Shown: positions 1 to 64,000 of the stretch, piece by piece
How the letters are laid out: each line of letters begins with the position of its first letter
Numbering within the stretch: the stretch's first letter is position 1
Source: Massilia aquatica
GTDB taxonomy: Bacteria; Pseudomonadota; Gammaproteobacteria; Burkholderiales; Burkholderiaceae_D
Assembly: GCF_011682045.1 (NCBI RefSeq)
Contig: NZ_VVIW01000012.1
Location: 62,001 to 126,000 of the forward strand
DNA length: 64,000 nt
Direction of reading: 5' to 3'
Translations under genes and position numbers: made by a program
Notes under the pieces: generated by a model
Databases searched by the model: none
What the model saw: the letters and a program-made list of their open reading frames with translations, nothing else
Told to the model about the DNA's origin: nothing

Positions 1-2
1 CC

Positions 3-1238
3 GTGTACGTGCATGGCCTGGTGCGCGATTCGAGCGGGCAGAAAATGTCCAAGTCGAAGGGCAATACGCTCGATCCGATCGACCTGATCGACGGTATCGA
101 TGTCGAAGCGCTGGTCGAAAAGCGCACCACCGGCTTGATGAATCCGCGCGACGCCGAAAAGATCGCCAAGGCCACGCGCAAGGAATTCCCGGCCGGGATT
201 GCAGCCTACGGCACCGACGCGGTGCGCTTCACCATGGCCAGCTATGCTTCGCTGGGGCGCAACATCAACTTCGACCTGGGCCGCGCCGAGGGCTACCGCA
301 ACTTCAACAACAAGCTGTGGAACGCCACCCGCTTCGTGCTGATGAACACCCAGGAAAAAGATTGCGGCGTGCCGGCAGATGCCGACCTGTCGCAGGGCGA
401 CCGCTGGATCCTGTCGACCATGCAGCGCGCCGAGATGGAAGTGGCCAAAGGCTTCGACGACTACCGCTTCGATAACATCGCTTCGGCCATCCACAAGTTC
501 GTGTGGTACGACTACTGCGACTGGTACCTCGAAATGGCCAAGGTCCAGATCCAGCACGGCACCGAAGGCCAGCAGCGCGCTACCCGCAACACCTTGCTGC
601 GCGTGCTGGAAGTGATCCTGCGCCTGGCGCATCCGATCATTCCGTTCGTGACCGAAACGCTGTGGCAGACCGTCGCGCCGCTGGCCGGCAAAGTGCTCAA
701 CCCGGCGGGCGACTCGATCATGGTGCAGCCGTACCCGGAAGCCAATCCGGCGCTCATCGACGAGCGCGCGGAAGAGTGGATGGTCCAGCTCAAGGCGCTG
801 ACCGACGGCACCCGTACCCTGCGCGGCGAAATGAAGCTGCCGGAGTCGATGCGCGTGCCGCTGATCGTCGAAGCGGCCGACGCGGCCGACCGGGCGCGCC
901 TGGAAAGCTACGCGGCTTACGTGCAGACCCTGGGCAAGCTGTCGGAAGTCAATATCGTCGACACCTTGCCGGAGTCGCCGGCGGCGGTGGCGGTGGTGGG
1001 CGCCACCAAGCTGATGCTCAAGGTGGAGATCGATGTCGGCGCCGAGCGTGAGCGCATGTCGAAGGAAATTGCGCGCATCGAAGGCGAAATCGCCAAGGTG
1101 AACGGCAAGCTGGGCAATGAAAGCTTCGTGGCGCGCGCGCCCGAAGCGGTCGTTGCGCAGGAAAAAGAGCGCCTGGTGGCATTCTCGGCCACCATCGAAA
1201 AGCTGCGCGAGCAGCTGGCCAAGTTGCCGGCAGCGTAA
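3..1238 (+). CDS. valS: Valine--tRNA ligase, C-terminal part (5' end outside window)
   Basis: Class I aminoacyl-tRNA synthetase that charges tRNA-Val in the cytoplasm. The reading frame is open from the window edge, so the first codon here is internal and the HIGH motif and editing domain lie upstream. About 411 residues are visible: the KMSKS loop (residues 14-18, followed by KGN), the anticodon-binding helical domain, and a C-terminal Glu/Lys-rich coiled-coil arm (about 340-411) typical of ValS. The segment between KMSKS and ATRKEFP matches the valine enzyme rather than IleRS or LeuRS. A perfect hairpin lies just after the stop. Confidence 0.97.
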
Positions 1239-1256
1239 GCTGTCACAGCGGTGCGG

Positions 1257-1290
1257 CGCGCTTTTGATTCCACCAGGAATCAAAAGCGCG
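1257..1290 (+). terminator. Hairpin after valS, possible terminator
   Basis: A perfect 15-bp stem (1257-1271 with 1276-1290) closes a 4-base loop 19 bases after the valS stop. No T-run follows directly, so it may terminate with Rho or stabilise the mRNA end rather than act as a classical intrinsic terminator. Confidence 0.5.
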
Positions 1291-1644
1291 CTGTACGTAC
1301 GGAAAAAAATGTCAAGTTGAAAATAGAGACTGTCTTATTCGGTTAACATTTGATAATATTTTTCTGATAAGAACTTAAAGTTTCTCTATACTATCGCTCT
1401 TTGGTGAGTCGGATCCAGTCCCGCTATTGGTTCTCCGGTTAACACCTGCGATGTCCCTGATTTGTTCCCCCTGTTACCCGGTTGCGTGCGCTTGCACGGA
1501 CCTGGCGTTCCCAGCGCACATAACAACTTCATTCACCGGTTGACGCCGGCACGCAGACCAGCAACTTGAACACTGCCCACCGAATGGCCGTGATGGATAT
1601 CCATTGCCTGTCGTGGGTACGAGGATTTTTGAAAGAGGAATTAC
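1291..1644. other. Intergenic region valS to first lipoprotein gene
   Basis: This 354-base stretch has no convincing gene. It opens with an AT-rich block (about 1300-1400) that holds a sigma70-like promoter, then returns to ordinary composition. If the promoter is right, the downstream lipoprotein mRNA has an untranslated leader of about 245 bases. I see no known riboswitch fold in that leader. Confidence 0.5.
1364..1392 (+). promoter_or_regulatory. Predicted sigma70 promoter for lipoprotein pair
   Basis: CTGATA (1364-1369) and TATACT (1387-1392) are separated by 17 bases inside an AT-rich block. The start point would be near 1399. The nearest downstream gene begins at 1645. Confidence 0.45.
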
Positions 1645-2619
1645 ATGAAACAATCAGCTTATGCCATCGCCCTGTCCAGCGCCCTGATCGCCGGTTGCGG
1701 CGGCGGGTCGTCCGAGTCGTCGACCGCACCGGCCATGGCGCCGGCGGCGCCGGTGGCTGTGGTGCCGGCGCCTGTACCTGCACCAGCGCCGGCGCCCGTG
1801 GTGACGCCGGAGCCGGTCGTGGCCGCGCCGACACCGGTGGTCACTGCGCAACCGGCGCCGGTCCCGGCTCCTGTACCAGCACCGACGTCCGCCCCGGTGC
1901 CTACGCCAGCCCCAGCGCCCGCCCCTGCACCGGCGCCGGCCCCTGTATCCGCACCGGCTCCGGCACCAGCGCCAGCACCTGCGCCAGTATCGGCCACATC
2001 GACGTCGGCCTCGGCTTCCTTCGCCGACTGCTTCGAGGTAACGCCGGGCACGCAATACACGACCTCGAATACCTACACCCATGTGGTTGTCAAAGAGATG
2101 TTCGAGGGCGTCATGGCCTACGGCATCATGGAACTGCGCGATAACGGCGCGCGCCGTGGCGGTCCGTACTTCATCACCGACAACAATATCCACAGGATGC
2201 TGGGCGTCGGCCAATACGATACAAGCGGCGTCCAGAAGGGCAAGGATGTGTTTTCCAAGGAAGCAGTCTTCCCGCTGACGATGGTTCCCGGCCAGACGTC
2301 CATGGCCAACTTCACCAGCACGAGCACCAGCTGGCGCCTGGAGTTCGACAAGTCGGGCGCATCGAGCACGGTGACCAGCACCGACGTCACAGCGCTCTCC
2401 GATCAATTGACATTCGTCGGCTTCGACACGATCACGGTCGCCGGCCGCACGTTCGCGAACGCGTGCAAGATTGCCTCGCCAGGATCGGTCGCGGGGCAGG
2501 TGTCGATGGCATGGCGCGCCAAAGGCTTTGGCTGGGTCCGCACCGAAGAGCAAACCGTCCAGGGCGCGCTGGTGCCCGGCACGCGCGTCGAGATCGTCAA
2601 GATCATCGCGGCGCCCTGA
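1645..2619 (+). CDS. Putative lipoprotein with Pro/Ala-rich linker, copy 1
   Basis: Unrecognised predicted lipoprotein of 324 residues. It starts with a short hydrophobic signal and the lipobox LIAGC followed by GGGSS, so the mature protein should be lipid-anchored at the Cys near residue 18. Residues about 30-120 are a low-complexity Pro/Ala/Val linker of the APAPAP type, perhaps a stalk across the periplasm or wall. The rest is a globular domain with a Cys near its start (ADCF) and another near its end (NACKI), which could pair. AGAGGA lies before the ATG. The next gene is a paralogue with an almost identical signal and a diverged C-terminal domain. No function can be assigned. Confidence 0.8.
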   Translation: MKQSAYAIALSSALIAGCGGGSSESSTAPAMAPAAPVAVVPAPVPAPAPAPVVTPEPVVAAPTPVVTAQPAPVPAPVPAPTSAPVPTPAPAPAPAPAPAPVSAPAPAPAPAPAPVSATSTSASASFADCFEVTPGTQYTTSNTYTHVVVKEMFEGVMAYGIMELRDNGARRGGPYFITDNNIHRMLGVGQYDTSGVQKGKDVFSKEAVFPLTMVPGQTSMANFTSTSTSWRLEFDKSGASSTVTSTDVTALSDQLTFVGFDTITVAGRTFANACKIASPGSVAGQVSMAWRAKGFGWVRTEEQTVQGALVPGTRVEIVKIIAAP

Positions 2620-2677
2620 GTCCTTATTCCGCTCCCCGCGCTGCGGGGAGCACCGCCAATTCAAGAAAAGAGAATCA

Positions 2678-3556
2678 ATGAAACCATCAGCTTATGTCAT
2701 CGCCCTGTCCACCGTGTTGATCGCCGGTTGCGGCGGCGGATCGTCGGATAACTCCAGCGCGCCCGCAGCCGCGCCGGCGCCGGTTGTTGCCGTACCAGCG
2801 CCAGTTCCAGCGCCAGTGCCCGTGGCGACGCCAGAGCCGGTTGCCGTGACGCCTGCACCGGCACCTGTGCCGGCTCCTGCTCCTGCTCCTGCACCTGCTC
2901 CAGATCCAGTGCAGGCTCCGACGCCTGCCCCGGCGCCAGTCCAGGTGTCGACCCCTGCTCCTGCCCCGGCGACCGCAGCAACACCCACGCTCGCGGAATG
3001 TTTCAAGCTAACGCCGGGCGTGAAGTACGTCGACACGTATGGCAATACGCAAGCAGTAAGCAATGCCGTTTTTGAAGGCATCCCGACCATCGCGATGACG
3101 GAAACGCGGACCGATGGCACGCTGTTTGGTATCGTGTACCAGCACGTTATCGGCAACACCTTATACATGCCGGGCATTTTCGACTACACCTCGAATAACA
3201 TCCCATCCGGAAAATTCGTGAATTCGGCGGATGCCAAAATAGCGCTCGATCTCGTCCCTGGCCAGTCGACTGTAACCCATTACACCGTCACCCGGACCGC
3301 GTATCCGGCGAACACCACCAGCATTGAGTCGGAAACGGTGGCATTCACGTTCGTCGGATTCGAGACCATCACGGTAGCGAGCCGCACGTTTGCCAATGCC
3401 TGCAAAATCACGTTCGCGCCGGAGAAGAACGGCGATATCCACACCACGTGGATTGCCAGCGGTTTCGGCTCGGCGCGCGCCTACACCAAGGATGCCAAGG
3501 GCGCCACCGTGCAGGGCAGCTTCAACGAGATCGTCAAGATTCTCGCCGCACCCTGA
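2678..3556 (+). CDS. Putative lipoprotein with Pro/Ala-rich linker, copy 2
   Basis: Paralogue of the gene just upstream, 292 residues. The start at 2678 is chosen because it gives the same signal (MKPSAYVIALSTVLIAGC) as the neighbour and follows an AAAGAGA ribosome site; the frame is open further upstream but that part does not resemble a secreted protein. The order is lipobox Cys at about residue 18, Pro/Ala linker to about 105, then a domain sharing VPGQ, F-GFxTITVA-RTFANACKI and the terminal EIVKI-AAP with copy 1, while the middle has diverged. The 58-base gap suggests one transcript. Function unknown. Confidence 0.8.
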   Translation: MKPSAYVIALSTVLIAGCGGGSSDNSSAPAAAPAPVVAVPAPVPAPVPVATPEPVAVTPAPAPVPAPAPAPAPAPDPVQAPTPAPAPVQVSTPAPAPATAATPTLAECFKLTPGVKYVDTYGNTQAVSNAVFEGIPTIAMTETRTDGTLFGIVYQHVIGNTLYMPGIFDYTSNNIPSGKFVNSADAKIALDLVPGQSTVTHYTVTRTAYPANTTSIESETVAFTFVGFETITVASRTFANACKITFAPEKNGDIHTTWIASGFGSARAYTKDAKGATVQGSFNEIVKILAAP

Positions 3557-3700
3557 TTCCCCTGACGCCTGCCCCAACCGGGCGCAGGCAATACCGGCCC
3601 TCGGCGCAGGGCCGGCATCCGCGTACCTCGTCCCCTTCCCCCATTCCAGTAAAGCTCACACAACCTGATACAAAGTTGTGGAGTCAGTGCAAAGCCAGTT

Positions 3701-3709
3701 TGCTACACT
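3701..3709 (+). promoter_or_regulatory. Extended -10 element before DUF2147 gene
   Basis: TGCTACACT fits an extended -10 (TGnTAnnnT) and sits 37 bases before the next ATG. No good -35 lies 17 bases upstream, which extended -10 promoters can tolerate. Confidence 0.35.
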
Positions 3710-3745
3710 AGCAACGCTGCATACACCAACAATACTGGAGACACC

Positions 3746-4195
3746 ATGAAAGCACTGACAACAGCCACCCTGATCGCCGCCATGCTGGCCATGACGCCGG
3801 CAATGGCGCAGGAAACAGCGTCCCCGGTCGGCCTGTGGAAAAACATCGATGACGTGACCGGCAAGCCGAAGGCGCTGATCCGCATCAGCGAGAACAACGG
3901 CGAGATCCAGGGCAAGCTGGAAAAACTGTTCCGCCCCGAAGGCACCGAGCAGAATCCCAAGTGCAACAAGTGCGAAGGCGTCAACAAGGACCAGCCGATC
4001 CTCGGCATGACCTTCATGAGCGGCCTGAAAAAAGAAGGCGACGAATACACCGGCGGCCAGATCCTCGACCCGGACAACGGCAAGGTCTACAAGAGCAAGC
4101 TGAAAGTCGTCGAAGGCGGCAAGAAGCTCAACGTGCGCGGCTATGTCGGCATGCCGATGTTCGGCCGCTCCCAGGTCTGGGTGCGCGAAGAGTAA
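3746..4195 (+). CDS. DUF2147 domain secreted protein
   Basis: Small secreted protein of 149 residues. A clear signal peptide ends at AMA-QE (about residue 22). The mature part matches the DUF2147 pattern: GLWKNIDD near the start, a central CNKC pair followed by LGMTFMSGL, then GGQILDPDNGKVYKSKL and a closing VRGYVGMPMFGRSQVW. Family members are periplasmic beta-rich proteins of unknown role. The start is supported by the CTGGAGACACC ribosome site. It stands alone between unrelated genes. Confidence 0.85.
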   Translation: MKALTTATLIAAMLAMTPAMAQETASPVGLWKNIDDVTGKPKALIRISENNGEIQGKLEKLFRPEGTEQNPKCNKCEGVNKDQPILGMTFMSGLKKEGDEYTGGQILDPDNGKVYKSKLKVVEGGKKLNVRGYVGMPMFGRSQVWVREE

Positions 4196-4336
4196 GCTGC
4201 TGTTCTGCGCGTCCTGCGCTGCGGCGATCGAGATTATTGCTGATCGCCAAGCTCTCCTCTGTTATTATCTAAAGCGCAAGGTTGCCATGGCATACATGGC
4301 AGCGTTTTATCACGTTAACTCACTATTGGACCTGAC

Positions 4337-4708
4337 ATGATCATCGACCATCTTGGCTTTTCGGTAAGTAACTATGAGGACAGCAAAACCTTCTTCGGCA
4401 AGGCGCTTGCGCCGCTCGGCATTTCGCTGGTCGCCGAAGTCAAAGGCTGGGCGGGGCTGGGCAAGCAGGGCAAGCCGGAATTCTGGTTCGGCCAGGGCGG
4501 TCCCGCGCTCGGGCAGATGCATGTGGCCTTCGCGGCCGAGAACCGCGAACAGGTGCGCCAGTTCTACGCCGCCGCGCTCGAAGCGGGAGCGAAAGACAAC
4601 GGCGCGCCCGGCATCCGCGCCCACTACCATCCGGACTATTACGGCGCCTTTGTCATCGGACCCGATGGCCACAATATCGAAGCGGTGTGCCACACGCCTG
4701 AAGCCTGA
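4337..4708 (+). CDS. VOC family (glyoxalase/dioxygenase-fold) protein
   Basis: Single-domain vicinal-oxygen-chelate protein of 123 residues. It starts with the family signature IDHLGFSVSNYEDSKTFFGKAL and ends with GPDGHNIEAVCH, which supplies the usual His and Glu metal ligands. The central part (FWFGQGG, MHVAFAAENREQVRQFYAAALEAG) fits the same beta-alpha-beta-beta-beta fold. Substrate cannot be told from sequence; members include glyoxalases, extradiol dioxygenases and antibiotic-binding proteins. It is likely a stand-alone gene. Confidence 0.88.
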   Translation: MIIDHLGFSVSNYEDSKTFFGKALAPLGISLVAEVKGWAGLGKQGKPEFWFGQGGPALGQMHVAFAAENREQVRQFYAAALEAGAKDNGAPGIRAHYHPDYYGAFVIGPDGHNIEAVCHTPEA

Positions 4709-4855
4709 CGCGCAGTCGCGCCCATGTCGCGCCTGAGGAACCGTCGGCCCGTGCCGCAGCGCGAGCGCGACATCGCCCGCCTGCGCGGCAAGCTCGAACG
4801 CGAGAAGTCATTGCCATGAAACGCGCGCCGCGCTGACGGGCATGGCGTCGCGACG

Positions 4856-6322
4856 CTACTGCGCCCCGATCGGAATGACCTTGCGCGGCCCCTTGCGCTG
4901 CGCGCTCTGCTGCGCGATGCTGGCGCGGATCGTGGCCAGCTGCTCGCCGCTGCGGTACAGCAGGTTGTAGCTTTCGAACGGGATCATCTTCCCGTCCGGC
5001 TGCGCAAAGTGGATGCATGATTTTTTCAGCGCGCGCACATCGAGCGAATAGGCGTCCATGAACTGCACGATCAGCACGCGGAACACGTTCTCGTAACCCA
5101 GGCCGGCCGGCGCGTCGATCAGCGGCAGGCAGCACATCAGCTCCGACAGGCAGTTGGCCTGCGACTCGGGCGAATGATTGGTCGCGAACAGCTTGAAGAT
5201 GTGCTCCTTCATGCTCTTTTTGAGCGTCTCGTCGCGCTCGAAGACGATGGTGTTGCCGCTGCCTTCGACCAGCGTTTGCGGATCGAGGTAGCGCGTCAGC
5301 GGCACCGCCTGGCCGGCCGTCTTGAGCGCATACGCCATGGCCAGCGTGTCCGGGTTGCAGGGCACCGGCACGATATCGGCCAGCGTGAACAGGGATGTCT
5401 GCTCGGTGATCTTGCGCCGTATTTCGGACACCGTGAGGCGGTGCGCGCGCGGATCGTAGCGCTCCACCCGGCCGGCATCCTGGATCGGCTGCAAGGTCAC
5501 GCCGCGCACGCAGGGCTGGGTCAGGGCGAAGTCGATGATGGCGCCGATTTCGTCGTCGTTGAGGCCCTTCTTGAGCGTGACCACCAAGGTAGTAGAGAGC
5601 TGCGCCGCGTTCAGGTTGGCCAGCGCCTGCGCGCGGATGCGGGTCAGGTCGGCGCCGCGCAATGCCTTGTGCACCTCGCTGCGCAGCGAATCGAACTGCA
5701 GGTAGACCTCGATGCCAGGCGCGTAGGTGGCCAGGCGGCGCGCAAAGGCCGGGTCCTGCGCCAATACGATGCCGTTGGTGTTGACCATGACGTGCTTGAT
5801 CGGGCGCGCCTTGGCCGCGTCGAGAATGTCCCAGAAGCGCGGGTGCAGGGTCGGCTCGCCGCCGGAGAGCTGCATCACGTCCGCTTCGCCCTCGTTGGCC
5901 ACCACCGCGTCGAGCATCCTGATGATGTCGTCGAAGGGTTTGTGCAGTTCGCGGTGGGTGCCGCTTTCGGCGTAACACACGGGGCAGTTCAGATTGCAGT
6001 TGTCGGTGATTTCGACGATCGACAGGCAGGAATGCTGCATGTGATCGGGACACAGGCCGCAGTCGTACGGGCAACCGTACTGCATCGGCGTGTTGAAGGT
6101 TTGCGGCATTTCGGGATGCTTGACGAAGACTTCGCGGCACAGGCGATAGTAATCGACATCGTCGCTCACCAGCACGCGTTCGGCGCCATGCGCGCTGCAC
6201 CACTTGTCCATGAAGACATCGCTGCCCTTGAAAATGATCTTGGCCTCGACCGGATGCAGGCAGGTCGAACAGACCGAGGTGGTGGTGTCGTAAAACAGGT
6301 AGGGACGGATTTTGCGGCTCAT
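4856..6322 (-). CDS. Radical SAM protein, tetraether synthase/MJ0619-like
   Basis: 488-residue radical SAM enzyme. In order: an N-terminal metal-binding motif CSTC (18-21) with a second Cys/His pair C42/H45 (rubredoxin-like layout), a Cys cluster C84, C88, C91, C99, then the cluster-binding C109-x3-C113-x2-C116 in ITDNCNLNCPVCYAE, and a TIM-barrel core with SGGEPTLHP. Arrangement and spacing recall the archaeal MJ0619/tetraether synthase (Tes) family, whose studied members join or modify unreactive lipid carbons; bacterial homologues are mostly uncharacterised. The ATG at 6322 overlaps the stop of the upstream Lgt-like gene as ATGA, so the two are probably translationally coupled. A role in modifying a lipid is inference. 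Confidence 0.8.
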   Translation of the reverse strand: MSRKIRPYLFYDTTTSVCSTCLHPVEAKIIFKGSDVFMDKWCSAHGAERVLVSDDVDYYRLCREVFVKHPEMPQTFNTPMQYGCPYDCGLCPDHMQHSCLSIVEITDNCNLNCPVCYAESGTHRELHKPFDDIIRMLDAVVANEGEADVMQLSGGEPTLHPRFWDILDAAKARPIKHVMVNTNGIVLAQDPAFARRLATYAPGIEVYLQFDSLRSEVHKALRGADLTRIRAQALANLNAAQLSTTLVVTLKKGLNDDEIGAIIDFALTQPCVRGVTLQPIQDAGRVERYDPRAHRLTVSEIRRKITEQTSLFTLADIVPVPCNPDTLAMAYALKTAGQAVPLTRYLDPQTLVEGSGNTIVFERDETLKKSMKEHIFKLFATNHSPESQANCLSELMCCLPLIDAPAGLGYENVFRVLIVQFMDAYSLDVRALKKSCIHFAQPDGKMIPFESYNLLYRSGEQLATIRASIAQQSAQRKGPRKVIPIGAQ

Positions 6323-7083
6323 GGTTCGATCGCTTTCAGTGGCGCCGGCGCGCCGAGCTGCCGGGCGAGCAAGGGAAGATAACAGAGCAGCGCAGCCAGG
6401 CACACCAGCTGCACGCCGCCCAGGCCCGCGCCATAATCGTAGCGCAGGGGCTTGATGGCGTCGACCGCGAGGCGCCAGGCCAGGTAGCCGAACAAGAACA
6501 GCTTGAACATCAAACCCGGCTTGTCGCGCCAGCGCGCGCGCAGCGCCAGCAGCAGGCCGCCCCACGCGAGCACGAACAGGATGTCATAGAGCTGGGTGGG
6601 ATGGCGCGCAATGCCGTCGCCGAAATCGACGCCCCAGGGCAGCGCGGTGGCCTTGCCGTAGGTGCCATCATTCAGGCCCGCCAGAAAACAGCCGACGCGT
6701 CCGAGCGCGATGCCGGCCATGAGCGGCAGTACGAACTGGTCGCCGGTGGACTGGCGCTGGCCGGTCAGTTTCTTGGCGATTTCCACACCCAGCAAGCCGC
6801 CCAGCAGGCCGCCGACAATCGAGGTGCCCGACATCCAGATGCTGATGGCGCCCGCATGCGCGGCCCACAGATGCGGGTACTCGATCCAGAACACCAGCTT
6901 GTTGCCGGTGGCGGCGCCGAGGATGCAGCCGATGACGACGGCGTAGCCGCTGCCGCTGAGGATGCCGCTGGCGCCGCTGCGGGCGCGCTGGCGCCGGTAC
7001 AGCTGCATGCCGATGGCAATCGCGGTCCACTCGAACAACAGATGGACGGCATGGGCAGCGCCGGGGGATAGGGGCAGCGTCAT
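6319..7083 (-). CDS. Lgt-like (prolipoprotein diacylglyceryl transferase family) membrane protein
   Basis: 254-residue polytopic inner-membrane protein of the Lgt superfamily, with about seven hydrophobic segments. Lgt-like landmarks are present: SIVGGLLGG (88-96, where Lgt has HGGL), GRVGCFLAG (128-136, where Lgt has GRxGNFxNxE) and RHPTQLYD (160-167). The His of HGGL is Val here, and the Asn and Glu after GR are Cys and Leu, so ordinary lipoprotein diacylglyceryl transfer is doubtful. The ATG at 7083 overlaps the stop of the small gene upstream, and its own stop overlaps the radical SAM start, making a tight three-gene unit. Confidence 0.78.
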   Translation of the reverse strand: MTLPLSPGAAHAVHLLFEWTAIAIGMQLYRRQRARSGASGILSGSGYAVVIGCILGAATGNKLVFWIEYPHLWAAHAGAISIWMSGTSIVGGLLGGLLGVEIAKKLTGQRQSTGDQFVLPLMAGIALGRVGCFLAGLNDGTYGKATALPWGVDFGDGIARHPTQLYDILFVLAWGGLLLALRARWRDKPGLMFKLFLFGYLAWRLAVDAIKPLRYDYGAGLGGVQLVCLAALLCYLPLLARQLGAPAPLKAIEP

Positions 7084-7304
7084 TGCTCCGACTGCGGCGG
7101 CGCGCCTGCCTTGCGTAAGCGGCGGTAGATACCCCAGCCAAGCATGGCGGAAAGGGTCACGCCGATGAGCCCAAAGACGAGCAATTCGTTCGCTGCCGCG
7201 GGTCCCGAGTGTGCGGCAAGATACAGTCCGAGCACGCCACACGCACCGATGCCGACCATGGCGATCAAGGCAATCAACAAGACGACGGCGCGTAGAAAGG
7301 ACAC
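7080..7304 (-). CDS. Small two-helix membrane protein, paralogue B
   Basis: 74-residue protein starting with GTG, with two predicted transmembrane helices (about 4-30 and 40-60) and a basic, polar tail. It resembles the next upstream gene in the motif FLR-V--L-A--AMVG-G-CGVLG, so the two are likely a tandem duplication. Its TGA overlaps the ATG of the Lgt-like gene (ATGA), which argues that it is real and works with that gene. Function unknown. Confidence 0.65.
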   Translation of the reverse strand: MSFLRAVVLLIALIAMVGIGACGVLGLYLAAHSGPAAANELLVFGLIGVTLSAMLGWGIYRRLRKAGAPPQSEQ

Positions 7305-7351
7305 AACTGCCTCACGAGAAATGGGCGTTCACGATGCTAGCGAACGCCGGC

Positions 7352-7579
7352 TCACTTACCGGATGCCCTAAACGCTCTATTGAGCTTTCTGACAAGAAAC
7401 CAGGCAAGCGTCGCGCAGATCGCCAGCCCAGCCAGGCCCATAAAGAAAGTGCCATCGAACATGTTTGCCGCGTCGGTGTATGGGCGGAAACCGATCATTA
7501 CGCCGAGCACACCGCACAACCCGAAGCCGACCATGGCAAGCGCGGCGACCAAGATGCCAACAATACGTAAGAACTTCAT
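7352..7579 (-). CDS. Small two-helix membrane protein, paralogue A
   Basis: 75-residue protein with two predicted transmembrane helices. It starts MKFLRIVGILVAALAMVGFG and shares the AMVG-G-CGVLG core with the following gene. The start at 7579 is chosen because upstream codons in the same frame are not hydrophobic and lack the paralogue's beginning. It lies 47 bases ahead of paralogue B and may be the first gene of the operon leading to the Lgt-like and radical SAM genes. No function assigned. Confidence 0.6.
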   Translation of the reverse strand: MKFLRIVGILVAALAMVGFGLCGVLGVMIGFRPYTDAANMFDGTFFMGLAGLAICATLAWFLVRKLNRAFRASGK

Positions 7580-7637
7580 GGATAGCCTTGCAGAAATCGT
7601 CGTCGTTCGTCGGAGCGTGCGGTCATTGTACGCCGCT

Positions 7638-8096
7638 TCAGGGGCGTTTGACGTGGCGCGCCAGATGGCGGTCGAGCTGGTTGGCGAAGTTCTGGCGGTC
7701 GGCCTGGCCGAAGGGCGCCGGGCCGCCGGTGTCCACGCCGCTGCCGCGCAATTCATCCATGAACTTGCGCATGGTAAGCATCTGGGCGATGTTGTCGTTG
7801 GTGTAGAACTCACCGCGCGGATTGAGCGCGAAGCCGCCCTTGAGCAGCACGTCGGCGGCCAGCGGAATGTCGCCGGTCACCACCAGGTCGCCAGGATTGA
7901 GCAGGCGCACGATTTCGGCATCGGCCACATCGGCCCCGGACGGCACCTGCACCGCGCGCACGAAGCGCGATGGCGGCACCCGCATGAGCTGGTTGGCGAC
8001 CAGGGTCACGTTCAGTTGCAGGCGCTCGGCCACGCGGTACAGGATGTCTTTGATCACGACCGGGCAAGCATCGGCATCGACCCAGATTTGCATCAT
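7638..8096 (-). CDS. YaiI/YqxD family (DUF188) protein
   Basis: 152-residue member of the DUF188 family, related to PIN-like nuclease folds. The diagnostic start [23 protein letters not shown] and the motifs [23 protein letters not shown] and [12 protein letters not shown] are all present, with Asp residues placed as in PIN-type metal sites. The start at 8096 (MMQIWVD) follows AAAGAACTGAAG; the upstream in-frame extension is Arg-rich and unlike the family. One Met later is equally possible. Biological role unproven in any species I know of. Confidence 0.88.
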
Positions 8097-8147
8097 CTTC
8101 AGTTCTTTCTTGACGGGTTGGCAGCGGATGCGCGCAGTATAGCGCTT

Positions 8148-8186
8148 CGCCTTGGCGCCTCGCCTTGGCGCCTCGCCTTGGCGCTG
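8148..8186. repeat. Three tandem copies of a 13-bp unit
   Basis: The unit CGCCTTGGCGCCT occurs at 8148-8160 and 8161-8173, with a third copy at 8174-8186 that differs in its last two bases. Each unit contains the inverted pair CGCC/GGCG. It lies just upstream of the DUF188 gene and in the leader side of the next plus-strand gene. Confidence 0.85.
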
Positions 8187-8298
8187 TGTTGGCACCGTAA
8201 CGAAACGTGTGTTATCTTTCGACAAGTTTAATAATTATCATGCAATTTTTCCTTTGAACCTTGCCGGACACTGGTCCGTTGCATCAAACGGAGTCCGG

Positions 8299-8718
8299 AT
8301 GTTACCTATACAGGCGCTCGCTTTCCTGGCGGGCCTGGCGGCCTTGTTCGCCACCTCGATCACCTTGCTGCCGCCGGCGCAGCTGCATCCGTTTGCCGGC
8401 GGCGCGACCTTGCCGGCGATGGTGATGGGTATTCTGGCGTTCGCCAGTGGATATTTCTTCTTTGCGGTGAGCGGCTACCGCACGCTGCGCTCGGCCTGGC
8501 GGCGCAGGCTGGCGGCGCTGATCGTGCTGTTCCAGCTGTTGTCGGGCGGCGCGATGATCTACCGCTATCCGGAACCAGCCGCGCTGGGCGTAATGTTATC
8601 GCTGCTGTGCGTATCGGTGTTCATGTTCACGTCGTTTGTGTGGCCGGCCAGGCGCGACCCGGGGTATCGGCCGGCGCGCTGGCGCAAGCACGCAGAGGAC
8701 GGCCTGCCGGGTAAGTAG
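8299..8718 (+). CDS. Hypothetical membrane protein, four hydrophobic segments
   Basis: 139-residue predicted inner-membrane protein. The start at 8299 follows CGGAGTCC and opens directly into the first hydrophobic helix; the frame continues upstream but only with polar sequence. Four hydrophobic segments lie at about 4-24, 35-55, 72-90 and 98-116, followed by a basic, cytoplasmic-looking tail (RRDPGYRPARWRKH). I do not recognise a family. It opens a run of small genes on the plus strand. Confidence 0.6.
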   Translation: MLPIQALAFLAGLAALFATSITLLPPAQLHPFAGGATLPAMVMGILAFASGYFFFAVSGYRTLRSAWRRRLAALIVLFQLLSGGAMIYRYPEPAALGVMLSLLCVSVFMFTSFVWPARRDPGYRPARWRKHAEDGLPGK

Positions 8719-8858
8719 GGGCACACTTATCCAAGGTTCACATCGACTGGCAACGCACGCCAGCGCGAGCGATGCACCGGTACCGCCGATGAGCAACCTT
8801 GATCCAGCGTCATTTGCAGAGCATACTCCGCAGTCCGCAACGCTTGGAATTGGCTGTC

Positions 8859-9035
8859 ATGAACAACCCCCATCTCACGGCAACAGTCTGCTTCGCGCTG
8901 GCAGTCGCCCTGTACTTCTACATGCCGTCGAAGGAATACGCAGCCGGTTTTGCGCTGCTCGGCATGTTTTTCGAACTCTCTGCCTGGAAGAAATTCCTGA
9001 CGAGGAATCGGAAAAATCCGCCGCCAGACCAGTAA
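8859..9035 (+). CDS. Small hypothetical membrane protein
   Basis: 58-residue candidate with one or two hydrophobic segments (about 6-22 and 29-42) and a basic tail (KKFLTRNRKNPP). The start at 8859 is chosen because it directly precedes the hydrophobic part; in-frame codons upstream are polar. There is no strong ribosome site. The only support is a plausible membrane protein profile and its place 23 bases ahead of a similar small membrane gene. Confidence 0.4.
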   Translation: MNNPHLTATVCFALAVALYFYMPSKEYAAGFALLGMFFELSAWKKFLTRNRKNPPPDQ

Positions 9036-9058
9036 TTTCATGGGATTTGAGGATATAA

Positions 9059-9421
9059 ATGAACTTAAATGACGAGACTGTGCGCAAGGCGCAGCTGAAG
9101 AATATCGCGCGGTTTCGACGCCCTCAGTTGTATTTTTTGATCGGCTTTGGCGGTGCGTTGGCGACAATTGCTTACGCTGATCATACTTCCAACAATTCAT
9201 TTGTCCTGTTTTTGATTGCTTTTTCCTTAATCGTTTTCGCAGTAATTTCTTTGATGCGATATCGGTGTCCAAACTGCGGCAACTTGCCCTTCGCAGTTGC
9301 GGGAGAAACAGATCAGGTGGAAGCCAGGGTCACCGCAGGGGTTGCTCTGTTTCCTGCGAAATGTAAATGCTGCGGATATTACTTGTCGAAGCGTCGGCTC
9401 AAACAAGACAGCGCGAGCTAG
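9059..9421 (+). CDS. Small membrane protein with zinc-ribbon-like cysteines
   Basis: 120-residue protein. Two adjacent transmembrane helices (about 22-40 and 47-67) are followed by CPNC and, about 35 residues on, CKCC, a spacing that suits a zinc ribbon on the cytoplasmic side. The gene is visibly richer in AT than its surroundings. GAGGATATAA precedes the ATG. No family recognised; membrane-anchored zinc ribbons often serve as assembly or sensing parts, but nothing here shows which. Confidence 0.6.
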   Translation: MNLNDETVRKAQLKNIARFRRPQLYFLIGFGGALATIAYADHTSNNSFVLFLIAFSLIVFAVISLMRYRCPNCGNLPFAVAGETDQVEARVTAGVALFPAKCKCCGYYLSKRRLKQDSAS

Positions 9422-9615
9422 CCGGTGCGCCCGTGGATGTATGAACACGGCGGGCGACTATGGCGGTTATTTATACGATGAATGCAGTGCGATGATCGTC
9501 ATATCAGTGGCGGGGGGCGGACGGAAATGATCCAACCCGGCGCCTGGCAAGGTGACGTTTATGCTTGCGACGTTAAAATTTGCCTAAGGCCTTGCACCGA
9601 AAGAAATTTTAAGAA

Positions 9616-10134
9616 ATGGCAGAAGATTATTTCCCCCCCGGCGAACCGCTGAGCAGTTCAATGCGCGCCTCTGTTCGCCCGCTAGTGCTCTTGCTGGAGA
9701 CGGTAATATTAATACTTACTACGTTTGAAATGTTCATCATGTTTTCATTCATGCTAACGGGAAAACAGCATCAGCAGTCATCATCGTTTTATATGGCTTC
9801 TTCTGTTTTCATGCTGGGAGTATTCGGTCATCTATTTTTGTGTGCCGGTTTTTTTCGATATCTGGTATATAGAAGGCAATGGTCTGGCCACCTTCCCAAT
9901 ATTGCCAGATATGCATTAATCATCGGAATTCTGGCAGACCTTTTCATTTTTTATACCTTGTCCACTACAGGACCGGGCACAGTTGGATTAGGGGTCGGCG
10001 GCTGGCTGATCGTAAGTGTGGCATTTGGAGGCCCTATCGCGGTAGCAGGACATGTGCTGCATGCAATGCGGACCGGGAAGAATCGCGATTTGCCGCTTTG
10101 TAAAGCAGGAACAAATTACAAATGGCCACCTTAA
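9616..10134 (+). CDS. Hypothetical four-helix membrane protein
   Basis: 172-residue protein with four strong hydrophobic segments (about 22-46, 58-80, 94-112 and 122-144) and a basic end. Composition is AT-rich, with codons such as ATA and TTA that are rare in the rest of the window, a sign of recent transfer. The last 13 bases overlap the next gene, pointing to joint translation. No family recognised. The predicted membrane topology is the only functional hint. Confidence 0.6.
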   Translation: MAEDYFPPGEPLSSSMRASVRPLVLLLETVILILTTFEMFIMFSFMLTGKQHQQSSSFYMASSVFMLGVFGHLFLCAGFFRYLVYRRQWSGHLPNIARYALIIGILADLFIFYTLSTTGPGTVGLGVGGWLIVSVAFGGPIAVAGHVLHAMRTGKNRDLPLCKAGTNYKWPP

Positions 10135-10601
10135 TCGATAATATCATCGGCAAGTTGTCTTTCGACTATGGCTGGACACGCCCGTATAAGCTATGTTTTC
10201 TTGATGAGCCAATTGTTGTCCGATTGTCCGTTTCGGGTGACGAAGATGGTTTTATCCAGGAGAATCAGCGTTCCGCATTTGCTAACTTTGATGCAAATCT
10301 GGATGTCCACGTCAAGAACGCGGAAGCGGCAATATTTGAATACTATTCGGGCATTTTTTCTGAATGCCGAGAGAAATTTGGTGCGGAATTCGCCGACCAA
10401 ATGGCGCCGATCATCACGCAAAAAGAGCAACTGAAGATTCTTATAAAACCTACCAGTTTATTTATCCCGGAATCATTCGACTCAGATGATCGGATTGTCG
10501 GTTTACTGTATAACTGCTCTTGGGATACAAGTCTCGACCTGGCCGTAAAATTTATCAATGAAAATATTGATGAAATTGGTCCGCAAGATATTATATTGTG
10601 A
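10122..10601 (+). CDS. Hypothetical acidic soluble protein
   Basis: 159-residue soluble, acidic protein overlapping the upstream membrane gene by 13 bases. It contains NQRSAFANFDANLDVHVKNAEAAIFEYYSGIF and a C-terminal half with WDTSLDLAVKFINENIDEIGPQD. The layout (a beta-rich start, then a helix of EAAIFEYY type) is like small immunity-type proteins of the DUF2262/DUF6985 kind, but I cannot assign a family. AT-rich codon use matches the flanking genes and not the chromosome average. An IS66-like remnant follows its stop. Confidence 0.6.
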   Translation: MATLIDNIIGKLSFDYGWTRPYKLCFLDEPIVVRLSVSGDEDGFIQENQRSAFANFDANLDVHVKNAEAAIFEYYSGIFSECREKFGAEFADQMAPIITQKEQLKILIKPTSLFIPESFDSDDRIVGLLYNCSWDTSLDLAVKFINENIDEIGPQDIIL

Positions 10602-10611
10602 TGTGATCGCG

Positions 10612-10686
10612 AACAAGACTACTTCTCCGCGCGAGTCGTCCGGCAAGCAGCCCGGCGGTCAAGCCGGTCGCAAGGGCGCCGCACTT
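10612..10686 (+). pseudogene. Fossil fragment of an IS66-family transposase
   Basis: Translated in one frame, these 25 codons read NKTTSPRESSGKQPGGQAGR followed by KGAAL. The SGKQPGGQxGxKG block is a hallmark of the N-terminal half of IS66-type transposases (TnpC). The frame has no start and stops soon after, and flanking bases do not continue the protein, so this is a short remnant rather than a gene. Confidence 0.5.
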
Positions 10687-10787
10687 AGCTGTTTTACAGC
10701 ATTCTCCCAGACATACTGATCATCCGCTGACCCAACAGAGCGACGTCAGATCTCCATGTTCAGATTTGGCATTCTCGACTTTTTATA

Positions 10788-11315
10788 ATGATCGTCCCTA
10801 GAGATCAAATGCTGTTCTTATGTGAAATAATCATCTTGTACGATGATATTGACCTTCCGGATGCAGGAGTATTTTGTCCGTCATACTGGGAAGCCGAGCA
10901 CTTTGATTCCGACGGAGATTTTTACTATTATGGTATTGAATCCCGCTGGACCAATCTTGAGCTGTTGAAGTTTTATGGCGACCAGGAACAGAGCAGCTTC
11001 GACGTCAACGTTTATCGGGAGAAGAACCGACTTTACGAGCCTGGAATCTTGGAGGCGTCTGATTTAAGCAGATATATCGACTACAAAAATCAAGGCCGCT
11101 ACAAATACGTGGACAGCATTCATCAGGCCTCAAACCTGTGCGTTGCCTCGCTTTGCGTGGAGACCAGCAGGATCGAAGATTACCGGGAGTTTCTGATGGC
11201 TGTTCACACTTTTCTCGCCCATACGCATGGCAGAACTACCAATTTGAACCAATATTATGCGGCGGATGCGTTCATGACGGAGGTAATCCGGCCTTCACCA
11301 TCGTTTGGAACTTAA
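10788..11315 (+). CDS. Hypothetical soluble protein
   Basis: 175-residue protein of no recognised family, rich in aromatic residues ([25 protein letters not shown]) and acidic overall. A second in-frame Met at 10809 is an equally good start, since neither has a clear ribosome site. Codon use is AT-rich like the preceding genes. It ends three bases past the stop of the opposite-strand YnfA gene, which it overlaps tail to tail. Confidence 0.55.
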
Positions 11316-11641
11316 TATGCCGGCTGCAAGGCAATGATTGCCATCCCGACCAACGCCAATGCCGCCCCTGCATAATCGTAAGGCGTCAGCGCCACGCCAT
11401 CGACGAATCGCAACCATAACAGGGCGACGCAGATGTAAGCCCCACCGTAGGCGGCATACGTCCGGCCTGCCGCCGCAGGGTGCAGCGTCAGAAGCCAGGC
11501 AAACAGGGCTAGCGACACGGCCGCCGGTATCAGGAGCCAGGCCGCCCTGCCTTGCTTGAGCACCAGCCAGGGCAGATAGCAGCCGACGATTTCCGCCAGC
11601 GCGGTCACGAAAAACAGTCCAGCCAGCTTCAGGATATTCAA
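11312..11641 (-). CDS. YnfA family (UPF0060) membrane protein
   Basis: 109-residue protein with four transmembrane helices, related to small multidrug resistance transporters. The match to YnfA covers the whole length: [16 protein letters not shown] near the start, a middle with [20 protein letters not shown], and [15 protein letters not shown] at the end. Transport has been proposed for the family, but substrates are unclear. Base composition is normal for the chromosome, so the AT-rich patch ends here. Confidence 0.92.
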
Positions 11642-11690
11642 GCAGCGCCCTTTGAATTGATGTCAGCCCAGATCGGGCCAAGCAAGATCC

Positions 11691-12272
11691 CTACCGAAAT
11701 ACGCGCTCCACCGGCAACCGGGCACGTGCCTCCTCCAGCCGCCCCGCTTCCACCAGCGCATGAATCTCGTGCGCCAGCGGCGTGACGTCGGTGATGCCGC
11801 GTATCCATTGCGTCACGTACAGCTTCACCGCTTCCTTGCTCAGCCCGATCTGGATCGAGCGGTAAGGCAGCTTGTACAGATGCAGGTCGCGCTCCGGGTC
11901 CCACTGTATGCGCACCGGAAACAGATCCTTGTTGAACCCGCCGGGCGCGTCGGCATCGCCTTCCGCATGGCTCAGGCAGCCGTGTTCCAGCGCCCACTCA
12001 AGCCCTTCCCGGCTGATGTCAATCGCCAGGATGCGGCGCTGGCCGGCATCCTTGAAACCCCATCCGGCGCGGTACATCATCCACAAAAACGATGGCTTGA
12101 TCCAGGTCATGCGCTCCATCTTGAATGGCGGCGACACGAAGGTTCCCCTGGCAAGGGCGGCGTCGGCAACCTCATCCGAATAAGCCTGGTAGACGCGAAT
12201 GGTGGCGTCGTCATACACGGCGCGAATCTGGCGCTCGGGCACGTCTGGCGCCTCGTCAATCGTTGATTGCAT
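11691..12272 (-). CDS. DUF4291 domain protein
   Basis: 193-residue soluble protein matching DUF4291 throughout: RQIRAVYDDATIRVYQAYS at the start, then FKMERMTWIKPSFLWMMYRAGWG, HLYKLPYRSIQIGLSKEAVKLY and WIRGITDVTPL. The family is of unknown function and widespread in bacteria and fungi. The frame ends 49 bases before YnfA on the same strand, so the two may share a transcript. The ATG at 12272 follows AGGAGGGAATTCG, an excellent ribosome site. Confidence 0.9.
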   Translation of the reverse strand: MQSTIDEAPDVPERQIRAVYDDATIRVYQAYSDEVADAALARGTFVSPPFKMERMTWIKPSFLWMMYRAGWGFKDAGQRRILAIDISREGLEWALEHGCLSHAEGDADAPGGFNKDLFPVRIQWDPERDLHLYKLPYRSIQIGLSKEAVKLYVTQWIRGITDVTPLAHEIHALVEAGRLEEARARLPVERVFR

Positions 12273-12412
12273 GCGAATTCCCTCCTAGTTTACGGTAGAC
12301 AAACCTCGTAAATACCTGCTTGTTCTGGAAGAATTGGGAGGACATACTCCCGAAAAACATTGCTTCCGGAAACCAAAATAGGCGCCGCGTTCAGCGTGGC
12401 GACAAGCCCACC

Positions 12413-12856
12413 ATGATGAAAACACTCGCGCTCTCGGCGATCGGCTTCTACCAGCGCCATCTGTCACCCTACAAGGGGTTTTGCTGCGCCTACTGCGCCT
12501 ACACCGGTAACGCCAGCTGCTCGGCCTTCGGCGCGCGCGCCATCCGCCGCTATGGCGTGTGGGATGGCATGGCGGTGCTGCGCGGACGCCTGCGCAAATG
12601 CGGCGTCGCTTATCGCCGCTATCGCCCGCCCCCACCACGTCCCTTGCTGGTGCGCCCGAACCAGGCCGGCGATTGCGATATCCCGTGCGACTGCTCGTGC
12701 AACCTGCCGTCCCCTGGCGACGCGTGCGATACCGTGTCCGAATGTATTGATGCCAAAGACTGCTGGGACTGGTGGCGGGACCGCCGCAAACAGCAAGAGG
12801 AAGAAGAGCTTATCTACATTCCACCCCAGTCCGACCAGCGCGACGAACGCCGCTGA
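12413..12856 (+). CDS. yidD: Membrane protein insertion efficiency factor YidD with Cys-rich extension
   Basis: 147 residues. The first 70 match YidD, a small amphipathic protein that assists YidC in membrane protein insertion: FYQRHLSPYKGFCCAYC, then SCSAFGARAIRRYGVWDG and RLRKC. YidD usually ends at 70-85 residues. Here it continues with a proline run and a tail holding seven cysteines (88, 92, 94, 96, 105, 111, 117), then a charged end. The start at 12413 begins just ahead of the family region. It is not next to yidC/rnpA, its usual place, so it may be a second copy. Its stop lies one base from the ruvB stop. Confidence 0.85.
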   Translation: MMKTLALSAIGFYQRHLSPYKGFCCAYCAYTGNASCSAFGARAIRRYGVWDGMAVLRGRLRKCGVAYRRYRPPPPRPLLVRPNQAGDCDIPCDCSCNLPSPGDACDTVSECIDAKDCWDWWRDRRKQQEEEELIYIPPQSDQRDERR

Positions 12857-12857
12857 C

Positions 12858-13922
12858 TCAAGGCGTCAGGTTATCCCACAAGTCACCGGTCGGACTGGTG
12901 CGCGGCGCGGAAAGGCCGAAGTGCTGGTACGCCAGCGGCGTGGCAATCCGCCCGCGCGGGGTGCGCTGCAAATAGCCCTGCTGGATCAGATACGGTTCGA
13001 GCACGTCTTCGATGGTATCGCTCTCTTCGCCGATGGCCGCCGCCAGGTTGCCGATGCCGACCGGCCCGCCGCCGAACTTGAACAGCACCGCTTCAAGGAG
13101 TTTGCGGTCCATGACGTCGAAGCCGACCGAATCGACATCGAGCATGACCAGCGCGGCGTCGGCCATGGGCTTGGTGATTTCACCGGTGCCCTTGACCTCG
13201 GCGTAATCGCGCACGCGCCGCAGCAGGCGGTTGGCGATCCGCGGGGTGCCGCGCGCGCGCAGGGCGATTTCGCGCGCGCCTTCTTCGACGATCGGCGCAT
13301 TCAGGAGCGATGCGCTGCGCGTGACGATGCGCGTCAGTTCCGCCGTGTTATAGAACTCCAGCCGCGCCACGATGCCGAAGCGGTCGCGCAGCGGATTGGT
13401 CAGCATGCCGGCGCGCGTGGTCGCCCCCACCAGGGTGAACGGCTGCAAATCGAGCTTGACCGAACGTGCCGCCGGCCCTTCGCCGATCATGATGTCGATC
13501 TGGTAGTCTTCCAGTGCCGGATACAGGATTTCTTCCACCACCGGCGAGAGGCGGTGGATCTCGTCGATGAACAGCACGTCATTCGCTTCGAGATTGGTCA
13601 ATATCGCCGCCAGGTCGCCCGGACGCTCCAGCACCGGGCCGGAGGTCTGGCGCAGGTTCACACCCATCTCGCGCGCGATGATGTGCGCCAGCGTGGTCTT
13701 GCCCAAGCCTGGCGGGCCGAACAGCAAGGTGTGGTCGAGCGCTTCGCGCCGCTTGCGCGCCGCCGAAATGAAAATCTCGAGCTGGCCGCGAATCTTTTCC
13801 TGGCCGACGTATTCGTCGAGCTGCTTGGGCCGCAGCGCGCGTTCGATCGCCTCTTCGTTGGGCGACGCGGGCGTGGGCGCAATGATGCGCTGCTCGCTGA
13901 AATCGTCGGTCTGGATACTCAT
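12858..13922 (-). CDS. ruvB: Holliday junction branch migration ATPase RuvB
   Basis: 354-residue AAA+ motor that drives branch migration with RuvA. Present are the Walker A GPPGLGKT (69-76), Walker B with FIDEIHRL, sensor GATTRAGML with an Arg finger region (PLRDRFG), and the C-terminal winged helix ending in a [10 protein letters not shown] segment. Full length. It is the last gene of the purH-ruvC-ruvA-ruvB run, 37 bases after ruvA. Confidence 0.98.
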
Positions 13923-13959
13923 CGATGAACTTTCGTGTAAATGTTAATGCAGATCAAAC

Positions 13960-14538
13960 TCAGCCTTTGGACAGCGCCTTGAGCGCGAACTTGATGCCGT
14001 CCGATACGGTGCTGCCGGCCGGCATATTCTTCAATGCCAAGGTGGCTTCCTTGTCAGAATACCCCAAGGCCAGCAGCGCATTCAACATGTCAGATTTTGC
14101 ATCGTGCTGCACCACGCCGCCCACCGAACCGAGGTCCGCGCCGAGCTTGCCTTTCAGTTCCAGCAGCAAACGTTCCGCCGTCTTCTTGCCGATCCCGGGC
14201 ACTTTCACCAGACGCCCCGCTTCCTGCAAGGTCACGGCCTGCGCCAGGTCGTTGACCGTCATGCCGGACAGAATCGACAGCGCCGTGCGCGCCCCCACGC
14301 CGGTAATCTTGATCAACTGGCGGAACACGGCGCGCTCGGCGGCGTTGCCGAAGCCAAACAGCAGGTGCGCGTCTTCGCGGATGGCCTGGTGGGTGAACAG
14401 GGTGACTTGCGCGCCGAGGGCGGGCAAGTCGTAATAGGTACTCATCGGCACATCGATTTCATAGCCGACGCCGTTGCAATCGACCAGCAACTGCGGTGGA
14501 TTTTTTTCGAGCAGAGTTCCGGAAATACGTCCGATCAT
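13960..14538 (-). CDS. ruvA: Holliday junction DNA-binding protein RuvA
   Basis: 192 residues. RuvA tetramers hold the four-way junction open for RuvB. The N-terminal OB domain starts [12 protein letters not shown], the middle has two helix-hairpin-helix motifs ([15 protein letters not shown] and [17 protein letters not shown]), and the C-terminal RuvB-contact domain has [15 protein letters not shown]. The start at 14538 matches the family start exactly; the upstream frame is not similar. It lies 20 bases after ruvC. Confidence 0.98.
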
Positions 14539-14558
14539 GGGAAGACCTTCAAGCGAGG

Positions 14559-15095
14559 TTAAACGAGACGGCCGCGCTTCATGCGCAGGCCGGAAAGCGA
14601 CGGCGCCAGCGCGCCGATCAGCGCCAGCGCGTCGATACTGTTGGCGTGGCAAATGGCCACCCCGAGCGCATCGGCGGCATCGGTACCGGGCAGGCCGGGC
14701 AACACCAGCAGGCGCGCCACCATTTCCTGCACCTGTTCCTTGGCCGCCTTGCCGTGGCCGGTGACGGCCTGCTTGACCTGCAGCGCGGTGTACTCGGCCA
14801 CCGACAGGTCGGCGCCGACCAGCGCCGTAATGGCGGCGCCGCGCGCCTGCCCGAGCAGCAAGGTCGATTGGGGATTGACGTTGACGAAGACTTTTTCCAC
14901 CGCCGCGCAGTGCGGCTGGTAGGTGCGGACGATCTCGCCGATGCCGTTGAGGATGATCTTGAGACGGCCCGGGAGCTCGCCTTCCGACACCGTCTTGATG
15001 GTGCCGGACGCGATGTAGCGCAGCTTGTTGCCCTGCTTTTCGATAAGCCCGAAGCCTGTGGTGCGCAGGCCCGGGTCAATGCCAAGAATAATCAT
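14559..15095 (-). CDS. ruvC: Crossover junction endonuclease RuvC
   Basis: 178-residue resolvase that cuts Holliday junctions. Begins [16 protein letters not shown] with catalytic Asp7; the other acidic residues lie in AAVEKVF and in [13 protein letters not shown], as expected for the RNase H-like fold. The length is typical. It sits between purH and ruvA on the same strand, with 60 and 20 bases of spacing. Confidence 0.98.
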
Positions 15096-15155
15096 GGACG
15101 AATGGTATACCGCCGGAGAAACTTCGGTATACCAAACTTGCGCACCCCGTCGACA

Positions 15156-16727
<1,572 letters not shown>

Positions 16728-16834
16728 GGTGAGTGGCCTGGTTGTGGAGTATTCGGTGTTTGCACTGGCGCACCCCTCGGGCGCGATGGGCTCGCGCTCG
16801 ATAGCACGGCCACTCAGTGTGTGCTAATGACTTA

Positions 16835-17068
16835 TTACAGCAATCCGTGTTCCTGCAATTTCTTCCGCAGGGTATTCCGGTTGATGCCCAACATCTGGGC
16901 CGCGTGCGACTGGTTGCCTTCCGCTCGCGTCATGACGACTTCGAGGATCGGCTTTTCGACGGTGAGGACCACCATGTCGTAGATGTTCGATGCCTGCTGC
17001 TCGCCCAGGTCGTTGAAATACTCTTCAAGACTCTTCTGGACAACTTCCTGGATACTTTCTTTGCTCAT
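16835..17068 (-). CDS. fis: DNA-binding protein Fis
   Basis: 77-residue nucleoid protein. Fis homodimers bend DNA and activate rRNA and recombination sites. The C-terminal helix-turn-helix SHAAQMLGINRNTLRKKLQE is the family signature, and the N-terminal dimerisation helices are present. Betaproteobacterial Fis is about this size, shorter than the 98-residue E. coli form. It lies 94 bases after dusB, the classical dusB-fis operon, and 107 bases ahead of purH. Confidence 0.96.
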   Translation of the reverse strand: MSKESIQEVVQKSLEEYFNDLGEQQASNIYDMVVLTVEKPILEVVMTRAEGNQSHAAQMLGINRNTLRKKLQEHGLL

Positions 17069-17162
17069 AATATGTTGGTGCTTTTCTGCGGATTAAATGT
17101 TTCGCCGCGGCTCTGCAGGCAGCGGTCGTTCCAGTATGTCGTCGTGCTGGCTGAGTGCCGTG

Positions 17163-18188
17163 TCAGGCTGCCAATGCTACTTGAGCAAGGCCTGCGGGCC
17201 GGTATTGTAACCGTTCGCCATGAATGTGTTGGGTTTCAAAAAATGCATCGACGGCGCGCAACTGCGTATCGGTTGATTCGAGCAGGTTCATTTGCTGGCG
17301 GAATTCTTCGCCGCCGATCAGGTCGCGTACATACCAGCCGATGTGCTTGCGCGCCGTGCGCACGCCCAAAAACTCGCCGTAAAACGCGTAGTGCGCCTGC
17401 AAATGTTCGTTCATCAGTGCGCGCACTTCTTCCACCGCCGGCGCCGGCAGGTGCAGGCCGGTGCGCAGGTAATGGTCGACTTCGCGGCAGATCCATGGCC
17501 GGCCCTGGGCCGCGCGCCCGATCATGACCGCGTCGGCCCCGGTAACGGCCAGCACGTGCCTGGCTTTTTCGGGCGTGGTGATGTCGCCGTTGGCCACGAC
17601 CGGAATGGCGACCGATGCCTTGACGGCGGCAATGGTCTCGTACTCGGCGTCGCCGCTGTAGCCGTCGGCGCGGGTACGGCCGTGCAGGGTCAGCATCTGG
17701 ATGCCGGCCTGTTCGGCAATGCGGGCGATGCGCAGGGCGTTCTTGTTCTCGCGGTTCCAGCCGGTACGAAATTTCAGGGTGACCGGCACATCGACCGCGC
17801 GCACCACGGCGTACAGAATCTGTTCGACCAGGTCTTCGTGTTGCAGCAGGGCCGAACCGCACCAGCTGTTGCACACCTTCTTGACCGGGCAACCCATGTT
17901 GATATCGATGATCTGGGCGCCACGGTCGACGTTGAATCTGGCGCAGTCGGCCAGGTCTTGCGGGTCGGCGCCGGCGATCTGGACCGCTTTCGGCTCCATT
18001 TCGCCCTCGTGGTCGGTGCGGCGCGAACTCTTTTCGGTGGCCCACAGGCGCGGATTCGAGGCGGCCATTTCGGACACCGCATAGCCGGCGCCCAGCTGCT
18101 TGCACAGTTGTCGGAAAGGACGATCCGTCACGCCCGCCATGGGTGCAACGAAAACATTATTGCGTAGCAAGTAAGGACCAATTTGCAC
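17163..18188 (-). CDS. dusB: tRNA-dihydrouridine synthase DusB
   Basis: 341-residue flavoenzyme that reduces uridine to dihydrouridine in the tRNA D-loop region. Features in order: MQIGPYLLRNNVFVAPMAGVTDRPFR, the catalytic-Cys segment NMGCPVKKVCNSWCGSALL, FMN-site residues in TLKFRTGWN and LHGRTRADGYSG, and NGDITTPEKA with MIGRAAQGRPWI. Likely first gene of the dusB-fis transcript. The promoter should lie in the AT-rich 128 bases upstream, but I could not settle its elements. Confidence 0.97.
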   Translation of the reverse strand: MQIGPYLLRNNVFVAPMAGVTDRPFRQLCKQLGAGYAVSEMAASNPRLWATEKSSRRTDHEGEMEPKAVQIAGADPQDLADCARFNVDRGAQIIDINMGCPVKKVCNSWCGSALLQHEDLVEQILYAVVRAVDVPVTLKFRTGWNRENKNALRIARIAEQAGIQMLTLHGRTRADGYSGDAEYETIAAVKASVAIPVVANGDITTPEKARHVLAVTGADAVMIGRAAQGRPWICREVDHYLRTGLHLPAPAVEEVRALMNEHLQAHYAFYGEFLGVRTARKHIGWYVRDLIGGEEFRQQMNLLESTDTQLRAVDAFFETQHIHGERLQYRPAGLAQVALAA

Positions 18189-18316
18189 GGGCGGGACGCT
18201 CAGAGTTTGCGGGAACCCTCTATTTTACCCGAAGTGCTGCTCAATTAATAAGCACTATTTTTCATTTGACAGCACGGCGGCGCCACAAAAAGCGGATCGG
18301 GGAGGTTTCTACCGTC

Positions 18317-18964
18317 TCAGCTGAGCTCGTCAAGCACCTTCGGTTGCAGGTGGCCGACCTCGCCCCAACTGACCAGGCTCAGCTTGCCGGCATGGACGGT
18401 GAAGCGGTTGATGCTGGCGTTGAGCACCGGAAAGTCGCGTGGGGTTTCCAGCGACAGGCCGAGGGCGGCGCGGTAGGCGCATTCGAGCACGCCGCCGTGG
18501 GCGACCAGCGCCAGGGTCCGGCCGGGATGCCTGTCGCCCCAGTGGACGATGGCCGCGACGGCGCGCTGGTAAAACTGGCGGAACGTTTCGGCCACCCGGG
18601 CGCCGGACGGCATCGGCGCATCGATCTCGCGTGCCTGCCAGGCGGCGAACTCGACCGGGAAGCGCTGTTCGATCTCGCTGTACAGCAAGCCTTCGAAGCC
18701 GCCGAAACAGCGTTCGCGCAGCAAGGGATCGCGTTGCGCCAGCATGCCGCGCGTGCGCGCCACGGCGTCGGCGGTCGCGGCGGCGCGTTGCAGGTCGCTC
18801 GAGACGATCAGGTCGATCCGCTCGCTGGCCAGGGCGTCGGCCGTGGCGGCGGCCTGGCGCAGCCCCTCGTCGTTGAGGGCGATGTCAATATGGCCCTGGA
18901 GGCGGCGTTCGGCGTTCCAGGCGGTTTCGCCGTGGCGGATGAGAATGATATTGGTCGGGAGCAT
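18317..18964 (-). CDS. Histidine phosphatase family protein (phosphoglycerate mutase-like)
   Basis: 215-residue member of the branch 1 histidine phosphatase superfamily. The catalytic motif is LIRHGETAWN (His11), with the second His in LALVAHGGVL and an acidic residue in the ERCFGGFEG loop. Start at 18964 puts RHG at the usual place; the longer open frame upstream overlaps the next gene. Family members include cofactor-dependent mutases, CobC/AlpP-type phosphatases and fructose-bisphosphatases, and sequence alone does not choose. It lies 46 bases after the PEBP-like gene on the same strand. Confidence 0.88.
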   Translation of the reverse strand: MLPTNIILIRHGETAWNAERRLQGHIDIALNDEGLRQAAATADALASERIDLIVSSDLQRAAATADAVARTRGMLAQRDPLLRERCFGGFEGLLYSEIEQRFPVEFAAWQAREIDAPMPSGARVAETFRQFYQRAVAAIVHWGDRHPGRTLALVAHGGVLECAYRAALGLSLETPRDFPVLNASINRFTVHAGKLSLVSWGEVGHLQPKVLDELS

Positions 18965-19010
18965 GGGAAAGCCGGACACGCCGTGCCCGGCCAGAAAAAA
19001 GTTGCGTTGG

Positions 19011-19676
19011 TTAAGGGACCAGGGTCGCCGCGAGTTCCGGATTGAGCGAATACACGCCCACCATCTGCGCCTCGTCGAGGATGTGGCCGCGAATGGCCAG
19101 GCGCGCTTCCGGTCCGCTGAAGCGCCCTTCAAGCGCCAGGCGCGGAATGTCGAGCGCGTAGATGCAGAATATATAGGTATGCACGCGCAGGTCGTTCCAC
19201 GGCGGACAAGGGCCATCGTAGCCGTAATACTCGCCCGCCATGCCAGGATCGCCCACGAACCAGCTGGTGTAATCGTTTACACCCTGGCGCAAATGGTGTT
19301 CGGTGCCGTTTTTGACAGTGAACGGCACCAGCGGCCCCGCTTTGCCGTGCGGCGTGACCCCTTCCGAGAATTTGCCTTCGGTGACCGAGCGCATGGCGAC
19401 GGGAATATCGACCAGGGTCCAGTGATAGAAATCGGCGCGCGGCAACTCTTCAGCCACCAGCGCGCCTTCCTTGTTAACGTTGGTGCCGACCGTGGGCGCG
19501 TCGATATCGTAGCAAAACAGGATCAGCGACTGGGTGCCGGGGGGCACCTCGTCCCAGGCCAGGTGCGGGTTGCGGTTGGTGGACAGGCGGGTGTGCGTAT
19601 CCGCATCGATCGTGGCAAAGGCGCACGCGGCGGGAATCAGGCCGCCATCGGTAAAGGAATCACTCCAGAGTCTCAT
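19011..19676 (-). CDS. YbhB/YbcL family Raf kinase inhibitor-like (PEBP) protein
   Basis: 221-residue phosphatidylethanolamine-binding-fold protein. Family marks: NPHLAWDEVPPGTQSLILFCYDIDAPT near the start, FYHWTLVDIP, then YYGYDGPCPPWNDLRVHTYIF with the GxxGPxPP ligand loop. The ATG at 19676 directly follows a GGAGG ribosome site. Known relatives YbhB and YbcL are periplasmic or cytosolic with uncertain ligands; no signal peptide here, so it is predicted cytoplasmic. Probably co-transcribed with dtd upstream. Confidence 0.9.
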   Translation of the reverse strand: MRLWSDSFTDGGLIPAACAFATIDADTHTRLSTNRNPHLAWDEVPPGTQSLILFCYDIDAPTVGTNVNKEGALVAEELPRADFYHWTLVDIPVAMRSVTEGKFSEGVTPHGKAGPLVPFTVKNGTEHHLRQGVNDYTSWFVGDPGMAGEYYGYDGPCPPWNDLRVHTYIFCIYALDIPRLALEGRFSGPEARLAIRGHILDEAQMVGVYSLNPELAATLVP

Positions 19677-19724
19677 CGCAACCTCCTGTACTGATGATAT
19701 TGACCACAAACGGCCCGCTTAGTT

Positions 19725-20171
19725 TCATTTTGGGTGCACTTGCAGCCAAAAAGTGACCGGTCCGTCATTCGTCAGCGACACTTTCATGTCGGCGCCGAAC
19801 TGGCCGGTCTCGACCGTAGCATGACGGGCGCGGGCCTGGCGCACCACATGGTCGAACAGGCGCAAGCCATCCTGCGGGCTGGCAGCCGGGGTGAACGATG
19901 GCCGCGTGCCGGATTTGGTGTCGGCCGCCAGGGTGAACTGGGGGACCAGCAGCAAGCCGCCGTTGATGTCCGTCACGCTGCGGTTCATCTTGCCGGCCTC
20001 GTCGGAAAACACGCGGTAGCCCAGCAATTTGGTCAGCAGGGCGTCGCCTTCCTTCTCGCTGTCGCCCTTTTCGGCGCACAGCAAGACCAGTAAACCGGCG
20101 TCGATGGCGCCGATGGTGGCGCCATCGACCACCACCTTGGCGTGGCTGACCCGTTGCAGCAGCGCGATCAT
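19725..20171 (-). CDS. dtd: D-aminoacyl-tRNA deacylase
   Basis: 148-residue proofreading enzyme that removes D-amino acids (and glycine from tRNA-Ala) from tRNA. Motifs: [17 protein letters not shown] at the start, [18 protein letters not shown] (the SQFTL-type motif) and [10 protein letters not shown] carrying the Gly-cis-Pro pair. The ATG overlaps the tyrS stop as ATGA, so translation is coupled to the tyrosyl-tRNA synthetase, fitting since Dtd clears D-Tyr-tRNA. Confidence 0.96.
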
Positions 20172-21433
20172 GCCGTGAAGGTCACGCGCGCGAACTTGCG
20201 GCGGCCAACTTGCAGCACGAAATTGCCAGCCTCAATCTTGAGCGCCTTGTCGCTGACGACCGCGCTGTCGATGCGCACGCCGCCTTGGTCGACCATGCGC
20301 ATCGCTTCCGACGTCGACGCGCACAGTCCGGTTTTTTTGAGCAGGTGGGCGATGCTCATTGGCGCGCCGTCGACCGTCATTTCAGGTGCATCATCCGGAA
20401 TGCCACCAGCGGAACGATTGTCGAAGTCGGCCAGCGCCTCGTCCGCTGCTTGAGCCGAATGGAACCTCGTCACAATTTCTTTCCCCAGTGCTACTTTTGC
20501 ATCGCGCGGATTGCGCCCGCCGTCGATTTCAGCCTTGAGAGCGGCGATGTCGGCCATCGAACGGAACGAGAGCAGTTCGTAGTAGCGCCACATCATGACG
20601 TCCGAGATCCTCATCAGCTTGCCAAACATGGTGTTAGCCGGTTCGGTAATGCCGATATAGTTGTTCTTCGACTTGGACATCTTGTCCACGCCGTCCAGAC
20701 CTTCAAGCAGCGGCATGGTCAGGATACACTGCTGTTCCTGGCCGTAATCCTTCTGCAGCTCGCGGCCGACCAGCAAATTGAATTTCTGGTCGGTCCCGCC
20801 CAGCTCCAGGTCGGCCTTCAGGGCGACCGAATCGTACCCCTGCATCAAAGGATAAAGGAACTCGTGGATCGATATTGGTGTCCCACTCTTGAAACGCTTG
20901 GTGAAGTCGTCGCGTTCCATCATGCGGGCAACGGTATAACGCGAGGACAACTGGATCATGCCGCGCGCGCCGAGCGGGTCGCACCACTCGGAGTTGTAGC
21001 GAATTTCCGTGCGCGACGGGTCCAGCACCAGCGACGCCTGCTTGAAGTAGGTCATCGCGTTTTCTTCGATCTGCTCTTTGGTGAGCGGCGGGCGCGTGAC
21101 GTTGCGGCCCGACGGATCGCCGATCATCGAGGTGAAGTCGCCGATCAAAAAGATGACCTGGTGGCCGAGGTCTTGCAGCTGGCGCATCTTGTTCAGCACC
21201 ACGGTGTGGCCCAGGTGCAGGTCGGGGGCGGTCGGGTCGAGGCCGAGCTTGATGCGCAGCGGGGTGCCGGTTTTTTCGGAGCGCGCCAGTTTTTGGGCGA
21301 ATTCGCTCTCGATCAGCAGCTCGTCGACGCCGCGCTTGGTGATGGCCAGCGCTTCCAGCACGGTGTCCGTCAGCGGCAGTAAAGGTGTCCCTTGCGCAGG
21401 GGCGGCAGGCTTGGAAGTGGCAGATGTTGTCAT
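20168..21433 (-). CDS. tyrS: Tyrosine--tRNA ligase
   Basis: 421-residue class I synthetase for tRNA-Tyr. It has the HIGH-type motif in [19 protein letters not shown], the KMSKS loop in [13 protein letters not shown] and a C-terminal S4 RNA-binding domain ([20 protein letters not shown]). This is the TyrZ-type form common in Burkholderiales. The start at 21433 ([15 protein letters not shown]) follows AAAGCACCT; an upstream extension in frame is possible but has no family support. Its stop overlaps the start of dtd. Confidence 0.97.
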
Positions 21434-21470
21434 AGGTGCTTTGTAATAAATCTGTAGCAAAGTGTCGAAA

Positions 21471-21501
21471 TTGTTGGGAAGCTTCAAAAGTTTGATATAC
21501 T
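21471..21501 (+). promoter_or_regulatory. Candidate promoter for M23 peptidase gene
   Basis: TTGTTG (21471-21476) and TATACT (21496-21501) lie 19 bases apart in the divergent tyrS/peptidase region. The 19-base spacing is slightly long. The start point would be near 21508, about 100 bases before the peptidase ATG. Confidence 0.35.
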
Positions 21502-21605
21502 GCTCGATCCGATTAATCTTGCCCAATGAAAACTAAACAAAACAATAACAAGAAATAGTTCAGTGCTCAACGCGAATGTTCAAGCGGCAAATTTTAACTG
21601 ATTGC

Positions 21606-22973
21606 ATGAACCCTACAAACAAATTCACAGGCAAACGCTTGACCGGCCTGCTAGGAACAACGCGAAAGCAGCGCATCGTCAGCGCTGGCGCGGTCTTTCT
21701 CGCAGTCTGCGCATTTGGTGCCGCGGGCGTAGCGCCCCTGGCCCCCGATGCGTCCGACCTGCCGGTCAAATCGATCGCACAAAATCTGGAACTGCCGAAC
21801 CTGGCCGACCAGATCGCTGCGCTGCAGAAAGACGACCAGCAATTCATCCACGAAGAGAAGGTGCGTCCGGGCGATACGCTCGCCGCCCTGCTCACCCGCC
21901 TGGGTGTGGACGATGCCGCCGCCGTCAACTTCATCAAGTCAGATAAAGTCGCCAAAGCCGTGATGCAGCTCAAGACCGGTAAACGTGTCCAGGCGCAAAC
22001 CGACGAAAACGGCGAACTGCAATGGCTGCGCGCCACCGTCGCCGACGGCGACAACAACCCCGTCAAACAGATTTCGATCACCCGCACCGGCGACAAGTTC
22101 GCCGCCCAGGAAGCGCCAGCGAAGCTGGAACGCCGGGTTGAAATGCGGGCCCGCGAAATCAACAACTCGCTGTACTCGGCGACCGACGCCACCACCGACG
22201 GCGGCAAGCTGCCCGACGCGATCGTCGCCCAGATCGTCGAAATGTTCTCCACCAGTATCGACTTCCGCTCCGACCTGAAACGCGGCGACCGCTTCAACGT
22301 GGTCTACGAAACGTTCTGGCAAGACGGCGAAATGGTACGCGCCGGCCGCATCCTGGCAGGCGAATTCGTCAACCGCGGCGTGACTTACCAGTCGGTCTGG
22401 TACGAAGACCCGATCAGCAAGCAAGGTGGCTACTACACCTTCGACGGCAAAGCCCTCAAAAAAGCCTTCCTCAAATCCCCTCTCGAATTTTCCCGTATTT
22501 CCTCCGGCTTCTCGATGCGCACGCATCCGATTTCCGGTGCCTGGAAAGCCCATAAAGGCGTCGATTTCGCCGCTGCCAACGGCACCCCGATCCGCGCCTC
22601 CGGCGACGGCGTGATCGACTTTGCCGGCGTGCAGGGCGGCTACGGCAACCTGGTCAGCATCAAGCACTGGGCCAACTACACCACCGCCTACGCCCACATG
22701 AGCCGTTTCGCGCCGGGCATCCGCAAGGGTAGCAAGGTCAGCCAGGGTGATGTGATCGGCTATGTCGGCTCGACCGGCTGGTCGACCGGCGCCCACCTGC
22801 ACTATGAATTCCGCGTCAACAACGAAGCCGTCGATCCGATGTCGATCAAGGTCCTGGCGCAAGCGCCAATGACCGCGGCCGAACGGGCCCGCTTCCAGAT
22901 CGCCGCCGGCGACATGTCGCACCGCTTCGCGCTGCTGCGTCCGACGACCACGGCATCGAACATGGCGCGCTAA
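21606..22973 (+). CDS. M23 family metallopeptidase (MepM/LytM type)
   Basis: 455-residue periplasmic murein peptidase. An N-terminal membrane anchor (about 20-42) is followed by a LysM-like/OapA-type region ([16 protein letters not shown]) and a C-terminal LytM domain. Zn ligands are visible in HKGVDFAA (His and Asp) and HLHYEFR, with [10 protein letters not shown] before them. The order matches MepM (YebA), which cleaves D,D crosslinks during wall growth. A start 30 bases earlier is also open; neither site has a good ribosome signal. tyrS lies divergent and anmK follows, a common arrangement in this group. Confidence 0.93.
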
Positions 22974-22995
22974 GCCGTCAGCGCGTACCATACGA

Positions 22996-23031
22996 GGGCA
23001 GGAACCGGATCACCGGCTCCTGCCCTTTTTT
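22996..23031 (+). terminator. Intrinsic terminator after M23 peptidase gene
   Basis: GGGCAGGA (22996-23003) pairs with TCCTGCCC (23018-23025), an inner CCGG/CCGG pair lies on a 4-base loop, and six T follow at 23026-23031. One unpaired base sits on each side. A textbook Rho-independent terminator between the peptidase gene and anmK. Confidence 0.88.
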
Positions 23032-23059
23032 ACGCCCGCGTTTTTCGACTGGAACACTT

Positions 23060-24160
23060 ATGAGCACGGATTCGACCCTCTACATCGGCATGATGTCAGG
23101 CACCAGCATGGATGGCGTCGACGGCGTGCTGGCCGATTTTGCCGGCGGCGCCATCCGCACCCTGGAAGCGGCCTTCGTGCCCTTCCCCGACGCCCTGCGC
23201 GCCGAGCTGATGGCCCTGCAAAGCAGCGGCGACAATGAAATCGCCCGCGAAGCGCTGGCCGCCGCGCACCTGGCCGGCTGCTACGCCGAATGCGTGGCGG
23301 CCCTGCTGCCCAGCGCGCCCGGCCCGGTGCGGGCGCTGGCCGCGCACGGCCAAACGGTGCGCCACCGGCCCGAGCTCGGCTACACGCGCCAGATCAACCA
23401 CCCCGCCCTGCTGGCCGAACTGACCGGGATCGACGTCATCGCCGACTTCCGCGCGCGCGACGTGGCCGCCGGCGGCCAGGGCGCGCCGCTGGTGCCGGCT
23501 TTTCACCAGGCCTGCTTCGGCCAGCCCGGCCAGACCCGCGTGGTGATCAATATCGGCGGCATCGCCAACATCAGCGTGCTGCACGCCGACGGCACGGTGA
23601 GCGGCTTCGATACCGGTCCCGGCAATGTGCTGATGGATCACTGGATCGGCCTGCACCAAGGCAAGGCGTATGACGCCGATGGCGCCTGGGCGGCCAGCGG
23701 ACAAGCCGATCCGACCCTGCTCGGCATCTTGCTGGACGAACCGTATTTCCGGCTGGCGGCGCCAAAAAGCACCGGGCGCGACCTGTTCCACGCCGACTGG
23801 CTGGGGCGCGCCCTGGCGCAGGCGCCGTCGATGCCGCCGCAAGACGTGCAGGCGACCCTGACGGCGCTGAGCGCCGTGACGATTGCGCGCGCCATCCATC
23901 AGCAGGCCGGCGAGGTCGAGGCAGTGTATGTGTGCGGCGGCGGGGCGTACAACGGCGCGCTGCTGCGCGAACTGGCGCAAGCGCTGGGCGGCAAGACCAA
24001 AGTCGAAACAAGCGACGCCCTGGGCGTGTCTCCGAATCACGTCGAAGCGCTGGCGTTCGCGTGGCTGGGCTACCGCTTCACAAGGCGCGAAGCGGGCAAT
24101 CTGCCCCAGGTGACGGGGGCCAAGGGCCCCAGGATACTGGGCGCCCTTTATCCTGCGTAA
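23060..24160 (+). CDS. anmK: Anhydro-N-acetylmuramic acid kinase
   Basis: 366-residue kinase that converts 1,6-anhydroMurNAc from recycled cell wall into MurNAc-6-phosphate. ATP- and sugar-binding landmarks: [18 protein letters not shown] at the start, [11 protein letters not shown], then [26 protein letters not shown] and a C-terminal [12 protein letters not shown]. It follows a murein peptidase, so the neighbourhood is about wall turnover. Because a terminator separates the two genes, it should have its own promoter. Confidence 0.97.
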
Positions 24161-24164
24161 AACG

Positions 24165-24189
24165 GCAGGCGGCCGCGATGGCTGCCTGC
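24165..24189. terminator. Hairpin between convergent anmK and erpA
   Basis: GCAGGCGGCC (24165-24174) pairs with GGCTGCCTGC (24180-24189), ten pairs with one G-T wobble, loop of five. No long T-run on either side. It could end both converging transcripts. Confidence 0.5.
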
Positions 24190-24200
24190 GCTAAAGCACT

Positions 24201-24563
24201 TTATACCGAGAACGACGAACCGCAACCGCAGGTCGAGGTGGCGCTCGGATTCTTGATGACGAACTGGGCGCCTTCGAGGTCATCCTTGTAGTCGATTTCG
24301 GCACCGACCAGGTACTGGTAGCTCATCGAATCGATCAGCAGTTGCACGCCGTTCTTGACCATGGTGGTGTCATCTTCGTTGACGATTTCGTCGAAGGTGA
24401 AGCCATACTGGAAGCCCGAGCAGCCGCCGCCCTGCACAAAGACGCGCAACTTGAGATCGGGATTGCCCTCTTCCTCGATCAGCTGTGCAACCTTTTGCGC
24501 GGCGCTATCGGTAAACACGATCGGGGCCGGCATCACTTCTGGCATTTCAGCAACTGCATTCAT
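24201..24563 (-). CDS. erpA: Iron-sulfur cluster insertion protein ErpA
   Basis: 120-residue A-type carrier that delivers 4Fe-4S clusters to apoproteins, for example the isoprenoid enzyme IspG. The three ligand cysteines are present: one in [11 protein letters not shown] and two in the C-terminal [10 protein letters not shown]. The ATG follows AGGAGTTCC. It is a single gene facing anmK, with a consensus -10 about 33 bases upstream of the start. Confidence 0.97.
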
Positions 24564-24595
24564 TTGGAACTCCTACGGGGGAACGGATATCAGTC

Positions 24596-24601
24596 ATTAT
24601 A
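24596..24601 (-). promoter_or_regulatory. -10 element for erpA
   Basis: On the minus strand these bases read TATAAT, a perfect -10. The -35 region 17-18 bases upstream matches poorly (TGAGCG), so an activator or iron-sulfur regulator may take part; no operator was identified. Confidence 0.35.
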
Positions 24602-24718
24602 GACTGTTGGGACAAGTCACGCTCAGCGACGACTGCCGGCGACCGTCAAATGCAACACCCCGGCGCGGGCCGGGGCGGTGCTGCCAGTGTACCTATAATG
24701 CGGCCGTTCGGCCGGAAT

Positions 24719-25861
24719 TCAAGCGCTGGCCTTGCGCTGCTTGCGGCGGCGCGCGCAAACGCCGAGCAAACCGAGTCCGGCCAGCATCATGGCGTAGGTT
24801 TCCGGCTCCGGAACCGGGCTCAACAACACTGTGCCGCACACGCCGAGCTGGCACGCATCGGCCAGGATCTGGCCATGGTCGTTGATGCTGTAGGTGGACC
24901 GGATGCTCCAGCCGGCGAGCGGATCGAGCGCCGCGTCGAGCTGCAGCAACTGGCCGTTCTGGTAGATGAAGCCATGTTGCAAGCCGTTGGCGTCGGCGCC
25001 GTAGCCGAGCACCTGACCCAGGTTGTTGATATCGACCGCCTTGGACGGCTTGCCCGCCGACCAGCCCAGGTCGGTCATGACGCCATCCGCGTAGAAAAAG
25101 GCCGACTGCATAACTGTGTCCCAGGAATGGGTGGACTGACCAATGATCTGGCCGCTGTCATTGATGTCGTTGGCCACGCTGGAGCCGCCTTCGAACGCGC
25201 CCAGGTCGGTCATATGGCCGTTCTGGTAGACGAAAGCGCGCTGGCGCCATGACGGATCGTGGGCATAGCCGACGATGGTCCCGGCGTTGTTGATCGCGGT
25301 AGCGCCGCTGTGCACCCCGCCAAAGGTGCCCAGGTCTTTTGTCACGCCGTTGCTGTACGCAAAGGCATGCGACGCAAAACGTGGCTCGTACGGGTTGCCC
25401 CCAGGAATCCGCACATCGGTCTTGGAACTGCCCACTACCGTACCGGCGTTGTTGACGCCGTTGGCCCAGGCGGTCGGCAGCCCGGATCCGTCACTAAGCG
25501 GCTTAAGACGCGTGTTCACCCCATTCACGTTCACATAGGCCGCGACAGGCCCGTCCGGCATGTACACATCCCACATCTCGGTCGTCGCCATGTGACCGGC
25601 ATTGCTGATGGCGCTGACCCTGGCATTGGGATTCTCGTGCATGGTGGGCAGGTCCAACACATGCGTCGTCCCTCCGGAATAATAGGCCGAACGCCCCATG
25701 GCCTGGCCATACAAGGTGCCGGCATTGTCGATCAGGCGCCAGGAATCGTACTGACCGCCGGTATTGACCGCCTTGACCGAGTAGGACGGGGCTGCCGCGA
25801 GCGCGGGAGCGGCGAAAATGCCCAACAGCAGGGCGGACAGCAGGGAGCGGCCACATGTCAT
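24719..25861 (-). CDS. PEP-CTERM protein with HAF repeats, copy 1
   Basis: 380-residue exported protein. A signal peptide (LLSALLLGIFAAPALA) is followed by repeated units of the HAF type (FVYQNGHMTDLG, AINNAGTIVGY, DINDSGQIIGQ) that should fold as a beta-propeller-like surface domain. The end carries the PEP-CTERM sorting signal: VPEPETYAMMLAGLGLLGVC then a basic ARRRKQRK tail, which exosortase/archaeosortase-like EpsH cuts before anchoring or release. The start at 25861 follows AGAAAG; a longer start is possible. A paralogue lies just upstream on the same strand. Confidence 0.88.
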   Translation of the reverse strand: MTCGRSLLSALLLGIFAAPALAAAPSYSVKAVNTGGQYDSWRLIDNAGTLYGQAMGRSAYYSGGTTHVLDLPTMHENPNARVSAISNAGHMATTEMWDVYMPDGPVAAYVNVNGVNTRLKPLSDGSGLPTAWANGVNNAGTVVGSSKTDVRIPGGNPYEPRFASHAFAYSNGVTKDLGTFGGVHSGATAINNAGTIVGYAHDPSWRQRAFVYQNGHMTDLGAFEGGSSVANDINDSGQIIGQSTHSWDTVMQSAFFYADGVMTDLGWSAGKPSKAVDINNLGQVLGYGADANGLQHGFIYQNGQLLQLDAALDPLAGWSIRSTYSINDHGQILADACQLGVCGTVLLSPVPEPETYAMMLAGLGLLGVCARRRKQRKASA

Positions 25862-26051
25862 GAGCGTCTTTCTGTGAGGGATGAATACCATCCATCATAG
25901 ATGTTAAAATAACTAAAAGTAAAGATTAATTGAAATTTAAGTTTTTGATGCCACAGGCGTGCACGGGCACAGGAGCTGTCGCCCACAAGGCGCCTCCCCG
26001 ACCGCCGGCTGGCTCAACGGCAGCCGGGCGGGCGCCTGCACGCTGCGCGGC

Positions 26052-27185
26052 TCAGGCAGCGCGTGCGGCGCTGGCGCGACGGCGCGCGCAAAACCCGAGC
26101 AAACCGAGTCCGGCCAGCATCATGGCGTAGGTTTCCGTCTCCGGAACCGGGCTCAACAACACTGTGCCGCACACGCCGAGCTTGCAGGCATCTGCCAGGA
26201 TCAGGCCATTGTCGTTGATGCTGTAGGTGGTCTTGATGATCCAGTTGTCGAGCGGATCGACGGCGGTATCGAGTTGGAGCAGCTGGCCGTTCTGGAAAAT
26301 GAAGCCGCGCTCCAGGCCGTTGGCATCGGTACCGTAGCCGATGATCTGGCCGGCCTCATTGATATCGACGGCGCTGGAAGCGCGCTGCGCCGACCAGCCC
26401 AGGTCGCTCATCACGCCGTTTGCGTACAGAAAGGCGGACTGAACGCCGCTGCCGGCACGGTGCGCCGACTGGCCGATAATCAGGCCAGCATCATTGATCC
26501 CGGTTGCCAGGCTGGTACCGCCGGCGAACGCACCCAGGTCGGTCATCCTGCCGTTCTCATAGATAAAGGCCCGCTGTGCCGACGCGGCATTGTCGGCGCC
26601 GCCGACGATGGTCCCGGCGGAATTAATCCCCAAAGCGCTGCTGTGGGTGCCTCCCAGCGTGCCCAGGTCCTTCATTTTATTGTCGCTGTATGCAAAAGCA
26701 TGGCTGGCGAAGCGCGGATAATGCGGATCGCCTCCCGGCAAGCGCAGATTGGTGCTCGAACTGCCCACCACCGTGCCGGCATTGTTGACGCCATGGGAGA
26801 ACGTGTCCACGCCGCCGCCTCCATGGCCGAACGCAGGCAGAGGCGTGGTGGCGCCGTTGACCGTCAGGTAGCCATCGGCATAGACGACGTCGCCAATCGT
26901 GGTCCAGTATTCGTAGCTGGCCATATGGCCGGCATTGCTGATGGCCGTAATCGCGCCGGTGGGAAACGGACTCGTGCTGACACGCACCACCGTGGTGCTG
27001 CCGCCGGCATGAAATGCCGTACGCCAGTTTGAAGAACCGTACAGGGTGCCGGCGTTATCGACCAGGCGCCATTGATCGTACTGGCCGGTATGGAGCGTCG
27101 TGACCGCGTAGGAGGGAGCGGCAAGCGCGGGCGCGGCGAAGATGCCGAGCACGAGGGCGGACAACAGGGAGCGGACGAATCGCAT
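26052..27185 (-). CDS. PEP-CTERM-like protein with HAF repeats, copy 2 (PET variant)
   Basis: 377-residue paralogue of the gene downstream, similar over the whole length: signal peptide LLSALVLGIFAAPALA, HAF repeats (AFIYENGRMTDLGAF, GINDAGLIIGQS, DINEAGQIIGYG) and a C-terminal helix with ARRR. The sorting motif reads VPETETYAMMLAGLGLLGFC, so the second Pro of PEP is Thr. Whether the sorting enzyme still accepts it is unknown. The two copies also share AT-rich upstream sequence, so the duplication probably included the promoter. Confidence 0.85.
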   Translation of the reverse strand: MRFVRSLLSALVLGIFAAPALAAPSYAVTTLHTGQYDQWRLVDNAGTLYGSSNWRTAFHAGGSTTVVRVSTSPFPTGAITAISNAGHMASYEYWTTIGDVVYADGYLTVNGATTPLPAFGHGGGGVDTFSHGVNNAGTVVGSSSTNLRLPGGDPHYPRFASHAFAYSDNKMKDLGTLGGTHSSALGINSAGTIVGGADNAASAQRAFIYENGRMTDLGAFAGGTSLATGINDAGLIIGQSAHRAGSGVQSAFLYANGVMSDLGWSAQRASSAVDINEAGQIIGYGTDANGLERGFIFQNGQLLQLDTAVDPLDNWIIKTTYSINDNGLILADACKLGVCGTVLLSPVPETETYAMMLAGLGLLGFCARRRASAARAA

Positions 27186-27315
27186 GAGAGCCTTTCCATG
27201 GCGGGTAAATACGAGCCATGATAAAGACTACTTAGCCAAATGGAAAGCTTAATTAAAATTTAACCATGCGGACGGCGGGGAGCGGGAAGCAGACGCTTCC
27301 CGCTCTTGTACTGCC

Positions 27316-28353
27316 TTACGGCAGCAGCGCGACCTGCTGCAGGCCCAGGGTTTCTTCCAGGCCGAACATCAGGTTCATGCACTGGACAGCCTGGCCGGAG
27401 GCGCCCTTGACCAGGTTATCCTGGACCACCAGGATAACCACGGTATTGCCGTTGTTCGGACGATGCAGTGCCAGGCGCAACGTGTTCGAACCGCGCGTCG
27501 AGCGGGTTTCCGGATGCGATCCGAACGGCATGACATCGACGAAAGCCGCGTCTTGATAGGTGGTTTCGAACAATTCCTGCAAGGCTTCGTTGCTGATCTC
27601 GGTGGTCAGGCGCGCATACAGGGTCGAATGCATGCCGCGGATCATCGGCACCAGATGCGGCGTGAAGATCAGGTTGACCGGCAGGCCGGTGAAACGCTGC
27701 AGCTGGGCCACAGTTTCCGGGGTGTGACGATGGCCGGACACGCCGTAGGCCTTGAAATTATCGCTCGACTCCGAGAACAGGGTGCCGATTTCCGCCTTGC
27801 GGCCGGCGCCGGACACGCCCGACTTGGCATCCGCGATCAGGGCGCTGGCGTCGATCAGGTTAGCCTTGAGCAGCGGCACGAAGCCCAGCTGCATCGTGGT
27901 CGGATAGCAACCCGGATTGGCGATCAGGCGCGCCTTCTTGACGGCTTCACGGTTCAGCTCCGGCAAGCCGTAGACGGCCTCTTCCAGCAATTCCGGGCAG
28001 GTATGGGGGATTTTGTACCACTGCTCGAAGGTTTCCTGGTTTTTCAGGCGGAAGTCGGCGGCCAGGTCGATCACCTTGACGCCGGCGGCCAGCAGGGCCG
28101 GGGCCTGCGCCATGGCCACGCCGTGCGGGGTGGCGAAGAACACCACGTCGCACTTGGTCAGGTCGACCTTGTCCGGCGCCGAGAACGCCAGGTCCACCTT
28201 GCCGCGCAGCGAAGGAAACATATCAGCGACGGGCAAGCCATCTTCCTTGCGCGACGTAATCGCGGTCAGCTCCACATCAGGGTGGACCGACAACAGTCGC
28301 AGCAATTCCACGCCCGTGTAACCCGTACCGCCGACGATGCCAACTTTGATCAT
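27316..28353 (-). CDS. argC: N-acetyl-gamma-glutamyl-phosphate reductase
   Basis: 345-residue NADPH-dependent enzyme of arginine synthesis. Start [21 protein letters not shown] carries the Rossmann NADP loop. The active Cys lies in [15 protein letters not shown], and the catalytic His in the HRHTPE segment. The start at 28353 follows AAGGAATACAT; a longer open frame upstream runs through a repeat element and is not protein-like. It is downstream of rplM-rpsI but separated by a strong terminator and an inverted-repeat element. Confidence 0.97.
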
Positions 28354-28461
28354 ATGTATTCCTTGAAAGTAAATAATGGGCCAGGCCCGAAAGAGGGTGA
28401 TTCTAACAGCGCAAGCAAAACACTGCGCACCACTGCAAAACTCAAACATTTCCTCACCGGA

Positions 28462-28530
28462 CTTGTTGCAAAACCGGGGACAGACCCCCGAACTTGCAAA
28501 ACCGGGGTCTGTCCCCGGTTTTGCAACAAG
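28462..28530. repeat. REP-like element, 27-bp perfect inverted repeat
   Basis: Arms 28462-28488 and 28504-28530 are exact reverse complements, 27 bases each, with a 15-base spacer. Inside it, GCAAAACCGGGG (28496-28507) also pairs with CCCCGGTTTTGC (28513-28524) over a 5-base loop, so two alternative hairpins are possible. The core GGGGTCTGTCCCCGG gives it the look of a dispersed intergenic repeat. It lies between rpsI and argC. Confidence 0.9.
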
Positions 28531-28546
28531 CACGGTGGGAAACAAC

Positions 28547-28583
28547 AAAAAAGCCGCGCGACTTTGCAGTCGGCGGCTTTTTT
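28547..28583 (-). terminator. Bidirectional intrinsic terminator after rpsI
   Basis: AAAAAAGCCGC (28547-28557) pairs with GCGGCTTTTTT (28573-28583), extended by CGACT/AGTCG around a TTGC loop with one bulged base. On the minus strand the stem ends in a T-run of six after the rpsI stop at 28619. The symmetry means it can also work on the plus strand. Confidence 0.88.
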
Positions 28584-28618
28584 GAAAGCAGCGCACCGGA
28601 GTGCGCGCTGGAGGCGAA

Positions 28619-29011
28619 TTAACGCTTCGAGAATTGCTTTGCGCGACGTGCTTTGCGCAGACCAACTTTTTTACGCTCGACTTCACGTGCATCGCGGGTA
28701 ACGAAACCGGCACGTGCCAGGTCGCCCTTCAACGATGCGTCGTAGTCGATCAGTGCACGGGTGATGCCGTGACGAACCGCGCCAGCCTGGCCGGACTCGC
28801 CACCACCGTGAACGTTGACCTTGATGTCGAAACGCTCGACATTGCCGGTCAGTTCCAGCGGCTGACGGATGACCATCAGGCCCGTTTCGCGCGAGAAGTA
28901 GTCAGCGGCTGGTTTGCCGTTAACGATGATTTGGCCAGTGCCGACTTTGATGAAGACGCGAGCGACTGCACTCTTGCGACGGCCGGTGCCGTAATTGTAG
29001 TTACCGATCAT
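28619..29011 (-). CDS. rpsI: 30S ribosomal protein S9
   Basis: 130-residue small-subunit protein whose C-terminal tail contacts P-site tRNA. It shows [17 protein letters not shown] at the start, [20 protein letters not shown] in the middle and the basic end [17 protein letters not shown]. Ten bases after rplM, in the standard rplM-rpsI operon. Confidence 0.99.
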
Positions 29012-29020
29012 GTCAGCTCC

Positions 29021-29455
29021 TTACTTGAACAGCACGAGTGCTGTAGGTTGCTGGGCAGCGTGCGGGTGGGAACCTTCCGCGTACACTTTGAGCTTCTTGA
29101 TCATGGCGTAGCCAAGCGGGCCCTTAGGCAGCATGCCCTTGACCGCTTTTTCAAGCGCGCGACCAGGAAAACGCTCTTGCATTTTCTTGAAGTTGGTTTC
29201 GTAGATACCACCCGGGTAGCCGGAGTGACGGTAGTACGTCTTCTCGGTTGCCTTGGTACCGGTCACGCGCAGTTTGCCTGCGTTGATCACGACGATGAAA
29301 TCGCCGGTGTCGACGTGAGGAGTGAATTCGGGTTTGTGTTTGCCGCGCAACCGGAGTGCCACTTCGCTGGCAACACGTCCGAGGATCAGATCCGTCGCGT
29401 CAACCACGAACCAATCGCGCTGGACTTCATGTCCCTTAGCGGAAAAAGTTTTCAT
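29021..29455 (-). CDS. rplM: 50S ribosomal protein L13
   Basis: 144-residue large-subunit assembly protein. Starts [33 protein letters not shown], with the family stretch [18 protein letters not shown] and a C-terminal [32 protein letters not shown] segment (here [11 protein letters not shown]). First gene of the operon with rpsI; a strong sigma70 promoter lies about 110 bases upstream. Confidence 0.99.
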
Positions 29456-29726
29456 GTTGACTTCCTAAATATAAAACTTATTAAATCGCTCAAATGGTGG
29501 TTCCGCTCGTACAACCCGCGGACTCTGCCTTATTGTCTTTTCCTGAGCAAACGGAAAGCCGGCTACTATAGCGCACTCCCCACGGCCGAGTCAAGCCCAT
29601 CGGCCACTGTTGCACTCGTAGCGAAATGACATCGGCGCCATCCCTAGATAAATCGCAAATGGCCGCCCTGCGGCGCGCCCTAGACTGCACCACAGCCGAC
29701 CATTTAATTGATGGGGAAAAACTTTC
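29456..29726. other. Divergent intergenic region, rplM / hydrolase
   Basis: No gene is seen here. It contains the rplM promoter on the minus strand (29565-29594) and ends with the AT-rich approach to the plus-strand hydrolase promoter. The rplM leader of about 100 bases could carry ribosomal protein feedback structure, but I could not recognise the L13 leader motif. Confidence 0.5.
29565..29594 (-). promoter_or_regulatory. Sigma70 promoter of rplM-rpsI
   Basis: On the minus strand: TTGACT (29594-29589), 18 bases, TATAGT (29570-29565). Both hexamers match consensus at five of six positions, and the start near 29558 leaves a leader of about 100 bases before rplM. Confidence 0.7.
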
Positions 29727-29756
29727 TTGACCAGCGAAACAATGTCAACCTACTAT
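29727..29756 (+). promoter_or_regulatory. Sigma70 promoter of the alpha/beta hydrolase gene
   Basis: TTGACC (29727-29732), 18 bases, TACTAT (29751-29756). Transcription would start near 29763, downstream of the in-frame ATG at 29755 and upstream of the GTG at 29785, which favours the GTG as translation start. Confidence 0.55.
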
Positions 29757-29784
29757 GTCTGAGCATTTATCGTCGGGAGACCTC

Positions 29785-31224
29785 GTGATATTGAACTACC
29801 GCCTTGCCGCTTCACTATTATCCCTGCTGGCGACCCTGGCGGCGCCCGGCCCGGCCGCTGCGGCCCCGACCATGCGCACCTGCCACCTGCCCGGCGCCGA
29901 AGAAGGCTTGCGCTGCAGCACCCTGAGCGTTCCGCTCGACTACCAGCAAAAAACCGGCGCCGCCCTGCCCCTGCACGTCATCGTGGCCCCGGCCTTCCGC
30001 GAATCGGCCAGGCCCGATCCGGTGTTCGTGCTGGCGGGCGGCCCCGGCCAGGCCGGCAGCGACGTGCTGCCGGTGCTCTATTCCATCTTCCGGCGCGCGC
30101 GCGCCACCCGCGACATCGTGTTCATCGACCAGCGCGGCACCGGCCTGTCCGGCAAGCTCGACTGCGATGAGAAAGACTTGCCCGAGAACCTCAGCGACGA
30201 CGAGCAGAACGCCGCCATACGGCGCTGCCTGGCGGGCATCCGCGCGCCGCTGGCGGCCTACACCACCGACAACGCCGCGCGCGACATCGAACAGGTGCGC
30301 CTGGCGCTCGGCTACGCCAGGGTCAACGTCTGGGGCGCGTCCTACGGCACGCGCCTGGCCCAGGCCTACGCGCGCGCCTTTCCCGACGCCGTGCGCAGCC
30401 TGATGCTCGACGGCGTGGCCGCGCCCGACCAGATCATCCCGGCCGCCGGGCGCGACGGCCAGGCCGCGCTCGACACCCTGTTCCGCCAGTGCGCGGCCGA
30501 CCCCGGCTGCAACAAGGCCTACCCCGCCCTGCGCAGCGAGTTCGACAGCCTGCTGGCCAAGGTCAGCGCCACGCCGGTACCGCTGAACCTGCCCAACCCG
30601 CGCACCGCCGAGCCCTTGCAGATGAGCATGACCAAGGAGCGTTTCCTGAACACCGTGCACAACGTGCTGTATTCGGCGCTCGACGGCCGCCGCCTGCCAT
30701 TCCTGATCCACAGCGCTTACCAGGGTCGCTGGGCGCCGTTCGTGGCGCGCCGCAATGTCGGCGCCGACCTGGCCGGCGAAGACGGCACCGCGCTGGTGCT
30801 GCACATGGCGGTGATCTGCGCCGAGGACTATCCGCGCATGACGCCGCAATTGCTGGCCGAGGACGCCACCAATTCCTTCCTCGGCAGCGGCCGGGTCGGC
30901 CAGTTGATGGAGCAGTGCAAGTCGCTCAAGCTGCCGGCCGTGCCATGGCGCGCGCCGACCCCGATCCTGGCGCCGTCGCTGCTGCTGTCGGGCGCGCTCG
31001 ACCCGGTCACGCCGCCGCGCCGCGCCGAGGCCGCCGCGCGCCACATTCCCAAGGCCCAGCACCTGGTGGTGGCCAATGCCGGGCACGGCATTTCCTCGCT
31101 CGGCTGCGCGCCGCGCCTGCTGCGCGAATTTCTCGACGCACCGGCCAGGCAGGTGGTCGCCGCCTGCCTGAACGAGATTCCGGCCGCCAATTTCCAGGTC
31201 GGCAGCGCCGGTCCGCACCCCTAG
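29785..31224 (+). CDS. Secreted alpha/beta hydrolase (tripeptidyl aminopeptidase-like)
   Basis: 479-residue serine hydrolase of the TAP/SCO-type alpha/beta family. The GTG start at 29785 is chosen because GGGAGA lies 5 bases ahead and the predicted promoter starts after the alternative ATG at 29755. A signal peptide (LAASLLSLLATLAAPGPAAAA) is followed by the oxyanion loop LAGGPGQAGS, DQRGTGLSG, the nucleophile GASYGTR, and near the end SGALDPVTPP (Asp) and ANAGHG (His). Family members trim peptides from N-termini. It ends 22 bases before an ABC exporter pair and is probably co-transcribed. Confidence 0.88.
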   Translation: MILNYRLAASLLSLLATLAAPGPAAAAPTMRTCHLPGAEEGLRCSTLSVPLDYQQKTGAALPLHVIVAPAFRESARPDPVFVLAGGPGQAGSDVLPVLYSIFRRARATRDIVFIDQRGTGLSGKLDCDEKDLPENLSDDEQNAAIRRCLAGIRAPLAAYTTDNAARDIEQVRLALGYARVNVWGASYGTRLAQAYARAFPDAVRSLMLDGVAAPDQIIPAAGRDGQAALDTLFRQCAADPGCNKAYPALRSEFDSLLAKVSATPVPLNLPNPRTAEPLQMSMTKERFLNTVHNVLYSALDGRRLPFLIHSAYQGRWAPFVARRNVGADLAGEDGTALVLHMAVICAEDYPRMTPQLLAEDATNSFLGSGRVGQLMEQCKSLKLPAVPWRAPTPILAPSLLLSGALDPVTPPRRAEAAARHIPKAQHLVVANAGHGISSLGCAPRLLREFLDAPARQVVAACLNEIPAANFQVGSAGPHP

Positions 31225-31246
31225 TTTCAGACACGCCGAGGCCACG

Positions 31247-31974
<728 letters not shown>

Positions 31975-31978
<4 letters not shown>

Positions 31979-33159
31979 AGCCCGCCTTCCTCATCGTTTT
32001 CCTGAAGGAATTCAAGGAAACCCTGCGCGACAAGCGCGCGCTGGGCCTGCTGGCCCTGTTCACCTTGATGTACCCGCTGATGCTCGGCTACATGCTCAAC
32101 CAGCAGATCAAGCGCGCCACCCAGTCCGAACGCGAAGGCATGGAACTGGCCGTGATCGGCGCCGCCCAGGCGCCCAACCTGATGGCCCAGCTCAAGCAAA
32201 AGAACATCACCGTGCAGCCGGTCGCGGACATGGACGAAGATGCCATCGGCGCACTGCTGCGCGCGCGCAAGGTGGTCGCCCTGCTGCGCCTCGACCCCGC
32301 GTTCGGCGAACACTACCAGGCCATGCGCCCGGCCAGCATCGAGCTGTGGTACGACTCGGCCAGCGACAACAGCCAGCGCCAGCGCGATGTCGAAGAAGTG
32401 CTGCAACACTACAGTTCGAGCATCAGCAGCGCGCGCCTGCTGGCGCACGGGGTCTCGCCGGCCACCATGACGCCGATCCGCTTGCAGCGCTACGACACCG
32501 GCAGCTCGGCGGCGCGCTCGGCCGGGATGATCGGCGCGATTCTCGGCTTTCTGTTCTTTCCGGCGTTCATTTGCGGTTTGTCGGCGGCGGTCGACAGCAC
32601 CGCCGGCGAACGCGAGCGGCGCTCGCTGGAAGTATTGATGGCGCAACCGGCCAGTCCCTGGTCACTGATCACCGGCAAGTGGCTGGCGGCCGGTTCGCTG
32701 GCCGTGATCGGCATCACCCTGGAACTGGCGCTGGCGCATGGCGTGCTGTCCTGGCTGCCGCTGGAAGAAATCGGCATGAGCTGGCGGGTCACGTCGGCCC
32801 AGCTGGCCTGGGTGTGCGTGGCCACCCTGCCGCTGTCGCTGCTGGCGGCCGGCCTGCATATCGCGCTGGCGATGAATGCGCGCTCGTTCAAGGAAGCCCA
32901 GAGCATCCTCAGCCTGGTGACCCTGATCCCCATGCTGCCCGGGCTGGCGGTGTCGATGCTGGAATTGAAAACGGCGATGTGGATGTATCTGGTGCCGATG
33001 CTGTCGAACCAGACCTTGCTGCGCGAACTGGCCAAGGGCCAGGAACTGGGTGCGCTGCCGTTCGTGCTGACCTTTTTGAGCTCGATGCTGCCGGCGCTCG
33101 GCGCGGTGGCGTTCGCCAGCTGGCGCATGAAGAGCGAGCGCTACGTGCTGTCGGTGTAG
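31975..33159 (+). CDS. ABC-2 type permease (NatB-like)
   Basis: 394-residue membrane partner of the ATPase just upstream. Starts KPAFLIVFLKEFKETLRDKRALGLLALFTLMYPLML with the first helix, followed by a large extracytoplasmic loop and a C-terminal five-helix bundle. ERERRSLEVLMAQPASPWSLITGKW is the coupling segment typical of this family. The ATG overlaps the ATPase stop. Na+ export by NatAB is the best-studied relative; substrate here cannot be told. Confidence 0.9.
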
Positions 33160-33225
33160 GGCTGGCCGGCAGGCCTGGCGCGGCTCCATTACAATAGGCC
33201 GCAAGAACAATCGTCGGAGAATGGA

Positions 33226-33648
33226 ATGGAAGTCACAGTCAGCTGGAACGGCCCGTCGGGCATGAGTTTTCGGGCGCAAACGGGATCGGGCCACATGGTC
33301 AGCATGGATGGCGCGCCCGAGGGCGGCGGCCACAACCTGGCGCCGCGACCGATGGAAATGGTGTTGCTGGGAACCGGCGGCTGTACCGCCTATGACGTGG
33401 TGCTCATTCTCAAGCGCGGACGCGAAGACGTGCGCGGCTGCGACGTGACGCTCAAGGCCGAACGCGCCGAGACCGATCCCAAGGTGTTTACCAAGATTCA
33501 TTTTCACTTCACGGTGACCGGCAAGAACCTGAAACCGGGCGCGGTCGAGCGCGCGGTGAGCCTGTCGCACGACAAATATTGCTCGGCCTCGATCATGCTG
33601 GCCAAGATGGCCGAGATTACGCACTCGTTCGAGATCGTGGAAGGCTGA
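33226..33648 (+). CDS. OsmC family peroxiredoxin-like protein
   Basis: 140-residue OsmC/YhfA-type protein. Both redox cysteines are present, one in LLGTGGCTAYDVV and one in LSHDKYCSASIML, spaced as in enzymes that reduce organic hydroperoxides. Start MEVTVSWNGPSGMSFRAQTG follows GTCGGAGAATGG. It converges with coq7, and a weak hairpin lies between them. The closest pattern is YhfA rather than Ohr. Confidence 0.92.
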   Translation: MEVTVSWNGPSGMSFRAQTGSGHMVSMDGAPEGGGHNLAPRPMEMVLLGTGGCTAYDVVLILKRGREDVRGCDVTLKAERAETDPKVFTKIHFHFTVTGKNLKPGAVERAVSLSHDKYCSASIMLAKMAEITHSFEIVEG

Positions 33649-33662
33649 GCCGTTTAGCCGTG

Positions 33663-33702
33663 GTCCCCGCGCAGCAAACTTGGGTCACTTCACTGCGGGG
33701 AC
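33663..33702. terminator. Weak hairpin between convergent OsmC and coq7 genes
   Basis: GTCCCCGC (33663-33670) pairs with GCGGGGAC (33695-33702) across a 24-base loop. No T-run follows on either strand, so this may be part of a dispersed repeat rather than a terminator. Confidence 0.3.
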
Positions 33703-33721
33703 GACGGAGGTGGAGCGAACA

Positions 33722-34366
33722 CTAAACGTAATACGCCGTCGTCGTCATCACCTTCGCCATGGCCGTCATCACCCCGCGCACCGGCGCCGCCACCGCCACC
33801 GCGCCGAGCGCCTGCGCGGCCGCGCCGTGCGCAATCTCGTCGATGCGCATCTGGTCCACGATGGCACGCGACTTGGCATCCTGCGCCGGCAGCAGATCGA
33901 GATGGCTGTTCAGATGCGCCTCCACCTGGCGCTCGGTTTCGACCACGAAGCCCAGGCTGCGCGCGTCGCCCAGTTGCGCCGCCACCGTACCGAGCGCGTA
34001 GGCACCCGCATACCACAGGGGATTGAGCAAACTCGGCCGCGAACCGAGCTCGGCCAGCCGCTGGGCGGTCCACGCCAGGTGATCTTCTTCCTCGCGCCCG
34101 GCTTCGGCGAACTGTTGGCGCATTTCTTCGGTCTTGGCAAAGCGCGATTGCGAGTTGTACAGCGCCTGCGCGCACACTTCGCCCACGTGGTTGACGCGCA
34201 TCAGGCCGGCGCTGCGGCGCTGTTCGGCATCATCGAGCTGGCCGTCGTCCGCGTGCGCCGCCGGGGTCGGTCGCGATGCCGACGCCACGCCCGCGATCAC
34301 GCGCAGGGCCTTGTCCATGCTGACGATCAGCTGGTCGAGTGGATGGATGGATCGTTGTGCTGACAT
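33722..34366 (-). CDS. coq7: 2-nonaprenyl-3-methyl-6-methoxy-1,4-benzoquinol hydroxylase
   Basis: 214-residue diiron monooxygenase of ubiquinone synthesis. Iron ligands are visible in GEVCAQALY (Glu), REEEDHLAW (Glu and His), ERQVEAHL and DEIAHG. It makes demethylubiquinone from its deoxy precursor at the membrane face; there is no membrane helix, only hydrophobic patches, as in the family. It is on the minus strand in the middle of plus-strand ABC genes. Confidence 0.95.
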
Positions 34367-34394
34367 GCGCTGCCCCGGTGGCGATAAAACACCA

Positions 34395-34880
34395 TTATAG
34401 GACGTCCGGCTGCGCCGGGGCGCCGCCTGCGGGTGCGGTCGCGGCCGCCGGCGCCGGCGCCTGAGCCTCGATCCAGTCGAGCAGGGGCCCGCCGGGCTCG
34501 ATGCTGGAAATGTTTTTCGCCACGCCGAGGTTCAGTTGCAGCAGAAAGGGAATGGTGTCGGACGGCACGTCCGGGCAATGCGCGCTGAACGCGGCGATGA
34601 AGCGGCTTGACGACACCACCGGCACCACTTTCGCCCCGCTCATGAACTGCAGCACGCTGGTAATCGTGTGGCCCTTGCCGATGGTATGGTAAATGAACTG
34701 GTTGAAAGCGCGGTCGACTTTCTTGAAATCAATGGTTTCGGACGTCATCAGCCCGGCCAGGTAGTACAGGCCGAGGGTGACGCGGAAGTACGCGGTCCAC
34801 TCGGCCGCGTTGCGCCCGCTGCTGGCGACGGCAAGAACTTTTTCTTTGATGGCACTGTCCATGAGGCCCATTATCCACAT
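34395..34880 (-). CDS. Hypothetical protein with acidic/Ala-Pro tail
   Basis: 161-residue protein of unknown family. The first 120 residues are mixed helical sequence ([45 protein letters not shown]), and the end is an Ala/Pro-rich low-complexity tail ([13 protein letters not shown]). Three Met codons at 34880, 34871 and 34862 could be the start; no ribosome site decides. It ends 28 bases before coq7 on the same strand and may be transcribed with it. Confidence 0.6.
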
Positions 34881-34961
34881 TTCTTGCCCGCTTGGGCAGG
34901 CTGCCGTGCTTGCGGCGGTGAATTTGTGCTGCTACCCTCACGCTTTGAGAGAAGGAACCCG

Positions 34962-35741
34962 ATGATCGAGGTGAAACACCTGGCCAAGCGCTTCGCCGCG
35001 ACGGTACACAAGGAGCGGCGCGCGCGCCAGCGCGACGTGCGCGAGAGCGATGGCTGGTTCCATGCGGTGCGCGATGTCAGCTTTTCGTGCGCCCCCGGCG
35101 AAGTGCTGGGCCTGCTTGGTCCGAACGGGGCCGGCAAGACCACCACCCTGCGCATCCTCTCGACCGCCCTGCGTCCGGACGCAGGCAGCGCCTTCATCGA
35201 CGATATCGACATCGTGGCCGATCCGATCCGGGCGCGCCAGCGGGTCGGCTTCCTGTCTGGCAGCACCGGTTTGTACGGGCGCCTGAGCGCGCGCGAGAAT
35301 GTGGAATATTTCGGGCGCCTGCACGGCATGGCGCCGGAGCGCCTCAAGCAGCGCTGCGACGCGCTGTTCGAGCAGCTCGACATGCACGCCTACGCCCACA
35401 AGCGCGCCGATGACCTGTCCACCGGCATGAAGCAGAAATGCGCGATTGCCCGCGCCGTGGTGCACGAGCCGCAGGTGGTGATCCTGGATGAACCGACCAC
35501 CGGGCTCGACGTGATGTCGGCGCGGGTCCTGCTCGAATTTATCGCCAGCTACAAGGCGCTGCGGATTCCCCTGATCTTTTCCACCCACCATCTGCACGAG
35601 GTGGAAAAACTGTGCGACAAGGTCTGCATCATCAACCGCGGCCGCAGCGCCTTCAACGGCAGCGTAGCCGAGCTGCGCGAGCTGGGCGGCAGCCACGATC
35701 TCTACGACGCCTTCGTGCATATCGTCAACCAGGAAGGCTGA
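34962..35741 (+). CDS. ABC transporter ATP-binding protein (NatA-like), second system
   Basis: 259-residue ATPase. Walker A is [10 protein letters not shown], signature LSTGMKQK, Walker [11 protein letters not shown], switch His in [10 protein letters not shown]. An unusual insert of basic residues ([18 protein letters not shown]) lies between the first strand and the core; the NatA subfamily often has such an insert. The start follows GAGAGAAGGAA. Partner of the permease 3 bases downstream. Confidence 0.92.
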
Positions 35742-35744
35742 GCC

Positions 35745-36941
35745 ATGTGGACCGTGTATTTCAAGGAATTGCTGGAATTGCTGCGCGACCGCAAGACCTT
35801 CATCTTCACCCTGCTGCTGCCGATCGTCGCCATGCCGATGATTTTCGGCGGCCTGGCGTATCTGTCATCGACCATTTTCAAGAAAGCCCAGCACAAGGAA
35901 CTGACCTACGCCGTGTTCGGCAAGGAATATGCGCCCGGCCTGAGCGAGCGTTTCAAGCACGAAAAAGGCTTGCGCGAGGTGCCGCTGGCCAATGAAGGCG
36001 CGATCAAGGCCGCCATCGACAGCGACCGCATCACCTTCGCCATTGTTATTCCGGCCGGGTTCGAAGAGGCCATGGCGGCGCACCGCCAGGCCCGCGTGAC
36101 CTTGCACTACAACAACGCGGTGGCGCTCGACATGACCCATAAGCGGGTGGCGGCGGTGATCGAGACGCACAACCGGGCGCTGCGCGAGCAAGCCTTGTCG
36201 GCCATGAACATGAGCCAGGCCGAGCTGCGGTTTGCGCTCAATCCGATCGAGCTCGAAGAATTGTCGACCGCCGGCACGCGCGAGCGGGTGGGCTCGCTGG
36301 TGGGCGGCTTTTTGCCGTATATCCTGCTGATGGTGTGCCTGATGGCGGCCATGTATCCGGCCATCGACCTGGGGGCCGGCGAGAAGGAGCGCGGCACCCT
36401 GGAAACCTTGCTGCTGGCGCCGATTTCGCGCACGGCGCTGGTGCTGGCCAAGTTTTTGGTGCTGTTTACGGTGGGGCTGACCTCGGCACTCCTGATGGTG
36501 GCGAGCATGGGGCTGCTGCTGGCCGTGTTCGGCGGCTCCTTAGAGGGCGGGCTGGCGCAGATGGTGCGCGCGATCGGTGCGCGCGACCTGGCAATGGTGG
36601 CGCTGATGCTGGTGCCGACGGCCGCCATTTTCGCCTCGATCCTGCTGTCGATTTCGATTTATGCGAAGAGTTACAAGGAAGCCTCGGGCATGATTTCGCC
36701 GCTGATGATGCTCCTGATCGTGCCGATCGTGGTGGCCATGATGCCGGGGGTGGAACTGAACTGGTTCTGGTCGATGGTGCCGCTGACCAATGTGTCGCTG
36801 GCCATGAAGGAACTGGTCAAGGGAACCATGGATTACCGCATGTTTTCGGCGATCTTGCTGTCCACCACCTTGATTGCCGGGGCGCTGTTGGCATGGTGCA
36901 GGTGGTGGTTCAACCGCGAGGATGTGTTGTTCCGGAATTAA
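35745..36941 (+). CDS. ABC-2 type permease NatB-like, second system
   Basis: 398-residue membrane partner of the ATPase 3 bases upstream. N-terminal helix (RDRKTFIFTLLLPIVAMPMIFGG), large outer loop, then GAGEKERGTLETLLLAPISRTALVLAKF as the conserved family segment and a helix bundle. Similar to NatB of Bacillus sodium extruders in plan, though Na+ specificity cannot be inferred. A GC-rich hairpin follows at 37019. Confidence 0.9.
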   Translation: MWTVYFKELLELLRDRKTFIFTLLLPIVAMPMIFGGLAYLSSTIFKKAQHKELTYAVFGKEYAPGLSERFKHEKGLREVPLANEGAIKAAIDSDRITFAIVIPAGFEEAMAAHRQARVTLHYNNAVALDMTHKRVAAVIETHNRALREQALSAMNMSQAELRFALNPIELEELSTAGTRERVGSLVGGFLPYILLMVCLMAAMYPAIDLGAGEKERGTLETLLLAPISRTALVLAKFLVLFTVGLTSALLMVASMGLLLAVFGGSLEGGLAQMVRAIGARDLAMVALMLVPTAAIFASILLSISIYAKSYKEASGMISPLMMLLIVPIVVAMMPGVELNWFWSMVPLTNVSLAMKELVKGTMDYRMFSAILLSTTLIAGALLAWCRWWFNREDVLFRN

Positions 36942-37018
36942 GTTGTGAGAGCGTCATTGTTGACCACGCGCCTATGAGCCGTCATTCCCCCATTTGTGCA
37001 ATCTGAACCCATCAAACC

Positions 37019-37040
37019 GCCGCGCATCGCAATGCGCGGC
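37019..37040 (+). terminator. GC-rich hairpin after second ABC system
   Basis: A perfect 9-bp stem GCCGCGCAT/ATGCGCGGC on a four-base loop (CGCA), 77 bases after the permease stop. The T-rich part begins only about 16 bases later, so intrinsic termination is uncertain. Confidence 0.4.
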
Positions 37041-37132
37041 CGGGACTCCCTCAAATTTTATACAATGCAACTCTAAAAGTACGCCCCGCTACCCGCCGGC
37101 CGTACATACAGCGACCGTATCAGGAGTCAGGC

Positions 37133-38023
37133 ATGGAATTACGCATCAGGAATTTATCCAAGACCTACGCCAATGGCGTAGTTGCCTTGGATAAAGTTAC
37201 CCTCACCATCCCCAGCGGGATGTTCGGCCTGCTCGGCCCGAACGGGGCCGGCAAGTCGACCTTGATGCGCACCCTCGCCACCTTGCAGGAATGCGACGCC
37301 GGCTCGGTCTTCTTCGGCGACCTCGATGTGCTCGACGACAAGGACGATATCCGCCGCCTGCTCGGCTACCTGCCCCAGGACTTCGGCCTGTACCCCAAGG
37401 TCACCGCCTACGAACTGCTCGACCATTTTGCCGTCCTCAAGGGCCTGTCGCAGCGCAGCCGCCGCCGTGAAGTGGTCGACGGCCTGTTGCAGCAAACCAA
37501 TCTGTTCGAAGTACGCCACCAGCGCCTCGGCACCTTTTCCGGCGGCATGCGCCAGCGCTTCGGCATCGCCCAGGCGCTGCTGGGCGATCCGCAGCTGATC
37601 ATCGTCGATGAACCGACGGCCGGCCTCGACCCGCAGGAACGGGTGCGTTTCCACAACTTGCTGTCCGATATCGGCGACGACAAGACCGTGCTGCTGTCGA
37701 CCCACATCGTGTCGGACGTGTCGGACCTGTGCGCCAATATGGCGATCATCAACAAGGGCCATGTGCTGCTGTGCGGCGAGCCGCAAAAGCTGATCGACGA
37801 TATCGACGGCAAGATCTGGGCGCGCTTCGTCGCCAAGCACGAGCTGGCCCATTTCCAGCAGGAGCACGCGGTGATCTCGACCCGCCTGCTGACCGGCCGC
37901 ACCCTGATTCACGTGTATTCCGATCAAGATCCGGGCGACGGCTTCGCGCCCGCCGCCGGCGACCTGGAAGACGTCTACTTCGCCACCATCGCCGGACGCC
38001 ACGTCGCGGCCAGCAACTGTTGA
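37133..38023 (+). CDS. ABC transporter ATP-binding protein, third system
   Basis: 296-residue ATPase for the permease/peptidase fusion that follows. Walker [11 protein letters not shown]-loop [18 protein letters not shown], signature FSGGMRQR, Walker [12 protein letters not shown], switch [12 protein letters not shown]-terminal extra domain of about 80 residues ends with [14 protein letters not shown]. The start follows CAGGAGTCAGGC. The permease gene begins 11 bases downstream. Confidence 0.92.
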
Positions 38024-38034
38024 AGGTGGCGTCC

Positions 38035-41000
38035 ATGTTGGCAATCGCACTGTTCGAAGCGCGCCAGCGGCTCAAGCTGCTCTCGACCTGGGTCTACTTC
38101 GGCATGTTCTTTGCCCTGGCGCTGCTGTGGATGGCGGCCGCCGGCGGGGTCTTCAAGGAAGCCCACATTACCTTCGGCGGACGCCTGTTCATCAACGCCC
38201 CGCGCTCGATCTCGCTGACGGTCGCCTTCCTCGGCTGCCTGGGCGTGATCGTGATGGCGGCCATGATGGGCCGCTCGGTGCAGCAGGATTTCGAATACGA
38301 CATGCACCACTTTTTCTTCAGCGCGCCGATCGCCAAGCACGATTACGTGTTCGGGCGCTTCCTCGGGGCCGCGCTGACCCTGGCGGTGGTGTTTTCGAGC
38401 ATCGTGCTGGGCGCCTGGCTGGGCAGCTTCATTCCCGGCATCGAAGCGGACCGGCTGGGCCAGGGCGGGCTGTGGATGTATCTGCGGCCCTACCTGTTCC
38501 TGACCCTGCCCAACATCTTCATCTTCGGCGCCATCTTCTTCGTGCTGGCCGCGCTGACGCGGCGCATGCTGCCAGTGTACGTGGCCAGCGTGGTGATGAT
38601 GATCGGCTACATCGTCGCGCCCTCGCTGGCGCGCGACCTCGACTACAAGACCCTGGCCGCGCTGATCGACCCCTTCGGCACCACCGCCCTGATCCGCATG
38701 ACCGAATACTGGACCATCGCCGAGCGCAACAGCCGCGAGATTCCCTTCGGCGGCGTGTACCTGCTCAACCGCGCGCTGTGGTGCGGCTTCGCGCTGGTGG
38801 TGCTGCTGCTCGGTTACTGGCGTTTCCACTTCATCGGCACGACCGACCCCCGCCCGGCCGGGCGCGCCGACGGCGAGATCGCCCCGCGCCTGTCGAGCGT
38901 GGCCATGGCGACCCAGCAAGCGCCCGACTTCCTGCAGCGCAGCCTGGCCCTGCTGCTGCTCAAGTCGAGCTGGCTGAACTTGCGCGAATCGGTCAAGGAT
39001 GTCTATTTCGCCGTGATCGCCCTGGCCGGCGTGCTGGCCGTGTTCGGCGCCTCGGTCAACCTCGGCTCGATGTACGGCACCAATACCTATCCGGTCACCT
39101 ACCAGGTGCTGGAACTGATCAGCGCGGCGTTTTCGCTGTTCATGCTGGTCGTCACCACCTTTTATGCGGGCGAGCTGGTCTGGCGCGAACGCGAAGCGCG
39201 GGTGGGCCAGATGCTCGACGCCCTGCCGCTGCCGAGCTGGCTGCCGATGCTGTCCAAGCTGTTTGCCCTGGTCGGCCTGCAAGTGCTGATGCTGGTGCTG
39301 GTGATGATGTCGGGCATGCTGATCCAGCTGTTCCGCGGCTACTTCGCCATCGATATCGGCCTGTACCTGCAAAGCCTGTTCCTGATCCAGCTGCCCAATT
39401 ATGTGCTGATCGCGGTGCTGGCGATGGCGCTACAGGTGTTGATCAACCACAAGTACCTGGCCTACTTCGCCATGATCGTGTACTACGTGGCCACCATCAC
39501 CTTCGGCTCGCTCGGCCTCGACCATCCGCTGCTGCTGTACGGCACCGCGCCCTCCTTCGTGTATTCCGACATGAACGGCTATGGCCACTTTCTGGTGCGC
39601 GACCGCTGGTTCGCGCTGTACTGGGGCGGCGCGGCGCTGATGCTGCTGGTGGCCTCGCTGGTGTTCTGGCCGCGCGGCTGCAACGCCGAACTGGGCAGCC
39701 GGATCCAGCTGGCGCGCCGCAACCTGAGCCTGCCGGTGCTGGCCACCTTCGGCGCCGGCCTGGCCGTGTTCCTCGGCACCGGCGCCATCCTGTACTACAA
39801 CCTGCATATCGAAGGCGACTACCAGACCGCCTGGCAAAAAGACCAGACCCGCGCCCAGTACGAGCTGCGTTACAAGCAATACGCCGTGCTGGCGCAGCCG
39901 AAAATCACCGGAGTCGACCTGAAAGTGGCGATCGTGCCCGAACAGCGGCGCCTGACGGTGACCGGCGTCTACCAGCTCGACAACAAGGGCACGCAAGCGG
40001 TCGGGCGGATCTTCATCAGCCAGGACCGCCTGTCCAGCCTGAAAGTGCGCATGGGCCAGAAAATCACGCCGCTGATCAGCGATCGCGAGCGCGGCTTTTA
40101 CGGCTACCAGCTGAGCACGCCCCTGCTGCCGGGGCAACGCCTGGCGCTCGAATTCGATGTCGAATTCGAAGCGCGCGGCATCCTCGGCCTGGAATCGGAC
40201 ACGCCGGTGCTCACCAACGGCACCTTTTTCAACAATGACCGGCTGCCGCGCATCGGCTACCAGCCGATGGCCGAGCTGGAGAACGAGCGCGACCGCAAGC
40301 GCCACGGCCTCGGCCCGCACGCGCCGATGCCGTCGCCGCGCGACCCGGCCGGGCTGGCGCGCAACTACCTGGGCCTGGACGCCGACTGGATCGATTTCAA
40401 CGCCGTCATCAGCACCAGCCCGGACCAGCTCGCCATCGCCCCCGGCACCCTGGAAAAGGAATGGATCTCGGCCGGACGGCGCTACTTCCATTACCGCATG
40501 GACAAGCCGATCCTCAATTTCTACGCCTTCCAGTCGGCCCGCTACGAAGTGCGGCACGACCGCTGGCAGGATGTGACGATCGACGTGTTTTACCATCCCG
40601 GCCACGATGTCAACGTCGAGCGCATGATCCGCGGCGTGAAGGCCGGGCTCGAATACAACTCGAAGCATTTCAGCCCCTACCAGCACAAGGTGCTGCGCGT
40701 GGTCGAGTTTCCGCGCTACGCCGCGTTTGCCCAGTCGTTCCCGGGCACGATCCCGTTTTCCGAGAGCGTCGGTTTCATCGCCCGGGTCGACGACAACAAT
40801 CCCAAGGATATCGACTACCCGTTCTACGTGGCGGCGCATGAAGTGGCGCACCAGTGGTGGGGACACCAGCTGGTGCCCTCGAACACGCGCGGCGCCACGG
40901 TGCTGAGCGAAACCCTGTCCGAATACGCGGCGCTGATGGTCATGAAGCAGCAGGTCGGCCCCGAGCGCATGCGCCGCTTCCTCAGCTACAACCTGGACAA

Positions 41001-41601
41001 ATACCTGATCGGCCGGGCGCTCGAGCCGCGCTACGAGCTGCCGCTGGCGCAGAATGAACACCAGAGCTACATCCATTACTACAAGGGGGCGCTGGCCATG
41101 TATCTGCTGCAGGACGTGCTGGGCGAAGCGAAGGTCAACGCCGTGCTGCACGAGCTGCTGACCAGCCAGGCCTTCCACGGCGCGCCCTATCCGAGCGTAC
41201 TGGCGCTGACCGATGGCTTGCGCCGCGCCACCCCGCCCGAGCATGCCTACCTGATCGACGACCTGTTCGAGCGCATTGTGCTCTACGAGAACCGCGCCAC
41301 CAGCGCCAGCGCGACCCGGCGCGCGGACGGCAAGTACGAGGTGCAGCTGCAAGCGAGCGTCGTCAAGCAGCGCGCCGGCAAGCTGGGCGACGAGACCGAG
41401 GTGGCGGTGAACGACGTGATCGAATTCGGCATTGACGACAAGGATGGCAAGCCGCTGCTGCGCGAACGGCGCGTGGTCGACAGCAAGACCGTCAGCGTGA
41501 CCATGGTCGTGGCCACGCGACCGTACAAGGCCGGGATTGATCCCGACAACAAGCTGATCGACCGCAAGCCGGGGGATAATATGATCGAGGTGGAGCAGTA
41601 G
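38035..41601 (+). CDS. ABC-2 permease fused to M1-family-like metallopeptidase
   Basis: 1188-residue fusion. Residues about 1-590 are two sets of ABC-2 membrane segments (first helix [21 protein letters not shown]). A soluble C-terminal part is an M1-like aminopeptidase: HEVAHQWW (H935, E936, H939) with Glu959 in [14 protein letters not shown]. That is one residue further than the HExxH-x18-E spacing of classical M1 enzymes, and the LSETLSEY context is characteristic of this fused family. The start at 38035 is chosen because it opens the first helix. Topology would place the peptidase outside the inner membrane. Substrate unknown. Confidence 0.88.
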
Positions 41602-41723
41602 ACGATCCGCTGTCTTTTCCGCAATTGAGCGACAGGATCGTTCGGCTGCGCAAATACTGTCCCCGGGTTTTCGTGCAAAGGCATGGCGCAGCACTAGCAC
41701 TTGTACAAGGTCCACCCCGAATC

Positions 41724-41753
41724 TTGCGCGTCAAATATTTCTTTTCGTATAAA
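41724..41753 (+). promoter_or_regulatory. Promoter of the kinase-CheR-CheB operon
   Basis: TTGCGC (41724-41729), 18 bases, TATAAA (41748-41753), in an AT-rich patch directly before the hybrid kinase gene. Transcription would start near 41760, leaving a 20-base leader. Confidence 0.45.
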
Positions 41754-41779
41754 CTTCCACCTTTTACGTGGAAGATAGC

Positions 41780-45246
<3,467 letters not shown>

Positions 45247-45247
<1 letters not shown>

Positions 45248-46074
45248 TGGAGGCTCCCGACAGCATCACCATCGAGCTGCGCCTGCTGATGGAAGCGATT
45301 TACCTCAAGTACAGCTACGACTTCCGCGACTACTCGGGGGCCTCGCAAAAACGCCGCGTGCACCACGCGCTGCACCAGATGGACTGCGCCAGCATTTCGG
45401 AACTGCAGGCGCGCGTGCTGCACGACCCGGACGCCTTCATGCAGCTGCTGCAGTACCTGACCATTCCGACCAGCGAGATGTTCCGCGACCCGGCCTACTT
45501 CCAGGCCCTGCGCGAACACGTGGTGCCGCACCTGCGCACTTACCCGTCGCTCAAGATCTGGATTGCCGGCTGCAGCACCGGCGAAGAAATCTATTCGATG
45601 GCCATTTTGCTCAAGGAAGAAGGATTGCTGGAGCGCTCCATCATCTACGCCACCGACATCAACCCGCATTCGCTGGAACGGGCGCGCAAGGGCGTGTTCG
45701 CGCTCGATCGCATGCGCGCCTACACCGCCAGCTACCAGATGGCGGGCGGGCGCGCGGCGTTCTCCGACTACTACACGGCCGCCTATGATGGCGCCCTGTT
45801 CGACCGCAGCCTGGTGGAGAACGTCAGCTTCGCCGACCATAGCCTGGCGACCGACAGCGTGTTCTCCGAAACCCATTTGATCAGCTGCCGCAACGTGATG
45901 ATTTACTTTAACCGCAAGTTGCAGGACCGCGCCCTCGGCCTGTTCCACGAGTCCCTGTGCCACCGCGGCTTCCTGGGCCTGGGCAGCAAGGAGAGCCTCG
46001 ATTTCTCGTCGCACGCCGATGCCTTCGAGCCGCTGGTCAAGGCCGAGCGGATATTCCGCAAGGTGGGGCCATGA
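45247..46074 (+). CDS. CheR-type protein-glutamate methyltransferase
   Basis: 275-residue SAM-dependent methyltransferase. It shows the CheR N-terminal helical domain (IYLKYSYDFRDYSGASQKRR), then the SAM site AGCSTGEEIYSMA, the acidic ribose contact DINPHSLERARKGVF and LISCRNVMIYFN. The ATG overlaps the kinase stop and the end overlaps cheB by ATGA. With no chemoreceptor gene nearby, its methyl-acceptor may be a distant receptor or the kinase itself. Confidence 0.92.
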
Positions 46075-46685
46075 ACGCCGTGCATGCCAAGGTCCACGCG
46101 GATCTGCTGGCCGGACGCAGGATCGACGCCGTGGTGATCGGCGCCTCGGCCGGCGGCATCGACGCCCTGCTGCGCATTTTGCCGGCGCTGCCGAAGAATT
46201 TCGGCTTTTCGGTGACGGTGGTGCTGCACCTGCCGGACGACCGCGACAGCCGCCTGGCCGAAGTCTTCCAGCAGCACCTGGCAATGCCGGTGCGCCAGGC
46301 CGACGACAAGATGACGGTGCAAGCCGGCAGCGTGTATTTCGCCCCGCCCGGCTACCACCTGTCGGTCGAACGCGACTTCAGTTTTTCGCTGAGCCAGGAG
46401 GATCCGGTGCATTTTTCGCGCCCGGCCATCGACATCCTGATGGAGTCGGCCGCCGACGCCTGGGGCCAGCGCCTGCTTGGCATTTTGCTGACCGGCGCCA
46501 GCGCCGACGGCGCTTGCGGCATGGCGCGCATCGCCGCCTGCGGCGGCCTGACCGTGGTGCAGGACCCGAAAGACGCCGAGATCGCGACCATGCCCTCGGC
46601 CGCGATCCGGCTGCGCGCACCCGACCTTGTGCTGCCCGTACCCGCAATCCGCGCGCTGATGACCGCGATGATGGAGAACCAATGA
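46071..46685 (+). CDS. CheB-type methylesterase without receiver domain
   Basis: 204-residue protein comprising only the CheB catalytic domain. Ser26 in IGASAGGID, His53 in VLHLPDD and Asp in LTGASADGACGMA form the expected triad. The N-terminal receiver that normally controls CheB is missing, so its activity must be governed otherwise, perhaps by the receiver-kinase encoded next. It overlaps both neighbours by ATGA. Confidence 0.92.
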   Translation: MNAVHAKVHADLLAGRRIDAVVIGASAGGIDALLRILPALPKNFGFSVTVVLHLPDDRDSRLAEVFQQHLAMPVRQADDKMTVQAGSVYFAPPGYHLSVERDFSFSLSQEDPVHFSRPAIDILMESAADAWGQRLLGILLTGASADGACGMARIAACGGLTVVQDPKDAEIATMPSAAIRLRAPDLVLPVPAIRALMTAMMENQ

Positions 46686-47860
46686 AGAGCGACCAACAAA
46701 AAATCAAGCTCCTGATCGTCGACGACCTGCCCGAGAACCTGCTCGCGCTGAGCAAGATCATCGAACAGGACGACCGCATCGTGTACCAGGCCAGTTCGGG
46801 CGAGGCGGCGCTGTCGCTGCTGCTCGAACACGACTTCGCGCTGGCCATCCTGGACGTCATGATGCCCGGGATGGACGGCATCGAACTGGCGGAACTGATG
46901 CGCGGCACCGAACGCACGCGCAACGTGCCGATCGTGTTCGTCAGCGCGGCCGGGCGCGAACTCAATTACGCCTTCAAGGGCTACGAGACGGGCGCGGTCG
47001 ACTTCCTCTACAAGCCGCTCGACATCGCGGCCGTCAAGAGCAAGGTCAATGTGTTCGTGGCCCTGTGCCAGCAGCGCAATGAGGTCAAGCGCCAGGTGGC
47101 CGAGCTGGAAGAGGGCCGGCGCGAGCTGCGCGCCACCCAGGTCGAGCTGGAACGCTCGGTGAAGATGCGCGACGACTTCATGTCGATGGTCGCGCACGAA
47201 CTGCGCACCCCGCTCAACACCCTGTTCCTGGAGACGCAGCTGCGCGGCATGCAGCTCGACAAGGGCAACATGGCCGCCTTCAGCGAAGAGAACATGCGCA
47301 AGATGGTGGCGCGCGACGGGCGCCAGATCCAGAGCATGATCCGCCTGATCAACGACATGGTCGACGTCTCGCGCATCCGCAGCGGCAAGCTGTCGATCCG
47401 TCCGGCCGAAACCGAACTCTCGGCGCTGCTGGCGCGCATCGTCAGCGACCTGTCGCAGCGCACCGAGGCCGCCGGCGGCACCATCGAACTGCACGCGCCC
47501 GAGCCGGTGGCCGGCGTGTGGGACGAATTCCGGGTCGAGCAGATCATCATCAACCTGCTCACCAACGCGCTGCGCTACGGCGGCAGCAAACCGGTGAAAA
47601 TCAGCCTGGAAGTGCGCGACGGGCATGCCTGGATCGTGGTGCGCGACCAGGGCGTGGGGATCGCGCCGGAAGACCAGCTGCGCATCTTCGCGCCGTTCGA
47701 GCGGGCCGGCACCAAGGACGTGCGCGAGGGCCTGGGACTGGGCCTGTACATCGCGCGCCAGCTGGCCGAGTCGCACGACGGCACGCTCGATGTCGAGAGC
47801 GCGCCGAACCAGGGCGCGGCGTTCCGCCTGGCCTTGCCGCTGGCCGGATCGCACGCATGA
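46682..47860 (+). CDS. Response regulator-histidine kinase (REC-HK)
   Basis: 392-residue soluble protein with a receiver domain first (DD at 14-15, Asp58 in ILDVMMPGMDG, Lys in YKPL) joined by a coiled coil (about 125-160) to a kinase core with His172 in MVAHELRTPLN and N, G1 and G2 boxes (NLLTNALRYGG, DQGVGIAPEDQ, GLGLGLYIAR). Such REC-HK proteins receive a phosphate and pass it on. The ATG overlaps the cheB stop. Last confirmed gene of the signalling operon. Confidence 0.92.
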   Translation: MKSDQQKIKLLIVDDLPENLLALSKIIEQDDRIVYQASSGEAALSLLLEHDFALAILDVMMPGMDGIELAELMRGTERTRNVPIVFVSAAGRELNYAFKGYETGAVDFLYKPLDIAAVKSKVNVFVALCQQRNEVKRQVAELEEGRRELRATQVELERSVKMRDDFMSMVAHELRTPLNTLFLETQLRGMQLDKGNMAAFSEENMRKMVARDGRQIQSMIRLINDMVDVSRIRSGKLSIRPAETELSALLARIVSDLSQRTEAAGGTIELHAPEPVAGVWDEFRVEQIIINLLTNALRYGGSKPVKISLEVRDGHAWIVVRDQGVGIAPEDQLRIFAPFERAGTKDVREGLGLGLYIARQLAESHDGTLDVESAPNQGAAFRLALPLAGSHA

Positions 47861-47867
47861 TGGTGCC

Positions 47868-48437
47868 ATGACGGTGCCGGCCCCGTACCGCGGCCTGTGG
47901 CGGCGCGAGGGCATCTGGCGCAGCGACGGCAGCAGCGACACCAGCACGCTGGTGCTGTGGTTCCAGTCGGCGTGCTGGCACATCGACTCGCGCGGCTTTG
48001 CCGGCAGCACTGTGGTCGACGGCGCGCGCTGCGAGTGGCGTCCCGAGATCGCCTTCCCCGCCCTCGGCCCCGGGGTCGATGCGGGCATCATGCGCTTCAT
48101 CGATGCCGATACGGTGGAAGAAACCGGCATCGACGGCAGCTACCGCGAACTGTGGCGACGCATCGATGCCGGTCCGGTGCGCGCACTGCGCCTGGAAGAC
48201 GATCGCGGCGCCCGGGCCTGGCTGATGACAGGAACGGACTGGCTGGCGCTGGCGCACGGCAGCGAATTTGTCTTCGCCAGGGGTGCGGGCGAGGCCTGGG
48301 TGGTGGCCGCCACCAACCTTGCGCAGCACGCGGGCCGCACCATCGCGTGGCCCCCGCGAGCGTGGCGTACGGGCCAGCAGGTGGTCTTGCCGCTGGCCGC
48401 GGCGCGCCCCTGGCGGATAAGCCAGCTCGAGCCTTGA
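47868..48437 (+). CDS. Hypothetical protein, beta-rich
   Basis: 189-residue protein of no recognised family, following the REC-HK gene by 7 bases and therefore probably in its operon. It is rich in Trp and short alternating segments (YRGLWRREGIWRSDGSSDTSTLVLWFQSACWHID), which suggests a beta-barrel such as a lipocalin-like fold. No signal peptide. Another in-frame start upstream lies inside the kinase and has no support. Confidence 0.6.
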   Translation: MTVPAPYRGLWRREGIWRSDGSSDTSTLVLWFQSACWHIDSRGFAGSTVVDGARCEWRPEIAFPALGPGVDAGIMRFIDADTVEETGIDGSYRELWRRIDAGPVRALRLEDDRGARAWLMTGTDWLALAHGSEFVFARGAGEAWVVAATNLAQHAGRTIAWPPRAWRTGQQVVLPLAAARPWRISQLEP

Positions 48438-48455
48438 GACGGCCTCCATGTATAA

Positions 48456-48476
48456 TTGACATTAACTTTTTGTCAA
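48456..48476. promoter_or_regulatory. Palindrome TTGACA-N9-TGTCAA
   Basis: TTGACA (48456-48461) and TGTCAA (48471-48476) form a perfect 6-bp inverted repeat. It lies just after TATAAT (48451-48456) and 33 bases before the next start codon, so it may be an operator, or TTGACA may be a -35 element. A clear -10 at the right distance was not found. Confidence 0.3.
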
Positions 48477-48508
48477 ACCAGTACCATATTCACTATGAGG
48501 CTCATCTG

Positions 48509-49024
48509 ATGTCTACTGCATTTTTTGGCGTAATGATCGGCGCGGCAGCCGTGGCATGGTATCAATACAATAAAAGCAAACGCAGCGCGGCGGCAGCGCC
48601 GGCGGGGACGCCTGCCCCCGCCCCGGCCGGCTTCGCCGCTGCGCTGGCGACTGCAAAAGCGGTGTATGCAGCCGACGAGGGACGCGAACCGATTCGCCAA
48701 ACCGACTACCTGAAGTTACTCGAACTGTTCGAGTCGCTGCTGGGATTGACGACCACGGTGCCGGACGCCCTCGATACCGATTTGCGCCGCGATCTGCCCG
48801 GCACTGGCATGGACGGCATCGATGCAAGCGTCGATCTGCGCGGCCGCATCGGCCAGGCGCGCCGTTTCCTGGACACGCATTCCGCAACGGCAGCCATGGG
48901 CGCCGGCGTCTTGCAGAACATCAATGCCTGCCTGGGCATCGTCCCGGCGGGAGCGCCGCTCGAGGCGCTCAAGAGCGCCGCACTGCCGCTGCTGGCATCG
49001 ATCGGCGCGAAAAACATTCGCTAG
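48509..49024 (+). CDS. Hypothetical protein with N-terminal membrane anchor
   Basis: 171-residue protein. A short N-terminal hydrophobic segment (STAFFGVMIGAAAVAWYQYN) is followed by an Ala/Pro linker (APAGTPAPAPAG) and a helical domain with a Thr/Leu-rich core (DYLKLLELFESLLGLTTTV). The start at 48509 follows TGAGG and begins the hydrophobic part. No family recognised; the gene is 72 bases after the preceding one and may have its own promoter. Confidence 0.55.
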   Translation: MSTAFFGVMIGAAAVAWYQYNKSKRSAAAAPAGTPAPAPAGFAAALATAKAVYAADEGREPIRQTDYLKLLELFESLLGLTTTVPDALDTDLRRDLPGTGMDGIDASVDLRGRIGQARRFLDTHSATAAMGAGVLQNINACLGIVPAGAPLEALKSAALPLLASIGAKNIR

Positions 49025-49073
49025 CTGAAGCAATGGCGGCGAAACGGGTGGCCGGCGACGCACCCGGCCAGGC

Positions 49074-49688
49074 TCATGCCGCCTCCGACGGCTCGGCATC
49101 GATAAACCGGCGCACCATGCCGGTCGCCAGCGGCGCCGCATACCCCATCGGCATGCACGCCGGCGCGGCGCTGGCCAGCTGGAAGCTTCCTTCCATCATG
49201 GCCAGCAAGGCGGCCGCCAGCGCCGCGACGTTGGCCGTGCTCTTGCCGTGCGCGGCCAGGCTGGCCGACAGCAATTCCCGCGCCAGCATCGACTCCGCCG
49301 CCAGCGCCTGCTGGTAAGCCAGGCGCACCTCGGGCTGGCGCACCGCTTCCGCGCCGATCACCACCCACGCCGCCACGGCGCTGGCGTCGGCCCCTTCGCC
49401 CAGTCCGAGGCGCGCCTCGATGTAGGCGCCCAGGCGCGCATCGGCGTCTGCGGCATCCTGCGCAAACACCAGGTAGCGCGCGTGCGCGGCCGCCGCCAGC
49501 GCGTTTACCAGCGCCAGCAGGATCTCGCCTTTGCTGTGAAAATGGTAATGCAGCAGGCCGGGCGTGAGGCCCGCACGGCGCGCAACCAGCTGGACGGTGG
49601 CCTTGTCGTAGCCATGTTCGGCCATCGTATCGCGCAGCGCTTGCACGATCTGCGCGCGGCGCTGCTCGGAATTGGGCTTTCTCGACAT
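49074..49688 (-). CDS. TetR family transcriptional regulator
   Basis: 204-residue regulator. The N-terminal helix-turn-helix is clear (RDTMAEHGYDKATVQLVARRAGLTPGLLHYHFHSKGEILLALV), followed by a helical ligand domain. The start at 49688 (MSRKPNSEQRR) is the usual spacing from the domain; a GTG 12 bases upstream is possible. It diverges from coaE. Two similar palindromes (49706-49721 and 49765-49780) lie in between; one covers the predicted start point of this gene, suggesting autorepression and control of coaE. Confidence 0.9.
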   Translation of the reverse strand: MSRKPNSEQRRAQIVQALRDTMAEHGYDKATVQLVARRAGLTPGLLHYHFHSKGEILLALVNALAAAAHARYLVFAQDAADADARLGAYIEARLGLGEGADASAVAAWVVIGAEAVRQPEVRLAYQQALAAESMLARELLSASLAAHGKSTANVAALAAALLAMMEGSFQLASAAPACMPMGYAAPLATGMVRRFIDAEPSEAA

Positions 49689-49705
49689 CGTTGGCGGCAC
49701 TTAAA

Positions 49706-49721
49706 TTGGTTGAACGACCAA
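49706..49721. promoter_or_regulatory. Putative TetR operator O1
   Basis: TTGGTTGAACGACCAA: half-sites TTGGTT and GACCAA around a 4-base centre, five of six pairs matching. It lies directly downstream of the -10 of the tetR-type gene (TATAAT on the minus strand, 49727-49722), where a repressor would block transcription. Confidence 0.6.
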
Positions 49722-49727
49722 ATTATA
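49722..49727 (-). promoter_or_regulatory. -10 element of tetR-type gene
   Basis: Read on the minus strand these bases are TATAAT, the consensus -10. The -35 region is poor. The predicted start point (about 49715) falls inside operator O1. Confidence 0.4.
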
Positions 49728-49764
49728 CTTGTTTTCTTCGACGTCTTTCGCTAGCCTAGCAATA

Positions 49765-49780
49765 TTGGGTGAGCAACCAA
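49765..49780. promoter_or_regulatory. Putative TetR operator O2
   Basis: TTGGGTGAGCAACCAA: same half-site layout as O1, centre to centre 59 bases away. It lies 21 bases before the coaE start codon, so it would affect coaE transcription. Confidence 0.6.
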
Positions 49781-49800
49781 ACAATCGAAGGGACCACACG

Positions 49801-50406
49801 ATGAACGCAACTCCCCCCAAGGTAGTGATGCTGACCGGCGGGATCGGCAGCGGCAAGTCGACCTTCGCGCGCGCTTTCGAGGAGCTGGGCGTGCCCTGCA
49901 TCGACGCCGATGCGCTGGCGCGCATCGTGCACCAGGACGCGGCGCATCCGGCCACCATGCAGATTGCGCGCGCCTTCCCGCAAGCCATGGCGGCCGATGG
50001 CAGCCTGGCGCGCGGCACCCTGCGCAGCTTCTTCGCGGTTGACCCGGCCGCCAACGAGGAACTCAAACGCATCCTGCGCCCGGCGGTGCTGGCGCTGGCC
50101 GACGACTGGACGCGCCGCCAGCAGGCGTCCTACGTGGTGTGGGAGTCGGCGCTGGCGATGGACCAGGCCCTGCCCGCAGCGCGGGTGCTGGTGGTCGATG
50201 CGACGGACCAGATGCGCGCGGCGCGCGTCGCCCTGCGCAATCCCGACTGGACCAGCGCGCAGGTGGCCAGCATCATCGCCATGCAGCTGCCGCGCGCGGA
50301 CTACCTGGCGCGCGCCGACGACGTGGTCCACAACGACGGCACGCTGGACGATGTGCGCGCCCTGACCTTGCAACTGCATCACCGATACACCGACCTGTGG
50401 AGCTGA
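49801..50406 (+). CDS. coaE: Dephospho-CoA kinase
   Basis: 201-residue P-loop kinase that phosphorylates dephospho-CoA, the last step of coenzyme A synthesis. It has Walker A GGIGSGKST (13-21) and the CoaE segment GVPCIDADALARIVHQ. The start at 49801 is the ATG after a GAAGGGAC site. It lies next to a TetR regulator and 3 bases ahead of the coaD fusion, unlike the usual coaE place beside pilus or yacG genes, so it may be a second copy. Confidence 0.9.
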   Translation: MNATPPKVVMLTGGIGSGKSTFARAFEELGVPCIDADALARIVHQDAAHPATMQIARAFPQAMAADGSLARGTLRSFFAVDPAANEELKRILRPAVLALADDWTRRQQASYVVWESALAMDQALPAARVLVVDATDQMRAARVALRNPDWTSAQVASIIAMQLPRADYLARADDVVHNDGTLDDVRALTLQLHHRYTDLWS

Positions 50407-50409
50407 ATC

Positions 50410-51564
50410 TTGAAAAAAATCGCATTTTCCGGCACGCTCGACCCGATCACCAACGGCCACCTGTGGGTGATCGGCGAAGCGCGCGAACTGGCCGACGAAG
50501 TCGTCGTGCTGATTTCCGAAAACCCGTTCAAGAAACCGCAATTCCACGCCGCTTCGCGCAAGGAGATCGTCGAACGCAGCGTGGCCGCGCAAGGGTGGAC
50601 CAATGTCAGCGTGGTGCTGGTGCGCGGCGACTACACGGCGCGCGCGGCCAAGCGGCTGGGCATCGACTTCCTGATTCGCGGCATCCGTAACACTTCCGAC
50701 TTCGATTACGAAAACCTGATCCAGCAAGCCAACGTCGATGTGCTGCACGGCGCCAAGACGCTGTTCGTGATGCCGCCGCGCGACCTCGGTTCGGTCAGTT
50801 CGAGTTTCGTGCGCGGCTTGCAGGGACCGGTCGGCTGGCACTGGACCACGCGCCAGTTCATGCCGGCGCCGGCCTATTGCGCCTGGATCCTGGACTGGCT
50901 GCGCAAGGACTGGGACAGCCTGTGGCCGCTTGATGACGCCAACGCCGCCGCCTGGTTCGCGCGCCTGACCGGCGAGAGCGCTTACGGCGCCAAGGAGCGC
51001 CCGTATCACAATCTCGATCACCTGGTGCACGGACTGACCGAGATCACGGTGTGGGCAGCCAATGCCGGCGCCAGCGCGGCGCAGATGGCGGTCCTGAAAA
51101 AGGCATTCTGGTTCCACGACGCGGTGTATGGCGGCGGCAGCGGCAGCGGATCGAACGAAGAACAGAGCGCGCAGCTGTGGCTCGCCTCGAACCTCGACAG
51201 CGGTGCGGTGGCGCTTGAGGTGGCGGGCCTGGTTCGCGCCACCGAGCACCTGGCGCCGGTCGCGTCGCGCCACGCGCTGCAAGATGTGATGCAGGGCGTG
51301 GACCTGGCGATCCTGGGCCAGGCGGCCGACGTGTACGATGGCTATGCGCGCGCGGTGCGCTCCGAGTACCAGCATGTCGAGGAGGCCGATTACCTGGCCG
51401 GCCGCGAGCGCATCCTGGCCCATTTTCATGCGCAGGCCAAAGCGGGCACGCTGTATCCGGATGCGTATTTCGCCGACCTGTACAGCCAGCGCGCGCGCGA
51501 GAACCTGGCGCGCGAACTGGAGACGCTGCGCGAGCGCCAGTCGTTTGCGGGCGAATCTCCTTAA
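50410..51564 (+). CDS. Phosphopantetheine adenylyltransferase (CoaD) fused to HD phosphohydrolase-like domain
   Basis: 384 residues starting with TTG, GGAGC upstream. Residues 1-165 are a nucleotidyltransferase similar to CoaD: GTLDPITNGH (8-17, with the TxGH motif), LIRGIRNTSDFDYE and SVSSSFVRG. Residues about 166-384 match an HD-superfamily domain (COG4339 type): YHNLDHL (199-205), WFHDAVY with H236-D237, ATEHL, DLAILG and a C-terminal ENLARELETL. CoaD makes dephospho-CoA; what the HD part does is unknown. Possibly the pair coaE-coaD::HD makes or degrades a CoA-like compound under TetR control. Confidence 0.82.
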   Translation: MKKIAFSGTLDPITNGHLWVIGEARELADEVVVLISENPFKKPQFHAASRKEIVERSVAAQGWTNVSVVLVRGDYTARAAKRLGIDFLIRGIRNTSDFDYENLIQQANVDVLHGAKTLFVMPPRDLGSVSSSFVRGLQGPVGWHWTTRQFMPAPAYCAWILDWLRKDWDSLWPLDDANAAAWFARLTGESAYGAKERPYHNLDHLVHGLTEITVWAANAGASAAQMAVLKKAFWFHDAVYGGGSGSGSNEEQSAQLWLASNLDSGAVALEVAGLVRATEHLAPVASRHALQDVMQGVDLAILGQAADVYDGYARAVRSEYQHVEEADYLAGRERILAHFHAQAKAGTLYPDAYFADLYSQRARENLARELETLRERQSFAGESP

Positions 51565-51683
51565 CTCTACGCGGGCAGCGCGACGACGCCCAATGGGGTT
51601 CTGGGCTAGCAGCCGGTCGGACTTGGGGAGTCGAAGCGAAAAAATAGCTGGGCGAGGCCAGATTTTGACGCTTTAGGCTGCAA

Positions 51684-52076
51684 TCAGCCGGCTTTCAGAA
51701 GGCACCCAGCAGCAATCCAGGATGGAAGGGATTGACTGACCGGCGCCATGGCGTCGGGATCCATGCTTCCCATGTCTACCAGAAAGACGGTGCCCGATAC
51801 CAGCGACAGCATGACGGCCCGTCCTCCGCTGTCGTCGCCAATGGCAAGATAAGCGGGCGCGTAGTCGCCCACTTCCAGGGTCTGGTTTCGCTCGATCACA
51901 TCGTCGAGCGGATACATCACCAGGCCGTTGTCGAACCGGATACCGTTCGCGCATCGCAGCAGCGCCCGATACGCCTCGGGCCAGCGCACGCCCGATTGCG
52001 CTTCGACCTGGTCGATCGCGGTTTCTGCTGCCGGTGGATTGATCCTGGCAAGTGACGACAGATGAGCAATATTCAT
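51684..52076 (-). CDS. SMI1/KNR4-type (SUKH) protein
   Basis: 130-residue protein of the SUKH superfamily. It has the family stretch WPEAYRALLRCANGI, then a stretch with YPLDDVIERNQTLEV and IGDDSGGRAVML. Most bacterial members are immunity proteins against toxins such as CdiA or nucleases, but no toxin gene is next to it. The start at 52076 (MNIAHL) is chosen; a TTG 12 bases upstream is the alternative. Confidence 0.78.
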   Translation of the reverse strand: MNIAHLSSLARINPPAAETAIDQVEAQSGVRWPEAYRALLRCANGIRFDNGLVMYPLDDVIERNQTLEVGDYAPAYLAIGDDSGGRAVMLSLVSGTVFLVDMGSMDPDAMAPVSQSLPSWIAAGCLLKAG

Positions 52077-52111
52077 TGTTCTATCCAATCCGGCGCGTGG
52101 GGTGCGGCGGA

Positions 52112-54787
52112 TTATTCTTCCGCGACAGCTTTCTTGACGGCGGCCGTCTTCGCTGCCGGCTTCTTGGCGGCAGCCTTCTTGGCAGGCGCTTTTTTAGCCG
52201 CCGCTTTCTTGGCCGGCGCGGCCTTCTTCGCCGTGGCCGGGGCCGCCTCGTCGCCGCCTTCCGGATCGGCTGCCGCCGCCGCCTTGCCCTTGGCCGGTGC
52301 TTTGGCCTTGCGCTCTTCGAACTCGAAGCTGATCTTGCCGTCCTTGCCCTTGACCAGAAACGCCTTGAACGGACGGCGCGTGCGCTGCGATACAAAACCC
52401 GGCATCAGATCGGTCTTGCCGTCGTTGAGCAGCTTGACCATTTGCTCGGGCAAGATTTCCTGCTGCAAGATGATGCGGCCGCTGCGGAAGTCGCAGGTCT
52501 TCGGTTTGGCCACGCTGTGCTCGCACACATAGGCCAGGCCCATCTCGAACACGCCGCCGGCGCATTTCGGGCACGGTCCGAGCGCGGTCTGGCCGGTGAA
52601 GTCGACGCCTTCGCCATCTTCGCCGCCTTCGTCGTTCTGGCCGAAATCAAACTCGAGCTTGCAATTCTTGATCTCTTCATCGCGCACGATGCGCAAAATG
52701 GCGGCAAATGGACGCCCCATTTTCGAGCGGAAACCTTGCATCGGGCCGATCGTGCGTTTTTCCAGCAACTCTTCAACTTCGGCAATCTCGAACTGGCGGC
52801 TGCCAGGCGTCTTGCTCATGTTGAATTCGCACTTGGTGCAGGCGAAACGACGGTAGTTTTCCTTGACCACGCCGCCGCAGTTCGGGCATGGCGTGTGCAG
52901 GGTCGCGTAGTCGCCCGGAATCGTGTCGTTGTTGTATTCCTTGGCGCGCTTGACGATGATTTGCGTCATCTGGGCAATTTCACGCATGAACTCGTCACGC
53001 GAAATCTTGCCCTTCTCCATTTGCGACAGCTTGTATTCCCATTCGCCGGTCAGTTCCGGGGCGGTCAGTTCGTTCACGCCGAGGCCGCGCAGCAAGGTCA
53101 TCAACTGGGATGCCTTGGCGGTCGGAATCAGTTCGCGCCCTTCGCGCAGCAGGTAACGCTCGCCCAGCAAGCCTTCGATGATGGCCGCGCGCGTCGCTGG
53201 CGTGCCCAGGCCCTTGCCGGCCATGGCGTCGCGCAGTTCGTCGTCGTCGATCAGCTTGCCGGCGCCTTCCATGGCCGAGAGCAAGGTCGCTTCCGAGTAG
53301 CGCGCGGGCGGCTTGGTGACCAGGGCGTTCGGACTGACTTTTTCGGTCTGCACTTTTTCGCCCTTGGCCACCGGCACCAGGTTGCCGCCGGTGTTGTCGT
53401 CCTTGTCGCTGTCGGTCGAGGCTTCCTTGCCGTAGATCGCCAGCCAGCCCGGATTGGTCATGACCTTGCCTTCAGTCTTGAACTGGTGGCCCGACACTTC
53501 GGTAAAGCGGGTGGTGACCTGGAATTCGGCAGGCGGGAAGAACACGGCCATGAAGCGGCGCGTGACCAGGTCGTACAGCTTCTGTTCCGGCTCCGACAAA
53601 TTCTTCGGCGCCAGCGTGGTCGGGATGATCGCGAAGTGATCCGAGATCTTGGTGTTGTCGAAAATGCGCTTGTTCGGCTTGACCCAGCCCTTGTCGGTGA
53701 TCTGCTTGGCGAACTGGTGGTAGTTATTGTTCTCCGCCAGGCTCACCATGGTGTCCTTGACGGTGTTGATATAGTCTTCCGGCAGATGGCGCGAATCGGT
53801 ACGCGGGTAGGTCAATACCTTGTGCTTTTCGTACAGCGCCTGGGCCAGACCGAGCGTGTTCTTGGCCGAAAAACCGAAACGGCCGTTGGCTTCGCGTTGC
53901 AGGCTGGTCAGGTCGAACAGGGCCGGCGCCATCGAGGTGGTCGGCTTCGATTCTTCCGTTACATTGCCCTGGCGGCCCTTGCAGGCCATGGCGATGCTGT
54001 CGGCCGCTGCCTTGCTCCACAGGCGCTCGGAGCGCTTCTCGGGGTCGTTCTCGTCCTTTTTAAAGGCCTGGTCGAGCCAGCGCCCTTCATAGATGCCGGC
54101 GGCGCACACGAACTCGGCGCGCACTTCCCAGTAATCGCGCGAGACGAATTTCTTGATCTTGTCTTCGCGCTCGACCACGATCGACAGGGTCGGCGTTTGC
54201 ACGCGGCCCACGGTGGTCAGGTAGAAGCCGCCTTCCTTCGAGTTGAAGGCGGTCATGGCGCGGGTGCCGTTGATGCCGATCAGCCAGTCCGCTTCGGAAC
54301 GGCAGCGCGCGGCGTCGGCCAGCGGCAGCATTTCTTCGTCGCTGCGCAGTTGCGTGAAGCCGTCGCGGATCGCGCCCGGCGTCATCGATTGCAGCCACAG
54401 GCGCTTGATCGGCTGCTTGGCCTTGGCGTTCTGCGCGATCAGGCGGAAAATCAGCTCGCCTTCGCGCCCGGCATCGCAGGCATTAATCAGTTGGGTGACA
54501 TCCTTGCGCTTGATCAGCTTGTTCAAGACCTTGAGGCGGGCCTCGGTCTTGGCGATCGGGTTAAGCGCGAAATACGGCGGAATCATGGGCAGGTGGGCAA
54601 AGCTCCACTTGCCGCGCTTGACGTCGTGCTCTTCCGGCACCGCGATTTCCAGCAGGTGGCCGACGGCCGACGACAGGACATATTCGTCCGATTCGAAGTA
54701 CTCATCGTGCTTGGTGAAGCCGCCCAGCGTCTTGGCGATATCGTTCGCGACGGAGGGCTTCTCGGCGATGATGAGGGTTTTGGTCAT
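52112..54787 (-). CDS. topB: DNA topoisomerase III with Lys/Ala-rich tail
   Basis: 891-residue type IA topoisomerase that decatenates and relaxes DNA. Toprim domain at the start (IAEKPSVANDIAKTLGG, DAGREGELIF), active-site Tyr in VLTYPRTDSRHL. Two Cys-rich Zn regions follow (CPNCGGVV...CTKC and CPKCAGGVFE). The last 70 residues are a histone-H1-like run of Lys/Ala/Pro, absent from E. coli TopB but seen in related betaproteobacteria; it should bind DNA. It lies after smg and dprA on the same strand. Confidence 0.95.
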   Translation of the reverse strand: MTKTLIIAEKPSVANDIAKTLGGFTKHDEYFESDEYVLSSAVGHLLEIAVPEEHDVKRGKWSFAHLPMIPPYFALNPIAKTEARLKVLNKLIKRKDVTQLINACDAGREGELIFRLIAQNAKAKQPIKRLWLQSMTPGAIRDGFTQLRSDEEMLPLADAARCRSEADWLIGINGTRAMTAFNSKEGGFYLTTVGRVQTPTLSIVVEREDKIKKFVSRDYWEVRAEFVCAAGIYEGRWLDQAFKKDENDPEKRSERLWSKAAADSIAMACKGRQGNVTEESKPTTSMAPALFDLTSLQREANGRFGFSAKNTLGLAQALYEKHKVLTYPRTDSRHLPEDYINTVKDTMVSLAENNNYHQFAKQITDKGWVKPNKRIFDNTKISDHFAIIPTTLAPKNLSEPEQKLYDLVTRRFMAVFFPPAEFQVTTRFTEVSGHQFKTEGKVMTNPGWLAIYGKEASTDSDKDDNTGGNLVPVAKGEKVQTEKVSPNALVTKPPARYSEATLLSAMEGAGKLIDDDELRDAMAGKGLGTPATRAAIIEGLLGERYLLREGRELIPTAKASQLMTLLRGLGVNELTAPELTGEWEYKLSQMEKGKISRDEFMREIAQMTQIIVKRAKEYNNDTIPGDYATLHTPCPNCGGVVKENYRRFACTKCEFNMSKTPGSRQFEIAEVEELLEKRTIGPMQGFRSKMGRPFAAILRIVRDEEIKNCKLEFDFGQNDEGGEDGEGVDFTGQTALGPCPKCAGGVFEMGLAYVCEHSVAKPKTCDFRSGRIILQQEILPEQMVKLLNDGKTDLMPGFVSQRTRRPFKAFLVKGKDGKISFEFEERKAKAPAKGKAAAAADPEGGDEAAPATAKKAAPAKKAAAKKAPAKKAAAKKPAAKTAAVKKAVAEE

Positions 54788-55203
54788 AGGTTTTCTCGTC
54801 GTACTATATTAAGTGGTTCGGCCCGCGCATCATACATGCTAAGAGCCTATCTCAGTAGATCGGAGTCGCTGCTGGCGCGCCTGGCAAGCGCGGGCGGCGT
54901 TGCTTGTCGTTGCATGGCTAGCCATGCGGCCTCCTCGCGCCTTGCCAGCGCTTGCCATGCATCGCTTACGCGCATGTCGCCATCCGCTTCCCCCGATCTA
55001 CTGAGCTAGGCTCTTAACCGCAGCAGGCGGCATTTTGCCAGCCCGATATCGAAATTGTAACAACCCGATAGAGCGGCCAATGATAAGCGGGTTGTCGGGA
55101 AATCCGCAAGTAGCCACTGCATGCCGAAGGCCACAATCGTGCCGGCAGCGGGGGAAAAGCGTTGCGTGGAAGGGAAACCAGGCGCGCGCGGCGCCGGCCG
55201 GAC
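54788..55203. other. Intergenic region topB/smg with an inserted element
   Basis: No gene is seen in these 416 bases. Nearly half is a 177-bp element with 24-bp terminal inverted repeats (54840-55016). The rest is ordinary intergenic sequence with no clear terminator for smg or promoter for topB. Confidence 0.6.
54840..55016. mobile_element. MITE-like element, 177 bp with 24-bp terminal inverted repeats
   Basis: The left end (54840-54863, TAAGAGCCTATCTCAGTAGA plus TCGG) and right end (54993-55016) are reverse complements at 23 of 24 positions. Near the middle is the perfect 16-bp palindrome GCATGGCTAGCCATGC (54912-54927). It encodes no protein. Its layout fits a miniature inverted-repeat transposable element or REP-type repeat; a target duplication could not be defined with certainty. 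Confidence 0.72.
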
Positions 55204-55668
55204 TCAATGCAGCAAGCGCGGGGCCTGCTCGTCGTCGGAACCGAACAGGTCGTCGAACATCAGCGCGTCCGGTTCCTTGCCCTGGCTCCACAGCAGCATC
55301 AGCACGATGATCTTGAGCTTGCCCAGGCCCACCGGCGACTCTTCCAGCGCCAGCGCGCGTTCGATCACGATTTCGCGCTGCACCGGGCTGAGCACGCCCG
55401 CGCTTTCGAGGAACTGGATGAAGCCGACCGCCGAACTGCCCAGCGCGTCGTATTCGCGCGACACGTAAAAACGCGTGCCGCTCGAGGTGAACGCCAGGGC
55501 CGTTTCGTCGCCCGCCATTTCGGTCAGGTCGGTCAGCCACACGAGCGCTTCCGAGATCTCGACATCGTCGAAACCGACAGCGGACAGTTTACGCGCCAAC
55601 GCGGCCGGCTCGGGGCAGGCATCGGGGCGGTAGTACGTCTCGTAAAGGTAGACCAGGATATCGAACAT
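55204..55668 (-). CDS. smg: Smg family protein (DUF494)
   Basis: 154-residue protein matching Smg over the full length: [17 protein letters not shown] at the start, [10 protein letters not shown] and [24 protein letters not shown] in the middle and [15 protein letters not shown] at the end. Function unknown, but the gene is regularly next to dprA/smf and topA/topB in proteobacteria, as here. Confidence 0.95.
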
Positions 55669-55745
55669 GGCTCTACTCTATCAGTTAAGCTCGCTAAGAC
55701 ACAAGTCCCGTCCACGCCCCCTTTGCGCGCCAGCGGCCCGGTTGT

Positions 55746-56876
55746 CTAGCGCTGCACGCGCTGGAACAATCCGCCCGGCAACCGTTCGAGATGACCGGCA
55801 AGTTCCAGGCTGAGCAACTGGGCGGCTAGCGCGCCCGCCTCCGTGCCGCTCAGTGCGGCGAGCGCATCGGCGCCGGCCGGTTCGTAGCCGAGCGCGTCGA
55901 GCAGCGCGCGCTGGGCGGCGCTCAGGAATGCGGTGGTGTCGGGCTGGCGCGCCATGGTCGCCAGCGGCGCCACGCGCAGCGGCACCAGGATGTCATCGAC
56001 GCAATCGACCAGGGTGGCGCCTTCGCGGATCAGGATGTGGCAACCTTTTGAGAGCGGCGCGTGGATCGAGCCGGGAATGGCGAACACGTCGCGGCCCTGC
56101 TCGACCGCCTGCCTGGCGGTAATGAGCGAGCCGGAACCGGCCGCCGCCTCGACCACCAGCACCGCGCAGCACATGCCACTGATTAATCGATTGCGGCGAG
56201 GGAAGTTGCCTGGCGCCGGCTTCATGCCGAGTGGGTACTCACTGATGACGCAGCCTTCCCGGGCGATGCGCCGGGCCAACGCTTCGTTGCGGCGCGGATA
56301 GATGCGGTCGGCCCCGGTACCGGTCACGGCCACGGTCGAGCCCGCGCCGCACAAGCCGCCCTCGTGCGCGGCGGCGTCGATGCCGAGCGCCAGGCCGGAG
56401 ACGATGGTCAGCCCGGCCGTGCTCAGCGCGCCGGCGAAAGCACGCGCATTGGCCATACCCTGCCCGGTCGCATTGCGGCTGCCGACGATGGCCACGGCCG
56501 GCGCCGACAGCAGTTCGATGCGGCCGGCGGCGTACAGCAGCAGCGGCGGCAGGGCCAGCTGGCGCAGCAGCGGCGGAAAAGCGGGGTCGTCAAAGGTGAG
56601 AAGGTGGTGGCCCGGCTCGGCCAGCCAGTCGCGGACGGTGTCGAGGTAGGCGGCGCAGGCGTCCGCCATCGGCGCGCACAGGGTGCGGGCGAGGCTGTCG
56701 GAGACAATCTGGCGCAAGGCCAGGTGGGAAGCGCTGAAGATGGCTTGCGGGGTGGCGAAGCGCTCAAGCAGGCGCTGCGCCGTCACGGCCCCCACGCCCG
56801 GGGTCTGCTCCAGGCGCACCCAGGCAGCCAGGCGTTCGGCCTGGCTGGCGGGGTTGGCGGGGTCCGTGTCTTGCAC
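55746..56876 (-). CDS. dprA: DNA-processing protein DprA
   Basis: 376-residue protein that binds incoming single-stranded DNA during transformation and loads RecA. N-terminal helical domain, then a Rossmann-like core with VAIVGSRNATGQGMANARAFA, SGLALGIDAAAHEG and FPRRNRLISGM, and a C-terminal winged-helix (DML1-like) region. The start at 56876 is the first ATG; it lies 7 bases after the upstream LysM gene. Confidence 0.95.
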   Translation of the reverse strand: MQDTDPANPASQAERLAAWVRLEQTPGVGAVTAQRLLERFATPQAIFSASHLALRQIVSDSLARTLCAPMADACAAYLDTVRDWLAEPGHHLLTFDDPAFPPLLRQLALPPLLLYAAGRIELLSAPAVAIVGSRNATGQGMANARAFAGALSTAGLTIVSGLALGIDAAAHEGGLCGAGSTVAVTGTGADRIYPRRNEALARRIAREGCVISEYPLGMKPAPGNFPRRNRLISGMCCAVLVVEAAAGSGSLITARQAVEQGRDVFAIPGSIHAPLSKGCHILIREGATLVDCVDDILVPLRVAPLATMARQPDTTAFLSAAQRALLDALGYEPAGADALAALSGTEAGALAAQLLSLELAGHLERLPGGLFQRVQR

Positions 56877-56883
56877 GGCGGTT

Positions 56884-57987
56884 TTACTCCGGTGATCTGG
56901 CCACGTCGCCGATTTTGACCGGCTCGGTTACCTGCATGATCAAGCCGTACGATACCCGGTTGAACACGCGGAAAATGAACAGGGTGCCGGACTGCTCGTC
57001 AGGCAACTTGATCATGGTTTTCCCGGTGCCCAGGATGCCCGATTTCGGCGCACCCGGGTCGGCCACCGTTCTGCCCAGAGTGTACAACTGGAGCACGGTG
57101 CCGACATCGATTCCGTCAAGCTTGCCGCGATTAATGCTGACCACCTGGTTCTGGCCGGCATGGGTCACGCCCGAATAGATGCCCAGGATGCGCGCGTCGA
57201 CCATTTGATCGGGCGGGTGCGGCATGTAGTTGCGCATGACGGTCGGCGGCGCCGGAATCAGCAGGTCGCCCACGCCGATTTCCTGCTTCGAGCTGGCCAC
57301 CATGAAGGTGTGCACATCGACGCCCGGCTTGGCTTCGGCAAACAGCTTGGCCGTACCCAGGTACACCGCTTCATAGGCGAGCAGCTTGCCGCTTTCCGGG
57401 TCCTTGAGCGGGGTGCCCGGACGGAACACCTGGAACGAGCTGCCGCCCTTGAGGTCGCCGCGTACATAAATCTTGTCGTCCTGGCCGAGATAGACGTGGC
57501 CATCCTGGGCCGCGGCGATCCGCGGCGATCCCTTGAGCTCGTCTTCTTCGACGATCAGGGGCTGCGACAGGAAGGGCTCGATCACGCCGGCCGGGATGGC
57601 CTGGATCGCGTCCTTGCCCAGGCCTTCGGTACGAATCTGGGGCGACAGGCGCAGCACGCCATTGGCGCTGCCCGAGCCATCGCCGCTACCCGGACGGGAC
57701 AGCGACAAGCGGCCGTTCTTGCGGTCGAAATACACGATCTGACCCGGATAAATCCAGTGCGGATTGCGGATTTCCGCCTTGTTCAAACCCCATACCTGGG
57801 GCCAGCACCACGGGTGCTGCAGGAACTTGCCGGAAATATCCCACAAGGTATCGCCCTTGACCACAACGTGCTGGTCAGGGGCATTAGGCCGGAATTCGCA
57901 GGTGGCCGCTTGGGTCGGGGCTGCGAGCAGTCCCGCAAAAAGCGCCACAACCGCTACGCGGACGCCGACTGTGCTAAAATTTTTCAT
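56884..57987 (-). CDS. LysM domain exported protein
   Basis: 367-residue secreted protein. Signal peptide (VAVVALFAGLLAAPTQAA) followed by a LysM domain (HVVVKGDTLWDISGKFLQHPW ... IYPGQIVYF) that should bind peptidoglycan, then about 250 residues of unknown domain. The start at 57987 is the ATG directly before the signal peptide. Found in this position ahead of dprA in many betaproteobacteria; no enzymatic motif seen. Confidence 0.9.
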   Translation of the reverse strand: MKNFSTVGVRVAVVALFAGLLAAPTQAATCEFRPNAPDQHVVVKGDTLWDISGKFLQHPWCWPQVWGLNKAEIRNPHWIYPGQIVYFDRKNGRLSLSRPGSGDGSGSANGVLRLSPQIRTEGLGKDAIQAIPAGVIEPFLSQPLIVEEDELKGSPRIAAAQDGHVYLGQDDKIYVRGDLKGGSSFQVFRPGTPLKDPESGKLLAYEAVYLGTAKLFAEAKPGVDVHTFMVASSKQEIGVGDLLIPAPPTVMRNYMPHPPDQMVDARILGIYSGVTHAGQNQVVSINRGKLDGIDVGTVLQLYTLGRTVADPGAPKSGILGTGKTMIKLPDEQSGTLFIFRVFNRVSYGLIMQVTEPVKIGDVARSPE

Positions 57988-58184
57988 TGAGATGTCCGTA
58001 AAGTGCGGCATTAACACGGAATTGCTAGCTGGACACGTCACCTTGCCAGCCACAGCGCAAGAGACAGCGCGATTTAACGCTACCCTATCGACGATATCGA
58101 TGATAAGGCTTGCCGAACTGGATCAAATTCTGCACATAAATCCTTGAACTAGCAAGAAAAACCATGCTCAACCCGGTTGCGGGT

Positions 58185-58212
58185 CTGTTGTGTTTTTGTT
58201 GTGTTTTAGAAT
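58185..58212 (+). promoter_or_regulatory. Candidate promoter of def-fmt
   Basis: CTGTTG (58185-58190), 16 bases, TAGAAT (58207-58212), start near 58219, about 50 bases before def. Fair match only. Confidence 0.3.
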
Positions 58213-58270
58213 TCTTATGCGCGGGACCACTTGAAATTATCACCGAATTGTTATCGAAATTACTAGACCT

Positions 58271-58813
58271 ATGGCAATACTGAATATTCTCCGCTACCCA
58301 GACGCACGCCTGCACAAGGTGGCCAAGCCGGTCACCGAATTCGGCGAGCGCATCAACAAACTGGTGGCCGACATGGCCGAGACCATGTACGACGCGCCCG
58401 GCGTGGGCCTGGCCGCGAGCCAGGTCGACGTGCACGAGCAACTGATCATTGTCGATACGTCCGAGACCAAGGACGAGCTGCGCGTGTTCATCAATCCCAC
58501 CATCGTCTGGGCCAGTGCTGAAAAGCAGGTCTACGATGAAGGCTGCCTGTCGGTGCCGGGCATCTACGATGGCGTGGAGCGCCCCGCGCAGATCAAGGTC
58601 AGCGCCCTCGACGCCAGCGGCAAGCCGTTCGAGTTCAGCGCCGATGGCCTGATGGCGGTCTGCATCCAGCACGAGATGGACCATTTGATGGGCAAGGTGT
58701 TCGTGGAATACCTGTCGCCGCTCAAGCGCAACCGGATCAAGGCAAAGATGCTCAAGGAAGAGCGCGGAATCGAACGCGAAGCGGCATTGCGGGCGGCGGG
58801 TCGCCGGCATTGA
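58271..58813 (+). CDS. def: Peptide deformylase
   Basis: 180-residue metalloenzyme that removes the formyl group from new polypeptides. The three motifs are intact: GVGLAA (44-49), EGCLS (90-94, metal-binding Cys) and QHEMDH (133-138, His ligands and catalytic Glu). Def is divergent from the LysM gene and is followed, after an inverted-repeat element, by fmt, which adds the formyl group in the first place. Confidence 0.98.
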
Positions 58814-58862
58814 GGTCAAGTACTTCAATAATGCGATAGCACGTCAGGCGTCCACAGCACCC

Positions 58863-58953
58863 AAAGCCGTCTTTCCCGCGCAGGCGGGAACCCATAGCAT
58901 CGCCGATCAGCGAAGGTGCTATGGGTTCCCGCCTGCGCGGGAAAGACGGCTTT
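58863..58953. repeat. Perfect 37-bp inverted repeat between def and fmt
   Basis: Arms 58863-58899 and 58917-58953 are exact reverse complements over 37 bases with a 17-base loop. The core CCCGCGCAGGCGGGAA is itself symmetric and resembles intergenic repeats that are spread over betaproteobacterial genomes. It would form a very stable RNA hairpin and may attenuate read-through from def to fmt. Confidence 0.9.
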
Positions 58954-59025
58954 ACGGTTCGCGTATGGCATTACCGCATCGATGGCCGACTTTTTGAGGC
59001 TCTTACTTTTTAACCCAGGAATCCC

Positions 59026-59982
59026 ATGAAAATCATCTTTGCCGGCACGCCGGAGTTCGCCGCCGTCGCCCTCCGCGCCCTCCACGAGGCCGGCTTCGAG
59101 ATTCCGCTGGTCCTGACCCAGCCCGATCGCCCCGCCGGGCGCGGCCTGCAATTGCATGCCTCCGCCGTCAAGCAATACGCGCTGGCCCACGGCATCGAGG
59201 TCCTGCAGCCGCTCTCGCTGCGCCTCGACAGCAAGGACCCCGAACGCGCCGCCCAGGCCGCCAGCGCGCATGCGCGCCTGCTGGCCACCGACTACGACGT
59301 GATGGTGGTCGCCGCCTACGGCTTGATCCTCCCGCGCAGCACGCTCGAGATCAAGCCCTGCATCAACATCCACGGTTCCCTGCTGCCGCGCTGGCGCGGC
59401 GCCGCGCCGATCCACCGCGCCATCGAAACGGGCGACCTGGAAACCGGCGTGACCATCATGGAAATGGAAGAAGGCCTCGACACCGGCCCCATGCTGCTGA
59501 TGGAACGGGTGCCGATTTTGCCGAGCGACACCACCGCCACCCTGCACGACACCCTGGCCGCCCTGGGCGCAAAGATGATCGTCGAGGCCCTGCACGCGCG
59601 CACGGCCGGCACCCTGCACCCGGTGCCGCAGCCGGACCAGGGCGTCACCTACGCCGCCAAGATCGGCAAGGAAGAAGCGGCGCTCGATTTTTCCCTGTCA
59701 TCGAACGAACTGGGCCGCAAGATCCGCGCCTTCAACCCCTTCCCCGGCGCGCACGCCGAGCTCAACGGGGTCATCATCAAGATCTGGGGCGCCGAAGCGC
59801 TGGAAGCGGGCAGCGATGCGCCACCCGGGCAAGTATTGGCGGCCGACGCCCAGCACGGCATCATCGTCGCCTGTCAACAAGGCACCTTGCGCCTCACAGA
59901 ACTGCAAAAACCCGGCGGCAAGCGTTTGCCTGCGGCCGAGTTTCTTAAGGGATTCCCTTTGGACGGTCTCAGCCTCGACTGA
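59026..59982 (+). CDS. fmt: Methionyl-tRNA formyltransferase
   Basis: 318-residue enzyme that formylates initiator Met-tRNA with 10-formyl-THF. Landmarks: [19 protein letters not shown], then [20 protein letters not shown] with the catalytic Asn and His, and [17 protein letters not shown] with the Asp. C-terminal OB-like tRNA-binding domain is complete. It shares the def-fmt pair. Confidence 0.98.
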
Positions 59983-59996
59983 GCCGCCCTGCCAGC

Positions 59997-60236
59997 TTAC
60001 TGCTGAGCTGCTTCGCGCTCAGCCTGCTGCGCTTCCATATGTTCACGCAGGATCTGGTTGATGCGGGTTTGGTAACCCGGACCTGCGGACTTGAACCATT
60101 TGAGCATGTCGACATCGAGGCGGATCGTCACGATCTGCTTGAGCGGTGCGGCAACTGGCGGGCGCTGAACGGTGCTGGCGTCACCGTTCTGCATGGATGC
60201 TGGCTCGGACCAGCTGGTTTGAAAATCATCGTTCAT
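59997..60236 (-). CDS. BrnA-like antitoxin, orphan
   Basis: 79-residue protein. The C-terminal half is the BrnA/ribbon-helix-helix-like segment VTIRLDVDMLKWFKSAGPGYQTRINQILREHM. The ATG at 60236 follows GGGGAACAC; an open frame upstream is not family-like. BrnA normally binds and neutralises BrnT and represses the brnTA operon. No BrnT-like frame is visible on either side, so this looks like an orphan regulator. A cluster of four TTGTAT-type half-sites lies 90-136 bases upstream. Confidence 0.72.
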   Translation of the reverse strand: MNDDFQTSWSEPASMQNGDASTVQRPPVAAPLKQIVTIRLDVDMLKWFKSAGPGYQTRINQILREHMEAQQAEREAAQQ

Positions 60237-60325
60237 GTATGTGTTCCCCGTAAAGACGCACTGCGGCGTCATCGAAGCGATTGTCGTCTTCGCATGTAAC
60301 GCAAAGATTGCAGACACAAAGGGTT

Positions 60326-60372
60326 TTGTATCGTCTTGTATCAAGTCACTATTTAAATACAAAAGGATACAA
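60326..60372. promoter_or_regulatory. Four helically phased TTGTAT half-sites
   Basis: TTGTAT at 60326 and 60336, and its complement ATACAA at 60357 and 60367, each pair 10 bases apart, around the AT palindrome TATTTAAATA (60350-60359). The arrangement is the one expected for ribbon-helix-helix repressors that bind side by side on one face of DNA. It lies between divergent brnA-like and metH genes. Confidence 0.5.
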
Positions 60373-60420
60373 AGCGAACTCATCAATTGCCCTCCGGGAA
60401 ACCAAACGGGCACGATGACG

Positions 60421-60426
60421 TATAAT
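60421..60426 (+). promoter_or_regulatory. -10 element of metH
   Basis: A perfect TATAAT 50 bases before the metH start. The -35 position reads GAAACC, far from consensus, so an activator such as a MetR-type protein could be needed. I saw no SAH or SAM riboswitch in the short leader. Confidence 0.4.
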
Positions 60427-60475
60427 TTTAGGCCCGGTCCAGACCGGTTCCGACCCGCCTTTTGAAAGCACCATC

Positions 60476-64000
<3,525 letters not shown>

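Follow-up and report, generated by a model that had tools for sequence, protein, structure and literature searches.

An operon of four co-directional genes in Massilia aquatica, read within a window of 64,000 nucleotides, appears to encode a so far undescribed system that attaches lipids to membrane proteins or tailors them there. A radical SAM protein of the Tes/MJ0619 superfamily and an Lgt-like membrane protein are encoded together with two mini membrane proteins, both carrying a cysteine motif in a transmembrane helix (TM-Cys motif). The conservation of the locus, the linkage of its genes, the motif, the folds of the enzymes and the retained donor-site residues are observed directly and form the basis of this proposal. 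The literature search, among the matches listed, gave no description of an Lgt-like/radical SAM pairing, and no paper in the literature searched combined the terms 'prolipoprotein diacylglyceryl transferase', 'radical SAM' and 'tetraether'.

Organisation and coding status of the operon

The features of the locus are as follows.

7579 to 4856, minus strand: operon of four co-directional genes, P0004, P0003, P0002 and P0001
7352..7579, minus strand: P0004, mini membrane protein of 75 aa and two helices, with the TM-Cys motif, candidate acceptor (substrate)
7511..7528, minus strand: GFGLCG motif, P0004 residues 18-23, with Cys22
7080..7304, minus strand: P0003, 74-aa mini membrane protein with a GTG start, paralogous to P0004 and likewise a candidate acceptor (substrate)
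7236..7253, minus strand: GIGACG motif, P0003 residues 18-23, with Cys22
6319..7083, minus strand: P0002, Lgt-like (PF01790) integral membrane protein of 254 aa, whose gene overlaps both neighbours by ATGA
4856..6322, minus strand: P0001, radical SAM protein of the Tes/TrsS superfamily, 488 aa, with a rubredoxin-like N-terminus and extra Fe-S-type cysteines

The gene coordinates agreed with those of the initial annotation, and the ATGA overlaps it had described were seen in the sequence at 7080-7083 and 6319-6322. The two small proteins, which it had called paralogous, are 35% identical, and the term is fair. The frame of P0001 is open with ordinary codons, and its orthologue in Massilia rubra is 97% identical. 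The dN/dS values against the copy in the relative genome G923 were 0.29 for P0004, 0.18 for P0003, 0.11 for P0002 and 0.08 for P0001, indicating that purifying selection acts on all four genes. The genome carrying the operon has a size of 7.47 Mb, and same-genus genomes have the same flanking genes around the locus.

Conservation of the gene pair

The pairing of the radical SAM and Lgt-like genes was analysed across genomes. Of 98 loci, 94 have an Lgt-like gene no more than 2 kb away from the radical SAM gene, so that the pairing, whose conservation the initial annotation had left to be checked, extends well beyond this genome. The locus L042, a copy of L017, was omitted from the conservation, motif-control and adjacency counts. 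Among 195 genomes of the same family the radical SAM gene was present in 15 and the Lgt-like gene in 16; the surplus Lgt-like gene belongs to a broken locus, the one such case seen, in which both enzymes decay together. The mini-protein match was missing in 3 of the 15 family genomes with the radical SAM gene (threshold E 1e-4), and G892 has a mini protein but, at the thresholds applied, neither enzyme. Other phyla have plasmid-borne relatives: among 6 plasmid-labelled loci from Bacteroidota and Actinomycetota, a set that leaves out the plasmid matches H4 to H7, 4 have the Lgt-like gene near the radical SAM gene.

Three Methylococcaceae loci (L094, L097, L098) have the radical SAM gene with no Lgt-like gene within the locus stretch covered. 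In L178 and L179, where no Lgt-like gene was found within the stretch read, the partner of the related radical SAM gene is a methyltransferase that follows it and is DVU_1556-like, scoring under the cut-off of that model; L178 also has genes for CcdA and a protein disulfide oxidoreductase. These relatives differ from the pair described here, since the six recurrent neighbour clusters of the pair that were annotated include no methyltransferase.

Among the genes that recur near the pair in other species are lipid enzymes, namely MFS-PlsC and PlsC-AMP-ligase proteins, which handle free phospholipids. One member each of the MFS-PlsC, PlsC-AMP ligase and amidohydrolase clusters was domain-tested. 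The neighbour counts are lower bounds because the crude gene caller picked up the Lgt-like gene in no more than 41 loci. The recurrence of lipid enzymes near the conserved pair supports the lipid-linked system suggested initially.

The radical SAM protein P0001

P0001 contains the domains Radical_SAM and Zn_ribbon_HMPTM. Among solved structures, GDGT-MAS/MJ0619 is the nearest in sequence (E 3e-61), and comparison of both sequence and structure revealed the fold of archaeal GDGT-MAS/Tes in P0001, with the peptide-modifying radical SAM enzymes SuiB and SkfB as the next structural neighbours; the predicted structure has low confidence at 83-93 and 355-396. Membership of the Tes/MJ0619 superfamily, as annotated initially, is thus supported by sequence and fold. 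The narrower identification as Tes did not hold, as P0001 scores 269 bits against the curated equivalog cut-off of 450 (NF045702), which was passed in none of 398 genomes of the phylum and in 3 archaeal control genomes.

The ligands of the rubredoxin, N-cluster and RS cluster of Tes, as defined in PMC9433317, were all found in P0001 (CX2CX20CX2H, Cys3 and CX3CX2C, respectively). C18, C21, C42 and H45, then C84, C88 and C91, and then C109, C113 and C116 are invariant in 75 sequences and aligned with MJ0619. The extra cysteine layout noted earlier is therefore shared with MJ0619 for these three sites and differs at the C-terminus, where C322, C397, C398 and C436 form an own set invariant in the 75 sequences. 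Met439 and Tyr459 of GDGT-MAS are not kept, with Val and Leu (Phe in P0001) there, in one profile alignment with 7tol that has a gap nearby.

Unrooted trees placed P0001 in a well-supported group leaving MJ0619 out, that is, outside the archaeal Tes lineage and within the wider superfamily proposed at first. The initial annotation had named placement outside the Tes/MJ0619 group, or loss of the pairing elsewhere, as grounds for dropping the lipid hypothesis; with this placement and the pairing conserved, its rule is half triggered. The deepest order (Actinomycetota, L144, MJ0619) is blurred by long branches, so that the trees do not separate one origin of the pairing from two. P0001 therefore has the fold and the N-terminal and RS cluster ligands in common with Tes/GDGT-MAS (MJ0619; PDB 7TOL/7TOM), but the name Tes was rejected on the cut-off, the tree and the C-terminal positions; its C-terminal cysteines are rearranged, and the gene, unlike Tes, is linked to an Lgt-like partner. 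The best NCBIfam score of P0001, over nearly its whole length, was for the radical SAM (seleno)protein TrsS (NF045646); at 325 bits it lies under the curated equivalog cut-off of 490, on which this name was rejected too. Further differences are the ordinary codons of the frame and the lack of a methyltransferase among the annotated neighbour clusters.

The Lgt-like protein P0002

P0002 belongs to the family PF01790 LGT (85 bits; cut-off 24.9), and structure search of its model returned the Lgt fold, the lower rows being GPCR-type helical matches of low Z. The arginines R143 and R239 of the Lgt catalytic site are retained as R129 and R204 in 69 of 69 clade-1 and 10 of 10 clade-2 sequences; the most distant partner, a single sequence from L144, has K and R at these positions. 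In these features P0002 resembles Lgt (PF01790, TIGR00544, PDB 5AZB), but it differs in others. The equivalog TIGR00544 gave 42.7 bits, under the curated cut-off of 118.9. His103 of the HGGL motif, which PMC4728403 gives as essential in E. coli Lgt, is absent from the 69 clade-1 sequences (V 64, L 3, I 2) and the 10 clade-2 sequences (E 5, A 4, L 1). The Lgt signature, given there as GRLGNFINGELWG, is replaced by GRVGCFLAGLNDGTYG in P0002; N146 is Cys in 69 of 69 sequences and N149 mostly Ala. Both losses recur, as F and C, in another Lgt paralogue of the same genome and hence do not set this system apart. The family assignment made initially thus stands, and the transfer of a diacylglyceryl group from phospholipid, also proposed then, is plausible; given the missing His103 and N146/N149 signature, an Lgt mechanism is not assured for P0002.

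The mini membrane proteins and the TM-Cys motif

P0003 and P0004 both carry G-[FI]-G-x-C-G with the cysteine at position 22. This motif is the main clue and points to a protein acceptor; it was absent from the initial annotation. The mini proteins beside the pair are otherwise highly variable, mostly having a hydrophobic helix that ends in G-x(1-4)-C, typically GxGxCG. The adjacency test, which is the main basis for enrichment, found the motif in 62 of 76 adjacent mini proteins and in 3 of 131 control genes, the three being ATP synthase subunit c as named by eye. A relaxed motif separated the sets poorly (66/76 versus 18/31 small control genes, p 0.0018; 39/131 of all controls). The count per kb, with enzyme bodies excluded, was 132 motif proteins (0.497 per kb) versus 37 (0.022 per kb), where the 132 include 21 MFS-PlsC false matches and 2 others that were later dropped to keep 109, a few of them probably spurious frames such as the 'large' LLLLCG one from L092. 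One of the 2 other dropped matches, from L029, may be real. With the false matches dropped, a motif protein lies within detector reach in 69 of 84 loci and is missing in 15; 4 of 13 divergent loci have no adjacent motif protein.

G18, C22 and G23 are invariant in the mini-protein alignment A3, whose rows were chosen from motif-bearing proteins, the invariance of Cys being partly a result of this selection. Longer proteins of related operons also carry the motif in an early helix, and in Bacteroidota and Actinomycetota it is found in the last helix. The longer motif protein from L025 has a Sel1 repeat, and those from L093 and L102 matched no family in the domain test. Searched against its own genome, the mini-protein profile matched, at E < 0.03, nothing but the two linked copies, and no unlinked substrate is claimed for this genome; G791 has a second, unlinked mini protein with the motif.

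The canonical lipobox is [LVI][ASTVIG][GAS]C. This pattern is matched by neither GIGAC of P0003 nor GFGLC of P0004, and of the motif proteins, 2 of the 88 small ones and none of the 21 large ones fit it. The likeness to the canonical lipoprotein pathway (lipobox, Lgt, LspA, Lnt) lies in the position of the cysteine, where an N-terminal helix reaches its outer end, together with an Lgt-family enzyme. The motif differs in being glycine-rich, within the helix and often followed by more hydrophobic sequence, and the operon differs in having a radical SAM enzyme and, as read in the 64-kb window, no further gene and hence no LspA or Lnt.

Proposed mechanism and alternatives

It is tentatively proposed, at rather less than even confidence, that the Lgt-like enzyme attaches a glycerolipid to the motif cysteine and the Tes-like enzyme carries out radical chemistry on the lipid. 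The identity of acceptor and donor lipid, the number of clusters, the radical reaction and the sequence of steps are inferred. The operon would be a dedicated membrane-protein modification system, in which P0003 and P0004 would insert with the N-terminus inside, placing the cysteine close to the outward-facing end of the first helix, the position that a lipobox cysteine would have in a prolipoprotein. P0002 would recognise the glycine-rich TM-Cys motif in place of a lipobox and put a glycerolipid group, probably diacylglyceryl from phospholipid, on the thiol, and the helix would not be cleaved. On the cytoplasmic side, P0001 with its Fe-S clusters would perform radical C-H chemistry on the lipid, such as tail-to-tail coupling or other tailoring, before or after transfer. 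The MFS-PlsC and PlsC-AMP-ligase proteins found near the pair in other species may flip and re-acylate lipid by-products.

It is possible, though rather unlikely, that the product of the pair is a free membrane lipid in modified form, for example a glycerolipid with coupled tails, of bola type or with other tailoring, and that the mini proteins are small subunits or chaperones of the enzymes, not acceptors, their cysteine serving for packing within the complex or for binding of a metal or cluster. Membrane enzyme complexes often include small hydrophobic subunits, and the MFS-PlsC and PlsC-AMP-ligase neighbours agree with free lipids by the domains found and the function of such domains. Tes itself acts on free lipids (PMC9433317), and Zeng et al., who retrieved 456 bacterial Tes-like genes, suggested that these make membrane-spanning lipids (PMC8941075). 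The presence of the motif in longer proteins, one with a Sel1 repeat, and in last helices in Bacteroidota and Actinomycetota speaks against this; the motif therefore looks like a portable signal, unlike a conserved subunit, and the unlinked second mini protein of G791 also disagrees. Improbable is a sactipeptide-like role, in which P0001 would modify the motif peptide, for example by a cross-link (thioether or other) within the Gly/Cys segment, and the Lgt-like protein would then lipidate or anchor the product, for which the glycine-rich surroundings of the single cysteine and the structural neighbours SuiB and SkfB may be cited.

A highly improbable reading takes the mini proteins as redox partners, their cysteine passing electrons or disulfide equivalents for the Fe-S enzyme with no covalent product. 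The conserved cysteine encoded close to an Fe-S enzyme gene and the CcdA and oxidoreductase genes of the methyltransferase-partnered L178 are in its favour, but a membrane-embedded cysteine on the outer side would hardly suit a cytoplasmic cluster enzyme as a partner, 34 of the 88 small motif proteins have no further cysteine, and the rubredoxin-like N-terminus of P0001 could, judging from its ligands, serve electron transfer itself. Slightly less credible still is that P0002 serves ordinary lipoproteins as a second, almost ordinary Lgt and is linked to P0001 by shared regulation only. The fold, the kept arginines and the lipoprotein-like appearance of longer motif proteins lying between both genes in some relatives agree with it; the canonical Lgt elsewhere in the genome (C11, 245 bits), the score under the curated lgt cut-off (43 versus 119 bits), the absence of His103 and the rarity of the lipobox make it unlikely, and the two enzymes co-occur and decay together in the broken case.

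Significance

Lipidation of the motif cysteine by the Lgt-like enzyme, as preferred above, may be extended, speculatively and with low probability, to a second bacterial protein-lipidation pathway. A portable TM-Cys signal in the first or last helix would be lipidated by an Lgt-like enzyme and the tails then coupled by a Tes-like radical enzyme, giving a membrane-spanning or tail-coupled lipid anchor, with a patchy distribution in Pseudomonadota, Myxococcota, Bacteroidota and Actinomycetota. To our knowledge, no product has been assigned to many of the bacterial Tes-like genes. The locus gives these Tes relatives a concrete partner enzyme and a candidate substrate residue, and mass spectrometry of a protein of 75 residues therefore offers a direct test of their function. 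If the proposal is true, lipobox-based lipidation would not be the sole Lgt-type route, and genomes could be searched for substrates by means of a small motif.

Operon organisation in the window

The operon consists of four closely packed minus-strand genes running from 7579 to 4856:

minus strand, P0004: mini membrane protein, 75 aa
minus strand, P0003: mini membrane protein, 74 aa, GTG start
minus strand, P0002: Lgt-like (prolipoprotein diacylglyceryl transferase-like) protein, 254 aa
minus strand, P0001: Tes/TrsS-superfamily radical SAM protein, 488 aa
upstream flank: YaiI/DUF188 protein
downstream flank: glyoxalase-family protein and DUF2147 protein

The ATGA overlaps of P0003/P0002 and P0002/P0001 pointed out in the initial annotation were borne out by the sequence. 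The dN/dS values against the copy in genome G923 were 0.29, 0.18, 0.11 and 0.08 for P0004, P0003, P0002 and P0001, thus all four reading frames seem to be genuine genes under purifying selection. The flanking genes were found again at the locus in same-genus genomes and were absent from the recurrent neighbours of the wider locus set. Elsewhere in the window, a pair of neighbouring putative lipoproteins (1645-2619 and about 2670-3556) resemble each other and contain long repeats of proline, alanine and valine (PAPAPVPAP), probably as the result of a tandem duplication.

Conservation of the gene pair

At E 1e-20, 7 of 200 genomes of the order, the own genome counted, gave a match for the radical SAM protein. 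Five others carry orthologues (59-86% identity), all five with the Lgt-like gene immediately upstream or one gene off; the seventh (G152) has more distant relatives only. The species-genome scan gave 128 confirmed places, of which 80 were retained, 76 of them with an Lgt-like gene within the examined stretch. Of 98 loci in total (79 + 5 + 13 and the window), 94 have an Lgt-like gene near the radical SAM gene, on the same strand in 91 and on the opposite strand in three, these being metagenome-assembled genomes titled Archangium or Myxococcaceae. The four loci lacking it in the stretch are L060, near a contig edge, and three of Methylococcaceae. The two genes lie at most 2 kb apart in all 94 loci, at most 1 kb in 88 and at most 60 nt in 54, and 30 of the 75 same-strand pairs measured overlap by 4 nt. 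The superfamily was present in 12 of 398 genomes sampled from the phylum, ten of them belonging to a divergent clade 2 with an Lgt-like gene in the fetched 1.5 kb in every case.

Among 195 family genomes, the radical SAM gene occurs in 15 (E 1e-150), all falling within the 16 that have the Lgt-like gene (E 1e-30). The sixteenth, G955 of the same genus, has the operon reduced to fragments: compared with the window, both mini genes, the start of the Lgt-like gene and a central part of the one for the radical SAM protein are missing. At this broken locus (L165, 7529-8292) both enzyme genes are truncated at one site.

The own genome contains further relatives outside the window:

contig 22, about 101774-103147 (locus L014, 9583-11406): Tes/TrsS-superfamily radical SAM gene
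contig 22, about 119081-120445 (locus L015, 7515-8966): Tes/TrsS-superfamily radical SAM gene
contig 33, 365068-365883: LGT-family match, 133 bits
contig 16, 87781-88065: LGT-family match, 26 bits

The tree placed the contig 22 genes with a related pair of G152 as a separate group of four. The contig 22 region also encodes ketoacyl synthases, an ACP, a FabA-like dehydratase, class III aminotransferases and a SPASM radical SAM protein, and it resembles a lipid or polyketide pathway that has so far not been characterised. The stretches fetched around the two LGT-family matches showed no P0001-related radical SAM gene.

Membrane-cysteine motif of the mini proteins

Mini proteins were matched at E 1e-4 in 13 of the 195 family genomes, 12 of which have the enzymes. 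The same search gave no match in the enzyme-bearing G799, G820 and G829, though in G820 a mini gene with MSLCGG adjoins the pair. An orphan mini protein with the motif (hydrophobic helix ending in G-x(1-4)-C) was seen at L175 (G892, 6794-7468), in a genome that gave no hit for either enzyme gene at the chosen thresholds, and a second, unlinked one at L176 (6945-7166) in G791, which has its operon elsewhere. The mini proteins tested stayed below the cut-off of every Pfam/NCBIfam model, and the Lgt-like proteins tested reached that of the general LGT family only.

The mini proteins beside the pair have widely differing sequences. Among 16 aligned proteins, hand-picked from motif-bearing ones, G18, C22 and G23 are the sole invariant residues, with G20, G26 and G51 nearly so. 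A second sample was drawn without regard to the motif: it took all small membrane ORFs (up to 140 aa) lying on the same strand and no more than 120 nt from one of the enzyme genes, giving 76 ORFs in 67 of 98 loci. The strict motif (at least 10 uncharged hydrophobic residues, then G-x(1-4)-C) was present in 62 of these 76 and in 3 of 131 control early-helix genes (3 of 31 small ones) more than 3.5 kb off in the same loci; these three hits seem to be ATP synthase subunit c. A relaxed motif separated poorly (66/76 against 18/31 small controls, p 0.0018).

With the motif columns masked, a profile found 18 homologues in 16 loci, and the cysteine was present in all. Across 109 motif proteins (69 of 84 loci) glycine occupies -4 in 64%, -2 in 70% and +1 in 54%. 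The mean net charge of 65 adjacent motif ORFs was +1.0 before the helix and -0.4 after the cysteine, the former side being more positive in 50 and equal in 9, the pattern that an N-inside orientation would be expected to give. Longer proteins with GGTGC or similar lie between the enzyme genes in Collimonas, Undibacterium and several Massilia/Pseudoduganella loci, that of L025 having a Sel1 repeat; the motif is thus not bound to a single protein family.

Neighbours and partners in other lineages

Neighbour clusters, typed from one tested member each, included over 83 loci an MFS-PlsC fusion (33), a PlsC-AMP-ligase (13) and an amidohydrolase (10). A domain-tested fatty-acid hydroxylase family gene lies between the enzyme genes of the Archangium-titled L069, and a protein resembling its product holds the same place in L088. 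In the distant L144 (G753), an ICMT/PEMT-type membrane methyltransferase gene (2935-3912) adjoins the most distant Lgt-like gene; two GTC mini proteins lie between the Lgt-like and radical SAM genes there. All these neighbours are consistent with a process involving lipids; none of them is present in the operon of the window.

A Persicobacter (Bacteroidota) plasmid carries an Lgt-like gene and a radical SAM gene (53% identity), together with a gene for a 59-aa protein whose C-terminal end is FVIGTGICGSLLS. In Actinomycetota, the plasmid-labelled records of Mycobacterium branderi, M. avium and Nonomuraea contain an Lgt-family gene, a radical SAM gene (234-237 bits) and genes for one or two proteins, 94 to 368 aa long, that carry a C-terminal-proximal GL[MI]IGWALxS[IV]xxxGxCTGxNP. 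Our guess is that these last-helix motifs likewise face outward. On the M. branderi plasmid, an IS200/IS605 tnpA and a TnpB-family gene follow the operon immediately (L180, 5602-7247). Related radical SAM genes in Mycolicibacterium vanbaalenii and Haloarcula are followed by one for a DVU_1556-like methyltransferase, which scores under the cut-off of that model, and the stretch read contains no Lgt-like gene. The superfamily thus has several partner types, the Lgt-like/motif-protein type being one among them.

Proposed function

The conserved unit, the motif, the folds, the retained donor-site residues and the single case of joint decay are shown by the analysis. Our tentative preference is for a system that lipidates proteins: the Lgt-like enzyme would load a lipid onto the cysteine of the motif, and this lipid would be acted on by the Tes-like enzyme; here we infer the acceptor, the donor, and the radical step with its position in the order. 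The main rival, rather unlikely in our estimate, has a free lipid as the product and makes the mini proteins subunits. Cross-linking of the peptide is improbable, a role as redox partner still more so, and an ordinary second Lgt is the least probable reading.

Bacterial Tes homologues have been counted, and membrane-spanning lipids suggested as the product (PMC8941075). Among the matches listed in the literature searched, no publication concerned the Lgt-like/radical SAM pairing. The enzymes are of known kinds; the candidate signal is undescribed. We hold it as nearly certain that both enzymes belong with the motif proteins to a single functional unit.
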